A stretch of 64,000 nucleotides of DNA from positions 4,154,001 to 4,218,000 of the forward strand of contig NZ_CP033924.1 in the NCBI RefSeq assembly GCF_003815875.1, given 5' to 3'. Source of the stretch: Chryseobacterium lactis. Lineage in GTDB: Bacteria > Bacteroidota > Bacteroidia > Flavobacteriales > Weeksellaceae. This document shows positions 1 through 64,000 of the stretch, piece by piece. How positions within the stretch are numbered: the first letter of the stretch is position 1; each line of letters starts with the position of its first letter. The translations under genes and the position numbers were made by a program. The notes under the pieces were generated by a model. That model had not been told where the DNA came from. It searched no databases and worked only from the letters and a program-made list of their open reading frames with translations.

Positions 1-1
1 G

Positions 2-286
2 TTTGTGGTAGATTTTCTTGGAGAAGGTCATACCGTTGACAATGTAGTGGTATGGTTTCCAAAATATAAAGTTTTAGATGGTGGATGTCTCGTAAAAAGC
101 AGAACAGCAACCGATTTAGGCTTTACAGGAGAAGCCAACGTAGCCCAATGGCCGCAAACTATGGAAAAACTGAAATCCAAATATTCGCAGGCCACTCTGA
201 TTATTCCCGGACATGATGAATGGAAAGGTGGCGGACATGTAGAGCATACCCTTGATCTCCTAAATAAAAATCCAAAAGGAAATTAG
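2..286 (+). CDS. Subclass B1 metallo-beta-lactamase, C-terminal part (5' end outside window)
   Basis: Periplasmic zinc hydrolase that opens beta-lactam rings, including carbapenems. Only the last 94 residues are present; the frame is open from the window edge, so the GTG at position 5 is not the start. Visible B1 ligands are the His of GEGHTVDN (His196 in BBL numbering), the Cys of LDGGCLVKS (Cys221) and the His of IPGHDEWKGGGH (His263). The wording around these motifs resembles the IND and CIA enzymes of Chryseobacterium, from memory. The gene converges on the T6SS genes and shares a bidirectional terminator with them. The family call is firm; the exact variant cannot be told from this fragment. 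Confidence 0.93.
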   Translation, partial: FVVDFLGEGHTVDNVVVWFPKYKVLDGGCLVKSRTATDLGFTGEANVAQWPQTMEKLKSKYSQATLIIPGHDEWKGGGHVEHTLDLLNKNPKGN

Positions 287-324
287 AAACAGACATCATT
301 TGTTATCCATATTAAAAACAAAAA

Positions 325-350
325 AAATCCCGGACTTTCATCCGGGATTT
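325..350. terminator. Bidirectional terminator between the lactamase and tssK
   Basis: A perfect 10-bp inverted repeat (AAATCCCGGA / TCCGGGATTT) surrounds a 6-base loop, with an A-run to the left and a T-rich run to the right. It lies between two convergent genes and can serve both. Confidence 0.85.
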
Positions 351-367
351 GTATTTTACTGTATTTT

Positions 368-1507
368 CTAATCCAAAACACTCCATCCTCTCTTCGGATT
401 GGTATTGGTAGAAACTTCTTGTTCGTTAACAATAATATTTTCTTTTCTCTGACCGATATAATCCAGCTCACTCAGTTTAGAGAAGATCGTTTCCAGACTT
501 CTCAACATCTGTTGAATATACAATAACGGCTCTCCGCAGTTGTGGTGGTCATAGTTGGTCTCAGCCACAATAGAAAGCTGATTTAATAAGGTATGTGGAG
601 CAATTTCGCTCCATTCAAGGCTATAATTCAACATTTCTTCCAATTCAGCAGGAACAAGAAGTTGAGTGGAATTATATAAATGAAGTGCCAGCCTTGCAAA
701 AGATTCGATCAGGAATACCGGCGGTTGCCACGGCGTAATATTCCTAAACTGGAAATACATATCTCCAAAGGTATTTACCATTGTGGTACAAAGAAACTTA
801 ACATTTTGTGCCAGTGCTGTATTCTGATTTTTATGCGATGCTTTCTGAATAATTTTAAATGCATACTGTTGCAGATTTCCAATGGATTTTGCGTAGCTGT
901 TGTAGTATTCTATCAAAGCCGGATGACTCTGAACAGAGGTACACGGCGGGATAAAATTAGAATCTACCTGTGCAATATTGGCCTTCAGATCTACTTTCCC
1001 AACGATCAGATAATTTCCTCCCGAATAGCTGCTGTTGAGCGAAGTTACAGGAAGTAATTCAATGTGGTGATTGGGTTGTGCATTGGGATGACGCGGCGGG
1101 ATCTCTTCCGGATCAATATCACCGAAAGGTACTTTATCAAAAGGATTAACAGAAATAAGGATATAATATTCCCCGTCTGCCTGCTCTTCGTTCATCGATT
1201 TTGCTAATGATTTTACACTGATTCTTCTGTCGTTTAATTCAATGCGATATCCTGCCATCGTAACAGCGCTGCATCGTTTAATGACCAACTGTACATCATT
1301 GGTAGCGGTATTGTGTACATCAAAAATCGTACGATCTGTATATTCGTTAGAAATAGGTAAAAGACCGTAATTATATGTAGTAATCCCAAGTGAATTGGAA
1401 TCTCTGATCGTATCAATTAAGAAATTATCCTGATCATTAAGGTGTCTCTGGGAAACTTTCATCCCATCCACCCAATTGATTGCAAAATGTTTAATAGGTT
1501 GTATCAT
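368..1507 (-). CDS. tssK: Type VI secretion baseplate protein TssK
   Basis: TssK is the trimeric connector between the T6SS baseplate and the membrane complex. This 379-residue protein opens with IKHFAINWVDGMKVSQRHL, the pattern I associate with Bacteroidota (subtype iii) TssK proteins, where W-x-DGM replaces the W-x-EGM of proteobacterial homologues. No signal peptide or membrane segment is visible, as expected for a cytoplasmic baseplate part. It is the last gene of a minus-strand cluster, 26 bases after tssN. The family is assigned by motif and context, not by a search. Confidence 0.8.
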   Translation of the reverse strand: MIQPIKHFAINWVDGMKVSQRHLNDQDNFLIDTIRDSNSLGITTYNYGLLPISNEYTDRTIFDVHNTATNDVQLVIKRCSAVTMAGYRIELNDRRISVKSLAKSMNEEQADGEYYILISVNPFDKVPFGDIDPEEIPPRHPNAQPNHHIELLPVTSLNSSYSGGNYLIVGKVDLKANIAQVDSNFIPPCTSVQSHPALIEYYNSYAKSIGNLQQYAFKIIQKASHKNQNTALAQNVKFLCTTMVNTFGDMYFQFRNITPWQPPVFLIESFARLALHLYNSTQLLVPAELEEMLNYSLEWSEIAPHTLLNQLSIVAETNYDHHNCGEPLLYIQQMLRSLETIFSKLSELDYIGQRKENIIVNEQEVSTNTNPKRGWSVLD

Positions 1508-1533
1508 GTTTAATACTTTTTAATTTTTTGTGT

Positions 1534-2436
1534 TTATGCTTTTCTTACGATTCCCTCCTCCTCATGTTGAATAACTCTTTTACAAATTACCACTTCATTC
1601 TCAGAAATGTTGTTTGTAGAAATATCATGGTCAAAATCTATATATTTTCTAAAACTGAAAAATGATTTCTTAGTATAGAAAATCCAGTAATAAGGCTCTT
1701 TTTCCTCATCTGAAAGGTGAATAACAGAACCCGGATTTTTATGATTGTAATCATCAACTACTCTATAAAACCAGTCCCCGAAAGTAACTCCGGTCGGAAG
1801 TGTTTTTGCTTTAATTCTGAATCGGTTTGAATCTTCTAATTTTTTACTTAATTCAACATTCAAAACCATTAATCTGTCAAAATCTGCCCCTTCAAAATCG
1901 GGAAGTTTCTGCTCCGGAGAATATCTCCAGGTTTTATAAATATCAAAAGGAATACTGATAAACTGAATATAGCAGTAATAAAATACCATTGGAACAACAA
2001 AAATCACCATGCTTGTTGCAGCCATCACCGGATATCCTGTTCCTTTACTCATCCAGTTAAAAAGTAGGGTAAATAAATAGCCACCCAATACAATACACGT
2101 TATTGAAAGTATGGATTCAAATAAAATACTCATCGCAATAGAATCAATATGCTTCTTAAAATATTTATGCAATAAGTTAACATGAATAATCCCAAAAATA
2201 AGATAAATGATCTGAGCAATAATATACCAGTACGGGTTAAAAAGATTTCCGGCAAACCCAAAGACTCCGGGAATAGCCAGACATAAACTGCATAGAAGAA
2301 TGTATACAATAATTACTTTAATTTTGATCGCAGGTTTATTTCTCCTGATTACACCGAGTATAACCATCATAATAATTGCGATTAAAGGCATTAAAATATA
2401 CCTTAAAAAAATACCTTTTACTGAAGAAATTTCCAT
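1534..2436 (-). CDS. tssN: Type VI secretion membrane protein TssN
   Basis: A 300-residue protein whose first ~180 residues hold about five hydrophobic segments (around residues 12-27, 40-62, 68-85, 98-122 and 132-160), followed by a soluble C-terminal domain of about 120 residues. This layout, with an IPGVFGF-type motif in the second segment, matches TssN, a subunit found only in Bacteroidota T6SS and thought to take part in the envelope complex in place of TssJLM parts. It sits between the tssG-like gene and tssK, 26 and 54 bases from its neighbours, so co-transcription is likely. The neighbours strengthen a call that sequence alone would leave moderate. Confidence 0.72.
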   Translation of the reverse strand: MEISSVKGIFLRYILMPLIAIIMMVILGVIRRNKPAIKIKVIIVYILLCSLCLAIPGVFGFAGNLFNPYWYIIAQIIYLIFGIIHVNLLHKYFKKHIDSIAMSILFESILSITCIVLGGYLFTLLFNWMSKGTGYPVMAATSMVIFVVPMVFYYCYIQFISIPFDIYKTWRYSPEQKLPDFEGADFDRLMVLNVELSKKLEDSNRFRIKAKTLPTGVTFGDWFYRVVDDYNHKNPGSVIHLSDEEKEPYYWIFYTKKSFFSFRKYIDFDHDISTNNISENEVVICKRVIQHEEEGIVRKA

Positions 2437-2490
2437 TTGTTTCTTTTCGAATTTATACTTTGTTGGTAGTTGTAAATATAATAAAATAAT

Positions 2491-3432
2491 TTAGAGGAAT
2501 GTAGAGTATCCAAGGCGGCTGGCATTTCTTTCATCATCTTCAAGACTGAAAGAATATTCCAGTTTTTCGGTAACAAAATTTTCCTCCACATCTACGGTTA
2601 CAGGAAGAAAGTAATCATAAAGTGCCTCAAGTACTTTTCTGAACGGACTTCCCGGAATATACTTTTTCATATCCTCATAAGGAATAGGGCCGATATTAAT
2701 CACCCAGTTTCTTTGCCCGTCCATATGTCTTCCACTCGGAATATAGGTTACCCCCAATCTGGAATTCCCCAATAACATCGAGTCGTCATTTTTCTCTATT
2801 TCATCAATAATATTAGGTGAAAACGTTACTTCTACCGGCACTTGCAGAAAAGCGGTCATACATCGTTCAAACCATTTTTTGCTTCCTCTGATCTGGTGAA
2901 AAAACGGTAAAATATGCATAAATATATAGGCATTCTGCTTATCCAGCATTCTGATCAGAGGCCAAAGTTCACTTACAGTCTCCAGTAAAGCATCTGTATT
3001 GCTTGTGATGTCAAATTCAGACTCTTTGAGTAATGCACTGATCTCAGTAAAAAATACTTCCAGTTCAAAAGGACGGAAAAACTTCCTTGCATCATCTTCT
3101 ACCCTTTTCTGTTTCCTGATTTCTCTTACTACCGTGTCTACATTTTTTCTGGAAGCTCCGAGAGACGGTGGATGAAACAACCCTTCAGGAAGGTAATCGT
3201 AAATACCTTCTCTGTAGCTTTCTATAGTATATACTTCCTCGTCAAAGCCTAAATAACTGCTTGAAATACTTTTAATATCCTTTAAATAGGCGCGGTCATT
3301 TACCCCGACCCGTTCAATAAAAATATTGCTTACTGTCCGGTGGTATTTCAACAGATTAACAGCCACAGCCTCAGCCTTAAAGTCTGTCTGCAGCTTATTG
3401 TAATTCATGTCTACAATATTATTCTCATGCAT
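2491..3432 (-). CDS. tssG: Type VI secretion baseplate protein, TssG-like
   Basis: A 313-residue soluble protein with no signal peptide. Segments such as YDYLPEGLFH and KFFRPFELEVFFTEI, plus its length, fit the TssG baseplate subunit as it occurs in Bacteroidota; TssG with TssF and TssE forms the baseplate wedge. The frame is open to an ATG at 3477, but I choose the ATG at 3432 because AGAGGA (3439-3444 on the minus strand) stands about 6 bases before it, an unusually good Shine-Dalgarno site for this phylum. First gene of a cluster followed by tssN and tssK. TssG is preferred over TssF on length; a search would settle it. Confidence 0.6.
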   Translation of the reverse strand: MHENNIVDMNYNKLQTDFKAEAVAVNLLKYHRTVSNIFIERVGVNDRAYLKDIKSISSSYLGFDEEVYTIESYREGIYDYLPEGLFHPPSLGASRKNVDTVVREIRKQKRVEDDARKFFRPFELEVFFTEISALLKESEFDITSNTDALLETVSELWPLIRMLDKQNAYIFMHILPFFHQIRGSKKWFERCMTAFLQVPVEVTFSPNIIDEIEKNDDSMLLGNSRLGVTYIPSGRHMDGQRNWVINIGPIPYEDMKKYIPGSPFRKVLEALYDYFLPVTVDVEENFVTEKLEYSFSLEDDERNASRLGYSTFL

Positions 3433-3438
3433 AGTGTT

Positions 3439-3444
3439 TCCTCT
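3439..3444 (-). promoter_or_regulatory. Shine-Dalgarno site fixing the tssG-like start
   Basis: AGAGGA on the minus strand, about 6 bases before the ATG at 3432. Such sites are rare in this phylum, and this one decides between two in-frame starts (3432 rather than 3477). Confidence 0.55.
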
Positions 3445-3865
3445 GATTATGACTTGTAAAGATAATATATCTCTCAAGTTTGAAAAAATATTTTACCAAT
3501 AATTTTATTTTAAAAATACTAATTTATTGGTATTAAAAAGAAAAAAATTCCGCAAATTCCGTAAAAATACGGGGAAAAGCAGATTTGTTGCCCTTATAAA
3601 ATCTAAAGTTTGGTGTTAAAAACCAGATGTTTAAAAATTCATGTTTCCTGGTTATTCCCGTTTTATGGTAACTCATTGGCTAAATTAAAGTATAAAATGT
3701 TTACTATTCCTCTCCTCTATTCCATTTTTATATTCTTAAACATAAACACATTTTATAAATCTTTCCAAACCTAGGACAATTTCTATTTTAATTGGATTAA
3801 ATTTTATTAACATAATATTATAGAATAAATCCGGGATAAGTCATGCTCATTCCGAATTCGGGCCG

Positions 3866-3873
3866 TATCTTTG
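3866..3873 (+). promoter_or_regulatory. Bacteroidota -7 box for the S1/P1 nuclease
   Basis: TATCTTTG matches the TAnnTTTG consensus exactly. Transcription would start about 6 bases downstream and give a leader of roughly 17 bases before the ATG at 3897. No clear -33 element is visible. Confidence 0.7.
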
Positions 3874-3896
3874 CAGACTGAAAATTGTTATTTAAA

Positions 3897-4688
3897 ATGA
3901 AAAGTATTTATTCTAAAATTCTGATTTTAGCATTCATCTCCTCTTCACTTTATTCTTATGCGTGGGGATTAACTGGGCACAGAGTCATTGCAGACATCGC
4001 AGAAAACCACCTTTCCGGGAAAGCAAGAAGAGAGATCAGAAAAATAATGGGAAAAGAACGCCTGGCGTACTGGGCCAACTGGCCGGATTTTATCAAATCT
4101 GATACAACAGGAGTTTGGAAACAGGCTTCATCATGGCATTATGTCAACATTGATCCTCAGACTGATTTCAAAAATTTTGATCAAAATCTGAAAATGCAGG
4201 CAGGACCTAGTCTTTACACGCAGGTAAACACGTTATCAAGCCAGATCAAGGACAAAAATACGTCTGAAAAAGACAGAAAGATTGCTCTGATTTTCCTTAT
4301 CCATATTATGGGTGATCTCGCACAGCCTCTACACGTAGGAAGAGCAGAAGATTTAGGAGGAAATAAAATCAACGTTACTTATTTTGGTGATAAAACGAAT
4401 TTACACTCCGTTTGGGATGGGAAATTGGTAGATTCTCAAAAATACAGTTATACGGAGTATTCTAAACTTTTAGACATTAAATCTAAAGACGAAGTAAAAC
4501 AAATTCAATCCGGAACACTGGAAGACTGGTTATATGATTCTCACAAAATTGCCAACAAGATCTATGCACAGACCCCTGATGGCTCAAAATTATCATACGA
4601 CTATCAATATAAGTTCAACGAAACTCTTGAAAGACAACTTCTTTACGGAGGTTTGAGACTAGCAAAAGTATTAAACGAGCTTTTTTAA
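3897..4688 (+). CDS. Secreted S1/P1-type zinc nuclease
   Basis: A 263-residue secreted phosphodiesterase of the S1/P1 family, which cuts single-stranded DNA and RNA or removes 3'-phosphates using a tri-zinc site. The ATG at 3897 is chosen over an upstream TTG because it opens a signal peptide (residues 1-22, ending SYA). Cleavage there exposes Trp23 as the mature N-terminus; in this family the N-terminal Trp itself binds zinc. His28 (WGLTGHRV) and the HIMGDLAQPLHVG motif supply further ligands, followed by SVWDG. Length is typical. A -7 box precedes it and a UUCG-loop terminator follows. Probably a nutrient-scavenging nuclease. Confidence 0.93.
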   Translation: MKSIYSKILILAFISSSLYSYAWGLTGHRVIADIAENHLSGKARREIRKIMGKERLAYWANWPDFIKSDTTGVWKQASSWHYVNIDPQTDFKNFDQNLKMQAGPSLYTQVNTLSSQIKDKNTSEKDRKIALIFLIHIMGDLAQPLHVGRAEDLGGNKINVTYFGDKTNLHSVWDGKLVDSQKYSYTEYSKLLDIKSKDEVKQIQSGTLEDWLYDSHKIANKIYAQTPDGSKLSYDYQYKFNETLERQLLYGGLRLAKVLNELF

Positions 4689-4716
4689 TTGAAAATTAAT
4701 TTCAACAATAGAATAT

Positions 4717-4747
4717 AAAAACGAAACTTCGGTTTCGTTTTTTTTTG
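4717..4747 (+). terminator. UUCG-loop terminator of the nuclease gene
   Basis: An 11-bp inverted repeat around the tetraloop TTCG, closed by C-G, runs directly into more than ten T residues. A textbook intrinsic terminator. Confidence 0.9.
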
Positions 4748-4808
4748 TTTAAAGTCCTTGATTCAAAAGGTAGCCGCCAAGACCAAAAAGAGTAAATAAA
4801 TGCACCCG

Positions 4809-4886
4809 GATTCCTACGGAATGACAATGTTTGCAGGTATCATCCTATTTTGTGATGTTAACACGTTTTGTCATTCCGTAGGAATC
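4809..4886. repeat. Dispersed inverted repeat, family A, copy 1
   Basis: Left arm GATTCCTACGGAATGACAA (4809-4827) and right arm TTGTCATTCCGTAGGAATC (4868-4886) are perfect 19-bp inverted repeats separated by exactly 40 bases. Two related copies occur in this window at 16477-16554 (same arm sequence, same 40-base spacer) and 29769-29846. The spacer of this copy, read in reverse complement, aligns well with the spacer of copy 2, so the whole 78-bp unit is conserved rather than just the arms. Confidence 0.85.
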
Positions 4887-4925
4887 TAAATTTTAATATA
4901 CGTGTGGATTGTATTGATTTTGTAT

Positions 4926-4987
4926 AGCTTTCAACCACCCCGTCAAAAATTCTTTGAATTTTCGCCACCCCTCCAAAGGAGGGGAAT
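4926..4987. repeat. Short hairpin-bearing intergenic element (CCCCTCC...GGAGGGG)
   Basis: Contains CCCCTCC AAA GGAGGGG (4968-4984) and, just before it, AAAATTC TTT GAATTTT (4945-4961). From memory, this pair of hairpins is a recurrent intergenic element in Chryseobacterium and Flavobacterium. Only one copy is seen in this window, so the repeat status rests on recollection. Confidence 0.5.
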
Positions 4988-5170
4988 GAGGGAAGTCGTT
5001 CTTATTGAAGAATGTTAAGATTACATTTCTTTCTTGCCTATTTTCTCTTTATTCTGATCTCTTCGATTTGCTTCCGACGATTATATTTAACAAAAAAATA
5101 AAACTTGTGTAACCTTTTCATGTTTCTATACGTATAATATATAGTAACTCTTTTTTGAGGATAAAAATAA

Positions 5171-6037
5171 ATGAGACAATTAAAGATCACTAAGCAGGTA
5201 ACCAATAGGGAAACTGCTTCATTAGACAAGTATTTGCAGGAAATTGGTAAAGTAGAACTGATTACTGCGGACGAAGAAGTAGAATTGGCACAAAGAATAC
5301 GTGCTGGCGACAGAGCTGCACTGGAGAAACTAATCAAAGCCAACCTTCGTTTCGTGGTTTCCGTATCTAAACAGTACCAGAATCAAGGCCTTTCTTTACC
5401 CGATTTGATTAATGAAGGAAATTTAGGATTGATGAAAGCGGCAAAAAGGTATGATGAAACTAGAGGTTTCAAATTTATCTCTTATGCAGTATGGTGGATC
5501 CGTCAATCAATTTTACAGGCGTTGGCTGAGCAATCAAGAATTGTAAGACTTCCGTTGAACAAAATTGGTTCCATCAATAAAATTAATAAAGCATACGCTC
5601 ACCTTGAGCAGGAAAATGAAAGACCACCTTCTCCGGAAGAATTGGCTGAAGTTCTTGACATGAGTGAGGAGGATATTAAAGAATCGATGAAAAACTCCGG
5701 AAGACATTTGTCTATGGATGCACCTTTAGTAGAAGGTGAAGATTCTAACCTTTATGATGTATTGCGTTCAGGGGAATCACCAAGTCCGGATAAAGATTTG
5801 ATGCTTGAATCTCTACAAATCGAGATTGAAAGAGCATTGAATACTTTGACTCCAAGAGAGGCAGATTTGGTAAGGTTATACTTCGGACTGAACGGAAAAC
5901 ACCCAATGACTTTAGAAGAAATTGGTGAAACTTTCGATCTTACAAGAGAGAGAGTGCGTCAGATCAAAGAAAAAGCGATCAAGAGATTGAAGCACAATAC
6001 CAGAAGTAAGATTTTGAAATCTTATTTAGGTAAATAA
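5171..6037 (+). CDS. rpoD: Primary RNA polymerase sigma factor (sigma A, RpoD)
   Basis: Housekeeping sigma factor that directs RNA polymerase to the TTTG/TAnnTTTG promoters of this phylum. At 288 residues it has the short Bacteroidota form lacking the long region 1.1 of E. coli sigma 70. Visible parts are region 1.2 ([12 protein letters not shown]), region 2 ([22 protein letters not shown] and the -10-binding [13 protein letters not shown]), region 3 (about 130-200) and region 4 with the [18 protein letters not shown] helix-turn-helix. Its last two codons belong to a 61-bp repeat that recurs 721 bp downstream, so its 3' end is the site of an insertion. Confidence 0.97.
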
Positions 6038-6091
6038 TTTTAGCGAAACAAAATTTTATAGGCGGAGTCTGTTTTCAGGCTCCGTTTTTTT
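6031..6091 (+). repeat. 61-bp direct repeat, copy 1 (rpoD 3' end plus terminator)
   Basis: Identical over 61 bases to 6752-6812. It covers the last bases of rpoD including its TAA, a short spacer, and the terminator hairpin CGGAGTCTG TTTT CAGGCTCCG with seven T. The base before each copy differs (G versus A), and so does the sequence after each T-run. The pair brackets a single AT-rich gene and is best read as the two ends of an insertion at the rpoD 3' end. Confidence 0.9.
6063..6091 (+). terminator. rpoD terminator
   Basis: A 9-bp stem with one G-U pair, a TTTT loop and seven T after it. The downstream gene starts only 12 bases after the last T. Confidence 0.88.
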
Positions 6092-6098
6092 ATTTTTG
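6091..6098 (+). promoter_or_regulatory. -7 box at the insertion junction, leaderless start
   Basis: TATTTTTG matches the Bacteroidota -7 consensus and is made of the last T of the rpoD terminator plus the first bases of the insert. The ATG at 6104 lies 6 bases beyond it, so transcription would begin on or next to the start codon. Confidence 0.55.
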
Positions 6099-6103
6099 TA
6101 TTT

Positions 6104-6736
6104 ATGGAAGAAAATAAATTTAATCAAATTATAAAGAGTGAAACATTTGGCTTAATTTCCGATTTTGGAGAAATGACCTTAGATAGCATTATCGATAATA
6201 ATGTTATAAAAGAAATTCCGATAATTGGAACAATAGCAAAAGCACTAAGTATTGGTATTAGTATTAATGATAAGCTATTCATCAAAAAATTATATTATTT
6301 TTTAATGGAATTAGAAAATGTAGATAGACATATAATCTTAAGAGAAATTCAATATATTGATGATTCCCCAAAATACAAACAAAAAGTTGGTGAAAAATTA
6401 TTAGAGATTATTACTAGAATTGATTCCGATGAAAAGCCTAAGATTATTGGAAAGTTATTTAAGAATTTTATTTCAAAAAATATAAAATATTATGATTTTT
6501 TAAAGCTTTCAAACATAGTTGAAAAAGCATTATACTATGATTTAATTTTACTTAAAGAATGTAAAAACAACAATTTTTATATCGATTTAGATGAGGAACT
6601 ATATAATTTAGGATTGATTGACATAAAAAAAATGGGAAATTTTGATTCAACTGAAATAGAAGATGCTGAATATGATAATATAACCTATATAATTACGAAA
6701 AGAGGAAATCTTTTATTAGAATATGGATTAAAATAA
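6104..6736 (+). CDS. Uncharacterised AT-rich single-gene insert, 210 residues
   Basis: Not a recognised named family. The protein is soluble-looking, Lys/Ile/Asn-rich, with a hydrophobic helix around residues 30-60 containing IKEIPIIGTIAKALSIGISI followed by NDKLFIKKLYYFLMEL. From memory this pattern recurs in uncharacterised bacterial proteins of similar length, some near defence genes, but I cannot name a function. Base composition is much more AT-rich than rpoD or the genes after it, with heavy ATA/TTA/AAA use, which indicates transfer. It is bounded by 61-bp repeats with only 12 bases before and 15 bases after the reading frame, and carries its own copy of the terminator. No integrase lies nearby. 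Confidence 0.8.
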   Translation: MEENKFNQIIKSETFGLISDFGEMTLDSIIDNNVIKEIPIIGTIAKALSIGISINDKLFIKKLYYFLMELENVDRHIILREIQYIDDSPKYKQKVGEKLLEIITRIDSDEKPKIIGKLFKNFISKNIKYYDFLKLSNIVEKALYYDLILLKECKNNNFYIDLDEELYNLGLIDIKKMGNFDSTEIEDAEYDNITYIITKRGNLLLEYGLK

Positions 6737-6751
6737 TAATTAATCATATTA

Positions 6752-6812
6752 TAAATAATTTTAGCGAAACAAAATTTTATAGGCGGAGTCTGTTTTCAGG
6801 CTCCGTTTTTTT
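6752..6812 (+). repeat. 61-bp direct repeat, copy 2
   Basis: Exact copy of 6031-6091, offset by 721 bp. It recreates the end of rpoD (AAATAA) and the terminator hairpin (6784-6792 pairing with 6797-6805), and ends the transcript of the inserted gene. Its T-run is two bases longer than in copy 1. Confidence 0.9.
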
Positions 6813-6950
6813 TTGTAACAATTTCAAAAGTTTGTTCAACTAATTAAAATCATATTCGATATCAAATCTGAAAAGAATTTAAATGCTTAATTTTATTCGT
6901 TGATGCAGAAGGCCTTTCTATAAAATGAACCAATTAATACAAAACAATCT

Positions 6951-7544
6951 ATGAAAAAAATATTCTTCGCCTCTACTCTTGCTCTTGCTATAATTTCCTG
7001 CAGAGAAAATAAACCGGAGAATCCTTTGGCGGACAATGCGGTTGACAATGCCGAATCTTCTGTTTCCACCTCATTTAAAAGTTATCGTGGTAATGAAACA
7101 ACAGTAGACAATATATATTTTGAATTAATTAAAAATGACAAAAAGCTTACAGCACTTAATTCCAAAATAGTAAAAACCTTTGAAGAAAGTGGCAAAGTTG
7201 TAGCTCAATATAAAAACATATTAAACACTTCAGCTTCATTTTACCAGGATGCCAGTTATCAGACAAAAAATATTACAGATTCATTGGTAAAACAGCAGGT
7301 AGAAAAAGAAATTCAGGCCAGCTCTGATCAGTATGATCTTAAAGTTAAAAATATCACAGATCGTATCAATCTGATTACCAAAAACAACGAAACATTAACC
7401 AATTTATATACTGTTTTTAAAATCAGAAAAACACTTCCTGAAATTGAAAAGTATCAAAAGGCTCATCCCCTGAAAACAGATAGCCTGGACAGTTTCATCA
7501 ATAGACAAAATACATTGGTGGAAGAATTAAAAAAATTAAAATAA
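6951..7544 (+). CDS. Lipoprotein with coiled-coil character, unknown function
   Basis: A 197-residue protein with an SPII signal (residues 1-17, lipobox IISC at Cys17), followed by an Asn/Asp-rich linker and a long helical region (about 50-197) rich in Lys, Glu, Asn and Thr with heptad-like spacing. No enzyme motif is visible. Probably anchored in the inner or outer membrane, facing the periplasm. It ends 5 bases before a GNAT gene and may be co-transcribed with it. Confidence 0.75.
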   Translation: MKKIFFASTLALAIISCRENKPENPLADNAVDNAESSVSTSFKSYRGNETTVDNIYFELIKNDKKLTALNSKIVKTFEESGKVVAQYKNILNTSASFYQDASYQTKNITDSLVKQQVEKEIQASSDQYDLKVKNITDRINLITKNNETLTNLYTVFKIRKTLPEIEKYQKAHPLKTDSLDSFINRQNTLVEELKKLK

Positions 7545-7549
7545 CACTT

Positions 7550-8050
7550 ATGACTTATACGACGAAATGGCTTACTGATAAAACACGTGTTGAAGAACTC
7601 GTTGATTTTTTTATTACGCATAAAACCGACTCCTATATTTCCCACAGTGAGATTATGTACGGCAGAGCCTTAGATGCTCAACACTGGAATCCTGACCTCA
7701 GAGCTGTATTTACAGAACAGCTTATGACCGATTATGACTATGACGGAACTTCAAAACTGAAGATTTTAATTGCAGAAAATGAAGATGAAAAAATTGTAGG
7801 AATGCTGGTTTTTAACATTATCAGCAGCCCTTTTAAAAAGTATGCTATTTTAGAAGATATGCTGTTGGATCAAGCTGTGAGAGGACAATCCCTGGGAAGT
7901 AAGCTTATGGAAGAGGTAATCACGGAAGCTAAAAAATGGGATATCAGTTTTATTATGCTGGAAAGTGGTGTTAATAATCATGGAGCGCACCATTTCTTTG
8001 GTAAATATGGTTTTGAAAAAGTATCCGAAAGTTTTATGTTAACATTATAA
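7550..8050 (+). CDS. GNAT-family N-acetyltransferase
   Basis: A 166-residue acetyl-CoA-dependent acyltransferase. The acetyl-CoA loop is the RGQSLGSKLMEE motif (around residues 117-128, Q/R-x-x-G-x-G/S type). The C-terminal ESGVNNHGAHHFFGKYGF is the usual GNAT motif B with a Tyr. The substrate cannot be told. It follows the lipoprotein gene with a 5-base gap. Length is standard for a single GNAT domain. Confidence 0.87.
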   Translation: MTYTTKWLTDKTRVEELVDFFITHKTDSYISHSEIMYGRALDAQHWNPDLRAVFTEQLMTDYDYDGTSKLKILIAENEDEKIVGMLVFNIISSPFKKYAILEDMLLDQAVRGQSLGSKLMEEVITEAKKWDISFIMLESGVNNHGAHHFFGKYGFEKVSESFMLTL

Positions 8051-8107
8051 AAGAACACTTATTTCAAAAGTTAGCTCAGTACATTTTTTATCTAAAACCT
8101 TATACGG

Positions 8108-9226
8108 ATGAATACAATTTCAATAGTCGGTGCCGGAATCGGCGGTCTTACTCTGGGAAATGTCCTTAAGCAGCATCAATATGATTTTACGATTTACGAA
8201 TCAGCTTCTGAAATAAAACCTGTTGGAGCCGGAATTATGATGGCTGTGAATGCTATGCAGGTTTTTGACCGGTTGGGTTTAAAAGAAAAAATCGAAAAAG
8301 CCGGAAATAAAATTCATAGAATTACGATAACCGATGAGTCGCTGCGAACCATTTCAAAAACTGAAATTCTTGACCTGGAAAAACAGTACAATTCCTGTAA
8401 TGTAGCAATTCATAGGGCTGAACTTCAAAAGATTCTTGTGGAAAATATAGGTTCAGAAAATATTCAGCTTAATCATTCTTTAGTCAACATTGAAAAGAAA
8501 GATCATTATATTTTAGGTTTTGAAAATAGTGTCCGGGCAGAAAGCAGGATCATTTTTGGAGCAGATGGAATAAAATCGCCAATCCGGAATCAAGTTTTAA
8601 AATCCGGAACGATACGAAATTCAGGACAGAAATGCTGGCGCGGCCTGGTAGACTTTGAACTACCGGAGAAATACCATCAGGAAGCTTTTGAAGTATGGGG
8701 AAAAGGAAAACGCTTTGGATTTGTTAAGATTTCCGATAAAAAAATATACTGGTATGCTTGTGTAAATGAGAAAAGTTTCAGCCACTATAGCACGATTGCA
8801 GAGATTTTCAAGGATTTTGATTCTTTAGTTTTAAATCTTATTGAATCTACTTCAAAAGAAAATATCATCTGTAATACCATCACCGACCTCTCTCCCATTC
8901 CAAAATGGTATTCTGAAAACCTGTGTCTGATTGGAGATGCCGCACATGCCACAACTCCTAATATGGGACAAGGAGCCTGTCAGGCAATTGAAGATGCTTA
9001 TATTATCGGAAGATTGCTGGAGAAAAGCAGTGACTTTAATGCTATTTTTGAAGAATTTCAGAAAATCAGGAGAAAAAAGGTAGATTATATTGTGAGTACA
9101 AGCCGTAGCATTGGAAAAGTTTCTCAGTGGGAACATGGAAATACATTGCGTAATTTTTTAATGAGACTGATTCCGGAAAGTACGAATGAAAAGATGGCCA
9201 GGAAAATTATTGAATTGGAAATGTAA
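8108..9226 (+). CDS. FAD-dependent monooxygenase (UbiH/TetX-like group A)
   Basis: A 372-residue NAD(P)H-dependent aromatic hydroxylase type flavoprotein. The N-terminal FAD fold has GAGIGGLTLG (residues 8-17), the central DG motif is GADGIKSPIR (about 155), and the GD motif LIGDAAHATTPNMGQGACQ (about 276-294) binds the FAD ribityl chain. A conserved Arg of the HRAEL motif is present. Homologues include TetX-type tetracycline-degrading enzymes and general aromatic hydroxylases; the sequence does not allow a substrate call. Cytoplasmic, no signal peptide. Confidence 0.9.
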   Translation: MNTISIVGAGIGGLTLGNVLKQHQYDFTIYESASEIKPVGAGIMMAVNAMQVFDRLGLKEKIEKAGNKIHRITITDESLRTISKTEILDLEKQYNSCNVAIHRAELQKILVENIGSENIQLNHSLVNIEKKDHYILGFENSVRAESRIIFGADGIKSPIRNQVLKSGTIRNSGQKCWRGLVDFELPEKYHQEAFEVWGKGKRFGFVKISDKKIYWYACVNEKSFSHYSTIAEIFKDFDSLVLNLIESTSKENIICNTITDLSPIPKWYSENLCLIGDAAHATTPNMGQGACQAIEDAYIIGRLLEKSSDFNAIFEEFQKIRRKKVDYIVSTSRSIGKVSQWEHGNTLRNFLMRLIPESTNEKMARKIIELEM

Positions 9227-9239
9227 TATTCATAAAACA

Positions 9240-9267
9240 GAAAGCTGCCTTTGGTAAGACAGCTTTC
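9240..9267. terminator. Terminator between monooxygenase and copper oxidase
   Basis: GAAAGCTG / CAGCTTTC inverted repeat with a 12-base loop between two convergent genes. T-rich sequence follows on the plus side (CAATTGTATTTAATTT), so efficiency is uncertain. Confidence 0.65.
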
Positions 9268-9284
9268 AATTGTATTTAATTTGA

Positions 9285-11942
9285 TTAATAAGTAAAAGTA
9301 ATACCGGCTCCCCAGCCCATTTCATTATCATAGTTTCCGGAGAGAGACATCCATTTCTGAACAATGTATCTCAATCCTGTTGAAAACTCTCCGTCTGAAT
9401 TGACACTGAAATTTCCTCTCAGCCTTCTGGAAAGCGGAATATCTTCTCTGCTTAACTCCAATAGTACTTTTCCGTTCTGATCAACACTTGCATCAGCGGT
9501 AATCAACATTGGCAACACATACTGCATCCCGACTATGAAAGCGAATTTATTTTTTGAAGCTTTCTGTTGACCGAACCACGTCTTTTTTCCATGGAAATCA
9601 GCTCCCATATTTTCTGCCATCTGCCTTTCCATAATTTCATGGTTCTTCTGAAATCTGAACCCCACATAGGGAAGCGCCCACTGGAATTTTCCTAAAAATC
9701 TTCCTGCTTTTACACTTCCTTCAAGGTGATCAAAGTTCCAGTTGGAATGAAATTCATTAAGATTAGCCCATCTTGGCCCAAACATTGTCATCGTCTCAGC
9801 ATGTATCTTATTGCTTGCTACATCCAGCATTGCCATAGAACTGATCATCTGGTTATCTTTCATGAAATTCTTCCATGCCAGTTTTCTGTTCGGAAGCTGT
9901 GGATTGGGTTTTGAATTTTCATAACTGAATATTCTACCCATTCCCGCCATCATATGGTATAAAATGTGACAGTGGAAAAACCAGTCTCCATCTTGATTGG
10001 CTGCGAATTCAATCGTAACCGTTTCCATTGGCATAATATCTACTACATTTTTCAGCGGTGAATATTCTCCTTTTGAATTAATCAGTCTGAAGTCGTGACC
10101 ATGAAGGTGCATAGGATGACGCATCATTGAATTGTTATACATCTTAACTCTCAGCACCTCTCCTTTTTTAATAAGGATCTTATCCGTTTCTGTGACCGTT
10201 TTATTATCAAGAGTCCACAGATAATGATTCATATTTCCTTCCAGGGTAAATTTCATTTCACGAATGCTATCAGTTGGAAGAATGGTTTTCTCAGGAGATT
10301 TTAAAATGTTGTATGAAAGTCTTTTAATCTGCTTTTCCTCCTGCATATCCATTCCTGAATGTTCCGAATGATCTACCTTCTTTTTTTCTTCTTTGGTTTT
10401 CACGCCCATCATCTCATTCATGTGCTTCATTGTGGTTTTTCGCTGGCTTTCAGATAATTCAGGATACATTACTTCATTCATATCCATCATCTGGTTCCCC
10501 ATCGTCATATTCATCGGCTTCATATTTCCGCTCATCTTCATCATTCCATTCATCATTTTCATCCCTTCAAAAAGCATTAATCTCGGCAAATCAGGAGCTG
10601 CCACTTTTTCTCCAGAACCCAACCAGAGCGATGCATGTCCAATTCTGTCTTCTGAAGTCGCACGAAATTCAAAGCTCTTATTTTCAGGAATAGTGACCTC
10701 AATATCATAGGTTTCGGAAACCCCGACAATCAATCGATCAACTTCCACAGGAACCACATCATTTCCATCGTTTCCGACCACTTTTATTTTTCCGCCACCA
10801 TAATTCAGCCAGAAATAAGTAGATGAGCCACCATTTGCCACTCTTAATCGTACTTTATCACCTGCTTTTAGATTAGAATAATCTGAACTTGGAGCTCCGT
10901 TAATAAGGAATTTATCATAGTATACATCACTTACATCCATTGCCTCCATCCTTTTCCATTCATTCAAAGCTTTTGTTCCGAAGTTTCCGGATTTAATGGC
11001 CTCCCAATAACTTTGGACTGCATTTTTCTTAACTGCATACCAATCGGTGTTGGCCATATGAAGCCTTCTGGCAATCTGCATAGGATCATCATCACTCCAA
11101 TCGCCCAGCAATACGGGAATTTCAGCGTTGTATTTTATCGCAGGCTCTCCTTCTCTCTTTTTAAAAACCAGAATCCCATTCATCCCAATCTGTTCCTGAA
11201 GTGCTTCATGGGAATGATACCAATAGGTTCCGTTTTGAGAAATTCTGAATTTGTACAAGTGAGTCTCACCGGGTTTTACAGGTTTAGTGGTAAGATATGG
11301 AACACCATCCTGCTCATTGGGCAGAATTACACCATGCCAGTGAAGACCCGTATTTTCTTTGAGCATATTGTGCAGATAGATTTCTGCAGTATCTCCTTCG
11401 GTAAAATACAAAGTCGGAGCCTGGAGCTTACCGTTTATGGCAAGAGCTCTACGGTTTTTTCCGGTAAAATTGACAATCGTATCTTTTACATACAGGTCAT
11501 ATCGAACCGTTTTCCCTCCAAAAGTAAGCCTTCCGTTTTCTGAATTCTTTTTTAAAACAGTCTTTTCTTCTGACGGAACCTCAGCAGTTTCATGCTGATG
11601 ATTTTCCTTTTCTACTAAATCCATTCCACATTTTGGGCATTTTCCCGGCTTATCGGAAATAACTTCCGGGTGCATTGGACAAGTATAAGTAGTTTGAGAC
11701 TGAGGGTTAGTTTTATTTAATTTAATTTCTGTAGATTTTGTCTTTATCTCTGTTTGAGATACAGCTTTCTCTGCCGGCTTTGCAACCTTTTTTTTCACCA
11801 ATGTCATTCCGCACTTGGGACAGTCTCCAGGTTTTGAGGAAACAACTTCCGCGTGCATCGGACAGGTATAAGAAGTATTTGTTGTTTGGGCGAAAATAAA
11901 AACAGAGAACAAAAGCACCAGAAACATTATTAGCTTTTTCAT
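9285..11942 (-). CDS. CopA-type multicopper oxidase with metal-binding repeats and a CopB-like C-terminus
   Basis: An 885-residue exported copper oxidase that oxidises Cu(I) or organic substrates in copper tolerance. ATG 11942 opens a clear signal peptide (residues 1-19, FIFAQ); longer versions lack support. Domains in order: two Cys/His/Met heavy-metal modules YTCPMHxEV...CPKCGM (25-49 and 86-110), cupredoxin 1 with HWHG (about 200) and YWYHSHE (about 240), a Met-rich segment (about 460-510), and the last cupredoxin with HPMHLHGHDF (about 605) and HCHILYHMMAGM (about 655-667). The last ~190 residues look like a CopB-type outer-membrane beta domain. Normally CopA and CopB are separate proteins, so this is a fusion. 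Confidence 0.9.
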   Translation of the reverse strand: MKKLIMFLVLLFSVFIFAQTTNTSYTCPMHAEVVSSKPGDCPKCGMTLVKKKVAKPAEKAVSQTEIKTKSTEIKLNKTNPQSQTTYTCPMHPEVISDKPGKCPKCGMDLVEKENHQHETAEVPSEEKTVLKKNSENGRLTFGGKTVRYDLYVKDTIVNFTGKNRRALAINGKLQAPTLYFTEGDTAEIYLHNMLKENTGLHWHGVILPNEQDGVPYLTTKPVKPGETHLYKFRISQNGTYWYHSHEALQEQIGMNGILVFKKREGEPAIKYNAEIPVLLGDWSDDDPMQIARRLHMANTDWYAVKKNAVQSYWEAIKSGNFGTKALNEWKRMEAMDVSDVYYDKFLINGAPSSDYSNLKAGDKVRLRVANGGSSTYFWLNYGGGKIKVVGNDGNDVVPVEVDRLIVGVSETYDIEVTIPENKSFEFRATSEDRIGHASLWLGSGEKVAAPDLPRLMLFEGMKMMNGMMKMSGNMKPMNMTMGNQMMDMNEVMYPELSESQRKTTMKHMNEMMGVKTKEEKKKVDHSEHSGMDMQEEKQIKRLSYNILKSPEKTILPTDSIREMKFTLEGNMNHYLWTLDNKTVTETDKILIKKGEVLRVKMYNNSMMRHPMHLHGHDFRLINSKGEYSPLKNVVDIMPMETVTIEFAANQDGDWFFHCHILYHMMAGMGRIFSYENSKPNPQLPNRKLAWKNFMKDNQMISSMAMLDVASNKIHAETMTMFGPRWANLNEFHSNWNFDHLEGSVKAGRFLGKFQWALPYVGFRFQKNHEIMERQMAENMGADFHGKKTWFGQQKASKNKFAFIVGMQYVLPMLITADASVDQNGKVLLELSREDIPLSRRLRGNFSVNSDGEFSTGLRYIVQKWMSLSGNYDNEMGWGAGITFTY

Positions 11943-11962
11943 AATATTTCGAACTTTTATAG

Positions 11963-12008
11963 AAGCTGCACAACTTAAAGTCAATGATGACATAAGCTAT
12001 GCAACTTA
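11963..12008. promoter_or_regulatory. Tandem operator-like sites before the copper oxidase
   Basis: Two 15-base sites, AAGCTGCACAACTTA (11963-11977) and AAGCTATGCAACTTA (11994-12008), are identical at 12 of 15 positions and 31 bases apart, about three helical turns. Each is an imperfect palindrome of form TAAGTTG-N-AGCTTA. They lie 21-66 bases before the start codon, a plausible operator for a copper-responsive regulator. The regulator is not known. Confidence 0.5.
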
Positions 12009-12032
12009 TTGTTTTAAAAACGAGTACAACAC

Positions 12033-12506
12033 TTATTTAATTTCTGACTTCACACTTCCGCATGAAAGCATAGACTTGCCATAGTAAGGATTTGCGATTT
12101 GTTTTTCATCGCTTAACCAGCTACTGTCGGCCATTGGACAGTATTGTACGTAAACCGGTTTTTCGGAAAGTTTGAATTGTTTTGTCAGAGCAATCATATT
12201 GTCTGAAAGGTTCATAAAAGTCTCTCGCTGTGCGGTAACAGTTCTTGCGTCGGAAATAGCAGAAGCATCTTTTCTGAGGATATTAAGATTGCCTTCAGAA
12301 ACTAACTTATAATCGATCGTTGAAGCTGTTTTAATGAATTCTGTTGCAGCTTTGGAAGTTTTATCGGCATCATCAGAAGCTAAAGCAGATTTGATAGCGA
12401 TGTAGTTCTGATAGAGTTTTGAAACTTTAGCATCTTTTTTAGATTGTGCTGAAAGCGAAATAATAGAGAATATTGATAAAGCTGCTGTTATGATGTATTT
12501 TTTCAT
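12033..12506 (-). CDS. Secreted DUF3347 protein, probable copper binder
   Basis: A 157-residue periplasmic protein with a signal peptide (residues 1-20, LSAQ). DUF3347 domains occur alone or fused to CusB-type efflux adaptors. The C-terminal YVQYCPMADSSWLS and the later MLSCG carry Cys and Met residues fit for Cu(I). The rest is helical, with conserved YxxYxxIKSALASDD near the start. It lies between the copper oxidase and the HYC_CC_PP gene on the same strand, 90 bases upstream of the oxidase. A chaperone or metal-sponge role is inferred from family and context. Confidence 0.83.
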   Translation of the reverse strand: MKKYIITAALSIFSIISLSAQSKKDAKVSKLYQNYIAIKSALASDDADKTSKAATEFIKTASTIDYKLVSEGNLNILRKDASAISDARTVTAQRETFMNLSDNMIALTKQFKLSEKPVYVQYCPMADSSWLSDEKQIANPYYGKSMLSCGSVKSEIK

Positions 12507-12621
12507 TGTTTTAAATTTTAGAATTAATTTTAATAAAGAATTATTGAGAACGCACAGGAAATGCGTCAGAGCATGTCGTCTGTAACCCTATGATAATCAT
12601 GTGGAAAACGACGGATGAATT

Positions 12622-13002
12622 CTAAATTCTAAAATTACAATGATTGATATAGATAGGTACCGGTCTGTATTCCGGTGGTGCATTGATCTGAATCTGAGTG
12701 AATTTCGATACTGAAAAAGATCGGTCTACAAAGAAAAACTGAGGTTCTGCCGGAATTTCTGAAATCTGGCTTAAAAAATCAATTTTGAGAAAATCCGATT
12801 TCTGAGAATCATCAACTTTTACAATTTTAATTTCTGTTTTGCAGCATCCTTTTTTATCTTTAACACCGCATTTACCGCAGATATCATTGGTTTTCTGACT
12901 CACAGAAACAAATTCCTGCATACAATAATGAACGCTAAAAGCTGCCCCGGAAGAAAATCCAAAGTAGAAAATAGAGAATAGTATGGCAAGAATCTTTTTC
13001 AT
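12622..13002 (-). CDS. HYC_CC_PP family small secreted protein
   Basis: A 126-residue protein with a signal peptide (about 1-21). It carries the hallmark HYCM motif near residue 26, the paired Cys motif CGKCG...KGCC (about 45-58), and a Pro-Pro near the end (NAPPEYRP). The family is often found next to TonB-dependent receptors and metal genes in Bacteroidota, as here. The ATG at 13002 is chosen because it begins the signal peptide and a -7 box lies 9-16 bases before it; upstream Met codons in the frame lie inside or beyond the promoter. Metal sensing or delivery is a guess from Cys/His content and neighbours. Confidence 0.82.
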   Translation of the reverse strand: MKKILAILFSIFYFGFSSGAAFSVHYCMQEFVSVSQKTNDICGKCGVKDKKGCCKTEIKIVKVDDSQKSDFLKIDFLSQISEIPAEPQFFFVDRSFSVSKFTQIQINAPPEYRPVPIYINHCNFRI

Positions 13003-13010
13003 TAGTATGA

Positions 13011-13018
13011 CAAAGTTA
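13011..13018 (-). promoter_or_regulatory. -7 box before the HYC_CC_PP gene, nearly leaderless
   Basis: TAACTTTG on the minus strand. The expected start of transcription, about 6 bases on, is within 3 bases of the ATG at 13002. Confidence 0.6.
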
Positions 13019-13036
13019 AAAATATCCGTTAAACCG

Positions 13037-13074
13037 TTGTTATAAAATTCGGTATTGTTGTTATAAAATTCCGG
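13037..13074. promoter_or_regulatory. Tandem 21-bp-spaced direct repeats at the -33 region
   Basis: TTGTTATAAAATTC occurs at 13037-13050 and 13058-13071, exactly 21 bases (two helical turns) apart, each followed by GG or CGG. The nearer copy lies about 20-33 bases upstream of the -7 box. A third partial copy (CGTTATAAAATC) lies near 13143. Likely a regulator-binding site controlling the HYC_CC_PP transcript; the regulator is unknown. Confidence 0.5.
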
Positions 13075-13082
13075 CAAATAAA

Positions 13083-13111
13083 AAAGCTTCTGAAAAAAAT
13101 TCAAAAGCTTT
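13083..13111 (-). terminator. Terminator of the TonB receptor gene
   Basis: AAAGCTT / AAGCTTT inverted repeat with extra pairing inside (TTGAA / TTC), followed on the minus strand by a run of T. It separates the receptor transcript from the HYC_CC_PP promoter. Confidence 0.65.
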
Positions 13112-13176
13112 CTATTTTTATACTCTGAAAAGAATCAGATGATATCGTTATAAAATCAGTCGCTATTTCTAGCCTA

Positions 13177-15420
13177 TTATAGTCTAAAGTTCAGGGTAAC
13201 ATTAAAGAAACGTCCTGTAAGACGTACCGGAACCGGATAGATATTTGTATTGGCTGAGTTATAATCCGTAATCCACTGGTTGGCCACTGTATTATTAATG
13301 TTAAATGCATTGAAAACCTGAACTCCAAGCGTTAATTCCTGGAAGTTCCCCCAGAAACCTGATCTTTTATTTTTATCTTTCGGATCAATAAAAACCTTGG
13401 TAAGTCCTATATCCACTCTTTTATAAGATGGTAATGTTTTCTGATAGGTATATGCTGAATTAAAATCAGGTTGCCCGTTGCTGTCAAACATCACAGGAGC
13501 TCCTGTTGGCAATCCCATAGCATACACCAAGGTAAGATTTACTCTCATTGATGGAAATTGCGGCATATAATCCTGATAGAACATGGCAAATCTGAATCTC
13601 TGATCTGTTGGCCTCGGAATATCTCCTCTTCCGTCAATATTTTCATACACTCTTGCGTAACTTGCCGATAACCAGGAATCTACTCCCGGAACGAATTCAC
13701 CAAATAATCGCGTATCAATTCCATAGGCATATCCTTTAGCATTATTTTCTCCTGAATAACGGATTCTAACATTATCCATATAATACGGAATCAGGTTATC
13801 CATTTTCTTATAATACAATTCCGTCGTCAGTTTAAACGGACGGTCATACATCTGAAACTCATAATCGTTGGCAAGAATCAGCTGCATAGAACGTTGTGAC
13901 TTTATATTTGGATTAAAGTTACCATCCAGATCTTTAATTTCCTTATAGAAAGGAGCCTGATAATAGATCCCTCCGGAAATTTTAAATAACATATCGGTAT
14001 CCCAGTCCGGTTTGATCGCAAATTGAAATCTTGGTGAAAATATCGTTTCTTTGTTAAAGCTCCAATTGGCAACTCTTACTCCGGCATTGACAAATACCTT
14101 ACTCGCTCCCCAGTAAAACTTTTGGGAATATTGTGCATACGCTGACAATCTTGAAGGCTCGATGTTATTTTTTCCGGCAATATAATAAACCAGTTTCAGA
14201 TCTCCTGTAGCACCGGTTCTCGGATCAATCACCTCCGGTCTTGGAAGGCTGTATCCTGCAGAATCTACCAATTTCCATTCGTTGGTAAGGTCTTTCAGAT
14301 TTTCTTTTTCATATTTAACTCCTACTTCAATATCTGTATTGACATTTGGAGAGAATTTAGCTCTGAACTGTGTTCCATAAGTTCTTACAAACAAATCATT
14401 TCTGGCATGATCAATCTGACTGCCTACATCATAAGACGCCACAGGATCTTTGGTAACAGGATCAAAAGTCTGTAACTGATAAACAGATTGGATAGAATAA
14501 TATTCTCTCTCTCTGTTTTGATAGGCAAATGCATCCAATGTAAGCTTCCATTTCTCGGCTGGCTTATAATTCATCGAAAACGTTCCCATCATATTCTTGT
14601 ACTGATCGTTTTCTTTTCCTAAGTAACCAATATCGACTGTAATCGGCTGCTGAAGACTTCCAAAAGTGACACTTTTTTGCTTGGGAATCATCTCATAATC
14701 ATTCTTGGAATAATATCCGATGAAAGACATCGAGAATTTATCACTGACGTGATAATTAAGATAAGACTGGAAATCCCAATAAGTAGGATTAAAGTCCGTA
14801 TCTTCTTTTAATGTATTAAGAACCAGATTGGTATTTCTATATCTTCCGGAAAATAAAGCGGTAAATTTTTTATTTTTTGAGGCTAAACCTGTGGTCAATC
14901 TCCCTCCAATTAAGCTAGCTTCCCCTGAAAGTTCAAATTTCTCAGGTTCACGGTAATAGATATTTAGAGCAGAAGACATTTTATCACCATATTTGGCTTC
15001 AAATCCTCCTGCAGAGAAATTCACACTCGAAACCATATCCGGGTTAATGATACTCATCCCCTCCTGCTGTGAGTTTCTGATCAGGAAAGGTCTGTAGATT
15101 TCAATATCATTAATATAGATAAGGTTTTCGTCATAGTTACCGCCACGTACCATATATTGGGAAGACAGCTCAGTATTGGAGTTTACGGAAGGTAAGGTTT
15201 TAATTAACCCTTCAATTCCTCCACTGATGGAAGCCACTGCTTTGGCATCTTTCGCTGAAATTTTTATATTGGTAAGGTCGTTGGTTCTTCCTGTCGTTTT
15301 TTTCTGGAATACAACTTCCTCTATATCGGTTACTCTAGTTGTTGCCGTATCTTTTTTTCTCTGTTGAGAAAAGATCAGTACAGGCACTATAAGGCTAAGC
15401 GGTAAAACTAGTTTTTTCAA
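13177..15420 (-). CDS. TonB-dependent outer-membrane receptor
   Basis: A 747-residue outer-membrane transporter. The signal peptide (1-18, IFSQ) is followed by a short linker with DIEEVVFQKK, a plug domain (about 45-160) with GGIEGLIKTLPSV, YMVRGGNYDENLIYINDIE and NFSAGGFEAKYGDKMSS, then a beta-barrel ending in the outer-membrane signal FFNVTLNFRL with terminal Leu. It lacks the N-terminal carboxypeptidase-like domain of SusC proteins, and no SusD gene lies nearby. The adjacent HYC_CC_PP, DUF3347 and copper oxidase genes on the same strand suggest a metal or metallophore substrate, which is inference. Confidence 0.9.
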   Translation of the reverse strand: MKKLVLPLSLIVPVLIFSQQRKKDTATTRVTDIEEVVFQKKTTGRTNDLTNIKISAKDAKAVASISGGIEGLIKTLPSVNSNTELSSQYMVRGGNYDENLIYINDIEIYRPFLIRNSQQEGMSIINPDMVSSVNFSAGGFEAKYGDKMSSALNIYYREPEKFELSGEASLIGGRLTTGLASKNKKFTALFSGRYRNTNLVLNTLKEDTDFNPTYWDFQSYLNYHVSDKFSMSFIGYYSKNDYEMIPKQKSVTFGSLQQPITVDIGYLGKENDQYKNMMGTFSMNYKPAEKWKLTLDAFAYQNREREYYSIQSVYQLQTFDPVTKDPVASYDVGSQIDHARNDLFVRTYGTQFRAKFSPNVNTDIEVGVKYEKENLKDLTNEWKLVDSAGYSLPRPEVIDPRTGATGDLKLVYYIAGKNNIEPSRLSAYAQYSQKFYWGASKVFVNAGVRVANWSFNKETIFSPRFQFAIKPDWDTDMLFKISGGIYYQAPFYKEIKDLDGNFNPNIKSQRSMQLILANDYEFQMYDRPFKLTTELYYKKMDNLIPYYMDNVRIRYSGENNAKGYAYGIDTRLFGEFVPGVDSWLSASYARVYENIDGRGDIPRPTDQRFRFAMFYQDYMPQFPSMRVNLTLVYAMGLPTGAPVMFDSNGQPDFNSAYTYQKTLPSYKRVDIGLTKVFIDPKDKNKRSGFWGNFQELTLGVQVFNAFNINNTVANQWITDYNSANTNIYPVPVRLTGRFFNVTLNFRL

Positions 15421-15463
15421 AAGAAATGTTTTAGAATTTCTAAAATTAATGTTTTTTTAACAA

Positions 15464-16273
15464 TTACAAAATCGATTCTCTAATTCTTGTTAATTTTTGT
15501 AGTAAATCTTCTAATAAATCCAGTCTTAACATGTTTGCTCCATCAGATAAAGCTGTTTCAGGCGTCGGATGTGTTTCAATGAAAATTCCATCAGCTCCTA
15601 CTGCAATTCCAGCTTTAGCAACAGTTTCAATAAGATCCGGTCTTCCGCCTGTAACTCCTGAACTTTGGTTAGGCTGTTGCAAAGAATGCGTAACATCCAG
15701 AATTACAGGAGCATACTCTCTCATTGTTGGAATACCTCTGTAATCTACGATCAGATCTGTATATCCGAAAGAATTTCCTCTTTCAATAATTGCTACCTTC
15801 TGATTATTGGAATCCGTTATTTTCTGAACAGCAAACTTCATCGACTCCGGTGAAAGGAACTGTCCTTTTTTCAAGGTAACACATTTTCCGGTTTCTGCTG
15901 CTGCCACCAATAAATCTGTCTGGCGAACAAGAAATGCAGGAATCTGTAAAACATCAACGTATTGTGCAGCCAATGCAGCATGCTCATTTTCGTGGATATC
16001 CGTCGTTGTAGGAATATTAAAGGTCTCTCCTACTTTTTTAAGGATTTCAAGAGATTTCTCTTCACCAATTGTCGTGAAAGAATCTACACGGCTTCTGTTA
16101 GCCTTTTTAAAACTTCCTTTAAAAATATATGGAATATTGTACTTATCTGTGATGTTGATTACTTTCTCAGCTATTCTTAAAGCCATGTCTTCCCCTTCAA
16201 TAATACAAGGTCCGGCGATAAGGAAAAAGTTTTTTGAATCTTTGTGTTGAATATTATCTAAATACTGAATCAT
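15464..16273 (-). CDS. kdsA: 3-deoxy-8-phosphooctulonate synthase (Kdo-8-P synthase)
   Basis: Condenses phosphoenolpyruvate with arabinose 5-phosphate to make Kdo-8-phosphate for the LPS inner core. At 269 residues it is a typical KdsA. Motifs: IAGPCIIEGEDMA (about 19-31), FKGSFKKANRSRVDSF (52-67), TDIHE (97-101), DVLQIPAFLVRQTDLL (108-123) and GGRPDLIETVAKAG near the C-terminus. Its partner kdsB lies at 38056-38778. It shares orientation with the TonB receptor gene, 43 bases upstream of it, so read-through is possible. Confidence 0.97.
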   Translation of the reverse strand: MIQYLDNIQHKDSKNFFLIAGPCIIEGEDMALRIAEKVINITDKYNIPYIFKGSFKKANRSRVDSFTTIGEEKSLEILKKVGETFNIPTTTDIHENEHAALAAQYVDVLQIPAFLVRQTDLLVAAAETGKCVTLKKGQFLSPESMKFAVQKITDSNNQKVAIIERGNSFGYTDLIVDYRGIPTMREYAPVILDVTHSLQQPNQSSGVTGGRPDLIETVAKAGIAVGADGIFIETHPTPETALSDGANMLRLDLLEDLLQKLTRIRESIL

Positions 16274-16405
16274 TTTGTTGTAATTAAAAAGTTCAGTAAA
16301 AATACTGAGAAAGTTTCAGACTTGGAAATTATTTGGGTCCGGAGTTATGCTATATGTATTATTTGGAAAGAATCCTGATGGAAACCATGTCAATCCAGTC
16401 AGGTA

Positions 16406-16471
16406 ATTCAATGGGAACGGGCTTTAGCCCGTTTATCAAAAGATAAAAAATCCATTGGCTTTAACCAAAAC
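16406..16471 (+). repeat. Dispersed repeat, family B, copy 1
   Basis: About 66 bases with the palindromic core AACGGGCTTTAGCCCGTT (16417-16434) and, further on, CCATTGGCTTTAACC. The same arrangement is found inverted at 29943-30005. Both copies lie beside a family A repeat. Confidence 0.75.
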
Positions 16472-16476
16472 TTTTA

Positions 16477-16554
16477 GATTCCTACGGAATGACAAAATAG
16501 GTTAGCTTCACAAAATTATATGACACCTACAAACATTGTCATTCTGGAGGAATC
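16477..16554. repeat. Dispersed inverted repeat, family A, copy 2
   Basis: Left arm (16477-16495) is identical to the left arm of copy 1; right arm TTGTCATTCTGGAGGAATC (16536-16554) differs at two positions. The spacer is again 40 bases and aligns with the reverse complement of the copy 1 spacer, including TCACAAAAT and ACCT-CAAACA, so this copy is inverted relative to copy 1. Confidence 0.85.
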
Positions 16555-16600
16555 CAGACTGCAGAATTTATAAATTCGTTGCAACAAAAGAAAAAATATT

Positions 16601-17128
16601 TTATTCCATCTTTTTCAAAACCTTTTCAAACGTATTCACGTTTCTACTGGTCAGCTGATCTTTAAGGCTTTTCTTGCCCAACACCTTTCCAAAAGCAGAA
16701 TCAAGAGTATTTCCTTTAGGTACCTGCCAATAAAATATATCGTCAACAATTTCAGCCTTTTCATTTTCAGCTTGTGCGGCTTTTTGAAATTCTGCCATTA
16801 ATACTTTTTCTACGCCTTGAACTCCAACAAAAGCATAGATATGGTGGTGATCATTCCTCTCAAAAGGAATACTATTCCAAAATGTTTGTGTCTCTTCTTT
16901 AGATTTAATAAACAAAAAAGCTTCGTAAGAAAAGTGATCCGACATTGCCTTTTCCAGAATGAGCTTTAAGTTTTCAGCATTTTTGTCTGAAGAGAAAATA
17001 ATATTTCCGGAAGCCAGTATTGAACTGACCTCTGTCATTCCGGCGTCTTTAAAAACCTGACAGACATCTGCCATTTTCATATTCGTTCCTTTTACGTTGA
17101 CACCACGGAGAAAAGCACAGTATTTCAT
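16601..17128 (-). CDS. DUF1697 family protein
   Basis: A 175-residue cytoplasmic protein of DUF1697. It opens with the family signature YCAFLRGVNVKGTNMKMADV, followed by SSILASGNIIFSS, and ends with VLGKKSLKDQLTSRNVNTFEK, all characteristic. No biochemical function is established for the family. It stands downstream of the GT-C glycosyltransferase gene with a 91-base spacer holding a 52-base G-free leader in front of its ATG. Confidence 0.92.
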   Translation of the reverse strand: MKYCAFLRGVNVKGTNMKMADVCQVFKDAGMTEVSSILASGNIIFSSDKNAENLKLILEKAMSDHFSYEAFLFIKSKEETQTFWNSIPFERNDHHHIYAFVGVQGVEKVLMAEFQKAAQAENEKAEIVDDIFYWQVPKGNTLDSAFGKVLGKKSLKDQLTSRNVNTFEKVLKKME

Positions 17129-17180
17129 GAGTTTGAAAGATTTGAGTTTGAGAGTTAGTGAGTATTAGAGTGAGAGAATT
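17129..17180 (-). promoter_or_regulatory. G-free repetitive leader before the DUF1697 start codon
   Basis: The 52 bases directly before the ATG contain no G on the coding strand and are made of short CT/CA units such as ACTCTCAAACTCAAATC. Similar G-poor tracts precede the genes starting at 31187, 34908 and 52025. Such a leader cannot fold easily and may help ribosome loading; this is inference. Confidence 0.5.
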
Positions 17181-17219
17181 CCTGGAGAACCATTTCTGAC
17201 TTTAATACTCTTTAGTTTT

Positions 17220-18713
17220 TTAATCAATTCTGATATATAGATTATAGTCTGTTCCCGAAGGTTTTAAATGGTAGATTTTTTCCAGAATTTTATTGTCGCT
17301 ATTCAGGTGATCTTTTACCCTAAATTCCTTCAAAAGCTTATAATGACTTTGGTAATATAAAGCCTCAGCATTGGTGCCTTCATATAAATTTTTATAGGAA
17401 AGAAGATATTTAGGCTTTCTGTTTTTTACAGTATTGATCCAATAATTCTTTTTATCTTTTTTGATCTCTCCCTGAATTTGCTTGTCCACCAGTCCAACCT
17501 CATCAATCGTTTTTAATCCTGAAAAATAAGGAACATAGCCCGCAGGTTCCAGTAAGATCCATTGATTTTTATCTTTTTCATAGGTATTTAAAAATAATCC
17601 GATCGTTCTGCGATAGTTCCATTCTCCGTTTCCTGTTGCTATAGAATGAATAGTTTGAAAAGCCATCATCGGAAGAATATACAATACAATTAATAATGAC
17701 AACCATAAGTTTCGCTTCACTTTCTGCTCTAATACAAAGATAAGGACAGGTACAAAAAGAAGAAGTTGGGGAACCCAGTAATACCAGTCAAACAAGCTTT
17801 TTTGAGAGATAAAAACAATTTGCTTTGCCCATCCGAACATAAAGATAATCCACAGGAAATAATTCCTGTTTTGTCTCTGTCTCACCAGATAAATGAAACA
17901 AAGCAATTCAAAAATCAATACAATAATTGTTACCGGATTAAAGTTTCCAGGTACTTTTAACATCCCCCAGAAGTTTCCAAAACTTACCAGAAAATAATTA
18001 ACATTTTGCTGAAATGTAAAACTTTGCTCATATAATAATTTCTTCGCTGTAATGGTATTATTAACCAACTCTCCGAAATAGAACCAGTTAAAGGCTACCG
18101 TACACAAAACACCCAGAATCCCACCAAAAATATAGTTCCATCTGATCTTTCTGTTCCAGAATACATCTACAAGAAATATAATTCCAAGGAAAATAACCGT
18201 ATCAATTCTTGTAAACATAATTAAAACCGGCAGAAGAGTCAATACCCATTTTTTTCCTTTATGAAAGCCATAATATAATAGAATCATCTCCAGGAAAAAC
18301 AGAATTCCATATTCCATTCCAAGGATAGAAATTTTAATTGCAGGGGGAAGAATTCCTATTAAAAATATAAAAATAGCTTTATGCCAGGGATTTTTAAGTA
18401 CCAAATGAGAAAGAAGCAGCGTCCCTATGGTAAAAAGAATGGAATTGAAAATTAAAAGTGGTTCAATAAAATGTTCTTTACCAAAAACAAGATTGAAAAG
18501 ATAAGACACAAAAACATACAGATGTGTGGTAGAAGCTGAGATTTTGGTATCTCCGTTAAAGCCTATCACTCCGTAGTCTAATAGGTTCTGAGCAACTCTC
18601 CAGGTAATGAATGCATCTTCCTGAATATAATGCGTCAATAAAAAAAGAAGTTTAAAAACAACCGTAACAATTACGGCATAGATTGGGAACTTGCTGGTGT
18701 TTGTTTCGGCCAT
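17220..18713 (-). CDS. GT-C type membrane glycosyltransferase
   Basis: A 497-residue integral membrane protein with about ten hydrophobic segments up to residue ~350 and a C-terminal soluble domain. The first extracytoplasmic loop has YIQEDAFITWRVAQNL and then GFNGD, the acidic-pair pattern of GT-C polyprenyl-phosphate-sugar transferases (mannosyl- or arabinosyltransferase-like). It would transfer a sugar from a lipid carrier on the periplasmic face. It follows a DUF2723 gene of the same broad fold, separated by a terminator. The sugar and acceptor cannot be told. Confidence 0.8.
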   Translation of the reverse strand: MAETNTSKFPIYAVIVTVVFKLLFLLTHYIQEDAFITWRVAQNLLDYGVIGFNGDTKISASTTHLYVFVSYLFNLVFGKEHFIEPLLIFNSILFTIGTLLLSHLVLKNPWHKAIFIFLIGILPPAIKISILGMEYGILFFLEMILLYYGFHKGKKWVLTLLPVLIMFTRIDTVIFLGIIFLVDVFWNRKIRWNYIFGGILGVLCTVAFNWFYFGELVNNTITAKKLLYEQSFTFQQNVNYFLVSFGNFWGMLKVPGNFNPVTIIVLIFELLCFIYLVRQRQNRNYFLWIIFMFGWAKQIVFISQKSLFDWYYWVPQLLLFVPVLIFVLEQKVKRNLWLSLLIVLYILPMMAFQTIHSIATGNGEWNYRRTIGLFLNTYEKDKNQWILLEPAGYVPYFSGLKTIDEVGLVDKQIQGEIKKDKKNYWINTVKNRKPKYLLSYKNLYEGTNAEALYYQSHYKLLKEFRVKDHLNSDNKILEKIYHLKPSGTDYNLYIRID

Positions 18714-18772
18714 TATGCATTTTTAGTTCCACAAATATAATCTTAAAATTCAGGATTCCCAATAACAAAAAA

Positions 18773-18796
18773 ACGGAACCGAAGTTCCGTTTTTAA
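18773..18796 (-). terminator. Terminator of the DUF2723 gene
   Basis: ACGGAAC CGAA GTTCCGT hairpin (18773-18790) flanked by A-run and T-run. On the minus strand the run of T follows the stem. Confidence 0.85.
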
Positions 18797-18802
18797 AGTA
18801 TT

Positions 18803-21800
18803 TTATTGTGTTGCTTTGATAATCGCAGAGGTGATCTGATTTTCCTTTTCTTTCGAATATGTCGTATCAAAAGGTTCCATGACATCAAATAAGTACTGAT
18901 AGAAAGGAGTGATTTTCTGAACCTCTTCAGATTCTTTCATCGCTTTTTCTTTGCCCATTTGCTGCAGATCCTTTACAAAAGCATTGAACTTTTTATCAAT
19001 CGGCTCTATGGATTTTACCAGATAAGCGTAGGCTTTTTCTTTCTGTCCGATTCTTGTATAAGCATCTGTAACAGCAGAAACGACAAGAGAATATTCCATT
19101 GGTTTCGTTCTGATCTGTCTTCTCAGGTAGCTCTGATCTGCTTTAGAAAGACTTAAGTAGTAGTCGTATTCTTCAAAAATTCCTTTTTTAAGAACTTCTG
19201 CCAACTGCAATCCTTTCTGCTCCTGACCTGCAATGATATATCCTGATACAATAGAACTTAATGAACGTGGATCATTATATTTTTCAGCAGGAATTTCTTT
19301 TGCCGCAAGATCTAATAGTTCCACTGCTTTAGCTTTCTGACCATTCATTGCCAATGCCGCCGCTGCTCTGCTTGCTGACATTCTGTAGCTGATAATATTT
19401 GAAGTAGCCGTTTCATCAAAGTGAGAATTTAAATCTTTAAAGTTCCCCCATCTGAAGTTTTTCACCACATTATAAAGAGAATTCGCATCTACTCTTCCCA
19501 TATCACCATCAGGAGTCTGAGGAGTATGTACCGGGATCAATCTGTAGCTGAAACCATCAAACTGAAGATATTCGTTAAGATAGAAAATATTTTCACTGTC
19601 ATAGATTCCTCCTGAAGAGAAATTGATAGGACGCTTCCAGTCAAAATTTGCCAATAGATCCAATAAGATCAGGTTATTTTTGTAAAGCGTATTTCCTTTA
19701 TAAGTAATCATAATCTGATTCACAACATTCGGAAGATCCGATTGGTTGATGATTCCTGCTTTTAATGCATTTTCTTTATTTACAGGAAGAATGAACTTGT
19801 TTACCGGAAGAATATTATATTTTTCATATTTCTCTTCTCCGAAATACATTTTCAAAAGTTCGTCTTTTTCAGGAGATTTGAATTTAATAAAGTTAATTGC
19901 TTCTTTTAATGTTAAAGAATCCTGAGTCAGATATTTTCTGAATGACTGGAATTGAGTTTCCGGAGCTCCCTGTTCTTTCAACATAGAGAAAACACCTTCC
20001 CAATCTTCTTTCTTCATCATATAGATCTGATCATTTACACCATCTCTGTAATCTTCGTGAGTCAATTGACTTGGAATTCCCTTGGCATTGTATGTTCTTC
20101 TCTTTACCTGATCTAAGTTCCAAGGTGTTGAAGCAAGTGTGAAGTTAACCACCTTTACATCATCTCTGAATCTTTCTGTTTCCTGGATCGCCCAAACCGG
20201 ATAGGTATCATTATCTCCGTAAACGAATAAAATACCATCCTTCGGTAATGATTTTAACACAGAATATGCATAGTCATACGCAGTATATCTGTTACTTCTG
20301 TCATGTACGTTATAATTCTGGAATCCCATCATAAAAGGAACTCCTAATAAAACAACGCCTAACCCGATATTGGCTCCGTTGGATTTTATCTTAGATTGTA
20401 AGAACCATAAAATCGCTCCGGCTCCCAGTCCGATCCAGATCGCAAATGCATAGAATGAACCTACCATCGCATAATCTCTTTCTCTTGGCTCAAAAGGTTT
20501 TACCCCGGTGTAGAAAATAATTCCGACACTGGTTATAATGAATAAAGATAATAATGCGTAGAATCTTCCGAAGTCTCTGTTCAGTTGGAAAAAGAATCCA
20601 ATCAATCCTAAAATTAATGGAAGGAAGAAGAATTTTACCGTACTTTCATTTTTAAACTTAGCAGGCATTTTGTCCTGATTTCCAACAATAACGTTGTCGA
20701 TAAAAGGAATACCTGAAATCCAGTTTCCTTTTGTACTTTCCATATTTCCTTCAAGATCGTTCTGTCTTCCCACGAAGTTCCACATCAGATATCTTACAAA
20801 ATAGTATCCGTTCTGGAAAGAAATAAAATAATCCATATTCTGAAGCAATGAAGGCTTCTGAACATTGATCAGGTTATAAGGTTTTACTTTTAAATAATCT
20901 GCAGCCGTAATTGACTTATCTTCATATTTTGTTCTCAGCTCATCAAATATTTGCTTAGCCTGTGGGTTGTCTGCCACATCTTCATTACCATAATTGAATG
21001 TAAAATCAGGAGCTCCGTACATTGAAATGTAGTTTGCCATTACATCTTTATCCTCATTAAACATTCTAGGCATTAAGCTTACCTGAGACTTATTGAATAC
21101 ATAATTGAATCGGTCTCCGGTTTTTCTATAGGTGCCGGTTTTTTCATCTTTCTCATAGATTTCGCCGGTTTTTTGAGTCTTAAAGCTTCCGTCTTCGTTC
21201 TTTTGAATTCCGTTTGCATCAAGGAAAGCAGTATAGTTTTGTCCGTAAATTGTAGGCCAGTCTCCATACTGTTCTCTGTTATAATAATCCAGCATCCCGA
21301 TAGCGGTATCCGGATCATTAAGGTTCATCGGCGGATTAGCATTTGCTCTGATCGGAATTACCATCCAACAAGAGAAACCAATAATCATATACACCAATGA
21401 TAAAGCAATCGTTTGATACAAATTCTTTTTTGCTTTTCGTGCATATCTGATGATGAAATAGCAGATTGCTGCCATTAGAATAAATGCCACAATAGTTCCT
21501 GAATGGAAAGGAAGTCCCATTCCGTTGACGAAGAAAATCTCCAATTTTCCGAACAGGGTCATAATAACCGGGAAAACAATTTTGAAAACCATAATCAAAA
21601 TTCCCAGTGTAATAAGGTTTGCCCAGATAAAGTTTTTCCAGGTAAACTTATAATTTCTTGCATAATATACCAGACATACTGCCGGAGTTGCCAGCATACA
21701 CATCATGTGTACCCCTACAGAAAGTCCTAAAATAAAGAAAATAAGAATAATCCATCTCTCACTGTCCGCCGCCTGATACTCGTTTTCCCATTTTGTGATC

Positions 21801-22288
21801 AACCAGACCAAAAGAGCGATAAACATTGAAGCCATAGAATAAACCTCACCTTCCACTGCCGAGAACCAGAAGGTATCTGAGAACGTGAAGCAAAGTGCTC
21901 CTACTGCTCCGGCAAACAAAATAGAGATTTCCTGATGTTTTGTAATTTCTTCAAAATCTTTGTTTAAAAGTCTTCTCACAAAATGAGTGATCGTCCAAAA
22001 CAAAAATAAAATAGTCAGCGCACTGAACAATGCAGACATCGCATTGATCACGATGGAGTAATTTTCGCCTTTCCCTAATGCAAACATGGCCGCCACGGCG
22101 CCCACAATCTGGAATAATGCAGCTCCTGGAGCATGCGTCACTTCGAGTTTAACTGCAGAAGAAATGTACTCGCCACAATCCCAAAAACTGAAATTGGGTT
22201 CTATAGTGGACAAGTACGTGAAAAACGCAATGACGAAAATCACCCATCCTGAAACGGTGTTCCATTGCCTAAAAGTCCAATTTTTCAT
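18803..22288 (-). CDS. DUF2723 / GT117-type protein O-mannosyltransferase-like membrane protein
   Basis: An 1161-residue protein. The N-terminus (about 1-330) is a polytopic membrane region beginning with the DUF2723 signature YLSTIEPNFSFWDCGEYI, then LEVTHAPGAALFQIVGAV. Further membrane helices lie at about 540-680, followed by a soluble part with the YGDNDTYPVWAIQETERFR motif and a C-terminal helical repeat region (about 930-1120) resembling TPRs. DUF2723 is related to the human TMEM260 O-mannosyltransferase (GT117), so this protein may glycosylate exported proteins, which Bacteroidota do widely. The role is inferred from family membership. Confidence 0.85.
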   Translation of the reverse strand: MKNWTFRQWNTVSGWVIFVIAFFTYLSTIEPNFSFWDCGEYISSAVKLEVTHAPGAALFQIVGAVAAMFALGKGENYSIVINAMSALFSALTILFLFWTITHFVRRLLNKDFEEITKHQEISILFAGAVGALCFTFSDTFWFSAVEGEVYSMASMFIALLVWLITKWENEYQAADSERWIILIFFILGLSVGVHMMCMLATPAVCLVYYARNYKFTWKNFIWANLITLGILIMVFKIVFPVIMTLFGKLEIFFVNGMGLPFHSGTIVAFILMAAICYFIIRYARKAKKNLYQTIALSLVYMIIGFSCWMVIPIRANANPPMNLNDPDTAIGMLDYYNREQYGDWPTIYGQNYTAFLDANGIQKNEDGSFKTQKTGEIYEKDEKTGTYRKTGDRFNYVFNKSQVSLMPRMFNEDKDVMANYISMYGAPDFTFNYGNEDVADNPQAKQIFDELRTKYEDKSITAADYLKVKPYNLINVQKPSLLQNMDYFISFQNGYYFVRYLMWNFVGRQNDLEGNMESTKGNWISGIPFIDNVIVGNQDKMPAKFKNESTVKFFFLPLILGLIGFFFQLNRDFGRFYALLSLFIITSVGIIFYTGVKPFEPRERDYAMVGSFYAFAIWIGLGAGAILWFLQSKIKSNGANIGLGVVLLGVPFMMGFQNYNVHDRSNRYTAYDYAYSVLKSLPKDGILFVYGDNDTYPVWAIQETERFRDDVKVVNFTLASTPWNLDQVKRRTYNAKGIPSQLTHEDYRDGVNDQIYMMKKEDWEGVFSMLKEQGAPETQFQSFRKYLTQDSLTLKEAINFIKFKSPEKDELLKMYFGEEKYEKYNILPVNKFILPVNKENALKAGIINQSDLPNVVNQIMITYKGNTLYKNNLILLDLLANFDWKRPINFSSGGIYDSENIFYLNEYLQFDGFSYRLIPVHTPQTPDGDMGRVDANSLYNVVKNFRWGNFKDLNSHFDETATSNIISYRMSASRAAAALAMNGQKAKAVELLDLAAKEIPAEKYNDPRSLSSIVSGYIIAGQEQKGLQLAEVLKKGIFEEYDYYLSLSKADQSYLRRQIRTKPMEYSLVVSAVTDAYTRIGQKEKAYAYLVKSIEPIDKKFNAFVKDLQQMGKEKAMKESEEVQKITPFYQYLFDVMEPFDTTYSKEKENQITSAIIKATQ

Positions 22289-22472
22289 AGTATTAAATCA
22301 ATTATGCGAAAATAGGGCTTTTATATTATTTTATGTTGTTTTTAACAAATTTTAAAAAAATGGCGTGGTATTTGCGATTATACTCGTGCTAAAACTGTAA
22401 ACAGGAAAATAAGTTTTTGTAAAACGAAGCCCTAGAAATCAAACAAAAGTTTAGTAATTATTTATTTTTTTG

Positions 22473-22480
22473 TATTTTTG
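22473..22480 (+). promoter_or_regulatory. -7 box of the cysteine-synthase-like gene
   Basis: TATTTTTG followed by CAG, an exact TAnnTTTG match 31 bases before the ATG at 22511. Confidence 0.7.
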
Positions 22481-22510
22481 CAGTCAGATTTTTATTGAAA
22501 ATAACAAATA

Positions 22511-23548
22511 ATGAGTAATGTTTACGATAATATTCTTGGCCTAATTGGAGAGACTCCTATGGTGAAGCTAAATACTGTTACAAAAGATATTCCAGCAACC
22601 GTATATGCCAAGTTAGAATCATATAATCCTGGACATTCCACCAAAGATAGAATCGCTCTTCATATTATAGAAAACGCAGAGGAAAAAGGCTTATTAAAGG
22701 AAGGCTCTGTAGTTGTAGAAACTACTTCCGGAAACACTGGGTTCTCTATTGCAATGGTATGTATCATTAAAGGATATAAATGTATTCTCGCGGTAAGCGA
22801 CAAAACGAAGCCTGAGAAAATTGCCTATTTGAAGGCATTGGGCGCTACCGTATATATATGTCCGGCGAATGTACCAGCGGATGATCCCAGATCATACTAT
22901 GAAGTGGCTAAAAGAATCGCTCAGGAAACCCCGAATTCCATTTACATTAACCAGTACTTTAATGAGCTGAATATTGATGCGCATTATAAGACTACAGGCC
23001 CGGAAATCTGGGAGCAGACACAAGGTAAGATCACTCACCTTTTTGCATGTACAGGAACAGGAGGTACTTTATCAGGTTCAGCGAAGTTTTTGAAGGAAAA
23101 AAATCCGGATATTAAGATTATCGGAGTAGATGCAGACGGATCGATATTAAAAAGCTACCACGAAACAGGAGAAATCCATAAGGAAGATGTACATCCTTAT
23201 CAGATTGAAGGAATGGGAAAAAACCTGATCCCTTCTGCCCTTCTTTTCGATAAGGTAGATGAGTTTGTAAGAGTGAATGATGAAATGGCGGCCTACAGAA
23301 CCCGCGAGATTGCTTTGAAAGAAGCTATCATGGGAGGTTATACTACCGGTGCTGTAACACAGGGATTAATGCAATATGCACAATCTCATGAGCTGACCGA
23401 AAATGATCTTATTGTTTTAATATATCCTGACCACGGTTCAAGATACATCACTAAAGTATACAGTGATAAATGGATGGCCGAGCAAGGATTTGTTAACAAT
23501 TGCGTTCACAATTATGACGAAGTTTTCAAAACGGAGTTTATCAAATAA
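22511..23548 (+). CDS. PLP-dependent cysteine synthase / CBS-like enzyme, candidate cysteate synthase
   Basis: A 345-residue fold-type II PLP enzyme. The Schiff-base Lys is in PGHSTKDR (about 40-47), substrate loop TTSGNTGFS (about 73-81), phosphate loop GTGGT (about 179-183), and the C-terminal Ser is in PDHGSRY. The PGHSTKDR wording deviates from the usual SVKDR of CysK. An alpha-oxoamine synthase gene follows 79 bases downstream. In flavobacteria such a pair is reported for sulfonolipid (capnine/sulfobacin) synthesis, with the first enzyme forming cysteate. Ordinary cysteine or cystathionine synthesis remains possible, so I give no symbol. Confidence 0.88.
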   Translation: MSNVYDNILGLIGETPMVKLNTVTKDIPATVYAKLESYNPGHSTKDRIALHIIENAEEKGLLKEGSVVVETTSGNTGFSIAMVCIIKGYKCILAVSDKTKPEKIAYLKALGATVYICPANVPADDPRSYYEVAKRIAQETPNSIYINQYFNELNIDAHYKTTGPEIWEQTQGKITHLFACTGTGGTLSGSAKFLKEKNPDIKIIGVDADGSILKSYHETGEIHKEDVHPYQIEGMGKNLIPSALLFDKVDEFVRVNDEMAAYRTREIALKEAIMGGYTTGAVTQGLMQYAQSHELTENDLIVLIYPDHGSRYITKVYSDKWMAEQGFVNNCVHNYDEVFKTEFIK

Positions 23549-23572
23549 TAACAAATAAATCACGATATAAAT

Positions 23573-23608
23573 AAAGCCTTTTGCGTGTTCTACAAGAAAG
23601 GCTTTTTT
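23573..23608 (+). terminator. Terminator after the cysteine-synthase-like gene
   Basis: AAAGCCTT (23573-23580) pairs with AAGGCTTT (23598-23605) and continues into T6. It lies between two same-strand genes that seem functionally paired, so it may be partly leaky. Confidence 0.75.
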
Positions 23609-23627
23609 AATTAAAAATTACGATACA

Positions 23628-24902
23628 ATGTTGGATATTTTTGAAAGAATAAAAGAAAATCCAGGACCACTTGGACAATTTGCAGATTATGGAGAAGGAT
23701 ATTTTATTTTCCCAAGATTAGAGGGTCCTATCGGCCCTAGAATGCAATTTCAGGGTAGAGAAGTAATTTTCTGGAGTGCCAATGACTATTTAGGATTGTG
23801 TAATCATCCTGAAGTAATAGAAGCGGATGCCAAGGCGGCGGCAGAATACGGAATGTTCTATCCAATGGGAGCAAGGGCAATGTCCGGAGAAACAGATCAG
23901 CACCTTCAGTTGGAAAGAGAACTGGCAGACTTCGTACAAAAAGAATCAGCATATTTATTGAATTTCGGTTACCAGGGAATGGTTTCTACCATTGATGCTT
24001 TAGTAAGCCGAAATGATGTAATCGTTTATGATATGGACTCTCACGCTTGTATCGTTGATGGAGTAAGACTTCATTCCGGTAAAAGATTTACCTACAAGCA
24101 CAACGATATGGAGAGCCTTGAAAAAAACCTTCAGAGAGCAACCAAAGTAGCTCAAGAAACTGGCGGAGGTATTCTTGTGATTACGGAAGGAGTTTTCGGG
24201 ATGAGAGGACAGCAGGGAAAAATCAAAGAAATTTGTGACCTTAAATCAAAATACCAGTTCAGACTTTTGGTAGATGATGCACACGGATTCGGAACCCTTG
24301 GTAAAACAGGTGCCGGTGTTGGTGAAGAGCAGGACTGTAATGATCAGATCGATGTATACTTCTCTACTTTTGCTAAGTCAATGGCCGGTTTCGGAGCATT
24401 CCTTGCGGGAGATAAAGAAATCATCAGATATCTGAAATTTAACTTAAGATCGCAAATTTTTGCGAAATCTCTTACTATGCCAATGGTAATCGGAGGCTTA
24501 AAAAGGCTAGAATTGTTGAGATCAAAACCAGAAATTAAAGCCAAACTTTGGGAGAACGTTGAAAAACTACAGAGCGGACTTAAAGAAAGAGGGTTCAACA
24601 TTGGTGATACCAATACTTGTGTAACTCCGGTAATGATGCAGGGTACTCCTGTAGAAGCTACTCTTCTGGTAAAAGATTTAAGAGAAAACTATGGGATCTT
24701 TACTTCAGTAGTCGTCTACCCGGTTATTCCAAAGGGAATGATCCTGTTAAGGTTAATTCCTACAGCCTCTCATACGGATGCGGAAATTAATGAAACTCTC
24801 GCAGCGTTTGAAGGTATTCATGACAAATTAGTAAGTGGTTACTATAAAGAGCAGGAACAATTATTACTGCAGGAGCAGGGATTAAGTTTTAAACCGATTT
24901 AA
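23628..24902 (+). CDS. Alpha-oxoamine synthase, candidate cysteate fatty-acyltransferase
   Basis: A 424-residue fold-type I PLP enzyme of the KBL/AONS/serine palmitoyltransferase group, which condense an amino acid with an acyl-CoA or acyl-ACP. Motifs: WSANDYLGLCNHPEV (about 50-64), the HAC pyridine-stacking segment SHACIVDG (about 141-148), DDAHGFGTLG (PLP Asp, about 217-226) and the Schiff-base Lys in TFAKSMAGFGAF (about 248-259). It is not accompanied by bioF or threonine dehydrogenase partners but by a cysteine-synthase-like gene. That supports the sulfonolipid enzyme that joins cysteate to a fatty acyl chain. Serine palmitoyltransferase is the main alternative. Confidence 0.88.
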   Translation: MLDIFERIKENPGPLGQFADYGEGYFIFPRLEGPIGPRMQFQGREVIFWSANDYLGLCNHPEVIEADAKAAAEYGMFYPMGARAMSGETDQHLQLERELADFVQKESAYLLNFGYQGMVSTIDALVSRNDVIVYDMDSHACIVDGVRLHSGKRFTYKHNDMESLEKNLQRATKVAQETGGGILVITEGVFGMRGQQGKIKEICDLKSKYQFRLLVDDAHGFGTLGKTGAGVGEEQDCNDQIDVYFSTFAKSMAGFGAFLAGDKEIIRYLKFNLRSQIFAKSLTMPMVIGGLKRLELLRSKPEIKAKLWENVEKLQSGLKERGFNIGDTNTCVTPVMMQGTPVEATLLVKDLRENYGIFTSVVVYPVIPKGMILLRLIPTASHTDAEINETLAAFEGIHDKLVSGYYKEQEQLLLQEQGLSFKPI

Positions 24903-24915
24903 TCATAACAATAAA

Positions 24916-24946
24916 AAAACCACTGATACTGATTCAGTGGTTTTTT
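24916..24946 (+). terminator. Terminator of the alpha-oxoamine synthase gene
   Basis: AAAACCACTGA (24916-24926) pairs with TCAGTGGTTTT (24934-24944) and ends in six T. The upstream in-frame Met at 24945 of the next reading frame falls in this T-run, which argues against using it as a start. Confidence 0.88.
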
Positions 24947-24977
24947 GTTTAAAAACTATAAAAGCTATAAAAACGAA

Positions 24978-25856
24978 ATGAAACTCAGAGGCTATTTATT
25001 GGGAATTCTGTCTGCTGTCTCTTATGGACTGATTCCAATTTTTATTCTGCCTATCAAACAGGCGCATTTTTCAGTAGATGTTACCTTATTTTACAGATTT
25101 TTCTTCTCAGCTTTAATGGTGGGCGGATACCTTCTGTATTCTAAAGAAAGTTTTAAAGTCAATAAAAAGGAAGCTTTTATATTGGCTGTTTTGGGAACCT
25201 GCTACGCATTGTCTTCAGAATTTTTATTCTTGGGCTACGATTTGCTGACGCCTGGAATTGCTTCTACAGTTTTATTTATTTATCCGGTTATTGTCGCACT
25301 GATTCTATTTTTTATTTATAAAGAAAAATTGACCAAGTTATCGGTAGCTTCTCTACTCCTTGCTTTTGCGGGAGTTATTGTTTTATGTTTAAAAGGAAAT
25401 AGTCTTGAAATTAATTTTGCAGGATTAGGAATTGTAATGCTCAGTTCTTTGTTTTATGCCCTTTATATCATTATCGTTAATAAGTCAAATCTCAAAGTTT
25501 CCGGATTTAAGCTTTCTTTTTATTCTATGCTTTTTACTTCTTTATTTTTTATGGTAAAGACTAATGTATCGGGGGAATCTCTGGCAATTCCATCCTTATC
25601 CATATTTACAAATTTTCTCATTTTTGCTTTTCTGACTACCGTTATTTCCAGCCTGTGTCTCGTGTATGCAATCAAGTACATTGGATCTACTCCTACTGCA
25701 ATTTTAGGAGCGTTGGAGCCTGTAGTTGCGGTACTGGTAAGTGTATTGATGTTTCATGAAAAGTTTACCGCCAATCTATCAATAGGAATTACGCTGATTC
25801 TATTGGGTGTAACTCTTAACGTAATTGGAGGACGTAAGACAATTACACATGCTTAA
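24978..25856 (+). CDS. DMT/EamA-family membrane transporter
   Basis: A 292-residue inner-membrane protein with ten hydrophobic segments arranged as two EamA repeats (about 5-140 and 150-285). Typical motifs are GLIPIFILP in helix 1, PGIASTVLFIYPVIVAL in helices 3-4 of the first repeat and the matching STPTAILGALEPVVAVL in the second. The ATG at 24978 is used because the earlier ATG lies inside the terminator of the previous gene. These carriers export or import metabolites such as amino acids; the substrate is unknown. Confidence 0.87.
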   Translation: MKLRGYLLGILSAVSYGLIPIFILPIKQAHFSVDVTLFYRFFFSALMVGGYLLYSKESFKVNKKEAFILAVLGTCYALSSEFLFLGYDLLTPGIASTVLFIYPVIVALILFFIYKEKLTKLSVASLLLAFAGVIVLCLKGNSLEINFAGLGIVMLSSLFYALYIIIVNKSNLKVSGFKLSFYSMLFTSLFFMVKTNVSGESLAIPSLSIFTNFLIFAFLTTVISSLCLVYAIKYIGSTPTAILGALEPVVAVLVSVLMFHEKFTANLSIGITLILLGVTLNVIGGRKTITHA

Positions 25857-25892
25857 AACCAGCGTAGTCCCATTTAATTTAATTTTATTATT

Positions 25893-26543
25893 TTAAAGTT
25901 TTGATTTTGCTTCTGAAAGACTTACTGTTTTTCCAAGTGCTCCAAATTCATGTAAATCGCCAAACACTTCTATACGGATTGACTGATCAATCCCTCCTAT
26001 CCTTAAAGGATCAAAGCCCGCGTTGTTAATAACATTTTCAATATCATTGTTAATTGATGAATCATCGGAGGCATAAAATAAAACCGCTTTTTCAGGACTT
26101 TTATTCGAAGCTCCCGCAAGACTTCCTGCTCCTAGAGTTCCGAATGCTTTTACCAATTTGGCTCCTTTCGGCAGAATCACTTTATTAAGTTCGCCGGCAG
26201 ATTCTTTTTCTCCGATAATTTTTTTAAATCCACCATTTCCATCAGGAGTAATAGGATTGGATACATCAACGATAATCTTGTCTTTCAAAGTATTTCCGTG
26301 CTCGTTAAAGAAATCTTTGAAAGCACCAAACCAGATTGCAGGGATAATGATCTCCGCAGTTTCAATAGCCTGACTGATATTCATACTCTCAGCCAGCCCA
26401 CCGGACTGCTCTGCAAACAGATCCGATTCTTCCTTATTTCTTGAGGCAACAATTACCTGATGATTATTGTTTGTCAAATCCTGAGCAATTGCCTTTCCAA
26501 TATTTCCAAGGCCAATTACAGCTACTTTTTTTTCTGTTTCCAT
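25893..26543 (-). CDS. NADPH-dependent F420-reductase-like NAD(P)-binding protein
   Basis: A 216-residue Rossmann protein starting VAVIGLGNIGKAIAQDL, with the basic VASRNKEE turn after beta-2 that prefers NADPH. DVSNPITPDGNGGF and VKAFGTLGAG are typical of the F420-reductase-like family, members of which in F420-lacking bacteria act as oxidoreductases of unknown substrate. A Crp/Fnr regulator gene lies 137 bases upstream on the same strand and may control it. Confidence 0.85.
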   Translation of the reverse strand: METEKKVAVIGLGNIGKAIAQDLTNNNHQVIVASRNKEESDLFAEQSGGLAESMNISQAIETAEIIIPAIWFGAFKDFFNEHGNTLKDKIIVDVSNPITPDGNGGFKKIIGEKESAGELNKVILPKGAKLVKAFGTLGAGSLAGASNKSPEKAVLFYASDDSSINNDIENVINNAGFDPLRIGGIDQSIRIEVFGDLHEFGALGKTVSLSEAKSKL

Positions 26544-26680
26544 TTCTTTGATTTTTAATATTTATCTATTTCAAATTTAGGAAGAAAGTATCTTGAAAAA
26601 CGGCAAACAAGTTTAAGAAATCATCTTGACATTTGGTAAGGAAAACTATTAAACAAGTTTAATTTTCACAATAATAAAAC

Positions 26681-27268
26681 CTATTTTTTTACTCTTTTTT
26701 GCCTGATTTTACTTAGGAATTGAGGGGTAATTCCAAGGTAAGAAGAAATTTGTGTATTAGGAAGACGATTGGCAAGCTGTGGATATTGTTTTAGAAAAAA
26801 ATCATATTTTTCTTCTCCTGTAGCACTGATGTTTTGCAATACCCTATTTTGAAGTTCAATAAATTTATTTTCAATAATGACCCTGAAGTTTCTGTCAAAT
26901 TTTGGATAATAGGTATAAAGATACCAAAGGTCATTTTTCTCAATCTGCAATACAATGGAATTCTCCAAGGCAATAATATATAACTTACTGGGTTTCTTAT
27001 TATGAAAACTGTCTATATCTACAATCCAATCGTTTTCTGAAGCAAACTGAAGATTATGCTCCTCGCCATTGTTATCTATACTGTACATTTTAAGGCATCC
27101 GGAAACAACAAAGGTATAATATTGACATATTTCATTCTCTTGCAGAATAAATTGCTTCCGTTTAATCCTTCTTTCTGTAATTCGCTCATCCAAAGCTTCA
27201 ATTTCTTCTTTTGAAAGGGGAATGAAACTCTTAAAATAGCTGACAAGGGGTACTATTTCTTTTGGCAT
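26681..27268 (-). CDS. Crp/Fnr-family transcriptional regulator
   Basis: A 195-residue regulator with an N-terminal cNMP-binding beta-roll (about 15-120; RKQFILQENEICQYYTFVVSG) and a C-terminal winged helix ending ISSYLGITPQFLSKIR, the Bacteroidota pattern where the recognition helix ends in LSRIR or LSKIR. No Cys cluster for an Fe-S centre is present, so it is not an Fnr-type oxygen sensor. The effector is unknown. It lies upstream of the reductase gene; the plus-strand radical SAM gene is divergent from it, 192 bases away. Confidence 0.9.
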   Translation of the reverse strand: MPKEIVPLVSYFKSFIPLSKEEIEALDERITERRIKRKQFILQENEICQYYTFVVSGCLKMYSIDNNGEEHNLQFASENDWIVDIDSFHNKKPSKLYIIALENSIVLQIEKNDLWYLYTYYPKFDRNFRVIIENKFIELQNRVLQNISATGEEKYDFFLKQYPQLANRLPNTQISSYLGITPQFLSKIRQKRVKK

Positions 27269-27439
27269 TACTTATAAAATCTATAAGACAATATATCAAA
27301 AAAATGAATATATACATGTAAGCATAAGTTGATATTTAGTTTTTAACTATAAAATTATATTCTGCCCTGTATTGATAATAGTATCAAGGGTCCTGTTTAT
27401 AATCAGATCAAAAAATTTTTTTCTGAAAAAACTTTAGAA

Positions 27440-27447
27440 TAACTTTG
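27440..27447 (+). promoter_or_regulatory. -7 box of the radical SAM gene
   Basis: TAACTTTG, an exact consensus match. Transcription would start near 27453, leaving a leader of about 8 bases and supporting the TTG start at 27461. Confidence 0.65.
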
Positions 27448-27460
27448 CAAAAAATTTCTG

Positions 27461-29650
27461 TTGAAAGATCTGCTTCTTATTACTCCGCCTTTTACTCAGC
27501 TCAATACTCCATATCCTGCCACTGCCTATATTAAAGGATTTTTAAATACCAAAAATATTTCCAGCTATCAGGTCGATTTGGGTATAGATGTTATTTTGGA
27601 ATTATTTTCCAAAAAGGGCATTGAGAAGGTTTTTAACAAACAGATTGATCTTCAGAATGTTTCTGAAAACGCTCAAAGAATTTTTGCACTCAGAGCAGAA
27701 TATATAAAAACTATTGATCAGGTTATTCCCTTTTTGCAGGGCAAAACGCCTACGCTGGCAAGACAGATCTGTAGTATGAATTTCCTCCCTGAAGCTTCCC
27801 GTTTCAACCAGCTGGATGATATGGAATTTGCTTTCGGAAATATGGGATTACAGGATAAAGCTAAACATTTGGCAACTTTATATCTGGAAGATTTATCAGA
27901 TTATATTGTTGAAAACGTGGATGCCGATTTTGGTTTCAGCCGATATGCTGAGCGTCTGGGCAAAAGTGCCAATTCCTTTGATGAGTTATATTTAAAATTG
28001 TCTGGCCCGGAAACATTTATTGACGGGTTCACTTTAGAAATTTTAAGAGAAAAAATAGAACTTATCCAACCCAGGTTGGTGTGTTTTTCTATCCCATTTC
28101 CAGGAAATTTATATTCCGGTTTTAGGTCTGCTCAATTTATAAAGAAAAATTTTCCTCACATTAAAATCGCCATGGGCGGAGGTTTTCCGAATACGGAATT
28201 AAGAGAAATTAAAGACCAGCGGGTATTTGAATTTTTTGATTTTATTACATTAGATGATGGAGAAGTTCCACTCGAACTTCTTTGCGAAAATGTACTTCAT
28301 CCTCGAGAAAATCCGGAGTATAAAAGAACATTTTTAATTGAAAATAAAGAAGTTGTTTATAAAAATAATTCTAAAAAACACGACTATAAGCAAGCCGATA
28401 TCGGTACACCAGACTACACCGATTTAAAACTGGACGAATATATTTCCGTCATCGAAATTGCCAATCCAATGCACAGTTTGTGGAGTGATGGCAGATGGAA
28501 TAAGCTGACAATGGCTCACGGATGCTACTGGGGAAAATGTACTTTCTGTGATATTTCTTTAGATTATATTAAAATCTATGAACCTATCTCTGCCAAAATT
28601 CTGGTAGATAGAATGGAAGAACTGATCAGAACTACCGGAGAAACCGGCTTCCATTTTGTAGATGAGGCAGCACCACCTGCATTGATGAGAGAGGTTGCAT
28701 TGGAAATCCTTCGTAGAAATCTGGTGGTTACCTGGTGGACAAATATTCGTTTTGAGAAAAGCTTCACTCAGGATTTATGCTATTTGCTAAAACTATCCGG
28801 ATGCGTTGCCGTTTCAGGAGGACTTGAGGTGGCCAGTGACAGGTTGTTAAAATTAATAGACAAAGGAGTTTCTGTAGAACAGGTTGCCAAAGTTACGAGA
28901 AATTTTACGGAAGCTGGAATTATGGTTCATGCTTATCTGATGTATGGTTATCCAACCCAAACAGTGCAGGAAACGGTAGATTCATTAGAAATGATTCGCC
29001 AGATGTTTGAGATGGGAATTCTTCAAAGCGGATTCTGGCATCAGTTTGCCATGACTGCCCATTCACCTGTCGGCATAAGTCCGGAAGATTTTGGAGTGAC
29101 TCCAATCAAGCAGGAAATTCTGTTTGCCAACAACGATATAGATTTTAAAGATCAAACAGGAATCGATCATAACAAATTCAGTTTCGGATTGAAAAAGTCT
29201 CTTTTCAATTATATGCATGGAGTTAATTTTGAAATGCCACTTCAGGAATGGTTTGATTTTAAAATTCCAAGAACGACCATTCATCCCGATTATATTCATG
29301 ACTGTCTTTTGGAAGATCATCAATTTACCTTTAAAGGAAACTCAAAAGTTGTTTTTTTAACCAAAAACGTAATCGCTGAGAATCGCGTAAAAAATAAAAA
29401 GAAATATTCTGGTACGTATACACATCTTACATTCCACTTAAAAACCAATATTGTGAAGGTTGAGCTGGAACAGGAGAAAGCAGAATGGCTGATGAACATG
29501 CTGGAAGAAAACTCTATAGAAAACCAGAAAAAACCTACAGTTCAACAACTTAAGACTCAGTTTGAAGAGAATTTTGAAGATTTTGAGTTATTTTGGTTTT
29601 CAAAACCAATGCAGCAATTGAAGGAAAATGGAGTTATTTTGAGTTTATAA
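27461..29650 (+). CDS. B12-binding-domain radical SAM protein
   Basis: A 729-residue enzyme. The N-terminus (about 1-270) resembles a cobalamin-binding domain (LLLITPPFTQLNTPYPA, IAMGGGFPNTELREI); the radical SAM core begins near residue 350 with CYWGKCTFCDIS, the three Cys that hold the 4Fe-4S cluster, and contains GGLEVASDRLLKLIDKGV and HAYLMYGYPTQT. It would use S-adenosylmethionine, perhaps with cobalamin, for a radical reaction on an unknown substrate. The start is TTG at 27461: the conserved KDLLLITPPF follows at once, the -7 box lies just upstream, and the first ATG is far inside. It is a stand-alone gene. Confidence 0.87.
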   Translation: MKDLLLITPPFTQLNTPYPATAYIKGFLNTKNISSYQVDLGIDVILELFSKKGIEKVFNKQIDLQNVSENAQRIFALRAEYIKTIDQVIPFLQGKTPTLARQICSMNFLPEASRFNQLDDMEFAFGNMGLQDKAKHLATLYLEDLSDYIVENVDADFGFSRYAERLGKSANSFDELYLKLSGPETFIDGFTLEILREKIELIQPRLVCFSIPFPGNLYSGFRSAQFIKKNFPHIKIAMGGGFPNTELREIKDQRVFEFFDFITLDDGEVPLELLCENVLHPRENPEYKRTFLIENKEVVYKNNSKKHDYKQADIGTPDYTDLKLDEYISVIEIANPMHSLWSDGRWNKLTMAHGCYWGKCTFCDISLDYIKIYEPISAKILVDRMEELIRTTGETGFHFVDEAAPPALMREVALEILRRNLVVTWWTNIRFEKSFTQDLCYLLKLSGCVAVSGGLEVASDRLLKLIDKGVSVEQVAKVTRNFTEAGIMVHAYLMYGYPTQTVQETVDSLEMIRQMFEMGILQSGFWHQFAMTAHSPVGISPEDFGVTPIKQEILFANNDIDFKDQTGIDHNKFSFGLKKSLFNYMHGVNFEMPLQEWFDFKIPRTTIHPDYIHDCLLEDHQFTFKGNSKVVFLTKNVIAENRVKNKKKYSGTYTHLTFHLKTNIVKVELEQEKAEWLMNMLEENSIENQKKPTVQQLKTQFEENFEDFELFWFSKPMQQLKENGVILSL

Positions 29651-29768
29651 AATTATTTACTTTTTCTCAAGGATTTTTAAAATCATAGCATTTTTTCAAA
29701 ATATTATAAAAATAGGGCAACATTTACTATTCCAAAAGAATATCCACTTTAAAAATTCGTTTAAATTG

Positions 29769-29846
29769 GATTTCTGCAGGATGACAAATCTTGTTGATAT
29801 CATATAGATAGTGAAGGTAATTTTTTTTGTCATTCCGATAGGAATC
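29769..29846. repeat. Dispersed inverted repeat, family A, copy 3 (diverged)
   Basis: Left arm 29769-29787 differs from copy 1 at four positions; the right arm (29827-29846) has TTGTCATTCCG and GGAATC with one inserted base. The spacer is 39 bases and keeps TATCAT and GTGA in the positions seen in copy 1. Confidence 0.7.
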
Positions 29847-29909
29847 TCAACATCTATTACAATGCTATTTCTACATTTTTACGAAATGAAGGCTAGATTA
29901 ACAAATAAA

Positions 29910-29938
29910 AAAACTCTGGAACTAATGTCCGGAGTTTT
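29910..29938 (-). terminator. Terminator for the minus-strand secreted-protein gene
   Basis: AAAACTCTGGA (29910-29920) and TCCGGAGTTTT (29928-29938) pair with one mismatch; on the minus strand the stem is followed by seven T. It lies 70 bases beyond the stop at 30007. Confidence 0.8.
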
Positions 29939-29942
29939 ATGT

Positions 29943-30005
29943 TTCGGCTAAAGCCAATGGAACGTATTTTTTGCATGAACGGGCTAAAGCTCGTTCCTAT
30001 TGATA
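29943..30005 (-). repeat. Dispersed repeat, family B, copy 2
   Basis: In reverse complement it reads CAATAGGAACGAGCTTTAGC... and ends CCATTGGCTTTAGCC, aligning with 16406-16471. The palindromic core is AACGGGCTAAAGCTCGTT (29979-29996 region). It ends next to the stop codon of the gene at 30007. Confidence 0.75.
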
Positions 30006-30006
30006 T

Positions 30007-30825
30007 TTAGTGGGGTTGCTCTTTAACAACCGGTCCTACGGAAACCTTTTCCTGTATTTTAATAAAAGTAGGATCCATAATGGCCATCCTTTCAGCAATC
30101 GCTTTATAGGTTGGAAATTTCAAAATAGATGCTCTTCCTGACATTTCCTTGTAAATGGTAAACGTCTTTCCTCCTGCAGTTTTCAATTGTTTCGTCGTTG
30201 TGATATACCTTCCGATAAGTTTGCTTTTCGCATCATAGATTTCAATATCAATCGGGGATTTGTCCATAATGGTGTCTTCTGAACCGAAACTTACCGGCAG
30301 ATTGGTAAAATATCCCACGGGAACACCGTTGCTCAATATCTCACCCACTTTATTGACTTCAATATTAAGTTTATCCAGTTTAGTCTTTATTGTATAACCT
30401 TCTTTTGTTTTGCTATCCAGTTTTCTTTTGGGTGCATTAGCAAAAAGGTCATCAAGATTTTTCACATTGATTCCTTTATTATCAATGATTTTAAGGCCTT
30501 TCACAGAGGTATAAACTGCTGACTTTTCTTCACCCGAAAATGCAGATGGCGAAATATAATCCATCTCAATTATTTTATCCCTGTTATATACCCTATTGAT
30601 TTGTATATAGCTATCTCTCACTGAATCGACTACACTCTTATCTATAAATTTTATAGTATACAGTGGAGTTTCCTTTAAATCCATAAATGTGTATTCACTG
30701 GATTTGTTGGAGATTTTTGCAACCGGGATTCCTTCTAAATTAATAATCCCTCTTTTGGTTTTAATGCTCTGAGCATTGAGGGACATTCCCAGAACTGTAA
30801 AGAATATGATTATACTTTTCTTCAT
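30007..30825 (-). CDS. Secreted protein of unknown function
   Basis: A 272-residue protein with a signal peptide (1-19, LNAQ). The rest is a mixed alpha/beta soluble region with no recognised domain. Segments of note are GIINLEGIPVAKISNKSSEYTF, which reads like a small beta-hairpin repeat start, and a second similar hairpin around KVGEILSNGVPVGYFTNLP. Expected in the periplasm or outer-membrane face. It lies downstream of atpDC, separated by a terminator, so it is its own unit. No function is proposed. Confidence 0.72.
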   Translation of the reverse strand: MKKSIIIFFTVLGMSLNAQSIKTKRGIINLEGIPVAKISNKSSEYTFMDLKETPLYTIKFIDKSVVDSVRDSYIQINRVYNRDKIIEMDYISPSAFSGEEKSAVYTSVKGLKIIDNKGINVKNLDDLFANAPKRKLDSKTKEGYTIKTKLDKLNIEVNKVGEILSNGVPVGYFTNLPVSFGSEDTIMDKSPIDIEIYDAKSKLIGRYITTTKQLKTAGGKTFTIYKEMSGRASILKFPTYKAIAERMAIMDPTFIKIQEKVSVGPVVKEQPH

Positions 30826-30851
30826 AGAATCAGACTTTTACATAAATAAAA

Positions 30852-30876
30852 AAAGTGTAACACAAAGTTACACTTT
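30852..30876 (-). terminator. Terminator of the atpDC operon
   Basis: AAAGTGTAAC / GTTACACTTTC inverted repeat (30852-30861 with 30867-30876). On the minus strand it is followed by a T-run. Confidence 0.88.
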
Positions 30877-30905
30877 CTTGAAAATATATTTAGCTTTTCA
30901 TTTAA

Positions 30906-31187
30906 TTATTCACAAAGGATAATTCCTTTATTATGATTAAATTCTACAACACCGCTTTTGATAGCATAAGCAAAAACAGAGTCTTTTCCAGCTTCTTTGG
31001 TAAAGTTTTTAGCAAAAGCTTCATCAATAGAATTAGCAAAAAGCTTTACATCACCTCCGATTAAAGAAGAAACAATTCCTGCGTGGTTTTTCATGATGTG
31101 AAATTCACCATTTTTACCAGGCAATAATACTGAATCTACTTCGCCTTCAAAAACTACGTATTCTGGTGTTAAAATTTTTATATTCAT
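30906..31187 (-). CDS. atpC: F1Fo ATP synthase epsilon subunit, short form
   Basis: Rotor-stalk subunit linking gamma to the c-ring. At 93 residues it contains only the N-terminal beta-sandwich (MNIKILTPEYVVFEGEVDSV, LPGKNGEFHIMKNHAGIV) and lacks the C-terminal two-helix inhibitory domain of E. coli epsilon (139 residues), a common condition in Bacteroidota. The ATG at 31187 is chosen since upstream residues encode the low-complexity repeat SNFKFQTSNFKF. It follows atpD with an 81-base spacer. Confidence 0.92.
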   Translation of the reverse strand: MNIKILTPEYVVFEGEVDSVLLPGKNGEFHIMKNHAGIVSSLIGGDVKLFANSIDEAFAKNFTKEAGKDSVFAYAIKSGVVEFNHNKGIILCE

Positions 31188-31260
31188 AGAAACAAATTTG
31201 AAATTTGATGTTTGAAATTTGAAATTGCTCATCGAATCTCAAATTTCAAATCTCAAATTG
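31188..31260 (-). repeat. Low-complexity AAATTTGA tract between atpD and atpC
   Basis: Units of TTTGAAATTTGA and their complement fill the spacer. The 40 bases just before the atpC ATG (31188-31227) contain one G on the coding strand. The distal part (31238-31260) is inverted relative to the proximal part, so a weak hairpin is possible. A read-through Met in this tract is not a real start. Confidence 0.65.
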
Positions 31261-31268
31261 TTAATAAT

Positions 31269-32813
<1,545 letters not shown>

Positions 32814-32958
32814 TCATAAACCCGCAATTGGTAAAAAAAAGATTTTTATCATGCTTTTTTATTCGTGTATCCATGTTACAGCTTGCCTATCTACTTATCA
32901 AATTTTCCGGTTAAAAATATTGGTTCATTGTTATATTGATAGATTGTTACATTATATC

Positions 32959-32966
32959 TATATTTG
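32959..32966 (+). promoter_or_regulatory. -7 box of ribF
   Basis: TATATTTG with TTG at 32936-32938 as a candidate -33 element, 20 bases upstream. Start of transcription would be near 32972, which rules out the earlier Met codons of the frame and supports the TTG start at 32986. Confidence 0.68.
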
Positions 32967-32985
32967 CAATCAAAAATTTTTCGTT

Positions 32986-33906
32986 TTGAAAGTTTTCAAG
33001 AATTTTAAAGATTATTCCTCTCAAAAGCCTCTGGCACTGTCTTTGGGGATGTTTGACGGAGTACATCTGGGTCATAAAAGCATCATTGATGAACTCATAA
33101 AAATAGGTACAGAAAATAATCTGGAAACCGCCATCCTTACTTTCTGGCCCCACCCGAGGTTTATTTTCAACCCAAATGAAGATTTAAAGCTTCTGAATAC
33201 CTTGGAAGAAAAGAAACAGCTGGTTGAGAAATATAGCATTGATAACTTATTCCTGAAAGAATTTGATGAAGAGTTCAGAAACCTAACCGGTGAAGAGTTT
33301 GTACGTCAGATTCTGATTGATAAACTGAATGTAAAATACCTTATTATAGGCTACGACCACTCATTTGGTAAAAATAAAAGCGGGAATTTTGATCTTCTTG
33401 TGAAGCTATCCAAAGAACTTGATTTTGAGGTGGAACAGATGGAAGCTATTAATATCCACGAAAATAATATCAGCTCAACAAAAGTTCGTAACGCTCTTTT
33501 AGCTGGCAATATAAAAGAAGCGAATGAAATGCTGGGATACTCCTACTCTGTTTCAGGAACGGTAGTCCATGGAAAGAAAATCGGAAGAACAATTGGTTAT
33601 CCAACAGCTAATATCGATACAGAATCTTTAAAACTTCTTCCTAAGAAAGGTGCTTATATTGTTGAAGTTGATGTAAAAGGCAATCAATACAAAGGCATGT
33701 TAAGCATTGGGACCAACCCAACTGTAAACGGTGAAAAGCTAACCGTTGAAGTCTATATTCTTGATTTCAATGATGATATCTACGATGAAAAAATAACGGT
33801 AAAGTTTAGGGATTTTCTTCATGACGAAATTAAGTTCGAAGGTCTTGAAAAGCTGATCGAAAGGTTGGATGAAGATAAAAAATTAACCCAAGAATTTAAT
33901 TTTTAA
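32986..33906 (+). CDS. ribF: Bifunctional riboflavin kinase / FAD synthetase
   Basis: Makes FMN and FAD from riboflavin. The TTG at 32986 gives 306 residues starting KVFKNFKDY, right for RibF; longer versions would start upstream of the promoter. N-terminal FAD synthetase domain: LGMFDGVHLGHKS and TFWPHPRFIF, then GYDHSFGKNKSGNF and the SSTKVRNAL motif. C-terminal kinase domain: GRTIGYPTANI and KGMLSIGTNPTVNG (about 180-300). It stands divergent from atpD and ends in a strong terminator. Confidence 0.95.
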   Translation: MKVFKNFKDYSSQKPLALSLGMFDGVHLGHKSIIDELIKIGTENNLETAILTFWPHPRFIFNPNEDLKLLNTLEEKKQLVEKYSIDNLFLKEFDEEFRNLTGEEFVRQILIDKLNVKYLIIGYDHSFGKNKSGNFDLLVKLSKELDFEVEQMEAINIHENNISSTKVRNALLAGNIKEANEMLGYSYSVSGTVVHGKKIGRTIGYPTANIDTESLKLLPKKGAYIVEVDVKGNQYKGMLSIGTNPTVNGEKLTVEVYILDFNDDIYDEKITVKFRDFLHDEIKFEGLEKLIERLDEDKKLTQEFNF

Positions 33907-33913
33907 AATATAA

Positions 33914-33944
33914 AAAAGGTTATCCAATGTTGGATAACCTTTTA
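33914..33944. terminator. Bidirectional terminator after ribF
   Basis: A 13-bp stem (AAAAGGTTATCCA / TGGATAACCTTTT) around ATGT, with A-run and T-rich flanks, between convergent genes. Confidence 0.9.
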
Positions 33945-33966
33945 TTTTTCAGTATTATTAAGAAGA

Positions 33967-34464
33967 CTATTTCAATACTTTTAAATAAACCTTCTGGGTC
34001 TCACCATTCAGTTTTACATTAGGAAATTGCTTATCGTGGTCGATAAATATATCTCCTTTTTCACCTGGCTTTCCATTTCCGTCGGAATCCCACGTTACAG
34101 CAATATAATATTTAACGGGTCCTGCAGGTTTTGGAGTAATTTTACTCTCCGCATCCTTAGGTACTTCTAAATCAATGGTAAACGGAACTGATTTTTGTTC
34201 AAATTCCTGTTCAGCAATTAAAGTCGCAGGTGCATCGGCTAATCTTTCATCAGCTCCATACAGACTTACTTTAAACTTAGGATTTTTAATCATAAATTTA
34301 TCGGTTCCTGAAAACTCCAATTTCAAATTGTTTGTTCCCTCTGCATTAGCTGAAGCAGCAGGAGGCGTTTCCGTAGTACCGGCAGTACTTTTTTGTTCTT
34401 TCTTTGTACAGCTTGACAGCATCAATGTACCGGCTGCCATGAATAATAAAAGGTAATTTCTCAT
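33967..34464 (-). CDS. Lipoprotein of unknown function
   Basis: A 165-residue lipoprotein with an SPII signal (lipobox LSSC at Cys19), then a Thr/Ala/Pro-rich linker (about 25-45) and a beta-rich domain. The C-terminal half has a DSDGNGKPGEKGD loop, acidic and Gly-rich, that looks like a calcium-binding or beta-turn segment in a Greek-key fold. No family is recognised with confidence. Probably faces the periplasm or cell surface. Confidence 0.75.
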   Translation of the reverse strand: MRNYLLLFMAAGTLMLSSCTKKEQKSTAGTTETPPAASANAEGTNNLKLEFSGTDKFMIKNPKFKVSLYGADERLADAPATLIAEQEFEQKSVPFTIDLEVPKDAESKITPKPAGPVKYYIAVTWDSDGNGKPGEKGDIFIDHDKQFPNVKLNGETQKVYLKVLK

Positions 34465-34551
34465 AAGTTCTTTATTTTATTAATGTTGGTTTAGATATTT
34501 CACTGATATTTGACAACAAATTTCATACCTAAAGACACCTCAACTTCCAGA

Positions 34552-34908
34552 TTATAGGGAATCATTTACTGCATTCTGGGCTTTTTTGGTCAACGATTTA
34601 AAAACCAAATCGTAGGATTGATCGATAAGTTTAAAGATCAGATCTTTTTTCAAACCGTCTACCATCACGGAATTCCAGTGCGTTTTATTCATGTGATAAG
34701 CTCCTTCAATCTGAGGATACTGCTCGCGAAGCTCTGTACTCCATTCCGGATCTGTTTTTACATTGATCGATAAAGGCTGTCTTTCAAGTCCCATCAACAG
34801 GAACATTTTGGTATCTACTTTTAAAACAAGCGTTTCGTTATCAAACGGAAAACTTTCTGTAACTCCTTTCTTGGCAAGACAATAGTCTAATATTTCGTTG
34901 GCATCCAT
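34552..34908 (-). CDS. MmcQ/YjbR family protein
   Basis: A 118-residue cytoplasmic protein of the MmcQ/YjbR family, which has a double-wing DNA-binding-like fold but no firm role. It shows MDANEILDYCLAKKGVTESFPFD and the GAYHMNKTHWNSV motif (about 73-85), both typical. It follows a YwqK-like gene with a 51-base spacer that carries a G-poor leader. Confidence 0.92.
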   Translation of the reverse strand: MDANEILDYCLAKKGVTESFPFDNETLVLKVDTKMFLLMGLERQPLSINVKTDPEWSTELREQYPQIEGAYHMNKTHWNSVMVDGLKKDLIFKLIDQSYDLVFKSLTKKAQNAVNDSL

Positions 34909-34947
34909 AATTTTTTATGAGTAATGAGTAATAGGCAATTAGTAATA
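34909..34947 (-). promoter_or_regulatory. G-poor leader before the MmcQ/YjbR start codon
   Basis: On the coding strand the 39 bases before the ATG hold one G and contain ATTACTCATTACTCAT, a unit also found in the leader before menA. Confidence 0.45.
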
Positions 34948-34959
34948 CGATTGTTGTAT

Positions 34960-35319
34960 TCAATCTAAAAAATGATGTTCTGAAAGATAGTGTTCATAAG
35001 TTTCCGGTGAGACCAACAAACCAATATCGGTTTCTTTTCCATCTTCGTCGAATGTTCTGAACATAATCGTGTTCTGTATGCTATACATGCATATCTCTTC
35101 TCTTTTCATGTTTCCATTCTCATAGTATTCGTTCACCCATCCCATGACAACACCATTTCTGATCTCTTCTTCATACATAATCGTTCCGTTGGGATGATAA
35201 TCAAACACAAGATAGCCGTTAAAATGTTCATTATTATAAAAAAATTCTTCCGCTGCCGTTTCTCCATGTCCGATATCATCGAAAGAGACCCGGATTTTAT
35301 GTGGTTGTTTTAATCCCAT
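34960..35319 (-). CDS. MORN-like (YwqK-type) repeat protein
   Basis: A 119-residue protein with two visible MORN-variant repeats (GYLVFDYHPNGTIMYEEEI, then GWVNEYYENGNMKREEI), the type called YwqK antitoxin-like in databases. The start is set at ATG 35319 (MGLKQPHK); the frame runs further upstream but into sequence close to the promoter of the divergent oxidoreductase. Such repeats bind lipids or proteins. No toxin gene lies nearby, so an antitoxin role is not supported. Confidence 0.72.
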   Translation of the reverse strand: MGLKQPHKIRVSFDDIGHGETAAEEFFYNNEHFNGYLVFDYHPNGTIMYEEEIRNGVVMGWVNEYYENGNMKREEICMYSIQNTIMFRTFDEDGKETDIGLLVSPETYEHYLSEHHFLD

Positions 35320-35390
35320 AAAATGTTTAAACTTTAAATCAAATTTAGTAAATTTAGTAAAGAAAATACATCCCATCAAACGACATTGTT

Positions 35391-36047
35391 ATGAAAGCTT
35401 TAGTAATCGGTGCTACAGGCGCTACAGGAAAGGATTTAGTGAATCAGTTACTCAGTGACAAAGATTTTGAAGAAGTCGATATTTTTGTACGAAAGCCTGT
35501 TGATATTCAGAATGAAAGGCTTAAAGTTCATGTGGTCAATTTTGAAAAACCTGAAGAATGGAAAGACATGGTGAAAGGAGACGTCGCTTTTTCGTGTCTG
35601 GGAACAACTTTAAAGGATGCCGGAAGCAAAGAAGCACAGAAAAAAGTAGACTTTGATTACCAATATGAATTCGCCAAAGCAGCCAGGGAAAATAATGTGG
35701 AAGATTATGTTCTGGTTTCCGCATACGGTGCAAGCCCCGATTCAAAAATTTTCTATTCCAAAATGAAAGGAGAGCTTGAAGAAGCCGTAAAACAACTTCA
35801 TTTCACCAAAATCACCATCTTCAAACCCGGTATGCTGGAAAGGAAAGATTCGGAAAGAACCGGTGAAGTGCTGGGAAGCAGAATTATCAAATTTGCGAAT
35901 AAATTTGGATTACTGGAAAGTCAAAAGCCTTTACCTACTGATATTCTGGCAAAGGCAATGATCAATTCTTCCAAAATAAAAAGTAATGGCTATTCCAGTA
36001 TCAAGCTTGGAAATATCTTTTGTTTTGCTGAGAAAACTAATGAATAA
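35391..36047 (+). CDS. NAD(P)-binding oxidoreductase of the HTATIP2-like SDR type
   Basis: A 218-residue Rossmann protein of the extended atypical SDR group. It opens with ALVIGATGATGKDLVNQLL (nucleotide loop), has FSCLGTTLKDAGSKEA (about 68-83), VLVSAYGAS and the YSKMKGELEE catalytic-type Tyr-x3-Lys (about 122-131). Substrate unknown. Monocistronic, facing the opposite way to both neighbours. Confidence 0.87.
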   Translation: MKALVIGATGATGKDLVNQLLSDKDFEEVDIFVRKPVDIQNERLKVHVVNFEKPEEWKDMVKGDVAFSCLGTTLKDAGSKEAQKKVDFDYQYEFAKAARENNVEDYVLVSAYGASPDSKIFYSKMKGELEEAVKQLHFTKITIFKPGMLERKDSERTGEVLGSRIIKFANKFGLLESQKPLPTDILAKAMINSSKIKSNGYSSIKLGNIFCFAEKTNE

Positions 36048-36100
36048 GTACCAGCTAAAAACTCAAAGAAATTAATAATGAAGGAAGTTATTACCACTTA

Positions 36101-36616
36101 TTATTTTGTGGTTTTACTTCCCATGCTTTGTCCTAATTTTTCATATTCGATGTCATTGGGTTCCCAAAGCTCTATTTTGTTGCCTTCAAGATCCATTATG
36201 TGGACAAATTTCCCGTAATCATAAGTTTCGATCTTATCCACAATGGTCACATTTTCTTTTTTTAACTGATCAACAAGTTTTTCAATATTTTCAACACGGT
36301 AATTGATCATGAAATCTTTTTCAGAAGGTTGAAAGTATTTTGTTTTTTCATTAAATGGACTCCATTGGCTAAATCCTTTTTTTGATTGATCAGCACCCTG
36401 ATACCACTCAAATACAGCGCCATATTCATTGGTATTAAGACCCAGATGATCTTTATACCATTCTCTCATCTTTTTTGGATCTTTAGATTTAAAAAAGATC
36501 CCACCGATACCTGTGACTCTTTTGACATCGTCAGATTGAGCTTCTGTTGCTGCTTTGAAAGCAAATCCTAACATAAAAGAAGCCAGAATGCAAAGGGTAA
36601 AAATTATTTTTTTCAT
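36101..36616 (-). CDS. Exported VOC-superfamily (glyoxalase-like) protein
   Basis: A 171-residue protein with a signal sequence (about 1-21) starting at ATG 36616. The mature part holds the VOC signature GIGGIFFKSKDPKKMREWYKDHLGL and the C-terminal FVHIMDLEGNKIELWEP, which provides a metal-binding Glu in many members. Most VOC proteins are cytoplasmic, so an exported one is slightly unusual. Function unknown. It follows the glutathione peroxidase gene. Confidence 0.85.
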   Translation of the reverse strand: MKKIIFTLCILASFMLGFAFKAATEAQSDDVKRVTGIGGIFFKSKDPKKMREWYKDHLGLNTNEYGAVFEWYQGADQSKKGFSQWSPFNEKTKYFQPSEKDFMINYRVENIEKLVDQLKKENVTIVDKIETYDYGKFVHIMDLEGNKIELWEPNDIEYEKLGQSMGSKTTK

Positions 36617-36641
36617 GAGAAATAGGTTATTTACAATAAAA

Positions 36642-36668
36642 AAAGTGGATGTACTCAACACCCACTTT
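36642..36668 (-). terminator. Terminator of the glutathione peroxidase gene
   Basis: AAAGTGG / CCACTTT inverted repeat; on the minus strand the stem is followed by a run of seven T. Confidence 0.72.
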
Positions 36669-36690
36669 GTAAAAATATACTTTTTTTTAT

Positions 36691-37266
36691 TTATTTCAAA
36701 TATTTCGTAATCGCCTCATCTGTAGGCTTAGTTGTACTTACAAAAGTATCGATTAGCTTTCCGTTTTCATCGATTAAGAATTTGGTGAAGTTCCAAAGGA
36801 TGGTTGTGTTTTTCACCCCGTTTAATTCCTGTTCTGTCAAATATTTAAATATTGGTGCAGTATCATCTCCTTTTACAGAAACTTTAGCTGCCAATGGAAA
36901 CGTTACGCCATAATTTTTCTGGCAAAAAGCTCCGATTTCCGTATTGGTACCAGGCTCCTGGCCTCCAAAATTATTGGCTGGAAAGCCTACGATGATCAAT
37001 TTATCTTTGTATTGTTCGTATACTTTTTCCAGATCCGCATACTGTGGTGTAAAACCACATTCAGAAGCAGTGTTTACAATCAGAATTTTCTTTCCTTTAA
37101 AATCGGCAAAGTTAATTTCTTTGCCGTCAAGGCTTTCTACTTTGAAATCATATATTGTTTTTCCCATAAGTTCTTTGGTTTTAGCTTCAGAAATTTCACT
37201 TTTTTGATTGGTGCAGCTTTGCAGAAATGCAATAAAAGAAAGCAGCAGTAAAAAAACATTTTTCAT
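36691..37266 (-). CDS. Glutathione peroxidase family lipoprotein
   Basis: A 191-residue thiol peroxidase that reduces hydroperoxides, most likely with thioredoxin-like donors. Peroxidatic Cys lies in VNTASECGFTPQY (about 65-77), followed by FPANNFGGQEPG with the catalytic Gln and by ILWNFTKFLID with Trp and Asn. An SPII signal with lipobox LQSC (Cys18) places it in the periplasm tied to a membrane, unlike the cytoplasmic BtuE type. Lies in a run of same-strand envelope genes. Confidence 0.93.
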   Translation of the reverse strand: MKNVFLLLLSFIAFLQSCTNQKSEISEAKTKELMGKTIYDFKVESLDGKEINFADFKGKKILIVNTASECGFTPQYADLEKVYEQYKDKLIIVGFPANNFGGQEPGTNTEIGAFCQKNYGVTFPLAAKVSVKGDDTAPIFKYLTEQELNGVKNTTILWNFTKFLIDENGKLIDTFVSTTKPTDEAITKYLK

Positions 37267-37302
37267 TTTTATAAATTTTAAGCAGCTTGACTGCAGTTGA
37301 GT

Positions 37303-37965
37303 TTAAAACTTAAAAATATTAGCCGGAAATACTTTATTCACATCAATTTTGTTGAATAACATCACATAATCTCCGTCTTTCTTGGTGCTTGAAGATTCAA
37401 TCCTGAAAGGCATCGTAAGGTTTCCCGCCTTTTTATAATCGGAATAGATTACCGTTTCATCTTTTTTCACTTCTTTTAAAAGCATATATGTTTTGGTATC
37501 GAAAAAATAGAGATTTTTATTCACATTCTTTGTCAATTCTACTTTGTGACAATAGATCTCTCCTACTTTTTCCTTTCCAAGGTATTTGGCTTCAAAACCT
37601 TTATTTTCCCAATCGATAAAATCGTTGTCGAAGCTTTCAGGCACATATTCAGGATATACCTGAAGTTTATTGGCAGCATAGTTCATGGCATAGCCTTTAT
37701 TACCGTCAAAACCTTCAATAGCAGTTTCTTTTCCTCCGGTTACAATCAATGTTTTAGTAAGATTTGGGCGCTGCTGATAGATTTTAATAGGATATTCATC
37801 TTTGATTCCCAACACCACTTTTCCCTGAAGGAGTACCGAGTTTAAGAGCTTCCAATTTGTCAATCCTCCGGATAATTCAATATTTTTATCAATGATCTCC
37901 TTTGCAGTCTGTGCAAAAATTAAATGTGAAAATATCAGGCCAAATACTAAAAGTAACTTCTTCAT
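37303..37965 (-). CDS. LolA-like outer-membrane lipoprotein-sorting-type protein
   Basis: A 220-residue secreted protein with signal peptide (1-18, IFAQ). The mature protein begins TAKEIIDKNIELSGG and continues as an unbroken beta-sheet pattern (YPIKIYQQRPNLTKTLIV, EIYCHKVELTKN, YFFDTKTYMLLKEV) seen in LolA/LolB-fold proteins. Flavobacterial paralogues of this type are usually of unknown cargo; the true LolA is normally elsewhere, so no symbol is given. Confidence 0.75.
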   Translation of the reverse strand: MKKLLLVFGLIFSHLIFAQTAKEIIDKNIELSGGLTNWKLLNSVLLQGKVVLGIKDEYPIKIYQQRPNLTKTLIVTGGKETAIEGFDGNKGYAMNYAANKLQVYPEYVPESFDNDFIDWENKGFEAKYLGKEKVGEIYCHKVELTKNVNKNLYFFDTKTYMLLKEVKKDETVIYSDYKKAGNLTMPFRIESSSTKKDGDYVMLFNKIDVNKVFPANIFKF

Positions 37966-38055
37966 TAATTTTATTTATAAATTCAAATATAAGGGGATTT
38001 AAGCGAAATTGCAAAAAGGGTGAGAAGCGAATCCAGCTTTTACCTCACGACATTT

Positions 38056-38778
38056 TTAAATTAATTTTCTTGCTTTTTCTAAATCCTCCGGGGTATCAAT
38101 ACCTACACCAACGAAATTGGTTTCAATCATTTTGATTTTCATTCCGTATTCCAGGTAGCGGATACATTCAATTTTTTCTGATATTTCAAGGGGTTTCATT
38201 TCCAATTTTGAAAATTGTAATAAAGCCTCTTTTCTGAAAGCATATACTCCAATATGTTTAAAATAGCTTATATCATAAGAAATTTCTCTATGAAAAGGAA
38301 TAACAGAACGGCTGAAATAAAGGGCGAAACCATTGTTATCCGTAATTACTTTTACGTTGTTGGGGTTTTCAATTTCGTTTTTTTCAAATAATTTTATTTT
38401 TAAAGATGCTAAAGAAACTTCCTTATTGTCATCTTTTTTGAAAACTTCGATCAGCTGTTGTAAAGGTTCCAGTTTAAGGAAAGGTTCATCACCCTGAACA
38501 TTGATCACAATATCACAATCAATATTCTCTACCGCTTCAGCAATGCGGTCACTTCCCGTCTCATGTTGCCCCGTCATTACAGCTTTTCCACCGTTTTTCA
38601 CAATTTCATCCATAATAATTTCAGAATCTGTAGCAATAAACACCTCATCAAACAGTCCTGTTTCTACTACATTCTGATAGGTTGTGGTGATCACGGTTTT
38701 TTCTCCTAAAATCTGCATTAATTTCCCCGGAAAACGGCTTGCTTCGTATCGTGCAGGAATAACAGCGATTATTTTCAT
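38056..38778 (-). CDS. kdsB: CMP-Kdo synthetase (3-deoxy-manno-octulosonate cytidylyltransferase)
   Basis: Activates Kdo as CMP-Kdo for LPS core assembly. The 240-residue protein shows [15 protein letters not shown] (about 6-20), [26 protein letters not shown] in two halves with the metal-binding Asp, and the C-terminal [14 protein letters not shown]. It complements kdsA at 15464-16273, though not in the same operon. Confidence 0.97.
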
Positions 38779-38947
38779 TCAATAAAAATATTAATTAAGT
38801 ATTTCCAAACCATCATTTCAAAAGATGAATGATATGGCTTATTCAGACCAAAAATAGTGAAAACTATTTTAGTTTGTTCTATAAAATGCGGCATTCTGCT
38901 CCACTGTTTTGTAAATCATCTAATTTCCATCCTTTTCAAAAAACAAA

Positions 38948-38978
38948 ATTCCCACATTTTCATTAAAAATGTGAGAAT
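38948..38978 (-). terminator. Terminator of the PAP2 phosphatase gene
   Basis: A 13-bp inverted repeat with one mismatch (ATTCCCACATTTT / AAAATGTGAGAAT). T-rich sequence follows on the minus strand. It lies 34 bases beyond the stop at 39012. Confidence 0.68.
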
Positions 38979-39011
38979 TGGGTATAGATTTTTATTAAAT
39001 GAGTCGATGAT

Positions 39012-40004
39012 TTAAAAAGATAGTTTTACTCCTACCATATTGTATTCCCATTGTCGAGACGCCATAAGGTCAAATTTATATTTTGTTTTTCCTATTGTTC
39101 CTTCTGTCGAAGTATATCGGCTTTTTGAGATTGTTTTTCCTATAAAATATCCCATTAACAGCGCTAGCGGATAGTCTGAAGCCCAGTGTACTTTACTTTG
39201 CATCATTTGAAAACATAAAGCTCCTGCTAAGGTATATCCTACCGGTTTGATCCATACGGCATCGGGGTAATTATCTGCAATCACTGTAATCCCGGCCATA
39301 AACGTTGTTAAGTGTCCTGACGGCATTGCATCATAATTGGATGTATTTTTACCAAATGCTGAAAAACTCGGGAACGGGTTCCAGGCTCCTCCTTTATTAC
39401 CATTTTCTTCTGCAATAAACGGACTTTCTCTTCCGGTAATCCTTTTAATCGTCTGTGTGAAAACTCCGGAAAGAATTAAACTTTCCATCAATCCGCTTGC
39501 TGTGGCTTGAGCTCTGTAGTCATTTTTAATCAAACCATAGGTTCCGAAACCGATTCCTAGTAGCACCAATGTAGAACCATTTCCAATCAGATATAATGTT
39601 GACCCGATATCTTTTGGGATTTTAAAAACACCTCCAAGTTTGGTATAGTTATTATCCTTATCCATTCCCCATCTTTCGCCTAACTCTCTTGAATTATCAA
39701 TTAATTTCTGATCAAACGGCAACAGGATCAATGTTGAAGCCACTGCACCTCCCAGATAATATGCATGATCTTTAGCTACAAAGTCTTTGTTGGTATTAAT
39801 AAAGTTTCGGGGCAGCTTGGTTACAAAATCCAGAAGTTTTGGCTTTGGATAGGTTCTTACAGAGCCGTCTTTCAACGTATAGGTTTGTACTTTTGGTAAA
39901 TCTTTGGATAGTTCGTGTGGTAATTCATTAATCTGCAATGTATCTGTTTCCTGTGAACATACTAATATAGAGACAGGTAATAGCAGAAATCTCAATTTTT
40001 TCAT
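39012..40004 (-). CDS. PAP2-family membrane phosphatase
   Basis: A 330-residue envelope protein with a signal peptide (about 1-17), several hydrophobic stretches, and the three PAP2 motifs: KRITGRESP (187-195), PSGH (228-231) and SKVHWASDYP (270-279), which hold the phosphatase His and Asp. It may hydrolyse lipid phosphates such as undecaprenyl pyrophosphate or lipid A phosphates. The ATG at 40004 is used rather than an upstream TTG since it opens the signal peptide. The C-terminal segment has an outer-membrane-like YNMVGVKLSF ending. Confidence 0.88.
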   Translation of the reverse strand: MKKLRFLLLPVSILVCSQETDTLQINELPHELSKDLPKVQTYTLKDGSVRTYPKPKLLDFVTKLPRNFINTNKDFVAKDHAYYLGGAVASTLILLPFDQKLIDNSRELGERWGMDKDNNYTKLGGVFKIPKDIGSTLYLIGNGSTLVLLGIGFGTYGLIKNDYRAQATASGLMESLILSGVFTQTIKRITGRESPFIAEENGNKGGAWNPFPSFSAFGKNTSNYDAMPSGHLTTFMAGITVIADNYPDAVWIKPVGYTLAGALCFQMMQSKVHWASDYPLALLMGYFIGKTISKSRYTSTEGTIGKTKYKFDLMASRQWEYNMVGVKLSF

Positions 40005-40132
40005 CGTCGTCGTTTTCAACCTTATTTATTCTTAGTTTATAAAAGCCCCAAAGGTAATTCCTAGTGGACTTTACTACAAAATATTTATTTAATTTTTAAG
40101 GTTTATTTAATTTTTTTCATATTAAACTGCGA

Positions 40133-40722
40133 TCAGTTGATGTATTTAATCAAAAAAATAATTCCATAGATCCAGAAAATATACAAAGAGGAATAAAAAA
40201 GTCCGAAATATATACTTTTTAAAAGGTTACCCTTGCATTTCCCTGAATTTTTAAACACCAATCGTAAAGCTCTGAAAAAAATCCAGTATAACATTGCACT
40301 TAGGGATAAAACGGAAGACCAGAAGAAAAGTCCGAGTAAAGGTAAAAGAAATACCAGCAATATTGAAAATACGATCCATAGAACAAGAGAAAGAATAGCT
40401 CCTCCTATTCCATCTCCCACATCCGGAGGATCAATTTCGAAACCATTTATTGTTGGTGTTTTGCTAACATATCGTTTTAACCTTTCACTGTTTAAAATCC
40501 TTCCGATATTACTTTTAATTTTAAACCAAAATATAACCCTAAGGTGATAAACAAGAAAAATGATCCTGCCAAAATAGATGTTGATGCAATAGAGTTTTGA
40601 AACAAAGAACGATGAGAAGCTATTCCTGAAATCCATACACAAAGAATTACCAGTGCAATAATGGCTAATGTTGAATAAAATAAATACTTTGTTTCAAGAA
40701 AATATTTAGAGGAAAGCTTCAT
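40133..40722 (-). CDS. Multi-pass membrane protein split by a -1 frameshift at a slippery heptamer
   Basis: Two overlapping minus-strand frames: 40722-40492 (76 residues, starts MKLSSKYFLE, two membrane helices) and 40133-40642 (no good start; about four hydrophobic segments in its last 110 residues). Joining them at the heptamer T TTA AAA (40525-40519), in frame in the first ORF, gives one 196-residue protein in which YFGLK runs into IKSNIGRILNSERLKRY. The joint falls just after a helix in a charged region. Explanations are programmed frameshifting, a real mutation, or a sequence error. Family not recognised. The conserved-looking PPDVGDGIGGAI lies mid-protein. Confidence 0.65.
40519..40525 (-). 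promoter_or_regulatory. Slippery heptamer T TTA AAA
   Basis: Canonical X XXY YYZ heptamer in the zero frame of the upstream membrane ORF; slipping back one base continues in the frame of the downstream ORF, whereas the zero frame stops nine codons after the heptamer. Confidence 0.5.
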
Positions 40723-40744
40723 AGATGTGTTTTATATAAAAAAA

Positions 40745-40821
40745 GCTTCGACTCCACTTAGCTTGACACGGCTAATATGATTGAGTTGTTTTAACGATGT
40801 CATGCTAAGCGAAGTCGAAGC
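40745..40821. repeat. Dispersed inverted repeat, family D
   Basis: Arms GCTTCGACTCCACTTAGCTT... (40745-40768) and TGTCATGCTAAGCGAAGTCG... (40798-40821) pair at 21 of 24 positions around a 29-base loop. The arm text (TGTCATGCT-AGCGAAGTCGAAGC) is, from memory, a common intergenic sequence in this genus. Only one copy lies in this window. Confidence 0.65.
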
Positions 40822-40839
40822 ATATATTGTATGTAGAGA

Positions 40840-42093
40840 TTACTTTAAGTTGTTCAAAGCACTTTCTAATTTCGGAAGCATTACTTTGATCTCATCGATC
40901 GCTAATCCTCCTACAGAAGCACGGAACCAAGGTTCAGATTTCTCTTCTCCAAATGCTGAGAAAGGAACTAAAGCAACTCCTGCATCATTGATAAGGTAGA
41001 ATACCAGATCAGAAGAGTTTTCAATAGCACCACCGTCAGGTTTTGTTTTTCCGATATAATCTAATTTGATCGTCAGATAAAGAGCTCCCATCGGTTCAAT
41101 ACTGTCAACAGCAAGTCCTTTTGCTTTCAAATCCTGAATTCCTCCGTGTAGAACTTTTAAGCTGTTTTCAAGTTTTCCTTTGAAATCTTCTACAAATACA
41201 TTTACGTTTTCAGGGTTTTCGTAGAATTTTGCAGTAGCTTCCTGCTCCGGTTTTGGCGCCCACGCTCCAACGTGAGTAAGAAGAGCCTTCATTTTATCAA
41301 TGATATGAGCAGGCCCGAATCCCCAACCTACACGTACCCCTGTTGCAGCAAGACATTTAGAAATACCGTCAATATATATCGTATATTCTTTCATTTCAGG
41401 GAAAAGAGAAACGGGATCTACATGTTCTGCACCAAAAGTAAGGTTAGAATAGATCTGGTCATACATCAGGTATAACGGTTTTTGATCTTCTCCTCTTTTT
41501 TTGTTTTCAGCGATCACCAGCTCACAGATTTCTGAAAGTTGCTCTCTTGTAAACATTGTCCCCGTAGGGTTCAACGGTGAACAAAGAGCTAGTAAAACAG
41601 CTCCATCCAAATGAGGTCTCAAATCATCTGCCGTTGGCAAAAAGTTAGTTTCCGGCTTTGTCTTCACTTCTACTGCATTGGCAGAAGTAAGGTAAGCATA
41701 GTGGTTGTTATTCCAAGACGGTGTAGGATATATTACTTTATCTCCTTCGTCTACGATTGTTTTGTATACGGCATAAATCAATGGTCTTGATCCTGCTGTA
41801 ATCAAAATATCGTTAGGAGAATAATCCAGGTTCCATCTGTTTTTTAAGTCTTTGGAAACTTCTGTTCTTAAAGATAAAAGTCCGTTGGCAGGTGGATAAT
41901 TTGTCAGATTATTCTGATAGGCTTTCTGAATCTCTTCCTTCAGCAATGCCGGAATAGGATAGATATTAGAATTCAGATCACCAATAGTAAGATTGGCAAT
42001 TTCTGCTCCCTTTGCTTTTAGATCATTTACTTCGTTACCAATTTTTACAATCTCAGAACCGATCAGGTTCGCTGCTAATTTTGAAACTTTCAC
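40840..42093 (-). CDS. Class I/II aminotransferase (aspartate-aminotransferase-like)
   Basis: A 417-residue fold-type I PLP enzyme. Motifs: NPTG in CSPLNPTGTMFTREQL (about 172-187), the PLP-binding YDQIYSNLTF, and the Schiff-base Lys in IDGISKCLAATGVRVGWGF (about 247-265). The final Arg for the substrate carboxylate is in PWFRASVGG. Specificity is not evident. It is the last gene of an apparent operon with a lipoprotein and a phosphohexomutase (gaps of 21 and 17 bases). Confidence 0.92.
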   Translation of the reverse strand: MKVSKLAANLIGSEIVKIGNEVNDLKAKGAEIANLTIGDLNSNIYPIPALLKEEIQKAYQNNLTNYPPANGLLSLRTEVSKDLKNRWNLDYSPNDILITAGSRPLIYAVYKTIVDEGDKVIYPTPSWNNNHYAYLTSANAVEVKTKPETNFLPTADDLRPHLDGAVLLALCSPLNPTGTMFTREQLSEICELVIAENKKRGEDQKPLYLMYDQIYSNLTFGAEHVDPVSLFPEMKEYTIYIDGISKCLAATGVRVGWGFGPAHIIDKMKALLTHVGAWAPKPEQEATAKFYENPENVNVFVEDFKGKLENSLKVLHGGIQDLKAKGLAVDSIEPMGALYLTIKLDYIGKTKPDGGAIENSSDLVFYLINDAGVALVPFSAFGEEKSEPWFRASVGGLAIDEIKVMLPKLESALNNLK

Positions 42094-42114
42094 TTTATTC
42101 TTATTTAAAATTTA

Positions 42115-43032
42115 CTAATAATTTCTTTCTATATTGATTCTCTTCTCAATTTGATCTACCGGCATTTGGGCATCAAAAAGGGCTATTAGTTCTTTTGCTT
42201 TTTTTGCCGTATTGGAATTCGGATATTTTTTTATAATTCTGCTGAATTCCGCTCTGTTTTCATCGTATAGTTTTCCGTCTCCCTTTTCATAGTTTCTTTC
42301 AAAGGTTGGCGTGTTGTCCATTCCTAACAAATAGTCATACAGATAATTATTATAATTCTGTTTCACCGTTTTAATCAATTTGCTGTTGGGATATTTATTC
42401 ATGAAATTTTCCCAGAACATCAATCTGTCACCCAATTCTTCCCAAGTAATAATTAATCCGGCATCTGCTGCGTAATTGCTTTCACTTTCTTTGTCAGTTT
42501 GTGAAATATAGGCATTATAATCAGGAGTGACTTTATTTTTAAAAATAGAAGAATAATATCCCGGAATAGTCCATATTTCAGTCATTCCTTCTCCTACTTC
42601 TCTAAATTCAAGACCTGTTTTTTTTAATTCAGCCGAAAGCTTTTTTACATTTTCAGGAAGCTTATAAGATTCGCTTTCAGAATCATAGTAATTGATATAT
42701 TTATCCAAAATACCGATATGCAATTTGCTGAGACCTTCAATATATTTTTCTCTGATCTTAGCAAAATCTTCGTATCGTTTATTATTCTGTTCAGGACTTC
42801 CTGTTGCTATATCCTGCTCTGTTTTGGACTTGTAATATTCAAGGGATTTAATATAATCCTCAGTTGTATTTTTAGAAGAATATGCCGTATCAATTGGCTT
42901 ATATAATTCTTCTTTGACCTCTGTTTTAGCAATTGAATCATTCGCAGGCTGCTTACCGGAAGTTGCAGCTTCCTTTTTACAGGAAACTACAAAAACGGAT
43001 ATCATACAAATTGCTGTAATTCTTTTTATCAT
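42115..43032 (-). CDS. Lipoprotein of unknown function in the pgm operon
   Basis: A 305-residue lipoprotein: lipobox VVSC at Cys17, then KKEAATSG linker and a helical soluble domain. Tail segments FMNKYPNSKLIKTVKQNY and IIKKYPNSNTAKKAKELI read like TPR or outer-membrane assembly lipoprotein repeats (two PNS...K helices). It stands between phosphohexomutase and aminotransferase with very short gaps, so they are co-transcribed, but no shared pathway is obvious. Confidence 0.75.
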   Translation of the reverse strand: MIKRITAICMISVFVVSCKKEAATSGKQPANDSIAKTEVKEELYKPIDTAYSSKNTTEDYIKSLEYYKSKTEQDIATGSPEQNNKRYEDFAKIREKYIEGLSKLHIGILDKYINYYDSESESYKLPENVKKLSAELKKTGLEFREVGEGMTEIWTIPGYYSSIFKNKVTPDYNAYISQTDKESESNYAADAGLIITWEELGDRLMFWENFMNKYPNSKLIKTVKQNYNNYLYDYLLGMDNTPTFERNYEKGDGKLYDENRAEFSRIIKKYPNSNTAKKAKELIALFDAQMPVDQIEKRINIERNY

Positions 43033-43049
43033 TTGTTCCGATCAGGAAA

Positions 43050-44765
43050 TTAATCCAGTTTTAAATCTGTTTTAACAGCCTGAATTTTAGCTTCCAATGA
43101 TTCTAATTTATTTTTAAAATCTGCTTCAGAAGAGATAGAGTCTTTTACTGAAACATAAAATTTAATCTTAGGCTCTGTTCCTGAAGGTCTTACACAAACT
43201 TTTGTTCCATCCTGAGTATAATAAATCAATACATTCGATTTTGGAATATCGTTCATTACTTTCTTTTCACCTGTAGAAACTGTAAGGCTTGTCTGTTCCT
43301 TGAAATCCTTCACTTCTTCCACTAATGATCCTGCTAATTCTTTTGGAGGATTTTCACGGAAATTTTTCATCATATTCTGAATTTCTTCAGCACCTTCTCT
43401 TCCTTTTCTTACAATGTTGATTAATCCTTCATAGTACATTCCCAAATCTTCATAGATCTCGATCATATACTGATACATCGTTTTTCCGTTGGCTTTACAC
43501 CATGCAGCAATTTCACAAGCTAAAAGGATACTTCCGCACGAATCTTTATCACGCACAAAATCTCCGGTCATGAAACCAAAACTTTCTTCACCTCCGCAAA
43601 CAAATTTTTGTGTTCCTTCCGCTTCACGGATCATTTTTCCGATCCATTTGAATCCTGTAAGACCTACTTTACATTCCACTCCGAATTTCTGCGCGATATC
43701 ATAGAAAATATCTGAGGTAACAATCGTAGAACCAATGAATTCTTTTCCTGTGATTCTCTCTTGTTTTCTCCATTCATTCAAGATGTAATAGGTAAGGATC
43801 GTATTGGTCTGGTTACCGTTTAACAATTGCATTTCACCATCAAGGTTTCTTACGGCAATTCCTAATCTGTCACCATCCGGATCTGTTCCGATCACAATAT
43901 CTGCATTGGTAATTCTTGCCAGATCCAATGCCATTTCCAACGCTGCAGGCTCTTCCGGATTTGGAGAATCTACGGTTGGAAAATTCCCGCTTGGAATCAT
44001 TTGTTCTTTTACAAGATCTATCTTTTTAAATCCGGCTTTTTCCAATGCTTTTGGAATTGTTGTATAAGTTGTACCGTGAATAGAAGTGAAAACAATATTT
44101 AAATTTCCTTTCCCAACATTCTGATAGGTAGAATTTTCGATACAAGCATCAATATATATATCATCCTGCTCCTCTCCGACCCATTCGATCAGATCATCAT
44201 TTCCATTGAATTTAATTTCATCAAATTTCACAGAATATACCTCATTGATGATCGCTTCATCATTTGGCGGGACAATTTGTGCTCCGTCATTCCAGTACAC
44301 TTTATAACCGTTGTACTCTGGTGGATTGTGAGAAGCCGTTAATACAATTCCTCCGTTACATTTTTTATCACGAACCGTGAAAGAAAGCTCAGGAGTCGGT
44401 CGGTGATCTTTGAAAAGCAATACTTTTATGCCATTGGCAGTCAAAACATCAGCTACCAATTTTCCGAATTCTTTTGAGTTATTACGAACATCATAAGCGA
44501 TGGCTACTTTGATCTCTTCGCCCTTGAATTGTGCCAGCATATAATTGGCCAATCCCTGAGTTGCCTGTCCTAATGTATATTTGTTTAAGCGATTGGTTCC
44601 TACTCCCATTATTCCACGCATTCCTCCTGTCCCAAATTCCAATTCTCTGTAAAAAGAATCTTCCAGATCAGGAGAATTGCTGTCGATTAATAATTGTACA
44701 GCATCTCTCGTTTCTTTATCAAACGTATCACTTAACCAAAGTTTCGCTTTTTCTAATGTTGTCAT
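43050..44765 (-). CDS. Alpha-D-phosphohexomutase (phosphoglucomutase/phosphomannomutase)
   Basis: A 571-residue enzyme that interconverts hexose 1- and 6-phosphates. The phosphoserine loop is TASHNPPEYNGYKVYW (about 140-155), metal loop is GTDPDGDRLGIAV (about 304-316), sugar loop CGGEESFGF and phosphate loop VCVRPSGTEPKIKFY near the C-terminus. The length and loops match the longer PgcA-type family. The start at 44765 (MTTLEKAKLW) is chosen over an upstream in-frame Met lacking family sequence. First gene of the operon. Confidence 0.94.
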   Translation of the reverse strand: MTTLEKAKLWLSDTFDKETRDAVQLLIDSNSPDLEDSFYRELEFGTGGMRGIMGVGTNRLNKYTLGQATQGLANYMLAQFKGEEIKVAIAYDVRNNSKEFGKLVADVLTANGIKVLLFKDHRPTPELSFTVRDKKCNGGIVLTASHNPPEYNGYKVYWNDGAQIVPPNDEAIINEVYSVKFDEIKFNGNDDLIEWVGEEQDDIYIDACIENSTYQNVGKGNLNIVFTSIHGTTYTTIPKALEKAGFKKIDLVKEQMIPSGNFPTVDSPNPEEPAALEMALDLARITNADIVIGTDPDGDRLGIAVRNLDGEMQLLNGNQTNTILTYYILNEWRKQERITGKEFIGSTIVTSDIFYDIAQKFGVECKVGLTGFKWIGKMIREAEGTQKFVCGGEESFGFMTGDFVRDKDSCGSILLACEIAAWCKANGKTMYQYMIEIYEDLGMYYEGLINIVRKGREGAEEIQNMMKNFRENPPKELAGSLVEEVKDFKEQTSLTVSTGEKKVMNDIPKSNVLIYYTQDGTKVCVRPSGTEPKIKFYVSVKDSISSEADFKNKLESLEAKIQAVKTDLKLD

Positions 44766-44895
44766 ATTTATGTTAAATTTTTGAAGGGCAATAGTTATGT
44801 TGTATTGACTCAAACTTCTGCCTTTATTTATTATTTTATTTTTTAATTTAAAAACTGGAAAAAGAAGTATGATAAACTACCGGTTCTCCCGGCTT

Positions 44896-45597
44896 TTAAT
44901 CCAGTTTCTTATTCTCAACCTTTGTTGTCTTATCAATTTTAAAAGCTCTGATCGGATCATTATAATAGACAAATTTTGCCGTATTTTGGATATGTCCTTT
45001 TAGCGAATCTTTTACATTGACTTCAGCATAATTTCCGTTTTTAGAATCAATATTCAGGTTCGTAATTTTCCAGTAAGGAGCAATTAAACTTGCCGTATCT
45101 GAAATCTTAATCACTGCTTCTTTAGTCAATCCTAAAAAGTTGGCTCTGCTTCTGTTATGCATTTCCACTTCAGCTCTTCTTGTATTCACAGATCCCATGA
45201 AGGTAGCATAATTTTTTAAATTAAGCCTGAAATTATCAGTCTTGATTTCGCTTGAAATATTCATTTCTACAGAATCTGAAATCGCTACTTTTTCAAGGTT
45301 ATATTTTGAATAAATCGTTACATTGTAAAAGTCGACCCCTTTTGTTCCTCTTTTTTCCTTGATGGAAAGAGTCTTGTCTTTTACATCTACATCAAGGTTA
45401 CCGGCTACATTCGGGTAGGTTTCTATTTCTACAAAATTCTTCGGTCCTCTGGCATAAAATACCCGAAATTTTCCGTCCAGATCTAAATTAACAAATTCAG
45501 AGACATCCACATCTTTCTTTTCAATATTTCCTTTTGGTGAAACCTTTCCACAGGAAACTACCGCAACCAGCATCAATGTGTATACAATTTTCTTCAT
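44896..45597 (-). CDS. DUF2807 (GIN-domain) lipoprotein
   Basis: A 233-residue lipoprotein with lipobox VVSC (Cys16) followed by a right-handed beta-helix type domain of the auto-transporter-adhesin head family (DUF2807). Typical starts are FVNLDLDGKFRVFYARG and then repeats ending NVTIYSKYNLEKVAISDSVEM. These proteins are common in Bacteroidota surfaces with unclear role. The ATG at 45597 begins the signal peptide. Confidence 0.83.
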   Translation of the reverse strand: MKKIVYTLMLVAVVSCGKVSPKGNIEKKDVDVSEFVNLDLDGKFRVFYARGPKNFVEIETYPNVAGNLDVDVKDKTLSIKEKRGTKGVDFYNVTIYSKYNLEKVAISDSVEMNISSEIKTDNFRLNLKNYATFMGSVNTRRAEVEMHNRSRANFLGLTKEAVIKISDTASLIAPYWKITNLNIDSKNGNYAEVNVKDSLKGHIQNTAKFVYYNDPIRAFKIDKTTKVENKKLD

Positions 45598-45929
45598 ATT
45601 TATCTTTAAATATTCTATTATAGTCGTAGTGGCCAAACATGACCATTCCTATTGAAAATTCTCAAAGTCTTTTTTCAGACTCACTTCAGAAAACTTCCAA
45701 CAGTATTATGTAACAAAAATAGGATTAAAATTTTTAAAAAACTTTGTCTTTTGACAATAAAATACCTGATAATTTTCAATTGTTTACTTTTCAGGAAAAG
45801 ACTCTTTCTTCTTTTCTCTTTCTTTTGCTTTTAAGTTCAAAATACAAAGAGCACTCTGCTAACAGAGTGCTCTATATTCTATTTCATTATTAAACTATAA
45901 TGATTGAAACAAGTTATAGTTTTTTTATT
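45598..45929. other. Intergenic region before the DUF2807 gene
   Basis: About 330 AT-rich bases. No gene supported; only the terminator at 45848-45873 stands out. Confidence 0.55.
45848..45873 (-). terminator. Terminator of the GT2 / small membrane protein operon
   Basis: Perfect 11-bp inverted repeat AGAGCACTCTG / CAGAGTGCTCT around CTAA. It is followed on the minus strand by TTGTATTTTG, a T-rich but broken tract. Confidence 0.75.
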
Positions 45930-46322
45930 TTAGCTATTTTCAATTGAAGTAGTATAAATCACTGAAAACAAAATAATTGCAACTATAATTACTGCAATAA
46001 TCAAAGGCTTCCATATTGCTTTCTGAGGATATTTTTCTTCATCCGGAAAATATTTCGGCATAAGATAATATGAAAGCAAACAGCCTCCTCCAAGACCACA
46101 TAAATAAGCTAGTGAACTTTTAGGATTTTCTGGAATATTTACAATAATTACTGTAAGAATCGTTAATAGAATAGAAATTGCCAAAACTGTATATGCTTCC
46201 TTCTTTTTGTTAACCTCAATTAAATTTTGGTATAACAAAACCCCTCCGAAAAGAGTTGAAAGAAAAATAGAAAATCCTAAAATGGCTTTTTTAGAATAAA
46301 TTTTGGGCAATTTTTCTTCCAT
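45930..46322 (-). CDS. Small four-helix membrane protein
   Basis: A 130-residue protein with four hydrophobic segments (about 13-32, 42-60, 68-88 and 102-125), no signal peptide and a charged N-terminus. The start codon overlaps the last base of the glycosyltransferase stop, so the two are translated together. It may assist the GT2 enzyme or be a general membrane protein; no family is recognised. Confidence 0.72.
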   Translation of the reverse strand: MEEKLPKIYSKKAILGFSIFLSTLFGGVLLYQNLIEVNKKKEAYTVLAISILLTILTVIIVNIPENPKSSLAYLCGLGGGCLLSYYLMPKYFPDEEKYPQKAIWKPLIIAVIIVAIILFSVIYTTSIENS

Positions 46323-47272
46323 TATATCACTTCGTCGATATTATAATTCTTATGCTCACGGTTGGTTCTGATAATCATTTCTCCCAGGAATCCGGCAACA
46401 AACAGCAAGGTCCCCATGATCATCATTGTTAAGGCGATGAAAAACCAAGGATTATTGGTGATTAAATGGCCATAAATTCCTCTCGAAACATCGATCAGCT
46501 TTGATAATCCCAACCAAAGGGCAGAAAGAAAACCGAAAATAAACATCAAGGTTCCTACAGCTCCGAAGAAATGCATTGGCCTTCCTCCAAAACGACTTAC
46601 AAACCAAAGGGTTACCAAATCCAGGAAACCTCGGATAAATCTTTCGGTTCCGAATTTTGAAGTTCCATAAGGTCTGGCCTGGTGTTGTACTTCCTTTTCA
46701 GTAATTCTTCTGAATCCTGCATTAGCAGCCAATACCGGGATATAACGGTGCATATCACCGTAGACATCAATGGATTTAACTACCTGTTTCTTGTACGCCT
46801 TCAAACCGCAATTAAAATCATGAAGCTCAACTCCGGAAACTTTTCTGGCTGCCGCATTGAATAATTTTGACGGAACATTTTTCGTCATTACATTATCGAA
46901 ACGCTTCTTTTTCCAACCGGAAACGATATCGTAGTTGTCGTTGGTAACCATTTTATATAATTCCGGAATTTCTTCAGGAAAATCCTGTAAATCAGCATCC
47001 ATGGTGATCACAACATCACCGTTTGTTCGTTCAAATGCAGCGTGAAGTGCTTGTGATTTTCCATAATTTCTGGAAAATTTAATGGCGTGGATCTGAGGAT
47101 ATTGTACTTTCAAATTCTCAATAATGCTCCACGATAAATCCGTACTTCCATCGTCTACAAACCAGATCTCATACGATAAACTATTGGATCTGCAGACGTT
47201 GTCGATTCTTGAAAAAAGCTCTTCCAAAGAGTCTTCTTCATTCAGTAGCGGAATAACTATAGATAAATTCAT
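46322..47272 (-). CDS. GT2 glycosyltransferase with two C-terminal membrane helices (DPM1/GtrB-like)
   Basis: A 316-residue inverting glycosyltransferase. The GT-A fold shows SIVIPLLNEEDSLEELF, FVDDGSTDLSW (donor-binding DD), and MDADLQDFPEEI (DxD-type metal site). Two membrane helices lie at about 230-258 and 273-300, as in GtrB and bacterial dolichol-phosphate-mannose-like synthases that load a sugar onto polyprenyl phosphate. It could supply lipid-linked sugars to GT-C enzymes such as those at 17-22 kb; this link is inference. Confidence 0.9.
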   Translation of the reverse strand: MNLSIVIPLLNEEDSLEELFSRIDNVCRSNSLSYEIWFVDDGSTDLSWSIIENLKVQYPQIHAIKFSRNYGKSQALHAAFERTNGDVVITMDADLQDFPEEIPELYKMVTNDNYDIVSGWKKKRFDNVMTKNVPSKLFNAAARKVSGVELHDFNCGLKAYKKQVVKSIDVYGDMHRYIPVLAANAGFRRITEKEVQHQARPYGTSKFGTERFIRGFLDLVTLWFVSRFGGRPMHFFGAVGTLMFIFGFLSALWLGLSKLIDVSRGIYGHLITNNPWFFIALTMMIMGTLLFVAGFLGEMIIRTNREHKNYNIDEVI

Positions 47273-47289
47273 TTAATTTTTAATAAAAA

Positions 47290-47892
47290 TTAGGCTTGAT
47301 TTTCTTCTTCGGGTTGATAAATTGTTCTTGTTCTGAAAAATGCCCCGAAAAACACCGACAAAACTACGTAAAATATAAGAATCGCTGCAAAATATCCTGA
47401 AAAATGACTTGCGGTAAGCATATCTTTTCCTTTAACAGCTTCAGGAGTGAAGCTTTCCAATCTTTCTTTGTACTTCTGATCCAGCTCATCAATATCTTTC
47501 TGATGTTTTAAAATCTTCCTTGCAGAAGTATATTCTGTATCCAGTTCTGATTTTTGTCTTTGAACATATTGATAGTTCAACAGCTTTTTAGCATCAGTAT
47601 CTGCAAAGTTTAAGAAAGCATAAATGCTGAAAATAGAAAGAATTCCACCGATGAACATCGGGACAAAAGCTCTTTTGAAAGCTTCTTTAAAACTAACTAC
47701 TCTATGGTTGTTCCAATACAATTTCACCGACCAAAATGCAGCACCCGCATATAAGATAGGCAGAACGAATGCATTGGCTTTCAGGGAAATATCAAAATAG
47801 TTAATTCCTGAGAAAAAAGTGTATACTACAAAGAAAACGATCATTGTAGCTATAAAAAGTATAATTCCTAGTGTTGATGGACTTTTCGTCAT
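47290..47892 (-). CDS. DUF4199 membrane protein
   Basis: A 200-residue protein with four hydrophobic segments (two near the N-terminus, one near 70-90 and one near 165-185) and a charged helical stretch between the third and fourth. This matches DUF4199, common in Bacteroidota and of unknown role. The start is set at ATG 47892 because upstream residues do not fit the family. It lies 17 bases upstream of the GT2 gene and may be in the same operon. Confidence 0.82.
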   Translation of the reverse strand: MTKSPSTLGIILFIATMIVFFVVYTFFSGINYFDISLKANAFVLPILYAGAAFWSVKLYWNNHRVVSFKEAFKRAFVPMFIGGILSIFSIYAFLNFADTDAKKLLNYQYVQRQKSELDTEYTSARKILKHQKDIDELDQKYKERLESFTPEAVKGKDMLTASHFSGYFAAILIFYVVLSVFFGAFFRTRTIYQPEEENQA

Positions 47893-48012
47893 ATTTAAAT
47901 TTTTAGAAAAAAGTTGAAAAATTATTCCCCTAAACGTCAGTTGATTAGCTCTACCACTGCATTTTTTCAACTAATTTTCTTTGATAAAGTTTTGAAGTTA
48001 ATAAAATATTCC

Positions 48013-48020
48013 TACCTTTG
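48013..48020 (+). promoter_or_regulatory. -7 box of the SRP RNA gene
   Basis: TACCTTTG, exact consensus match, ending 4 bases before the 5' arm of the RNA. Confidence 0.72.
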
Positions 48021-48024
48021 CAAC

Positions 48025-48117
48025 GGCAAGTCCTAAACAACCAGCTCCTGAGAATCCTCCAGGGTGGGAACGCAGCAAAGGTAATCGGTCGTAGCGGTGT
48101 GATTTAGGTAGCTTGCC
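48025..48117 (+). ncRNA. ffs: Signal recognition particle RNA (4.5S type)
   Basis: A 93-base gene. The 5' end GGCAAG (48025-48030) pairs with CTTGCC (48112-48117). The apical part has the conserved SRP loop signs: CCTCCAGGGTGGGAACGC with a GGAA tetraloop, then AGCAAAGG. This RNA binds Ffh and delivers signal-peptide proteins to the membrane. The upstream -7 box and a run of eight T right after the 3' arm mark its ends. Small RNA, not a coding gene. Confidence 0.93.
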
Positions 48118-48236
48118 ATTTTTTTTGTCTTAAAGTAAGAAGAGAGGTAATTTGATAATTATCTTTTTTTGTTTTTAATACCTTTTGCATTATTTCCATT
48201 TTTTCTAATTTCAGATTACCCCGGTTAATTACTTGA

Positions 48237-48923
48237 TTAAAATTCGAACGTCTCGCCTAGTTTTGGTAAAACAAGTTCTACATTTTTATCAGCGAAATGT
48301 TGTAAAGCACTTTCATGATTGATCTCAATAGCAGGGAAAGTATCAAAATGACATCCGATTACTTTTGGAGTTTTCAATAATTCTGCTGCAGCAAAAGATG
48401 CTTTTCTAGGACACATGGTATAGTGACTTCCGATTGGAAGGATAGAAAGGTCTATGTTTCCATACAATCTTGGAAACAGCTCCATATCAGCCATTACTCC
48501 TGTATCACCTGCCAAATAGATATTCTTACCTTCAGGTAATCTGAAAATATATCCCACAGGAACGCCTCCATAGCTTCCGTCAGGGAAAGAACTTGTGTGA
48601 TGAGCCGGAACCATGGAAATTTTAAGATCGTCGATTTTTGCCGACCCTCCTAAGTTTACATCGTCTTTATTTTTAGCCTGTGTAAAGTATCCGCATACTT
48701 CAGGTACTCCAATTACGGTAGCCTCCGGATAATGCTGTAACACTTCTGCTACATCCGCGATATGATCCCCATGAGCATGAGTCAACAGGATGTAATCAAT
48801 TTTCTGAGCGGTAATATCAAAACCTGATTCCGCTTTTTTGTAGTTGTAGAAAGGGTCACTTAAAATTGTCTTGTCCTTGTATGTGAACAGGAAACAATTT
48901 TGCCCTAAGAATTGTATTTTCAT
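48237..48923 (-). CDS. Metal-dependent hydrolase of the UlaG / UPF0173 MBL-fold type
   Basis: A 228-residue cytoplasmic metallo-beta-lactamase-fold protein. Zn motifs: THAHGDHIADV (about 50-60), HHTSSFPDG (around 113-121), YLAGDTGVMADM (about 136-147) and the C-terminal GCHFDTFP. UPF0173 proteins lack a confirmed substrate; some relatives cleave phosphoesters or lactones. Not related in role to the B1 lactamase at the window start. It stands alone. Confidence 0.9.
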   Translation of the reverse strand: MKIQFLGQNCFLFTYKDKTILSDPFYNYKKAESGFDITAQKIDYILLTHAHGDHIADVAEVLQHYPEATVIGVPEVCGYFTQAKNKDDVNLGGSAKIDDLKISMVPAHHTSSFPDGSYGGVPVGYIFRLPEGKNIYLAGDTGVMADMELFPRLYGNIDLSILPIGSHYTMCPRKASFAAAELLKTPKVIGCHFDTFPAIEINHESALQHFADKNVELVLPKLGETFEF

Positions 48924-49053
48924 TTTAAATTTAATTTTAAAATATTATTAAACGCAAATGACTCAAATAGTTTCGTAAATAACACCATTCGTGAAATTCG
49001 TGAAAGCATTTATGTCATCCCTGGTTTATTCTTTTTTTTATTTTATGTAAGCT

Positions 49054-49389
49054 CTATTTTTCAACTGAAATTTCCCCTGTTTTTGAATTAATTTTGGCTA
49101 AAAAATACAAGGGTGCTTCTTCCTTATTTCTCTTGTCGTTTTTATTTGCGAAGCCAATATAATAAGCCTCATTATATATATAAATAACTTGATAAAATGA
49201 ATCTATATCATAAGGACTCTTTTCTACACTGAAGTTTTTATCAAAAGAGCTTTTGTAGATTGCAAAAGCTTGTGTACTTGAAATTTCTGCATTCTTTTCT
49301 ATTTCAATAAAACCAGTACTCCCTGAGTATTTTTTTTCATTACAACCGAAAAGAGAAAATAAACCCATAATAATTATATATTTTTTCAT
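49054..49389 (-). CDS. Small lipoprotein, possible cognate immunity protein
   Basis: A 111-residue lipoprotein with an SPII signal (lipobox LFGC, Cys16) and a compact mature domain rich in Lys, Asn and Tyr (YQVIYIYNEAYYIGFANK). No family is recognised. It starts 3 bases after the stop of the effector-like gene, an arrangement used by effector/immunity pairs, where the immunity protein is periplasmic or membrane-anchored. The pairing is inferred from spacing and location, not from sequence identity. Confidence 0.72.
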   Translation of the reverse strand: MKKYIIIMGLFSLFGCNEKKYSGSTGFIEIEKNAEISSTQAFAIYKSSFDKNFSVEKSPYDIDSFYQVIYIYNEAYYIGFANKNDKRNKEEAPLYFLAKINSKTGEISVEK

Positions 49390-49392
49390 TTG

Positions 49393-50565
49393 TTAAGGAT
49401 TTGGCCAATCAATATCTTCTTGTTTAATAACTGTAATTTTTGCTAATTGTCCTGAATGCTGTTTAGAAGTGCTTACAAATGCATGCAAATCTTCTAACAA
49501 TCCTTTGGGAGTTTGTGTAGTATCAGGGATCCAGTTTTCTCCTCTAGTTTTAAAAGAAAATGCATCTTGAATTGCAGACTTTACTGCAGTTGTACATTGC
49601 TCTCCCGCCCATGGAAATACACTATAAATTTTAAGATGTTTATATCTTTCTTGCCACCACCTCATCATTTTCTTAGCTTCATTATCTTTTACGTAAAATT
49701 CTATTTTATGAACTTTTCCATAAATATTCGTTCCATCGTTATACCAGTCTAAATTAATAAAACTTAAAACCTCACTTAATTTTACATCTTCAGGTATTTT
49801 ATTTAACCTTTTTGCAACCATTTCTCCCCACCATGGTCTTCCAGGTGCATTTTTGAAATCAAGCGTATTTTCATCTATATTAACAATATCATCTTTATCA
49901 CCGTCATTATTAAAATCTACATCATAATCTCTTTCATTCATTGGAACAATTTCTCCTGAAGAATTTTGATTTGGAGTTCCATTATTATTCAAATCATAAT
50001 CAGGTCCATAATCAAAATATTGCTCTCCTATTGCCATAGCTGAATGTCCTGCAAGACCTTTTGCACCCCAACCTGTTTCTTTAGAATGCGGCAACTCTAT
50101 CAAAACTGTAATCAACACTTCTTTTTCATACAGCAGCAGATAGTTATCGCTATCATGAGGTAAGCTTACTATATTACCTTTGTATTCACATTTTACATAC
50201 AGCTCCAACTCATCGCCTTCAAAGTTTTCCAGCAAAAGAGCACGACTTCCTTCTCCCGTTGTCCATTCAATAAAGCCTTTGTTACCTATTATTTTAACTT
50301 TATTATAATCATTGGTAGTTCCTTGTATGGTAAGGCTAAGTTTATCATCCAGAAATTCTGCTCCATCGGAATCATATACCGCAAAAATGATTTCATCTCC
50401 GCCATCTACATGCTCAGTTTCTATATGAAAACGTATAGTATCTCCGATTCCGGCTTCTTTTATAGGACGATTATGCTTATCTGTCCACCAGCCTCTCACA
50501 AAATACATGGAGAGAAGCTTTCTTTTGATGGGCTTTTTTATATCAAATTCCACTCCTGGCGACAT
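49393..50565 (-). CDS. Candidate secreted effector: N-terminal Ig-like domain plus possible permuted papain-like amidase
   Basis: A 390-residue protein without a signal peptide. The N-terminal ~140 residues (IKRKLLSMYFVRGWWTDKH, GIGDTIRFHIETEHV, FAVYDSDG) form an Ig-like beta domain like those on Bacteroidota T6SS and PAAR-linked proteins, from memory. The C-terminal part has AGHSAMAIG (His174) and, later, EQCTTAV (Cys324); His before Cys would fit a permuted NlpC/P60 fold. Between them lie Asp/Asn loops (DLNNNG, DFNNDGDKDD) like calcium-binding repeats. A lipoprotein gene starts 3 bases downstream. Lytic activity on peptidoglycan is a hypothesis. Confidence 0.7.
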   Translation of the reverse strand: MSPGVEFDIKKPIKRKLLSMYFVRGWWTDKHNRPIKEAGIGDTIRFHIETEHVDGGDEIIFAVYDSDGAEFLDDKLSLTIQGTTNDYNKVKIIGNKGFIEWTTGEGSRALLLENFEGDELELYVKCEYKGNIVSLPHDSDNYLLLYEKEVLITVLIELPHSKETGWGAKGLAGHSAMAIGEQYFDYGPDYDLNNNGTPNQNSSGEIVPMNERDYDVDFNNDGDKDDIVNIDENTLDFKNAPGRPWWGEMVAKRLNKIPEDVKLSEVLSFINLDWYNDGTNIYGKVHKIEFYVKDNEAKKMMRWWQERYKHLKIYSVFPWAGEQCTTAVKSAIQDAFSFKTRGENWIPDTTQTPKGLLEDLHAFVSTSKQHSGQLAKITVIKQEDIDWPNP

Positions 50566-50631
50566 AGGCTAAAAATATTTGATGGATAAAATTCAAATTT
50601 TTGTCAGGAGTTAATATAAATAAAAATTTAA

Positions 50632-51078
50632 TTATTCTGATGGAAATTTATCTTCAATAAGTCTCAGATTGATCCCATGTTCCAGATACGCTTTGCAACC
50701 GTCTAATACCGTTGTAAAGCCTCCTGTATTGTCATTAACCTGTCTAAGAAGATCTTCGCCGGTTTGGCTGAATCCATAGCTTTTAATCACCACAAGAGTT
50801 CCTTTTTCCATAGTTTTAAACTCATAGTCTACATGAACCGAAGGTTCTCCCCACTCTGTTTTGATCAACTGATTTGGAATAACCTGATGAACATTTACGA
50901 CATTTTTCACACCGTACATTTCCCATTCCCAGGTTACCGTTTTACCTTCTTCCAGTTTACCGGTTGATTTTGTAAACCAGAAATTAGTCGTTACTTCAGG
51001 ATTGATAAATGCTTCAAAGACATCTTCAATCGGTTTTCTGATAAGCATTTGAGCTTCAACATAGACATTAGAACTCAT
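50632..51078 (-). CDS. SRPBCC / AHSA1-domain protein
   Basis: A 148-residue cytoplasmic protein of the Activator of Hsp90 ATPase homologue 1-like family, with the family pattern IRKPIEDVFEAFINPEVTTNFWF at the start and TKSTGKLEEGKTVTWEWEMYG next. Such proteins bind hydrophobic ligands in a deep cleft; bacterial members have no fixed role. Encoded next to menA (17-base gap), but no menaquinone role is known for the family. Confidence 0.88.
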   Translation of the reverse strand: MSSNVYVEAQMLIRKPIEDVFEAFINPEVTTNFWFTKSTGKLEEGKTVTWEWEMYGVKNVVNVHQVIPNQLIKTEWGEPSVHVDYEFKTMEKGTLVVIKSYGFSQTGEDLLRQVNDNTGGFTTVLDGCKAYLEHGINLRLIEDKFPSE

Positions 51079-51095
51079 GATATAATATTTTAGAT

Positions 51096-52025
51096 TTAGT
51101 TAAATAAATTAAGTCCGGCTGCTGTAAGAATTGCCATTACAAACGTCATGATCCCAACCTGCTTCAAATATTGATCTAATTCTTTCGGCTCTTTTACAGA
51201 CATGATATTTCTTCTTAATTTCGTCAATGGAAATAACAAAATCATGACGATGAATACGTAATAATTTTGCTGCTGTATAAATCCGTTTATCCCTAAAAAG
51301 ATAAGGACTAATATCAATGGAAGTTGTAACAGGATCATTTCATAGATCATAGCATTTTTGAATCCGATTCTTAATGCAAAACTATTTTTTCCTGATAATT
51401 TATCACTTTCAATATCCCTCATATTGTTCAGGTTCAAAACAGCCATACTCATCATTCCTACAGCAGTTCCCGGTAACAGCATATCCCAGCTGAATGTTTT
51501 TGTAAACAGGAAATAGCTTCCACATACAGAAACCAGCCCGAAAAAGATGAACACGAAGACGTCTCCCAATCCCATGTAACCATATGGTTTCTTCCCTACC
51601 GTGTATCCGATTGCCGCCAAAATACAAGCCACACCTAAACCAATAAAAATATAAAATTCATTCATATAGTTCGGAATGAAAGCAACATATAATAGCGCAA
51701 TGGTAGCAATGAAAGACAATGCTGAAAAAAGAATGACAGCATTTTTCATTTGTTTTGCTGTAATTTTCCCTGAGGCAACTGCCCTCGCTTCTGCTTCATT
51801 GATTCTCTTTGCGTCGGTTCCTTTTACTCCATCGCCATAATCATTGGCATAATTTGATAAAATCTGATATAAAAGGGTTACCAAAAGTGCCAGCGCAAAA
51901 ATTTTCCAGTCCCATATTCCACCTTCTCTGTAAAGTCTCCATTTTGCAATGAAAGCTCCCATAATAATTCCGCTTAATGATAGCGGTAAAGTTCTGAGCC
52001 TTGCGGCTTTTATCCAATCAGTCAT
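51096..52025 (-). CDS. menA: 1,4-dihydroxy-2-naphthoate polyprenyltransferase
   Basis: Attaches the isoprenoid side chain to 1,4-dihydroxy-2-naphthoate, the last membrane step before methylation in menaquinone synthesis. The 309-residue protein has about eight membrane helices; WIKAARLRTLPLSLSGIIMG starts the fold and the first Asp motif NDYGDGVKGTD (about 60-70) is clear; NNMRDIESDKLSGK is the second Asp-rich site. Start at ATG 52025 is chosen by family and by the G-poor leader. It follows menB, 74 bases downstream. Confidence 0.95.
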   Translation of the reverse strand: MTDWIKAARLRTLPLSLSGIIMGAFIAKWRLYREGGIWDWKIFALALLVTLLYQILSNYANDYGDGVKGTDAKRINEAEARAVASGKITAKQMKNAVILFSALSFIATIALLYVAFIPNYMNEFYIFIGLGVACILAAIGYTVGKKPYGYMGLGDVFVFIFFGLVSVCGSYFLFTKTFSWDMLLPGTAVGMMSMAVLNLNNMRDIESDKLSGKNSFALRIGFKNAMIYEMILLQLPLILVLIFLGINGFIQQQNYYVFIVMILLFPLTKLRRNIMSVKEPKELDQYLKQVGIMTFVMAILTAAGLNLFN

Positions 52026-52095
52026 ATATTTATAAGTAATGAGCAATGGGTAATAAGTAATGAGAAATATTGCTCATTACTTATTACTCATCACC
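52026..52095 (-). promoter_or_regulatory. Leader with inverted repeat between menB and menA
   Basis: The spacer is made of ATTACTCAT/TAATGAGTAA units. 52046-52064 and 52073-52091 form 19-bp arms with one mismatch around an 8-base loop. On the coding strand the bases nearest the menA ATG are G-poor. It could be a translational leader, an attenuator, or a by-product of repeat expansion. Confidence 0.5.
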
Positions 52096-52099
52096 AATG

Positions 52100-52936
52100 T
52101 TATGATATCCATTGATCTTCTCCGAAGTTGGGTTTTCTTTTTTCAAGGAATGCGTTTCTTCCTTCCTGAGCTTCGGCTGTCATGTACGCTAAACGAGTTG
52201 CTTCTCCAGCAAAAACCTGTTGCCCAACCATTCCGTCATCGGTAAGGTTCATAGCAAACTTCAGCATTCTGATAGACATTGGAGATTTTCCTAAGATTTC
52301 CTGAGCCCATTCGTAAGCGGTATCCTCTAATTCTGCATGTGGAACAACTTTGTTGACCATTCCCATTTCAAAAGCTTCCTGAGCGGAATAGTTTCTTCCT
52401 AAAAAGAATATTTCACGAGCCTTCTTCTGACCTACCATTTTTGCCAGGTAAGCAGATCCGTAACCACCGTCAAAACTTGTAACATCAGCATCGGTTTGTT
52501 TAAAAATAGCATGTTCTTCACTTGCTAAAGTCAGGTCACATACTACATGAAGTGAGTGTCCGCCGCCTACAGCCCATCCAGGAACTACTGCAATAACCAC
52601 CTTTGGCATAAAACGGATCAAACGCTGAACTTCCAAAATATTTAAACGGTGTCTTCCATCTTCTCCTACATATCCCTGATGACCTCTTGCTTTCTGGTCT
52701 CCTCCACTACAAAAAGCCCAACCTCCATCTTTAGGACTTGGCCCTTCTCCTGAAAGTAAAACAACTCCTATTGAAGGATCTTCAGAAGCATCATAAAAAG
52801 CATCATATAATTCTGAAGTTGTCTTAGGTCTGAAAGCGTTACGGATTTCCGGTCTGTTGAAAGCGATTCTCGCTACACCATTACATTTTTTATAGGTAAT
52901 ATCTTCGTATTCCTTGGCGGTTTTCCACTCAATCAT
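52100..52936 (-). CDS. menB: 1,4-dihydroxy-2-naphthoyl-CoA synthase
   Basis: Crotonase-family ring-closing step of menaquinone synthesis, converting O-succinylbenzoyl-CoA. At 278 residues it is standard. Motifs: AFNRPEIRNAFRPKT, CSGGDQKARGHQGYVGEDG (about 78-96), and VPGWAVGGGHSLHVVCDL (oxyanion hole, about 118-135), then TSFDGGYGSAYLA. The GEDQW C-terminal ending fits. menA follows. Confidence 0.96.
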   Translation of the reverse strand: MIEWKTAKEYEDITYKKCNGVARIAFNRPEIRNAFRPKTTSELYDAFYDASEDPSIGVVLLSGEGPSPKDGGWAFCSGGDQKARGHQGYVGEDGRHRLNILEVQRLIRFMPKVVIAVVPGWAVGGGHSLHVVCDLTLASEEHAIFKQTDADVTSFDGGYGSAYLAKMVGQKKAREIFFLGRNYSAQEAFEMGMVNKVVPHAELEDTAYEWAQEILGKSPMSIRMLKFAMNLTDDGMVGQQVFAGEATRLAYMTAEAQEGRNAFLEKRKPNFGEDQWIS

Positions 52937-53085
52937 CTTATAAAAATTTTTCTCAAAGATACGGAATTACAGAGAATTTCTTAGGGTGAAATTTAAGGTT
53001 CATCATGATAAAAGAGAGAAATTTTAAATAAATAATTTCGTGTGAATACTTTCGCCAGAAACAGCATATCTGGTCGCTGGTTACA

Positions 53086-53118
53086 AAACATAACAGGTTT
53101 CAGAAACCTGTTATGTTT
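53086..53118. repeat. 33-bp perfect palindrome
   Basis: Two perfect 16-base arms (AAACATAACAGGTTTC and its complement) around one central A. It has no long T-run and lies more than 160 bases from any stop codon, so it does not look like a simple terminator. Possibly a member of a palindromic repeat family. Confidence 0.75.
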
Positions 53119-53254
53119 ATAGAAAAATCGTTACGAGCTTTAAAGTATTTGATTTTGTAAACCGCATAGGCACATCCGCTTATTACGACCTACCTGTGAG
53201 CCATAACCATGATTACTATTTTAAGCCTTTATGAACATTTAAATTTTAAAACAG

Positions 53255-53282
53255 AAAACCGGAGCATTTCTGTTCCGGTTTT
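53255..53282 (-). terminator. Terminator of the gyrA-TPR transcript
   Basis: AAAACCGGA / TCCGGTTTT inverted repeat with a 10-base loop. On the minus strand the stem is flanked by T and lies 22-49 bases beyond the stop at 53304. Confidence 0.82.
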
Positions 53283-53303
53283 ACTATTATGTTGTGAAAA
53301 TGA

Positions 53304-54329
53304 TTATTTTGCCGTAGCGCTTAATTCAGCTTCTTTAGCTTTCATTTCTTTCACTTTATCCATATTTTTAGTTACCACATAAATTTCTTTTAGGGTAGTA
53401 ACGGCATCAAGACTCTTCGGAGCTATCTTATACCATCCTTCTGCAAATGGTAATGCCTTGGCGAATCTTTCTCTTCTGGCATCAATTAATTTAGTAGCTT
53501 CGTCCGGTTTATCTTTTCTTAAAGCATTAATTTCTCCTACTACTTTACCATCGTCACCAATCGTTGTGTAGACAAGATTCTGGTATGCTTCAGCAAAATC
53601 AGGCTTCAGCTCTACTGCTTTTTTGAATGAAGTTAAAGCATCATTAACGGTAGCTGGGGTTTTAGCCTGCATTACTCCTAAGTTGTACCAGTTTGTGGCG
53701 TCGTTAGGGTTTTTAGCTAATTGCTCTTTTAATCCCTCAACAAATTTATCCGTATTTCCTGATTGAAGATAAGCGGTAGTCTGAGCTTCTTTAAGCTTAG
53801 CATTGTTAGGGAACTTAGCCAATCCTTTTTCAATAATAGCGACAGCCTCAGTTCCTTTTTTTGCATTAAGTAACAATGAAGCTAATGTTTCATACAAGTC
53901 CGGCTCTATACTTTTCGTCTGTTCTGTTTTAAAATCAGAATAATCAGCATTCTTTTTCATCAGCTCCCAGGTAGCTTTATCAAGATTTACTACTTGTCCT
54001 GATTTCTTTTCTTTAGCAGTATAAGTAGTTTCTACTCCTGTAAATCCGGAATTAACAAGATCAGTATATATCTTGATAGATGCATCACTGTTATTGGCTA
54101 ATGCATGGCTAAGCCCTGCATAATACATATAAATTTTATTATCCTGACCATTAGCCTTTAATAAGTCGTAAATTTCTACAAACTTAGGGGCAGCAACTGC
54201 ATAGTTCTTTGCATTATATGCATCCATAGCAGCTTTGTTAGCCGTCTGAAGCTGAGCATTTACATCTGCTTTCTGTCCAAAGACGAATGCTGACGCTACG
54301 ATAGCCATTCCTAAAATTAGTTTCTTCAT
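53304..54329 (-). CDS. Secreted tetratricopeptide-repeat protein
   Basis: A 341-residue protein with a signal peptide (1-18, VFGQ). The remainder is helical, with TPR-like units such as ATNWYNLGVMQAKTPATVND and FKKAVELKPDFAEAYQNL (about 210-250). Acts as a scaffold for protein contacts in the periplasm or outer membrane; partner unknown. It begins 27 bases after gyrA, so it is likely co-transcribed. Confidence 0.85.
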   Translation of the reverse strand: MKKLILGMAIVASAFVFGQKADVNAQLQTANKAAMDAYNAKNYAVAAPKFVEIYDLLKANGQDNKIYMYYAGLSHALANNSDASIKIYTDLVNSGFTGVETTYTAKEKKSGQVVNLDKATWELMKKNADYSDFKTEQTKSIEPDLYETLASLLLNAKKGTEAVAIIEKGLAKFPNNAKLKEAQTTAYLQSGNTDKFVEGLKEQLAKNPNDATNWYNLGVMQAKTPATVNDALTSFKKAVELKPDFAEAYQNLVYTTIGDDGKVVGEINALRKDKPDEATKLIDARRERFAKALPFAEGWYKIAPKSLDAVTTLKEIYVVTKNMDKVKEMKAKEAELSATAK

Positions 54330-54356
54330 AATAACTATTTTATATTAATTGTACAT

Positions 54357-56945
54357 TTATTCTTCAGAATCAGAGTTTCCGTTTTCTTCTGCCGGAGTTT
54401 CATTTTCAGCCTGAGGAGCCCCACTATCATCTTGCTCGTCATCGAATAACAATCCTGTTCCTTCTTCAAGGTCTTCAGCATCCTCTTCTACATCTTTATC
54501 CATTGCTACTTTTGCAATGGCTGCAATTTCGTCATTTTTCTTAAGATTGATTACACGAACTCCCTGAGTGTTTCTTCCCATTACTCTCATTTCATCCATT
54601 CCCATTCTGATAGCAACACCTGATTTATTGATAATCATCAACCCATCTTCATCTGTTACGTTTTGAATAGCGATCAGATTTCCTGTTTTTTCGGTAATGT
54701 TTAGGGTGATAACTCCTTTTCCTCCTCTGTTTGTAATTCTGTAGTCTTCTACTGCAGTTCTCTTTCCGTATCCTTTTTCAGATACCACAAGTACTGTTTC
54801 GTTCTCTACGTCATTCACAACAATCATACCAATAGCTTCGTCACCGTCTTCAAGCAAGATACCTCTTACTCCAATAGATCCTCTACCTACTTCTCTTACT
54901 TTTTCTTCAGGGAAACGGATACATTTACCATTTTTGGTAGCGATCATAATCTGAGAAGATCCGTTGGTAAGGTAAGCTCCTAATAACTGGTCATTATCTC
55001 TGATTTCAATGGCATTCACCCCATTTACTCTCGGTCTTGAATAAGCTTCAAGCGAAGTTTTCTTAATGGTTCCGTTTTTCGTTACCATTACAACGCTCAT
55101 TTGGTTTACATATTCAGAATCTTTAAGATTATTGGTTCTGATATATGCTTTGATCTTATCATCAGGTTCGATATTGATAAGGTTTTGTACTGCTCTTCCT
55201 TTGGCAGTTTTGGAGCCTTCCGGAATTTCAAATACTCTTAGCCAGTAACATCTTCCTTTTTCTGTAAAGAACAACATATACTGGTGGTTGGTTGCAGAAA
55301 CAATGTATTCCAGGAAGTCAGCATCTCTTGTTGTTGCCGCTTTATTTCCTACACCTCCTCTACTTTGAACTTTATATTCTGAAAGTGAAGTTCTTTTGAT
55401 ATATCCAGCGTGAGAAATGGTAAGAACTACAGATTCATTCGGGATGATATCTTCAATAGACATCTCTCCTCCTGAATAGTCGATTTCAGTTCTTCTTTCG
55501 TCGCCGTATTTTTCTTTAACTTCAACTAATTCATCTTTAATAATCTGGAATCTTCTTGGCTCATTGGCTAAGATATCTTCCAAATTAGCAATCTCTTTCA
55601 TAATAGCGTCATACTCGTCACGGATCTTGTCAAGTTCCATTCCTGTAAGACGAGCTAATCTCAAATCAAGGATAGCCTGAGCCTGAATATCTGAAAGTTC
55701 AAATGCCTCGATCAAGCCTTCTTTCGCAGCCTGTGGGTTGGCACTGTGACGGATAATAGAAATAGCTCTGTCTAAAGAATCCTGAGTTCCGATCACCTTC
55801 ATGAAACCTTCTAAGATATGCGCTCTTTCTTTTGCTTTTTTAAGCTCAAAATGAGTTCTTCTTACAATTACTTCATGTCTGTGTTCTACGAAGTGATGAA
55901 TGATATCTTTCAGGTTCAGCTGCTCCGGTCTTCCGTGTACCAATGCAATATTGTTTACACTGAAAGAAGTCTGAAGTGCTGTATATTTATATAATAAGTT
56001 TAAGACAACGTTAGGAATCGCGTCGTTTTTCAATTCATATACAACACGAAGTCCTTTTCTATCCGATTCGTCTCTGATCTCGTGGATGCCCGGGATTTTT
56101 TCATCCTTTACAAGCTCTGCCGTTCTCGCGATCATTTCTGCTTTGTTAACCTGGTAAGGAACTTCAGTAACGATAATTGCGTTTCTGTTTCCAATCTCTT
56201 CAAAGTTAACTTTAGCTCTCAGAACCACTCTACCTCTTCCGGTATGGAAAGCATCTCTTACCCCGTCATATCCGTAGATAATACCTCCTGTAGGGAAATC
56301 CGGAGCAATAATATGCTGCATTAATTCATCGATAGTAATATCTTTATTATCGATATAGGCACAGATCGCATCTATAGACTCGGATAGATTGTGAGGAGCC
56401 ATATTTGTTGCCATCCCTACTGCGATACCTGAAGTACCGTTTACCAAAAGGTTAGGGATTTTAGTTGGCATTACCGTTGGTTCCTGTAAACTGTCATCGA
56501 AGTTATTCTGGAAATCAACTGTTTCTTTGTCTAAGTCTGAAAGAACCTCATCAGAGATTTTTTTCAATCTGGCCTCAGTATAACGCATTGCCGCCGGCGG
56601 GTCACCATCCATGGAACCGAAGTTACCTTGTCCGTCAACCTGTGGGTATCGCAAACTCCAGTTCTGGGCCATTCTTACCATTGCATCATATACAGAGGAA
56701 TCTCCGTGTGGGTGATATTTACCCAAAACATCCCCAACAATTCTCGCAGATTTTAAATATTTTCTATTAGAAAAAACCCCTAATCCATACATACCATAAA
56801 GCACTCTTCTATGAACGGGTTTCAAGCCATCTCTTACATCAGGTAACGCTCTTGAAACGATAACCGACATCGAATAATCGATATAAGATGACTTCATTTC
56901 ATCAACAATGTTGATAGGAATCAGTCTTTCTCCTTCTTTTTGCAT
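54357..56945 (-). CDS. gyrA: DNA gyrase subunit A
   Basis: Makes the transient double-strand break used for negative supercoiling. The 862-residue protein numbers like E. coli GyrA at its key sites: the quinolone region has Ser83 and Asp87 ([12 protein letters not shown]), both of the sensitive type, and the active Tyr122 lies in RYTEARL. The C-terminal beta-pinwheel follows (about 530-810) and the last ~45 residues form an acidic tail. ATG 56945 is used; the TTG two codons earlier lacks support. It leads a transcript that includes the TPR gene. Confidence 0.97.
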
Positions 56946-57093
56946 AAACAAATTTTATTATAATGATATTCAGACCTTTAGCTGCAAGTCTGAAAATTAT
57001 TTATTTCGAATTTTTATTAACGGGCTAATTTACGAAAAAATTGCCGATTTTTGCCCTAGAATTTATCCACAAAATCTTAAAAATTCTTAAAAT

Positions 57094-57408
57094 ATGAGCC
57101 TATTAAGTATAACTTTCCACTGCACGAAAGATAATCTCGAAGAATGGGAAAATTATATTGATGAAACCCTGGTTTTAATGACCGAAAATTTAATGGATGT
57201 CGACAAATATATTCTTTCCGAAGTTCACAGTGATTTCATTGAGGAAGGTAAGAATTATAATCTTTTGCTGATGTTTGATAATGATGAATTAAGAAATCAG
57301 TTTATCGAAAGTGAGCTAAAAAATATAGCACAGCATGTCGAGAACAAATTCGGACAGGAAGTAATGATTTTCAATACTTTTTTAAATCCGAAAAAATCGA
57401 GATTGTAA
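57094..57408 (+). CDS. DUF4286-like small protein
   Basis: A 104-residue cytoplasmic protein with LSITFHCTKDNLEEWENYIDE and the YNLLLMFDND motif, the pattern of DUF4286, a small alpha/beta domain frequent in Bacteroidota and of unknown role. It lies divergent from gyrA and ends at a bidirectional terminator. Confidence 0.78.
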   Translation: MSLLSITFHCTKDNLEEWENYIDETLVLMTENLMDVDKYILSEVHSDFIEEGKNYNLLLMFDNDELRNQFIESELKNIAQHVENKFGQEVMIFNTFLNPKKSRL

Positions 57409-57416
57409 ATACAAAC

Positions 57417-57446
57417 AAAAAGCACTGAAATCAATCAGTGCTTTTT
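57417..57446. terminator. Bidirectional terminator between DUF4286 and a small lipoprotein gene
   Basis: AAAAAGCACTGA / TCAGTGCTTTT inverted repeat with A-run and T-run flanks. It serves convergent genes. Confidence 0.87.
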
Positions 57447-57461
57447 TATTTTTCAGTATTT

Positions 57462-57689
57462 TTATCTGTGAAATCCGTTATGGTGACCTCCTCCATAGTG
57501 ATGAAATCCTCCGTGATGTCCTCCACCATAAACATATACTCTTTCTGTATATCTTGGGCCATAACCATTGTAGTATCTTGGTCCGTAATATCCATATCCA
57601 GGCGTTCTAACTCCATAATATGCATCTGTACAGGATGACAGCGTGAATATTATTGTCATGACCATTAAAGCCTTAAACATAGTTTTCAT
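57462..57689 (-). CDS. Small Gly/Tyr/His-rich lipoprotein
   Basis: A 75-residue lipoprotein: SPII signal with lipobox LSSC (Cys20) and a mature part rich in Gly, Tyr and His (GYGYYGPRYY, then a GGGHH tail). No known family. The GGGHH tail could bind metal or simply be a disordered surface segment. Probably a real gene given the clean signal and terminator. Confidence 0.68.
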   Translation of the reverse strand: MKTMFKALMVMTIIFTLSSCTDAYYGVRTPGYGYYGPRYYNGYGPRYTERVYVYGGGHHGGFHHYGGGHHNGFHR

Positions 57690-57813
57690 TGTATTTGTAC
57701 TTTTTTATTCCGGATTAAAACAATCAATATTAATACCAAAACAGTCTGAAATTCAGACTTTAAACACAATGTTTTGTTAATTTTTTTAAAGGATTTTTTA
57801 CCTTCTTTCACAA

Positions 57814-58002
57814 TTAATATCCATTTCTTTTTTTCACCTGCCCCGGAGCGTAATCTTTGGCACTTCCTCCATATATTTTTTTGGCTTGCCCGGGTGGAAG
57901 TCTGTTTCCGTTACCATTATATCCTGTATTATCATAGGCAACACATGAAGTCAACATCAATGTAACGATAAGAACTCCCGTAATTTTAGCTATACTTTTC
58001 AT
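57814..58002 (-). CDS. Small lipoprotein with PPGQAKK motif
   Basis: A 62-residue lipoprotein with a good SPII signal (lipobox LTSC, Cys20). The mature part holds LPPGQAKKIYGGSAKDYAPG, a motif I recall from many short Bacteroidota proteins, often mislabelled as quinol oxidase subunits. Its function is not known, and no quinol oxidase genes occur here. Confidence 0.7.
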   Translation of the reverse strand: MKSIAKITGVLIVTLMLTSCVAYDNTGYNGNGNRLPPGQAKKIYGGSAKDYAPGQVKKRNGY

Positions 58003-58104
58003 TATTTTTTCTTTTCAAACTTAATCGTGAATATTGCAAGGTTAATGCCATTAGGTAAAATTGAAAAGTGGCAGCCTAGGATAAAATATTTTTATTGTTT
58101 TAAA

Positions 58105-58596
58105 CTACACAATTTCGCTTCTCTTTTCAAACATGATGACATCTTTCCATTCGCCGTTAAGCTTTCCCAGTTTTTTACGAACCCCTACGATCCTAAAGCC
58201 ATTTTTCTGATGAAATTTGATTGAAGTTTCATTTTCTGAAAAGATATTAGTCTGTAACGTCCAGAATCCGTGATCCTCGCTATCCAAAACCATTTTTTTA
58301 AGCAGCACGGAACCCAAACCTTTTCCTTGGTATTCGTTATCAAAATAAATACTTACTTCTGCGACTCCTTTAAAACACTCTCTTCTGCTTACGGGTTTTA
58401 AAGCACACCACCCTACGACTTTATTATCTTCATTTTCGAGCACCCAGCGGCAATCGTTAAAATATTCCATATCCCAGGCTTCGGCAGTGGGAATTTCTGT
58501 TTCAAAAGTGGCCATTCCACTGTCTACACCTTGTTTGAAAATCTCCAGCACCCGATTTTCATCGCTGGGAAGCATTTCTCTTAGTTCGTAATTCAT
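58105..58596 (-). CDS. GNAT acetyltransferase of the phosphinothricin-acetyltransferase type
   Basis: A 163-residue acetyltransferase. The start NYELREMLPSDENRVLEIFKQGV, the GMATFETEIPTAEAW segment and the VSIYFDNEYQGKGLGSVLL loop with GxGxG-type acetyl-CoA site are typical of the Pat/YncA group, which acetylate phosphinothricin, methionine sulfoximine or related amino acids. It follows the DUF421 gene by 5 bases and is likely co-transcribed. Confidence 0.88.
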   Translation of the reverse strand: MNYELREMLPSDENRVLEIFKQGVDSGMATFETEIPTAEAWDMEYFNDCRWVLENEDNKVVGWCALKPVSRRECFKGVAEVSIYFDNEYQGKGLGSVLLKKMVLDSEDHGFWTLQTNIFSENETSIKFHQKNGFRIVGVRKKLGKLNGEWKDVIMFEKRSEIV

Positions 58597-58601
58597 TGCG
58601 T

Positions 58602-59114
58602 TTAGTGATATTTTCTTTTTATTTTTCTCTTGATCCTTGCATAATGGGTCTGTTTGCTCTTTTCATCTTCGGAAACGACACTGATATTCCCGTCAACTTC
58701 CAATACAGACAACTTTACATTTTTTATTTTTTCAATCCCATGTTCTCTTATTGCTTCTTCCAGCTCATCTTGTGTAATTTTTACCCTGTTTAAAGCTGCC
58801 TGATCTGCCACACCATCTCTAATGAGTATAACAGGTTCATCTTCCATGAAAGCCTCAAAAGAACGGCTGGAGAACATTATTCTTTTTAAGATAAAATTAG
58901 CCACAAAAAGAACCAGCGCGGCGATAATACCTCCCTGCAATGAAGTATCCGGCCCTACCATAGCATTCTGAACGGCATTGGAAATAAGCAGTAACAAAAC
59001 CACATCCCCGGCATTAAGCTGGGAAAGCTGATTTTTACCAAATAAACGAATAGCAATTACCATGAAAAGGTAAACGCAAAGGGAACGAATGGCAACGTTA
59101 AGAATAGAATCCAC
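58602..59114 (-). CDS. DUF421 (YetF-like) membrane protein
   Basis: A 170-residue protein with three N-terminal hydrophobic segments (about 8-25, 37-55 and 60-80) and a soluble C-terminal domain. The family motif KNQLSQLNAGDVVLLLLIS and SRSFEAFMEDEPVILIRDGV are diagnostic. DUF421 proteins are membrane proteins of unclear function. First gene of a small transcript with the GNAT gene. Confidence 0.86.
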   Translation of the reverse strand: MDSILNVAIRSLCVYLFMVIAIRLFGKNQLSQLNAGDVVLLLLISNAVQNAMVGPDTSLQGGIIAALVLFVANFILKRIMFSSRSFEAFMEDEPVILIRDGVADQAALNRVKITQDELEEAIREHGIEKIKNVKLSVLEVDGNISVVSEDEKSKQTHYARIKRKIKRKYH

Positions 59115-59130
59115 AATTTTTTTATCTACT

Positions 59131-59138
59131 CAAATGTA
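59131..59138 (-). promoter_or_regulatory. -7 box of the DUF421 gene
   Basis: TACATTTG on the minus strand, exact consensus, 16 bases before the ATG at 59114. Confidence 0.65.
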
Positions 59139-59220
59139 TTGATTTTTTACTATTGATAATGAAAGTATTTTTGATTTGGTATAGCTTTTGTGACCTGTAA
59201 TAACATCAATACGCAAAATT

Positions 59221-59769
59221 ATGATGAAACAATTTCTTTTATATGTTAGTGTTTTCGTTGCCTTTGTTTCCTGCAATAAAAAAGGAGAAGCGACTTCATC
59301 GACAACAGACAGTGCCGCGATCACAAGTACAATCAACACCCTCTACAATCAGTACGGAAAATCTAATGAAATGGTCTATAATCAACCTATCTCAGGTGAT
59401 TTATTTTCTCCGGATTTGAAAAATGTTCTGGAAAAAGCCATCAATGCTTCAAAAGAAGATATTGAAAGAGTGAAGAAAAGCGACCACCCTGACGAAAAGC
59501 CTCTGTTATTTGAAGGAGCTATTTTTTCAAGTTTGTATGAAGGCTTTACAGGTTATAAAATTCAATCTATGGATATTCATGATAAGACAGCCGATGTAAT
59601 GGTACAATTTGAATATGATATGGTAAAACCGACCGTTGTCTGGAAAGATAAAGTACAACTGGTCAATTCGGAAAACAAATGGAAAATTGACAATATCAGT
59701 TTTGATAGTATAGGCAATTCAAAGAACCTTAAAGCAAGGCTGACAGAGTTTGCTCAGGCCAATCCTTAA
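59221..59769 (+). CDS. Lipoprotein, DUF3828-like
   Basis: A 182-residue lipoprotein with lipobox FVSC (Cys18), a Ser/Thr linker, and a compact alpha/beta domain of the NTF2-like kind (YNQPISGDLFSPDLKNVLEKA at the start; KVQLVNSENKWKIDNISFDS at the end), similar to DUF3828 from memory. Ligand unknown. It is divergent from DUF421 and ends at a GNRA-loop terminator. Confidence 0.78.
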   Translation: MMKQFLLYVSVFVAFVSCNKKGEATSSTTDSAAITSTINTLYNQYGKSNEMVYNQPISGDLFSPDLKNVLEKAINASKEDIERVKKSDHPDEKPLLFEGAIFSSLYEGFTGYKIQSMDIHDKTADVMVQFEYDMVKPTVVWKDKVQLVNSENKWKIDNISFDSIGNSKNLKARLTEFAQANP

Positions 59770-59774
59770 TAAAA

Positions 59775-59796
59775 AAACCGCTTGCGAAAGCGGTTT
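59775..59796 (+). terminator. GCGA-loop terminator of the DUF3828-like gene
   Basis: AAACCGCTT GCGA AAGCGGTTT hairpin with A-run and T-run flanks. It also lies just past the stop of the small peptide gene on the opposite strand and can serve both. Confidence 0.9.
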
Positions 59797-59804
59797 TGAT
59801 CTTT

Positions 59805-59939
59805 TTACGGACATTGAACGATTGGAATTTCACTACAAAAAACTTTGTCTGCCCATTCACAATACGTACAATATTGTTTTGGCTGTCCTCCGTACACTGA
59901 CTTCAAATCTAACTTAGATAGTTTCTTTACATTTTTCAT
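59805..59939 (-). CDS. Bacteriocin-like peptide with double-glycine leader, 44 residues
   Basis: Too short for usual gene calling. The minus strand encodes a leader MKNVKKLSKLDLKSVYGG, with hydrophobic Leu/Val positions and a Gly-Gly at 17-18, the pattern removed by C39 peptidase-ABC exporters. The remaining 26 residues (positions 19-44) hold four Cys (24, 27, 35, 43), including CTYC. A TAATTTTG box lies 24-31 bases before the ATG. It could be a class II bacteriocin-like or signal peptide. No peptidase exporter lies in the window, so the function is not shown. Confidence 0.78.
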   Translation of the reverse strand: MKNVKKLSKLDLKSVYGGQPKQYCTYCEWADKVFCSEIPIVQCP

Positions 59940-59962
59940 ATAGTTTTAATTTTATGGTATTG

Positions 59963-59970
59963 CAAAATTA
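59963..59970 (-). promoter_or_regulatory. -7 box of the bacteriocin-like peptide gene
   Basis: TAATTTTG on the minus strand, an exact TAnnTTTG match, 24 bases before the ATG at 59939. A TTTG at 59995-59998 could be the -33 element, although 24 bases of spacing is slightly long. Confidence 0.62.
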
Positions 59971-60099
59971 TGGGTAATTTATTTTTATATATTACAAATT
60001 CCAAGAATAATCTTACAGAATTATTACCTATAATATAAAATTAAAACAGATTCAAAATACATAACTCAAAGAACGAAAGGAAGATATGATTTTTTGTTA

Positions 60100-60504
60100 T
60101 TATCTGTTGTGGATTTCAACGGTTACCGGCATTACATAAGTATAGGCAACCATATTTTCATTTAATTTTTTACGATCCACTTTATAATCAAGATCACTTA
60201 GAACGGTTTCAATTTCTTTGCTTACCGTTTTACAATCACCGGTAGAATGTACGTTGACAATTTTTCCGTTTTTAGCGATATCAAATTTCACCACTGAATT
60301 TACAGTCCCCTGTTTATAATCAGGATTTGTAAGATCAAAATTTTCAGTCAGCTGAGTTCTGATATCATAAAACGTTTCATTTTTATTCAGTTGAATTTCC
60401 TGAATTGTATTATGATCGGTAGTTTGTGCTTTAACAGTATTAACGACTGTTATCGTTCCACAAATGAAAAGTGAGGCTATTATTATTTGAATTTTATTTA
60501 TCAT
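60100..60504 (-). CDS. Small secreted protein with TonB-C-terminal-like domain
   Basis: A 134-residue protein with a signal peptide (1-27, VKAQ). The mature domain has VVKFDIAKNGKIVNVHSTGDC and TYVMPVTVEI, reminiscent of the C-terminal beta domain of TonB-like energy transducers, but without the usual proline-rich linker and membrane anchor. It may be a periplasmic regulator or binder; the assignment is tentative. Confidence 0.7.
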   Translation of the reverse strand: MINKIQIIIASLFICGTITVVNTVKAQTTDHNTIQEIQLNKNETFYDIRTQLTENFDLTNPDYKQGTVNSVVKFDIAKNGKIVNVHSTGDCKTVSKEIETVLSDLDYKVDRKKLNENMVAYTYVMPVTVEIHNR

Positions 60505-60553
60505 AACTATTTGGTTTTAAATATTGTACTAACCTTATTTTGTATCTCTTAAC

Positions 60554-60561
60554 CAAAGTTA
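60554..60561 (-). promoter_or_regulatory. -7 box of the TonB-like gene
   Basis: TAACTTTG on the minus strand, exact consensus match. It lies 50 bases upstream of the ATG at 60504. Confidence 0.62.
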
Positions 60562-60585
60562 TTAAAATAATTTATACTAAATTCA

Positions 60586-60608
60586 TATTGAGTTAACATT
60601 GAGTTAAC
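60586..60608. repeat. Tandem 11-bp repeat with GTTAAC
   Basis: ATTGAGTTAAC occurs twice in direct succession upstream of the promoter of the TonB-like gene. It may be a binding site or a simple duplication. Confidence 0.45.
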
Positions 60609-60762
60609 ATTAAAACATAATATATTGATTTACAGGTATATAATTTTTAAAATAATTGAAAAATTAATATTGGAAGCTCATTAATCATGATAAAAACTTA
60701 GAATTAAGCTTATATCATTGACAGAAACAGGTCATTTCATCAAATATTTTAAAAACAAAAAA

Positions 60763-60790
60763 AAGAATCTGCTTTCGCAAATTCTTTTCT
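60763..60790 (-). terminator. Terminator of uvrA
   Basis: AAGAATCTGC / GCAAATTCTT inverted repeat with one mismatch; on the minus strand it is followed by TTTTTTTTGTTTTT. Confidence 0.82.
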
Positions 60791-60812
60791 ATAATTAGTT
60801 GATATTTTCTTA

Positions 60813-63641
60813 CTACAACTCCCTCTTCAAAAACTTCCCTGTCAAGCTTTTCTTCGACTTCACAATTTCTTCCGGAGTTCCCTGGGCTACAATTTGTCCA
60901 CCATGTTTTCCTCCTTCAGGACCTACGTCAATAATATGGTCTGCCAGTTTAATCACATCCATATTGTGTTCAATAATAATGAATGAGTTTCCAAGTTCTA
61001 CCAGCTTATTGATGGCATCCATCAGAATTTTCACATCTTCAAAATGAAGACCTGTTGTTGGTTCATCAAGGATATAAAGGGTATTTCCTGTTTGTCTTTT
61101 TGCCAATTCGGTCGCTAACTTGATACGTTGTGCTTCACCTCCGGAAAGGGTCGTTGACTGCTGTCCTAAGGTAATATATCCGAGGCCGACATCCTGTAAT
61201 GTTTTTACTCTAGCAAAAATCTTAGGAATCGGCTGGAAAAAATCAACGGCTTCGTCAATCGTCATATCCAGGACATCAGAAATCGATTTTCCTTTGTAGC
61301 GAACTTCCAGTGTCTCTCTGTTGAAGCGTTTTCCGTTACAGGTTTCACAATGAACGTATACATCGGGAAGGAAATTCATTTCAATCACTTTCAATCCACC
61401 ACCCTGACAGGTTTCACATCTTCCACCTTTTACATTGAAGGAGAATCTCCCCGGTTTGTAGCCACGGATTTTACTTTCCGGTAATTCGGCAAAAAGGTTC
61501 CGGATATCGGTAAACATTCCTGTGTAAGTGGCAGGATTTGAACGAGGTGTCCTTCCGATCGGCGTCTGGTCTACATCTACAATTTTGTCGATATTTTCCA
61601 GTCCTTCGATCTTTTTGTAAGGTAAAGGCTCCTGAACGGCTCTGTAGAAGTGCTTATTCAAAATCGGGTATAAAGTTCCGTTAACCAATGATGATTTACC
61701 ACTTCCTGAAATTCCTGTAACCACTACCAGCTTCCCAAGTGGGATATCTAATGTGACATTTTTAAGGTTGTTTCCGGTAGCACCTTTTAAAACAATATTT
61801 TTACCGCTTCCTGCTCTTCTTTCTGCAGGAATCTCGATCTTTCTTTTTCCGTTGATATATTGTGCCGTAATGGTATCTGCTTTCAGCAAATCTTTTGGTT
61901 TTCCCTGCCACAATATTTCTCCACCGAACTTTCCGGCTCTCGGACCAATATCCAGCACTTCATCGGCTTCCAAAATCATATCTTTATCGTGTTCTACTAC
62001 CAACACGGAGTTTCCGATATCTCTAAGATTTTTCAACGAATGAATCAATCTTTCATTATCTCTCTGGTGTAATCCGATACTCGGTTCATCAAGAATATAC
62101 AACACATTCACAAGCTGAGATCCTATCTGTGTTGCCAGACGAATCCTTTGCGATTCACCTCCGGAAAGGGTTTTTGAACTTCTACTCAGACTTAAATAAT
62201 CCAAACCGACATCCAATAAAAACTGAAGTCTGGTTTCAATCTCTTTTAAAATCTCATGAGCGATAATTTTATTTTTCTCTGAAAATTTATCTTTAACATC
62301 AGCCAACCATTCTTTTAAATCTGATAGGCTTAATCCATTAACCTCAGCAATATTCTTCCCGTCTATTTTAAAACTTAAGCTTGAAGGCTGAAGACGTGTT
62401 CCGCCGCATTCCGGACAAATTTCTTCTGTCGTAAAATGTCTTTCCAGTAAAATTGCTTCGTAAGATTCCCTTTCATCGATCATTTCTTCCATGAAAGCAA
62501 TTAAGCCATCAAAGCTGATTTTTATTTTTTTGGTAATTCCGGCATACTTAAGATCTTTGTTGAATTCTTTATGGCAGCCGTTATAAATATAATCCAGTGC
62601 TTCTTCCGGGATATCTTTTAGCGGAGTCGTCATTCCCAGTCCGAAAATCTCCAGGATATTTTTGATTTGTGAAAGAATCCATTTGTTGGATTTAATATCT
62701 TCCAAAGGCAGTAATCCGCCCTGGTTGATTGATAATTTCGGATTGTCTATAAAGTAATCGGTATTGATCTTTTTGATCATTCCTAATCCTTTACAATTGG
62801 GACAACTTCCTTTTGGCGAGTTGAATGAGAAAGTATTCGGTTCTGGTAACGCCAGTGAATGACCTGTTTCCGCATCCATCAGGTTTTTAGAAAAATATTC
62901 GATATCTGTACTTCCCAACTTCTGGATTCCGATAATTCCTTCACCCATTTCCATTGCTGTTCGCAATGATTTTTCCATTCTGCTTTCTGAAGCATTTTCT
63001 CCGATAATCCAACGGTCGATCACAATATCGATATCGTGGGTTTTATAACGGTCCAGTTTCAGATCGTATTCAATATCCTGTAATGCTCCATCAATTCTTG
63101 CCTGTCCGTACCCTTTCTTGGCCATCTGTACAAAAAGTTCATGGTAATGTCCTTTTCTTGAACGCACAACAGGAGCCAGCAACATAATCTTTTCTCCCTT
63201 GTAATTTTCTTTGATCGTCTCAAGAATCTGATCTTCGGTATAACTTACCAATTTTTGTCCGGTAGTTAATGAATAGGCATCAGAAACTCTTGCATATAAA
63301 AGACGCAAAAAGTCATACAGCTCAGTCACTGTTCCTACGGTAGAACGTGGATTTTTATTGGTTGTTTTCTGCTCAATGGCAATCACAGGAGAAAGTCCTT
63401 CAATTTTATCTACATCGGGACGCTCCAATCCTCCTAAAAACTGACGTGCATAGGCAGAAAATGTTTCTATATAACGACGCTGGCCTTCTGCAAAGATCGT
63501 ATCAAAAGCCAGTGAAGATTTTCCACTTCCTGAAAGACCGGTAATCACTACCAGTTCGTTTCGCGGAATTTTAACATTAATATTCTTTAGGTTGTGTTCA
63601 CGTGCTCCGTAAACTTCTATATATTCTGTTGATTTGCTCAT
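60813..63641 (-). CDS. uvrA: Excinuclease ABC subunit A
   Basis: Damage-recognition ATPase of nucleotide excision repair. At 942 residues it is typical. First ATPase: Walker [20 protein letters not shown] (about 34-52) with a split insertion, [12 protein letters not shown] signature (about 490); second: [17 protein letters not shown] (about 645) and [12 protein letters not shown] (about 830). Zn fingers: [19 protein letters not shown] and CETCQGGG...[10 protein letters not shown]. Promoter TATTTTTG lies at 63677-63684, terminator at 60763-60790; a monocistronic unit. Confidence 0.97.
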
Positions 63642-63676
63642 AATTTGGAGTGGTTTTGCCTGAAAATCACAACGTG

Positions 63677-63684
63677 CAAAAATA
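63677..63684 (-). promoter_or_regulatory. -7 box of uvrA
   Basis: TATTTTTG on the minus strand followed by CAC, exact consensus, 36 bases before the ATG at 63641. Confidence 0.7.
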
Positions 63685-63827
63685 CGGAATTTTTATGGAA
63701 TTTTTTAAACTATACGATGGATAAAAGTTATCCTTTATCAACTTATTTTGATAACTCAGGTAATGATATAAGAATCAAAACCGGCCTTAAGATGCTTCAG
63801 TATGTTTCTTTTCAGTGTATAGAAAGC

Positions 63828-63860
63828 AAAAAGACTGATACAAATGATATCAGTCTTTTT
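63828..63860 (-). terminator. Terminator of the gene entering from the right edge
   Basis: AAAAAGACTGATA / TATCAGTCTTTTT inverted repeat, perfect over 13 bases, with T-run on the minus strand. It lies 18 bases beyond the stop of the partial gene. Confidence 0.88.
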
Positions 63861-63877
63861 ATAGTATAGAATATTTT

Positions 63878-64000
63878 TTACTTCACAAATGTGTTGTAGG
63901 CACTCAATACGGTTTCATAGGAAGAATCCATCTGCTGGATGTCACTATCCGGGATTTTACCGGCTTCTTTAGAATCTCTGATCAGTTTTCTGTAATTATC
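63878..64000 (-). CDS. C-terminal end of an unidentified gene (partial at window edge)
   Basis: The minus strand is open from the right edge to a TAA at 63878-63880, encoding 40 residues beginning DNYRKLIRDSKEAGKIP and ending SAYNTFVK. It is helical and charged, and does not point to a family. A perfect terminator follows, which supports it as a real gene end. Start and identity lie outside the window. Confidence 0.72.
   Translation of the reverse strand, partial: DNYRKLIRDSKEAGKIPDSDIQQMDSSYETVLSAYNTFVK

Follow-up and report, generated by a model that had tools for sequence, protein, structure and literature searches.

The window analysed here, a 64,000-nt stretch of the Chryseobacterium lactis genome (genome G000 of our set), carries a single small gene directly behind rpoD, enclosed by two identical copies of the rpoD end and its terminator. 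We refer to the place behind rpoD as the slot and to the gene as the cargo. The locus comprises the following features (window coordinates):

5171..6037, plus strand: rpoD, the housekeeping sigma factor, with Sigma70 regions 1.2, 2, 3 and 4; left anchor of the slot
6031..6091, plus strand: left 61-bp repeat copy (last rpoD codon, stop, leader, intrinsic terminator), identical to 6752-6812, with the hairpin at 6060-6087
6091..6098, plus strand: TATTTTTG, a putative -7 box (match to TAnnTTTG in a regular-expression scan), overlapping the last T of the terminator run
6104..6736, plus strand: cargo gene, cluster c3, 210 aa (ORF)
6737..6751, plus strand: right spacer of 15 nt, the cargo/second-terminator junction, read from the sequence
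6752..6812, plus strand: right 61-bp repeat copy, running on into an 'empty' allele as in G150 and G128
6813..6950, plus strand: right flank, beginning with TTGTAACAAT and matching G150 directly after its single terminator
6951..7544, plus strand: small conserved lipoprotein-like gene (ORF; tblastn anchor), no Pfam family above cut-off; first right-hand anchor
7550..8050, plus strand: GNAT acetyltransferase (Pfam PF00583)
8108..9226, plus strand: FAD-dependent monooxygenase-like gene (Pfam PF01494); second right-hand anchor

A few kb upstream of the slot, on the minus strand (368-3477), the window also contains Bacteroidota-type Type VI secretion genes (TssN, E 2.8e-87; TssG, E 1.1e-8; a VasE/TssK-like match stayed below threshold).

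The two repeat copies agree at 61 of 61 nt and lie 721 bp apart, counted from start to start. When used as a query against its own genome, the repeat matched these two places and no others, which bears out the original prediction of an exact duplication. A scan of the window for direct repeats of at least 30 nt within 5 kb (18-nt exact seed) gave only one other and weaker pair, of 35 nt and 83% identity, so that the 61-nt pair is not a matter of chance. The repeat consists of the final base of a GGT codon, AAA, TAA, a 22-nt leader and the strong terminator hairpin. The last codons of rpoD had been proposed to be duplicated together with stop and terminator; this holds for stop and terminator, but just one rpoD codon falls inside the repeat. 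Hardly any coding sequence is thus 'restored', and what is duplicated is the leader and the terminator. The hairpin (left copy, -18 kcal/mol, z -3.9) has 12 bp and is paired throughout, in contrast to the bulged fold of integron attC sites.

As predicted, the cargo gene, with 210 codons, is the sole ORF between the copies, separated from them by 12 nt of non-repeat spacer on the left and 15 nt on the right. Its GC content is 22.1%; the window as a whole has 35.5%, and the final 594 nt of rpoD have 37.7%. Homologue searches gave 45 proteins at E <= 1e-3, the cargo itself counted, and neither Pfam, NCBIfam nor PADLOC offered a credible family. The structure model (pLDDT 84.2) consists mostly of helices, and its C-terminal part resembles winged-helix proteins only weakly; one viral protein is predicted to fold similarly (TM 0.75). 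Two homologues bear the UniRef name Abi-alpha. The Abi-alpha/DUF4393 model (PF14337) matched at the cargo locus in none of seven genomes, with two sub-threshold matches elsewhere, and in none of 34 aligned proteins, the window cargo among them, at E <= 0.05. An example of PF14337 is ef2833 of Enterococcus faecalis (PMC6356687); going by the available part of that paper, it too is an accessory gene and, at 272 aa, not far in length from the 210-aa cargo, but unlike it the cargo goes unmatched by the PF14337 model. Distant homologues occur on 89 plasmid records. On the one Klebsiella plasmid that was read (111,893 bp), the homologue adjoins an FRG-domain gene, and on two small Empedobacter plasmids (L253, 2061-2765; L254, 4974-5678) a distant homologue lies next to tet(X). 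From this company and from the turnover described below, one may guess that the cargo is an accessory gene of a defence or immunity type.

For the comparison with relatives, rpoD was matched in all 173 genomes of the genus, and the region behind it could be read in 167, window genome included. The nearest relative by rpoD, G150 (96.3% over 594 nt), has one terminator and lacks the cargo; window positions 6752-6950 match it with 86% identity over 199 nt. The third member of this starred rpoD clade, G128, likewise has one terminator, no cargo and the same junction, so that the terminator-GTAACA junction is common to G000, G150 and G128. One-terminator empty sites, which the original prediction had suggested looking for, do therefore exist, and relative to its closest relatives C. 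lactis carries an insertion behind rpoD. In the genus, c3 occupies 6 of the 167 slots, and a second terminator copy is found in 3.

Other gene families are found in the same place. Besides c3, the 167 slots hold c1 (32 genomes), c5 (5) and c7 (4, on the reverse strand), and 120 contain none of these four. The figure for c1 consists of 31 genomes assigned by clustering plus G204, with intact or broken copies counted. Cluster c1 encodes a protein of about 150 aa that is unrelated to c3, has by eye one N-terminal hydrophobic segment and is strongly diverged (median identity 36% among 22 proteins). The one member of c5 that was scanned matches Imm26 just over the Pfam cut-off (24.0 vs 23.3 bits). 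Some slots hold larger inserts, c0 (20 genomes) or c2 (10), and one c0 member matches a 2OG-Fe(II) oxygenase model right at its cut-off; the slot is therefore not purely a single-gene site. A forward ORF of at least 60 aa starting at 61-110 is present in 39 of the 167 genomes (c1 24, c3 6, c5 5, others 4). Outside Chryseobacterium, four of six examined genomes of genus g37 carry yet another gene of 153-163 aa directly after the rpoD terminator, with the FAD gene coming next; the proteins of this family (L278-L280, L283) have hydrophobic segments by eye. Since different gene families occur at the same place, it is the slot, rather than one element, that the genomes have in common. The slot of G158 (L199, at its start) contains two overlapping pairs of long direct repeats, one of 554 nt (88%) and one of 225 nt, and no ORF of at least 60 aa before the first anchor.

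Not all 'empty' sites need be pristine targets. In 30 of the 120 genomes without c1, c3, c5 or c7, the GTAACA right flank begins no more than a few bases after the T-run. The -7 box is retained in 16 of the 120 (strict pattern) and a c1-like 3' tail in 5; judging by these remnants, some of the empty sites look as if another gene had once occupied the slot and been deleted.

Eighteen of the 173 genomes encode relatives of the cargo. The six closest, window included, sit directly after the rpoD terminator (G000, G164, G054, G117, G118 and G187), with ORF starts at 72-77, counted from the first base of the penultimate rpoD codon. In the remaining 12 genomes, no rpoD end was found in the sequence read upstream of the relative. 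None of the five other carriers has a second terminator beside c3, leaving G000 alone among the six in this respect. On the right, c3 is closely followed by the lipoprotein gene in G164, and abuts the FAD gene in G054, G117, G118 and G187. By eye, the N-terminal part of the protein is better conserved among the six than the C-terminal part, which varies in type (G054 and G118 are unlike the other four), a pattern as in fast-evolving conflict genes. A family-wide profile search matched 26 of 320 genomes at E <= 1e-8. G303, a member of another genus, has a homologue of 45% identity behind rpoD; it begins right at the terminator T-run, and the terminator itself is unlike that of Chryseobacterium in sequence.

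The junction of terminator and cargo has a recurrent architecture. In a regular-expression scan of the 167 genomes, the T-run passed at once into TAnnTTTG in 25 of 32 c1 slots and in five of six c3 slots; in the sixth, G187, the box is present on reading, the scan having matched an earlier T-run. The same combination was seen in none of the five c5 slots, none of the four c7 slots and 21 of the 120 genomes without the four cargoes. TAnnTTTG is the consensus of the Bacteroidetes -7 box, for which we took consensus and spacing from the available parts of PMC6847099 and PMC9723704, and we infer that the box overlapping the T-run may act as a promoter. No clear -33 element was seen by eye upstream of the cargo. 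In F. johnsoniae the -7 box spans -12 to -5 (PMC6847099, part available), by which transcription of the window cargo would begin at about 6103, a single base ahead of its ATG. The predicted message would thus be leaderless, a type that is rare in F. psychrophilum, where it makes up 5.5% of mapped mRNAs according to the available part of PMC9723704.

Two lines of comparison bear on how c3 came to its present distribution. The first is its turnover on a 573-nt rpoD tree, in which 74 of 163 inner branches are weak and drawn open: c3 requires 6 changes for 6 carriers, c1 25 for 32 and c5 5 for 5, and all cargo changes together amount to 38, these being raw counts without a shuffled control. Cluster c1 follows rpoD distance poorly, with a Spearman correlation of 0.18, compared with 0.37 for c3 and 0.47 for the FAD gene (16 proteins, same genomes). 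The second is the c3 tree of seven proteins, by which the grouping that rpoD gives for G117, G187 and G118 is rejected at full length (AU p 0.0044) and marginally so with the first 150 residues (AU p 0.042). Holding G000 and G303 together is not rejected (p 0.41 at full length, 0.055 with the first 150 residues). On balance, we favour horizontal exchange of c3 over vertical inheritance with many losses, while the marginal N-terminal rejection and the 45% identical homologue in G303 keep some room for ancient vertical descent.

If c3 moved between lineages, the leaders indicate where its left join lies. Among 162 genomes, the stop-to-hairpin leader of each of the six carriers has its closest match in a genome without c3, and these nearest-leader genomes are mostly near relatives by rpoD as well (rank 1 for G000, 3 for G164, 11 for G054, 4 for G117, 2 for G187 and 3 for G118). 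The leaders of G117 and G187, less so that of G118, are also close to one another, in line with their closeness by rpoD. With the nearest leaders coming from c3-less genomes, the join would fall between leader and ATG, a span that comprises the hairpin, the T-run and the -7 box. For c3 in G164 and G054, the leader TATATTTGAAT is unlike those of c1 in genomes close by (G046 and G109; G203), and this difference suggests a join at the T-run. The G000 leader resembles c1 leaders widespread in the genus. The last 594 nt of rpoD in G000 show no donor footprint, identity to G150 being 0.95-0.99 in all six bins.

The second terminator of C. lactis has counterparts in two further genomes. In a gapped search for a second local terminator copy, G000 scored 61, G204 36.5 and G146 22, and no other genome exceeded 14; self-comparison, run separately, picked out terminator copies in these three as well. 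Other cargo between two terminator copies had also been envisaged: other genes do occur at the spot, but a second copy accompanies them just in G204 and partially in G146. In G204 the order is rpoD, terminator, a lipoprotein pseudogene, terminator, c1, with TTAAAATA on both sides of the join. The pseudogene (L156) has a premature stop and adjoins the second terminator copy. In G146 the second copy is partial (41 columns, 85%) and follows a reverse-strand c7 gene. At the right junction of G000, no long microhomology was seen. We read all three as two slot alleles joined in tandem, G146 being the weakest case. As the right half of G000 has the layout of the G150/G128 allele, the cargo half looks like the addition.

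Taken together, we propose that the place behind rpoD is an integrase-free exchange slot in Chryseobacterium and its kin and that in C. lactis two of its alleles have become joined in tandem by recombination, a reading to which we give a probability of about 60%. In this scheme, a small gene often lies immediately after the rpoD terminator with a -7 box fused to the T-run, so that an ORF landing there would probably be transcribed as a leaderless message. Genes would be gained, lost and swapped by recombination, with the left end of the exchanged segment in the terminator/T-run, as sequence comparison suggests, and the right end reaching the lipoprotein or FAD gene or stopping short of it. In G000, a 'terminator + cargo' allele would have been joined to the resident 'terminator + nothing' allele, leaving the terminator duplicated. 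The most likely route would be uptake of DNA from the same or a nearby species, with pairing via rpoD and terminator and a right-hand join made out of register or at microhomology. Chryseobacterium is reported to possess homologues of the natural-transformation genes of Riemerella (PMC8459023, in the part of the paper available). All this looks like ordinary recombination rather than a new mobile element.

The alternatives follow in decreasing order of plausibility. The original prediction was of a site-specific, att-bounded cassette, and in its present form this would mean that a recombinase encoded in trans used the terminator hairpin as att site and inserted a one-gene circle, leaving 61-bp attL and attR. 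The identical end repeats (61/61), the single gene, the one-copy empty site in G150 and G128, the left join between leader and ATG in all six carriers and 16 PF00589 tyrosine-recombinase matches in the G000 genome are what such a process would leave or need. Against this, all five other carriers have a single terminator at the same spot, hence no bounding repeats; the nearest PF00589 match lies about 300 kb away; a second copy with other cargo is confined to G204 and, partially, G146; and no integrase was recognised at the slot. The absence of an integrase between the repeats had been anticipated. It extends to the slot in general, where a representative from every one of the 35 ORF clusters was inspected by eye (over 3 kb where no anchor gene was found), and to a Pfam search of c3 and five proteins of four other clusters for recombinases. 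We regard site-specific insertion as unlikely; of the predicted event, the insertion is supported and the att-bounded element is not. Nor did a remnant of a larger island, the other origin that had been considered, find support, since no larger island with a mobility gene was seen at the spot within the 3-5 kb examined.

Somewhat more doubtful still is a duplication of the terminator only, in which the cargo was already resident and template switching or slippage at the hairpin placed a copy of the 61-bp sequence after it. Hairpins promote both processes, and no second allele is required. The terminator-GTAACA junction that G000 has in common with G150 and G128 speaks against it, however, because it makes the right half look like the intact ancestral allele to which the cargo half was added. 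We rate even lower the possibility that the cargo has occupied the slot since ancient times, being passed down vertically and disappearing from most lineages, with the duplication alone being recent. The 45% identical homologue in the same place in G303, behind a terminator of different sequence, and the G000-G303 grouping that the c3 tree does not reject (see above) agree with this, but the six carriers are isolated among 167 genomes, the slots of 32 genomes hold a different gene family, and the c3 tree conflicts with one rpoD group. Finally, short identical repeats can mislead an assembly, yet the C. lactis genome is a single contig of 5,618,212 bases, 100% complete, and the right half matches G150 as real sequence should, which makes an assembly error conceivable and highly improbable.

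Hotspots of horizontal gene transfer without mobile elements, which recombine at flanking core genes and are enriched in transformable bacteria, form a described class (Oliveira et al. 2017, PMC5635113). As far as the available part of that paper describes them, the rpoD slot resembles these hotspots in its position between conserved genes, its fast gene turnover, its lack of a recognised integrase and its host group, which is reported to carry natural-transformation genes. Specifically, c1, c3, c5 and c7 turn over rapidly between the same core genes, and no mobility gene was seen by eye among the 35 cluster representatives of the interval. On recombination in the flanking core genes, the evidence is divided between the missing donor footprint in G000 rpoD and the c3 tree, which partly conflicts with rpoD. 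The slot differs from the hotspots described there in a left border fixed at one terminator, in often holding one gene that starts at the T-run, beside larger inserts, and in the occasional tandem joining of alleles. In pneumococcus, repeat-flanked merodiploids arise by natural transformation and unequal recombination (Johnston et al. 2013, PMC3784515). Judging from the accessible portion of that work, these too are repeat-flanked tandems of two versions of one locus, but they measure about 100-900 kb with repeats such as IS861, compared with 721 bp and a 61-bp terminator at the rpoD slot, where the route is our deduction. With rAID, in the part of the description at hand, the slot shares the character of a place for small, fast-changing Bacteroidota genes, one c5 member matching Imm26; unlike rAID, it has no recognised recombinase and holds one gene instead of an orphan-immunity array, and the window cargo has no known immunity domain.

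A bolder version of the exchange slot, which we put forward as speculative and rather improbable, would make the terminator-promoter hybrid itself the unit of exchange: modules of 'terminator + downstream gene' would recombine at hairpin and T-run and could stack in tandem, as in G000, G204 and G146, delivering single genes already equipped for expression, without an integrase and in several genera.

If the exchange slot is real, it would be a small and well-bounded natural example of accessory genes being swapped without a mobile element, with a fixed terminator border, a ready-made promoter, several cargo families and tandem alleles as visible intermediates. The mechanism of integrase-free hotspots would thereby become directly testable, and the slot would draw attention to small genes, so far unstudied, with a possible role in defence against phages or in immunity between bacteria.
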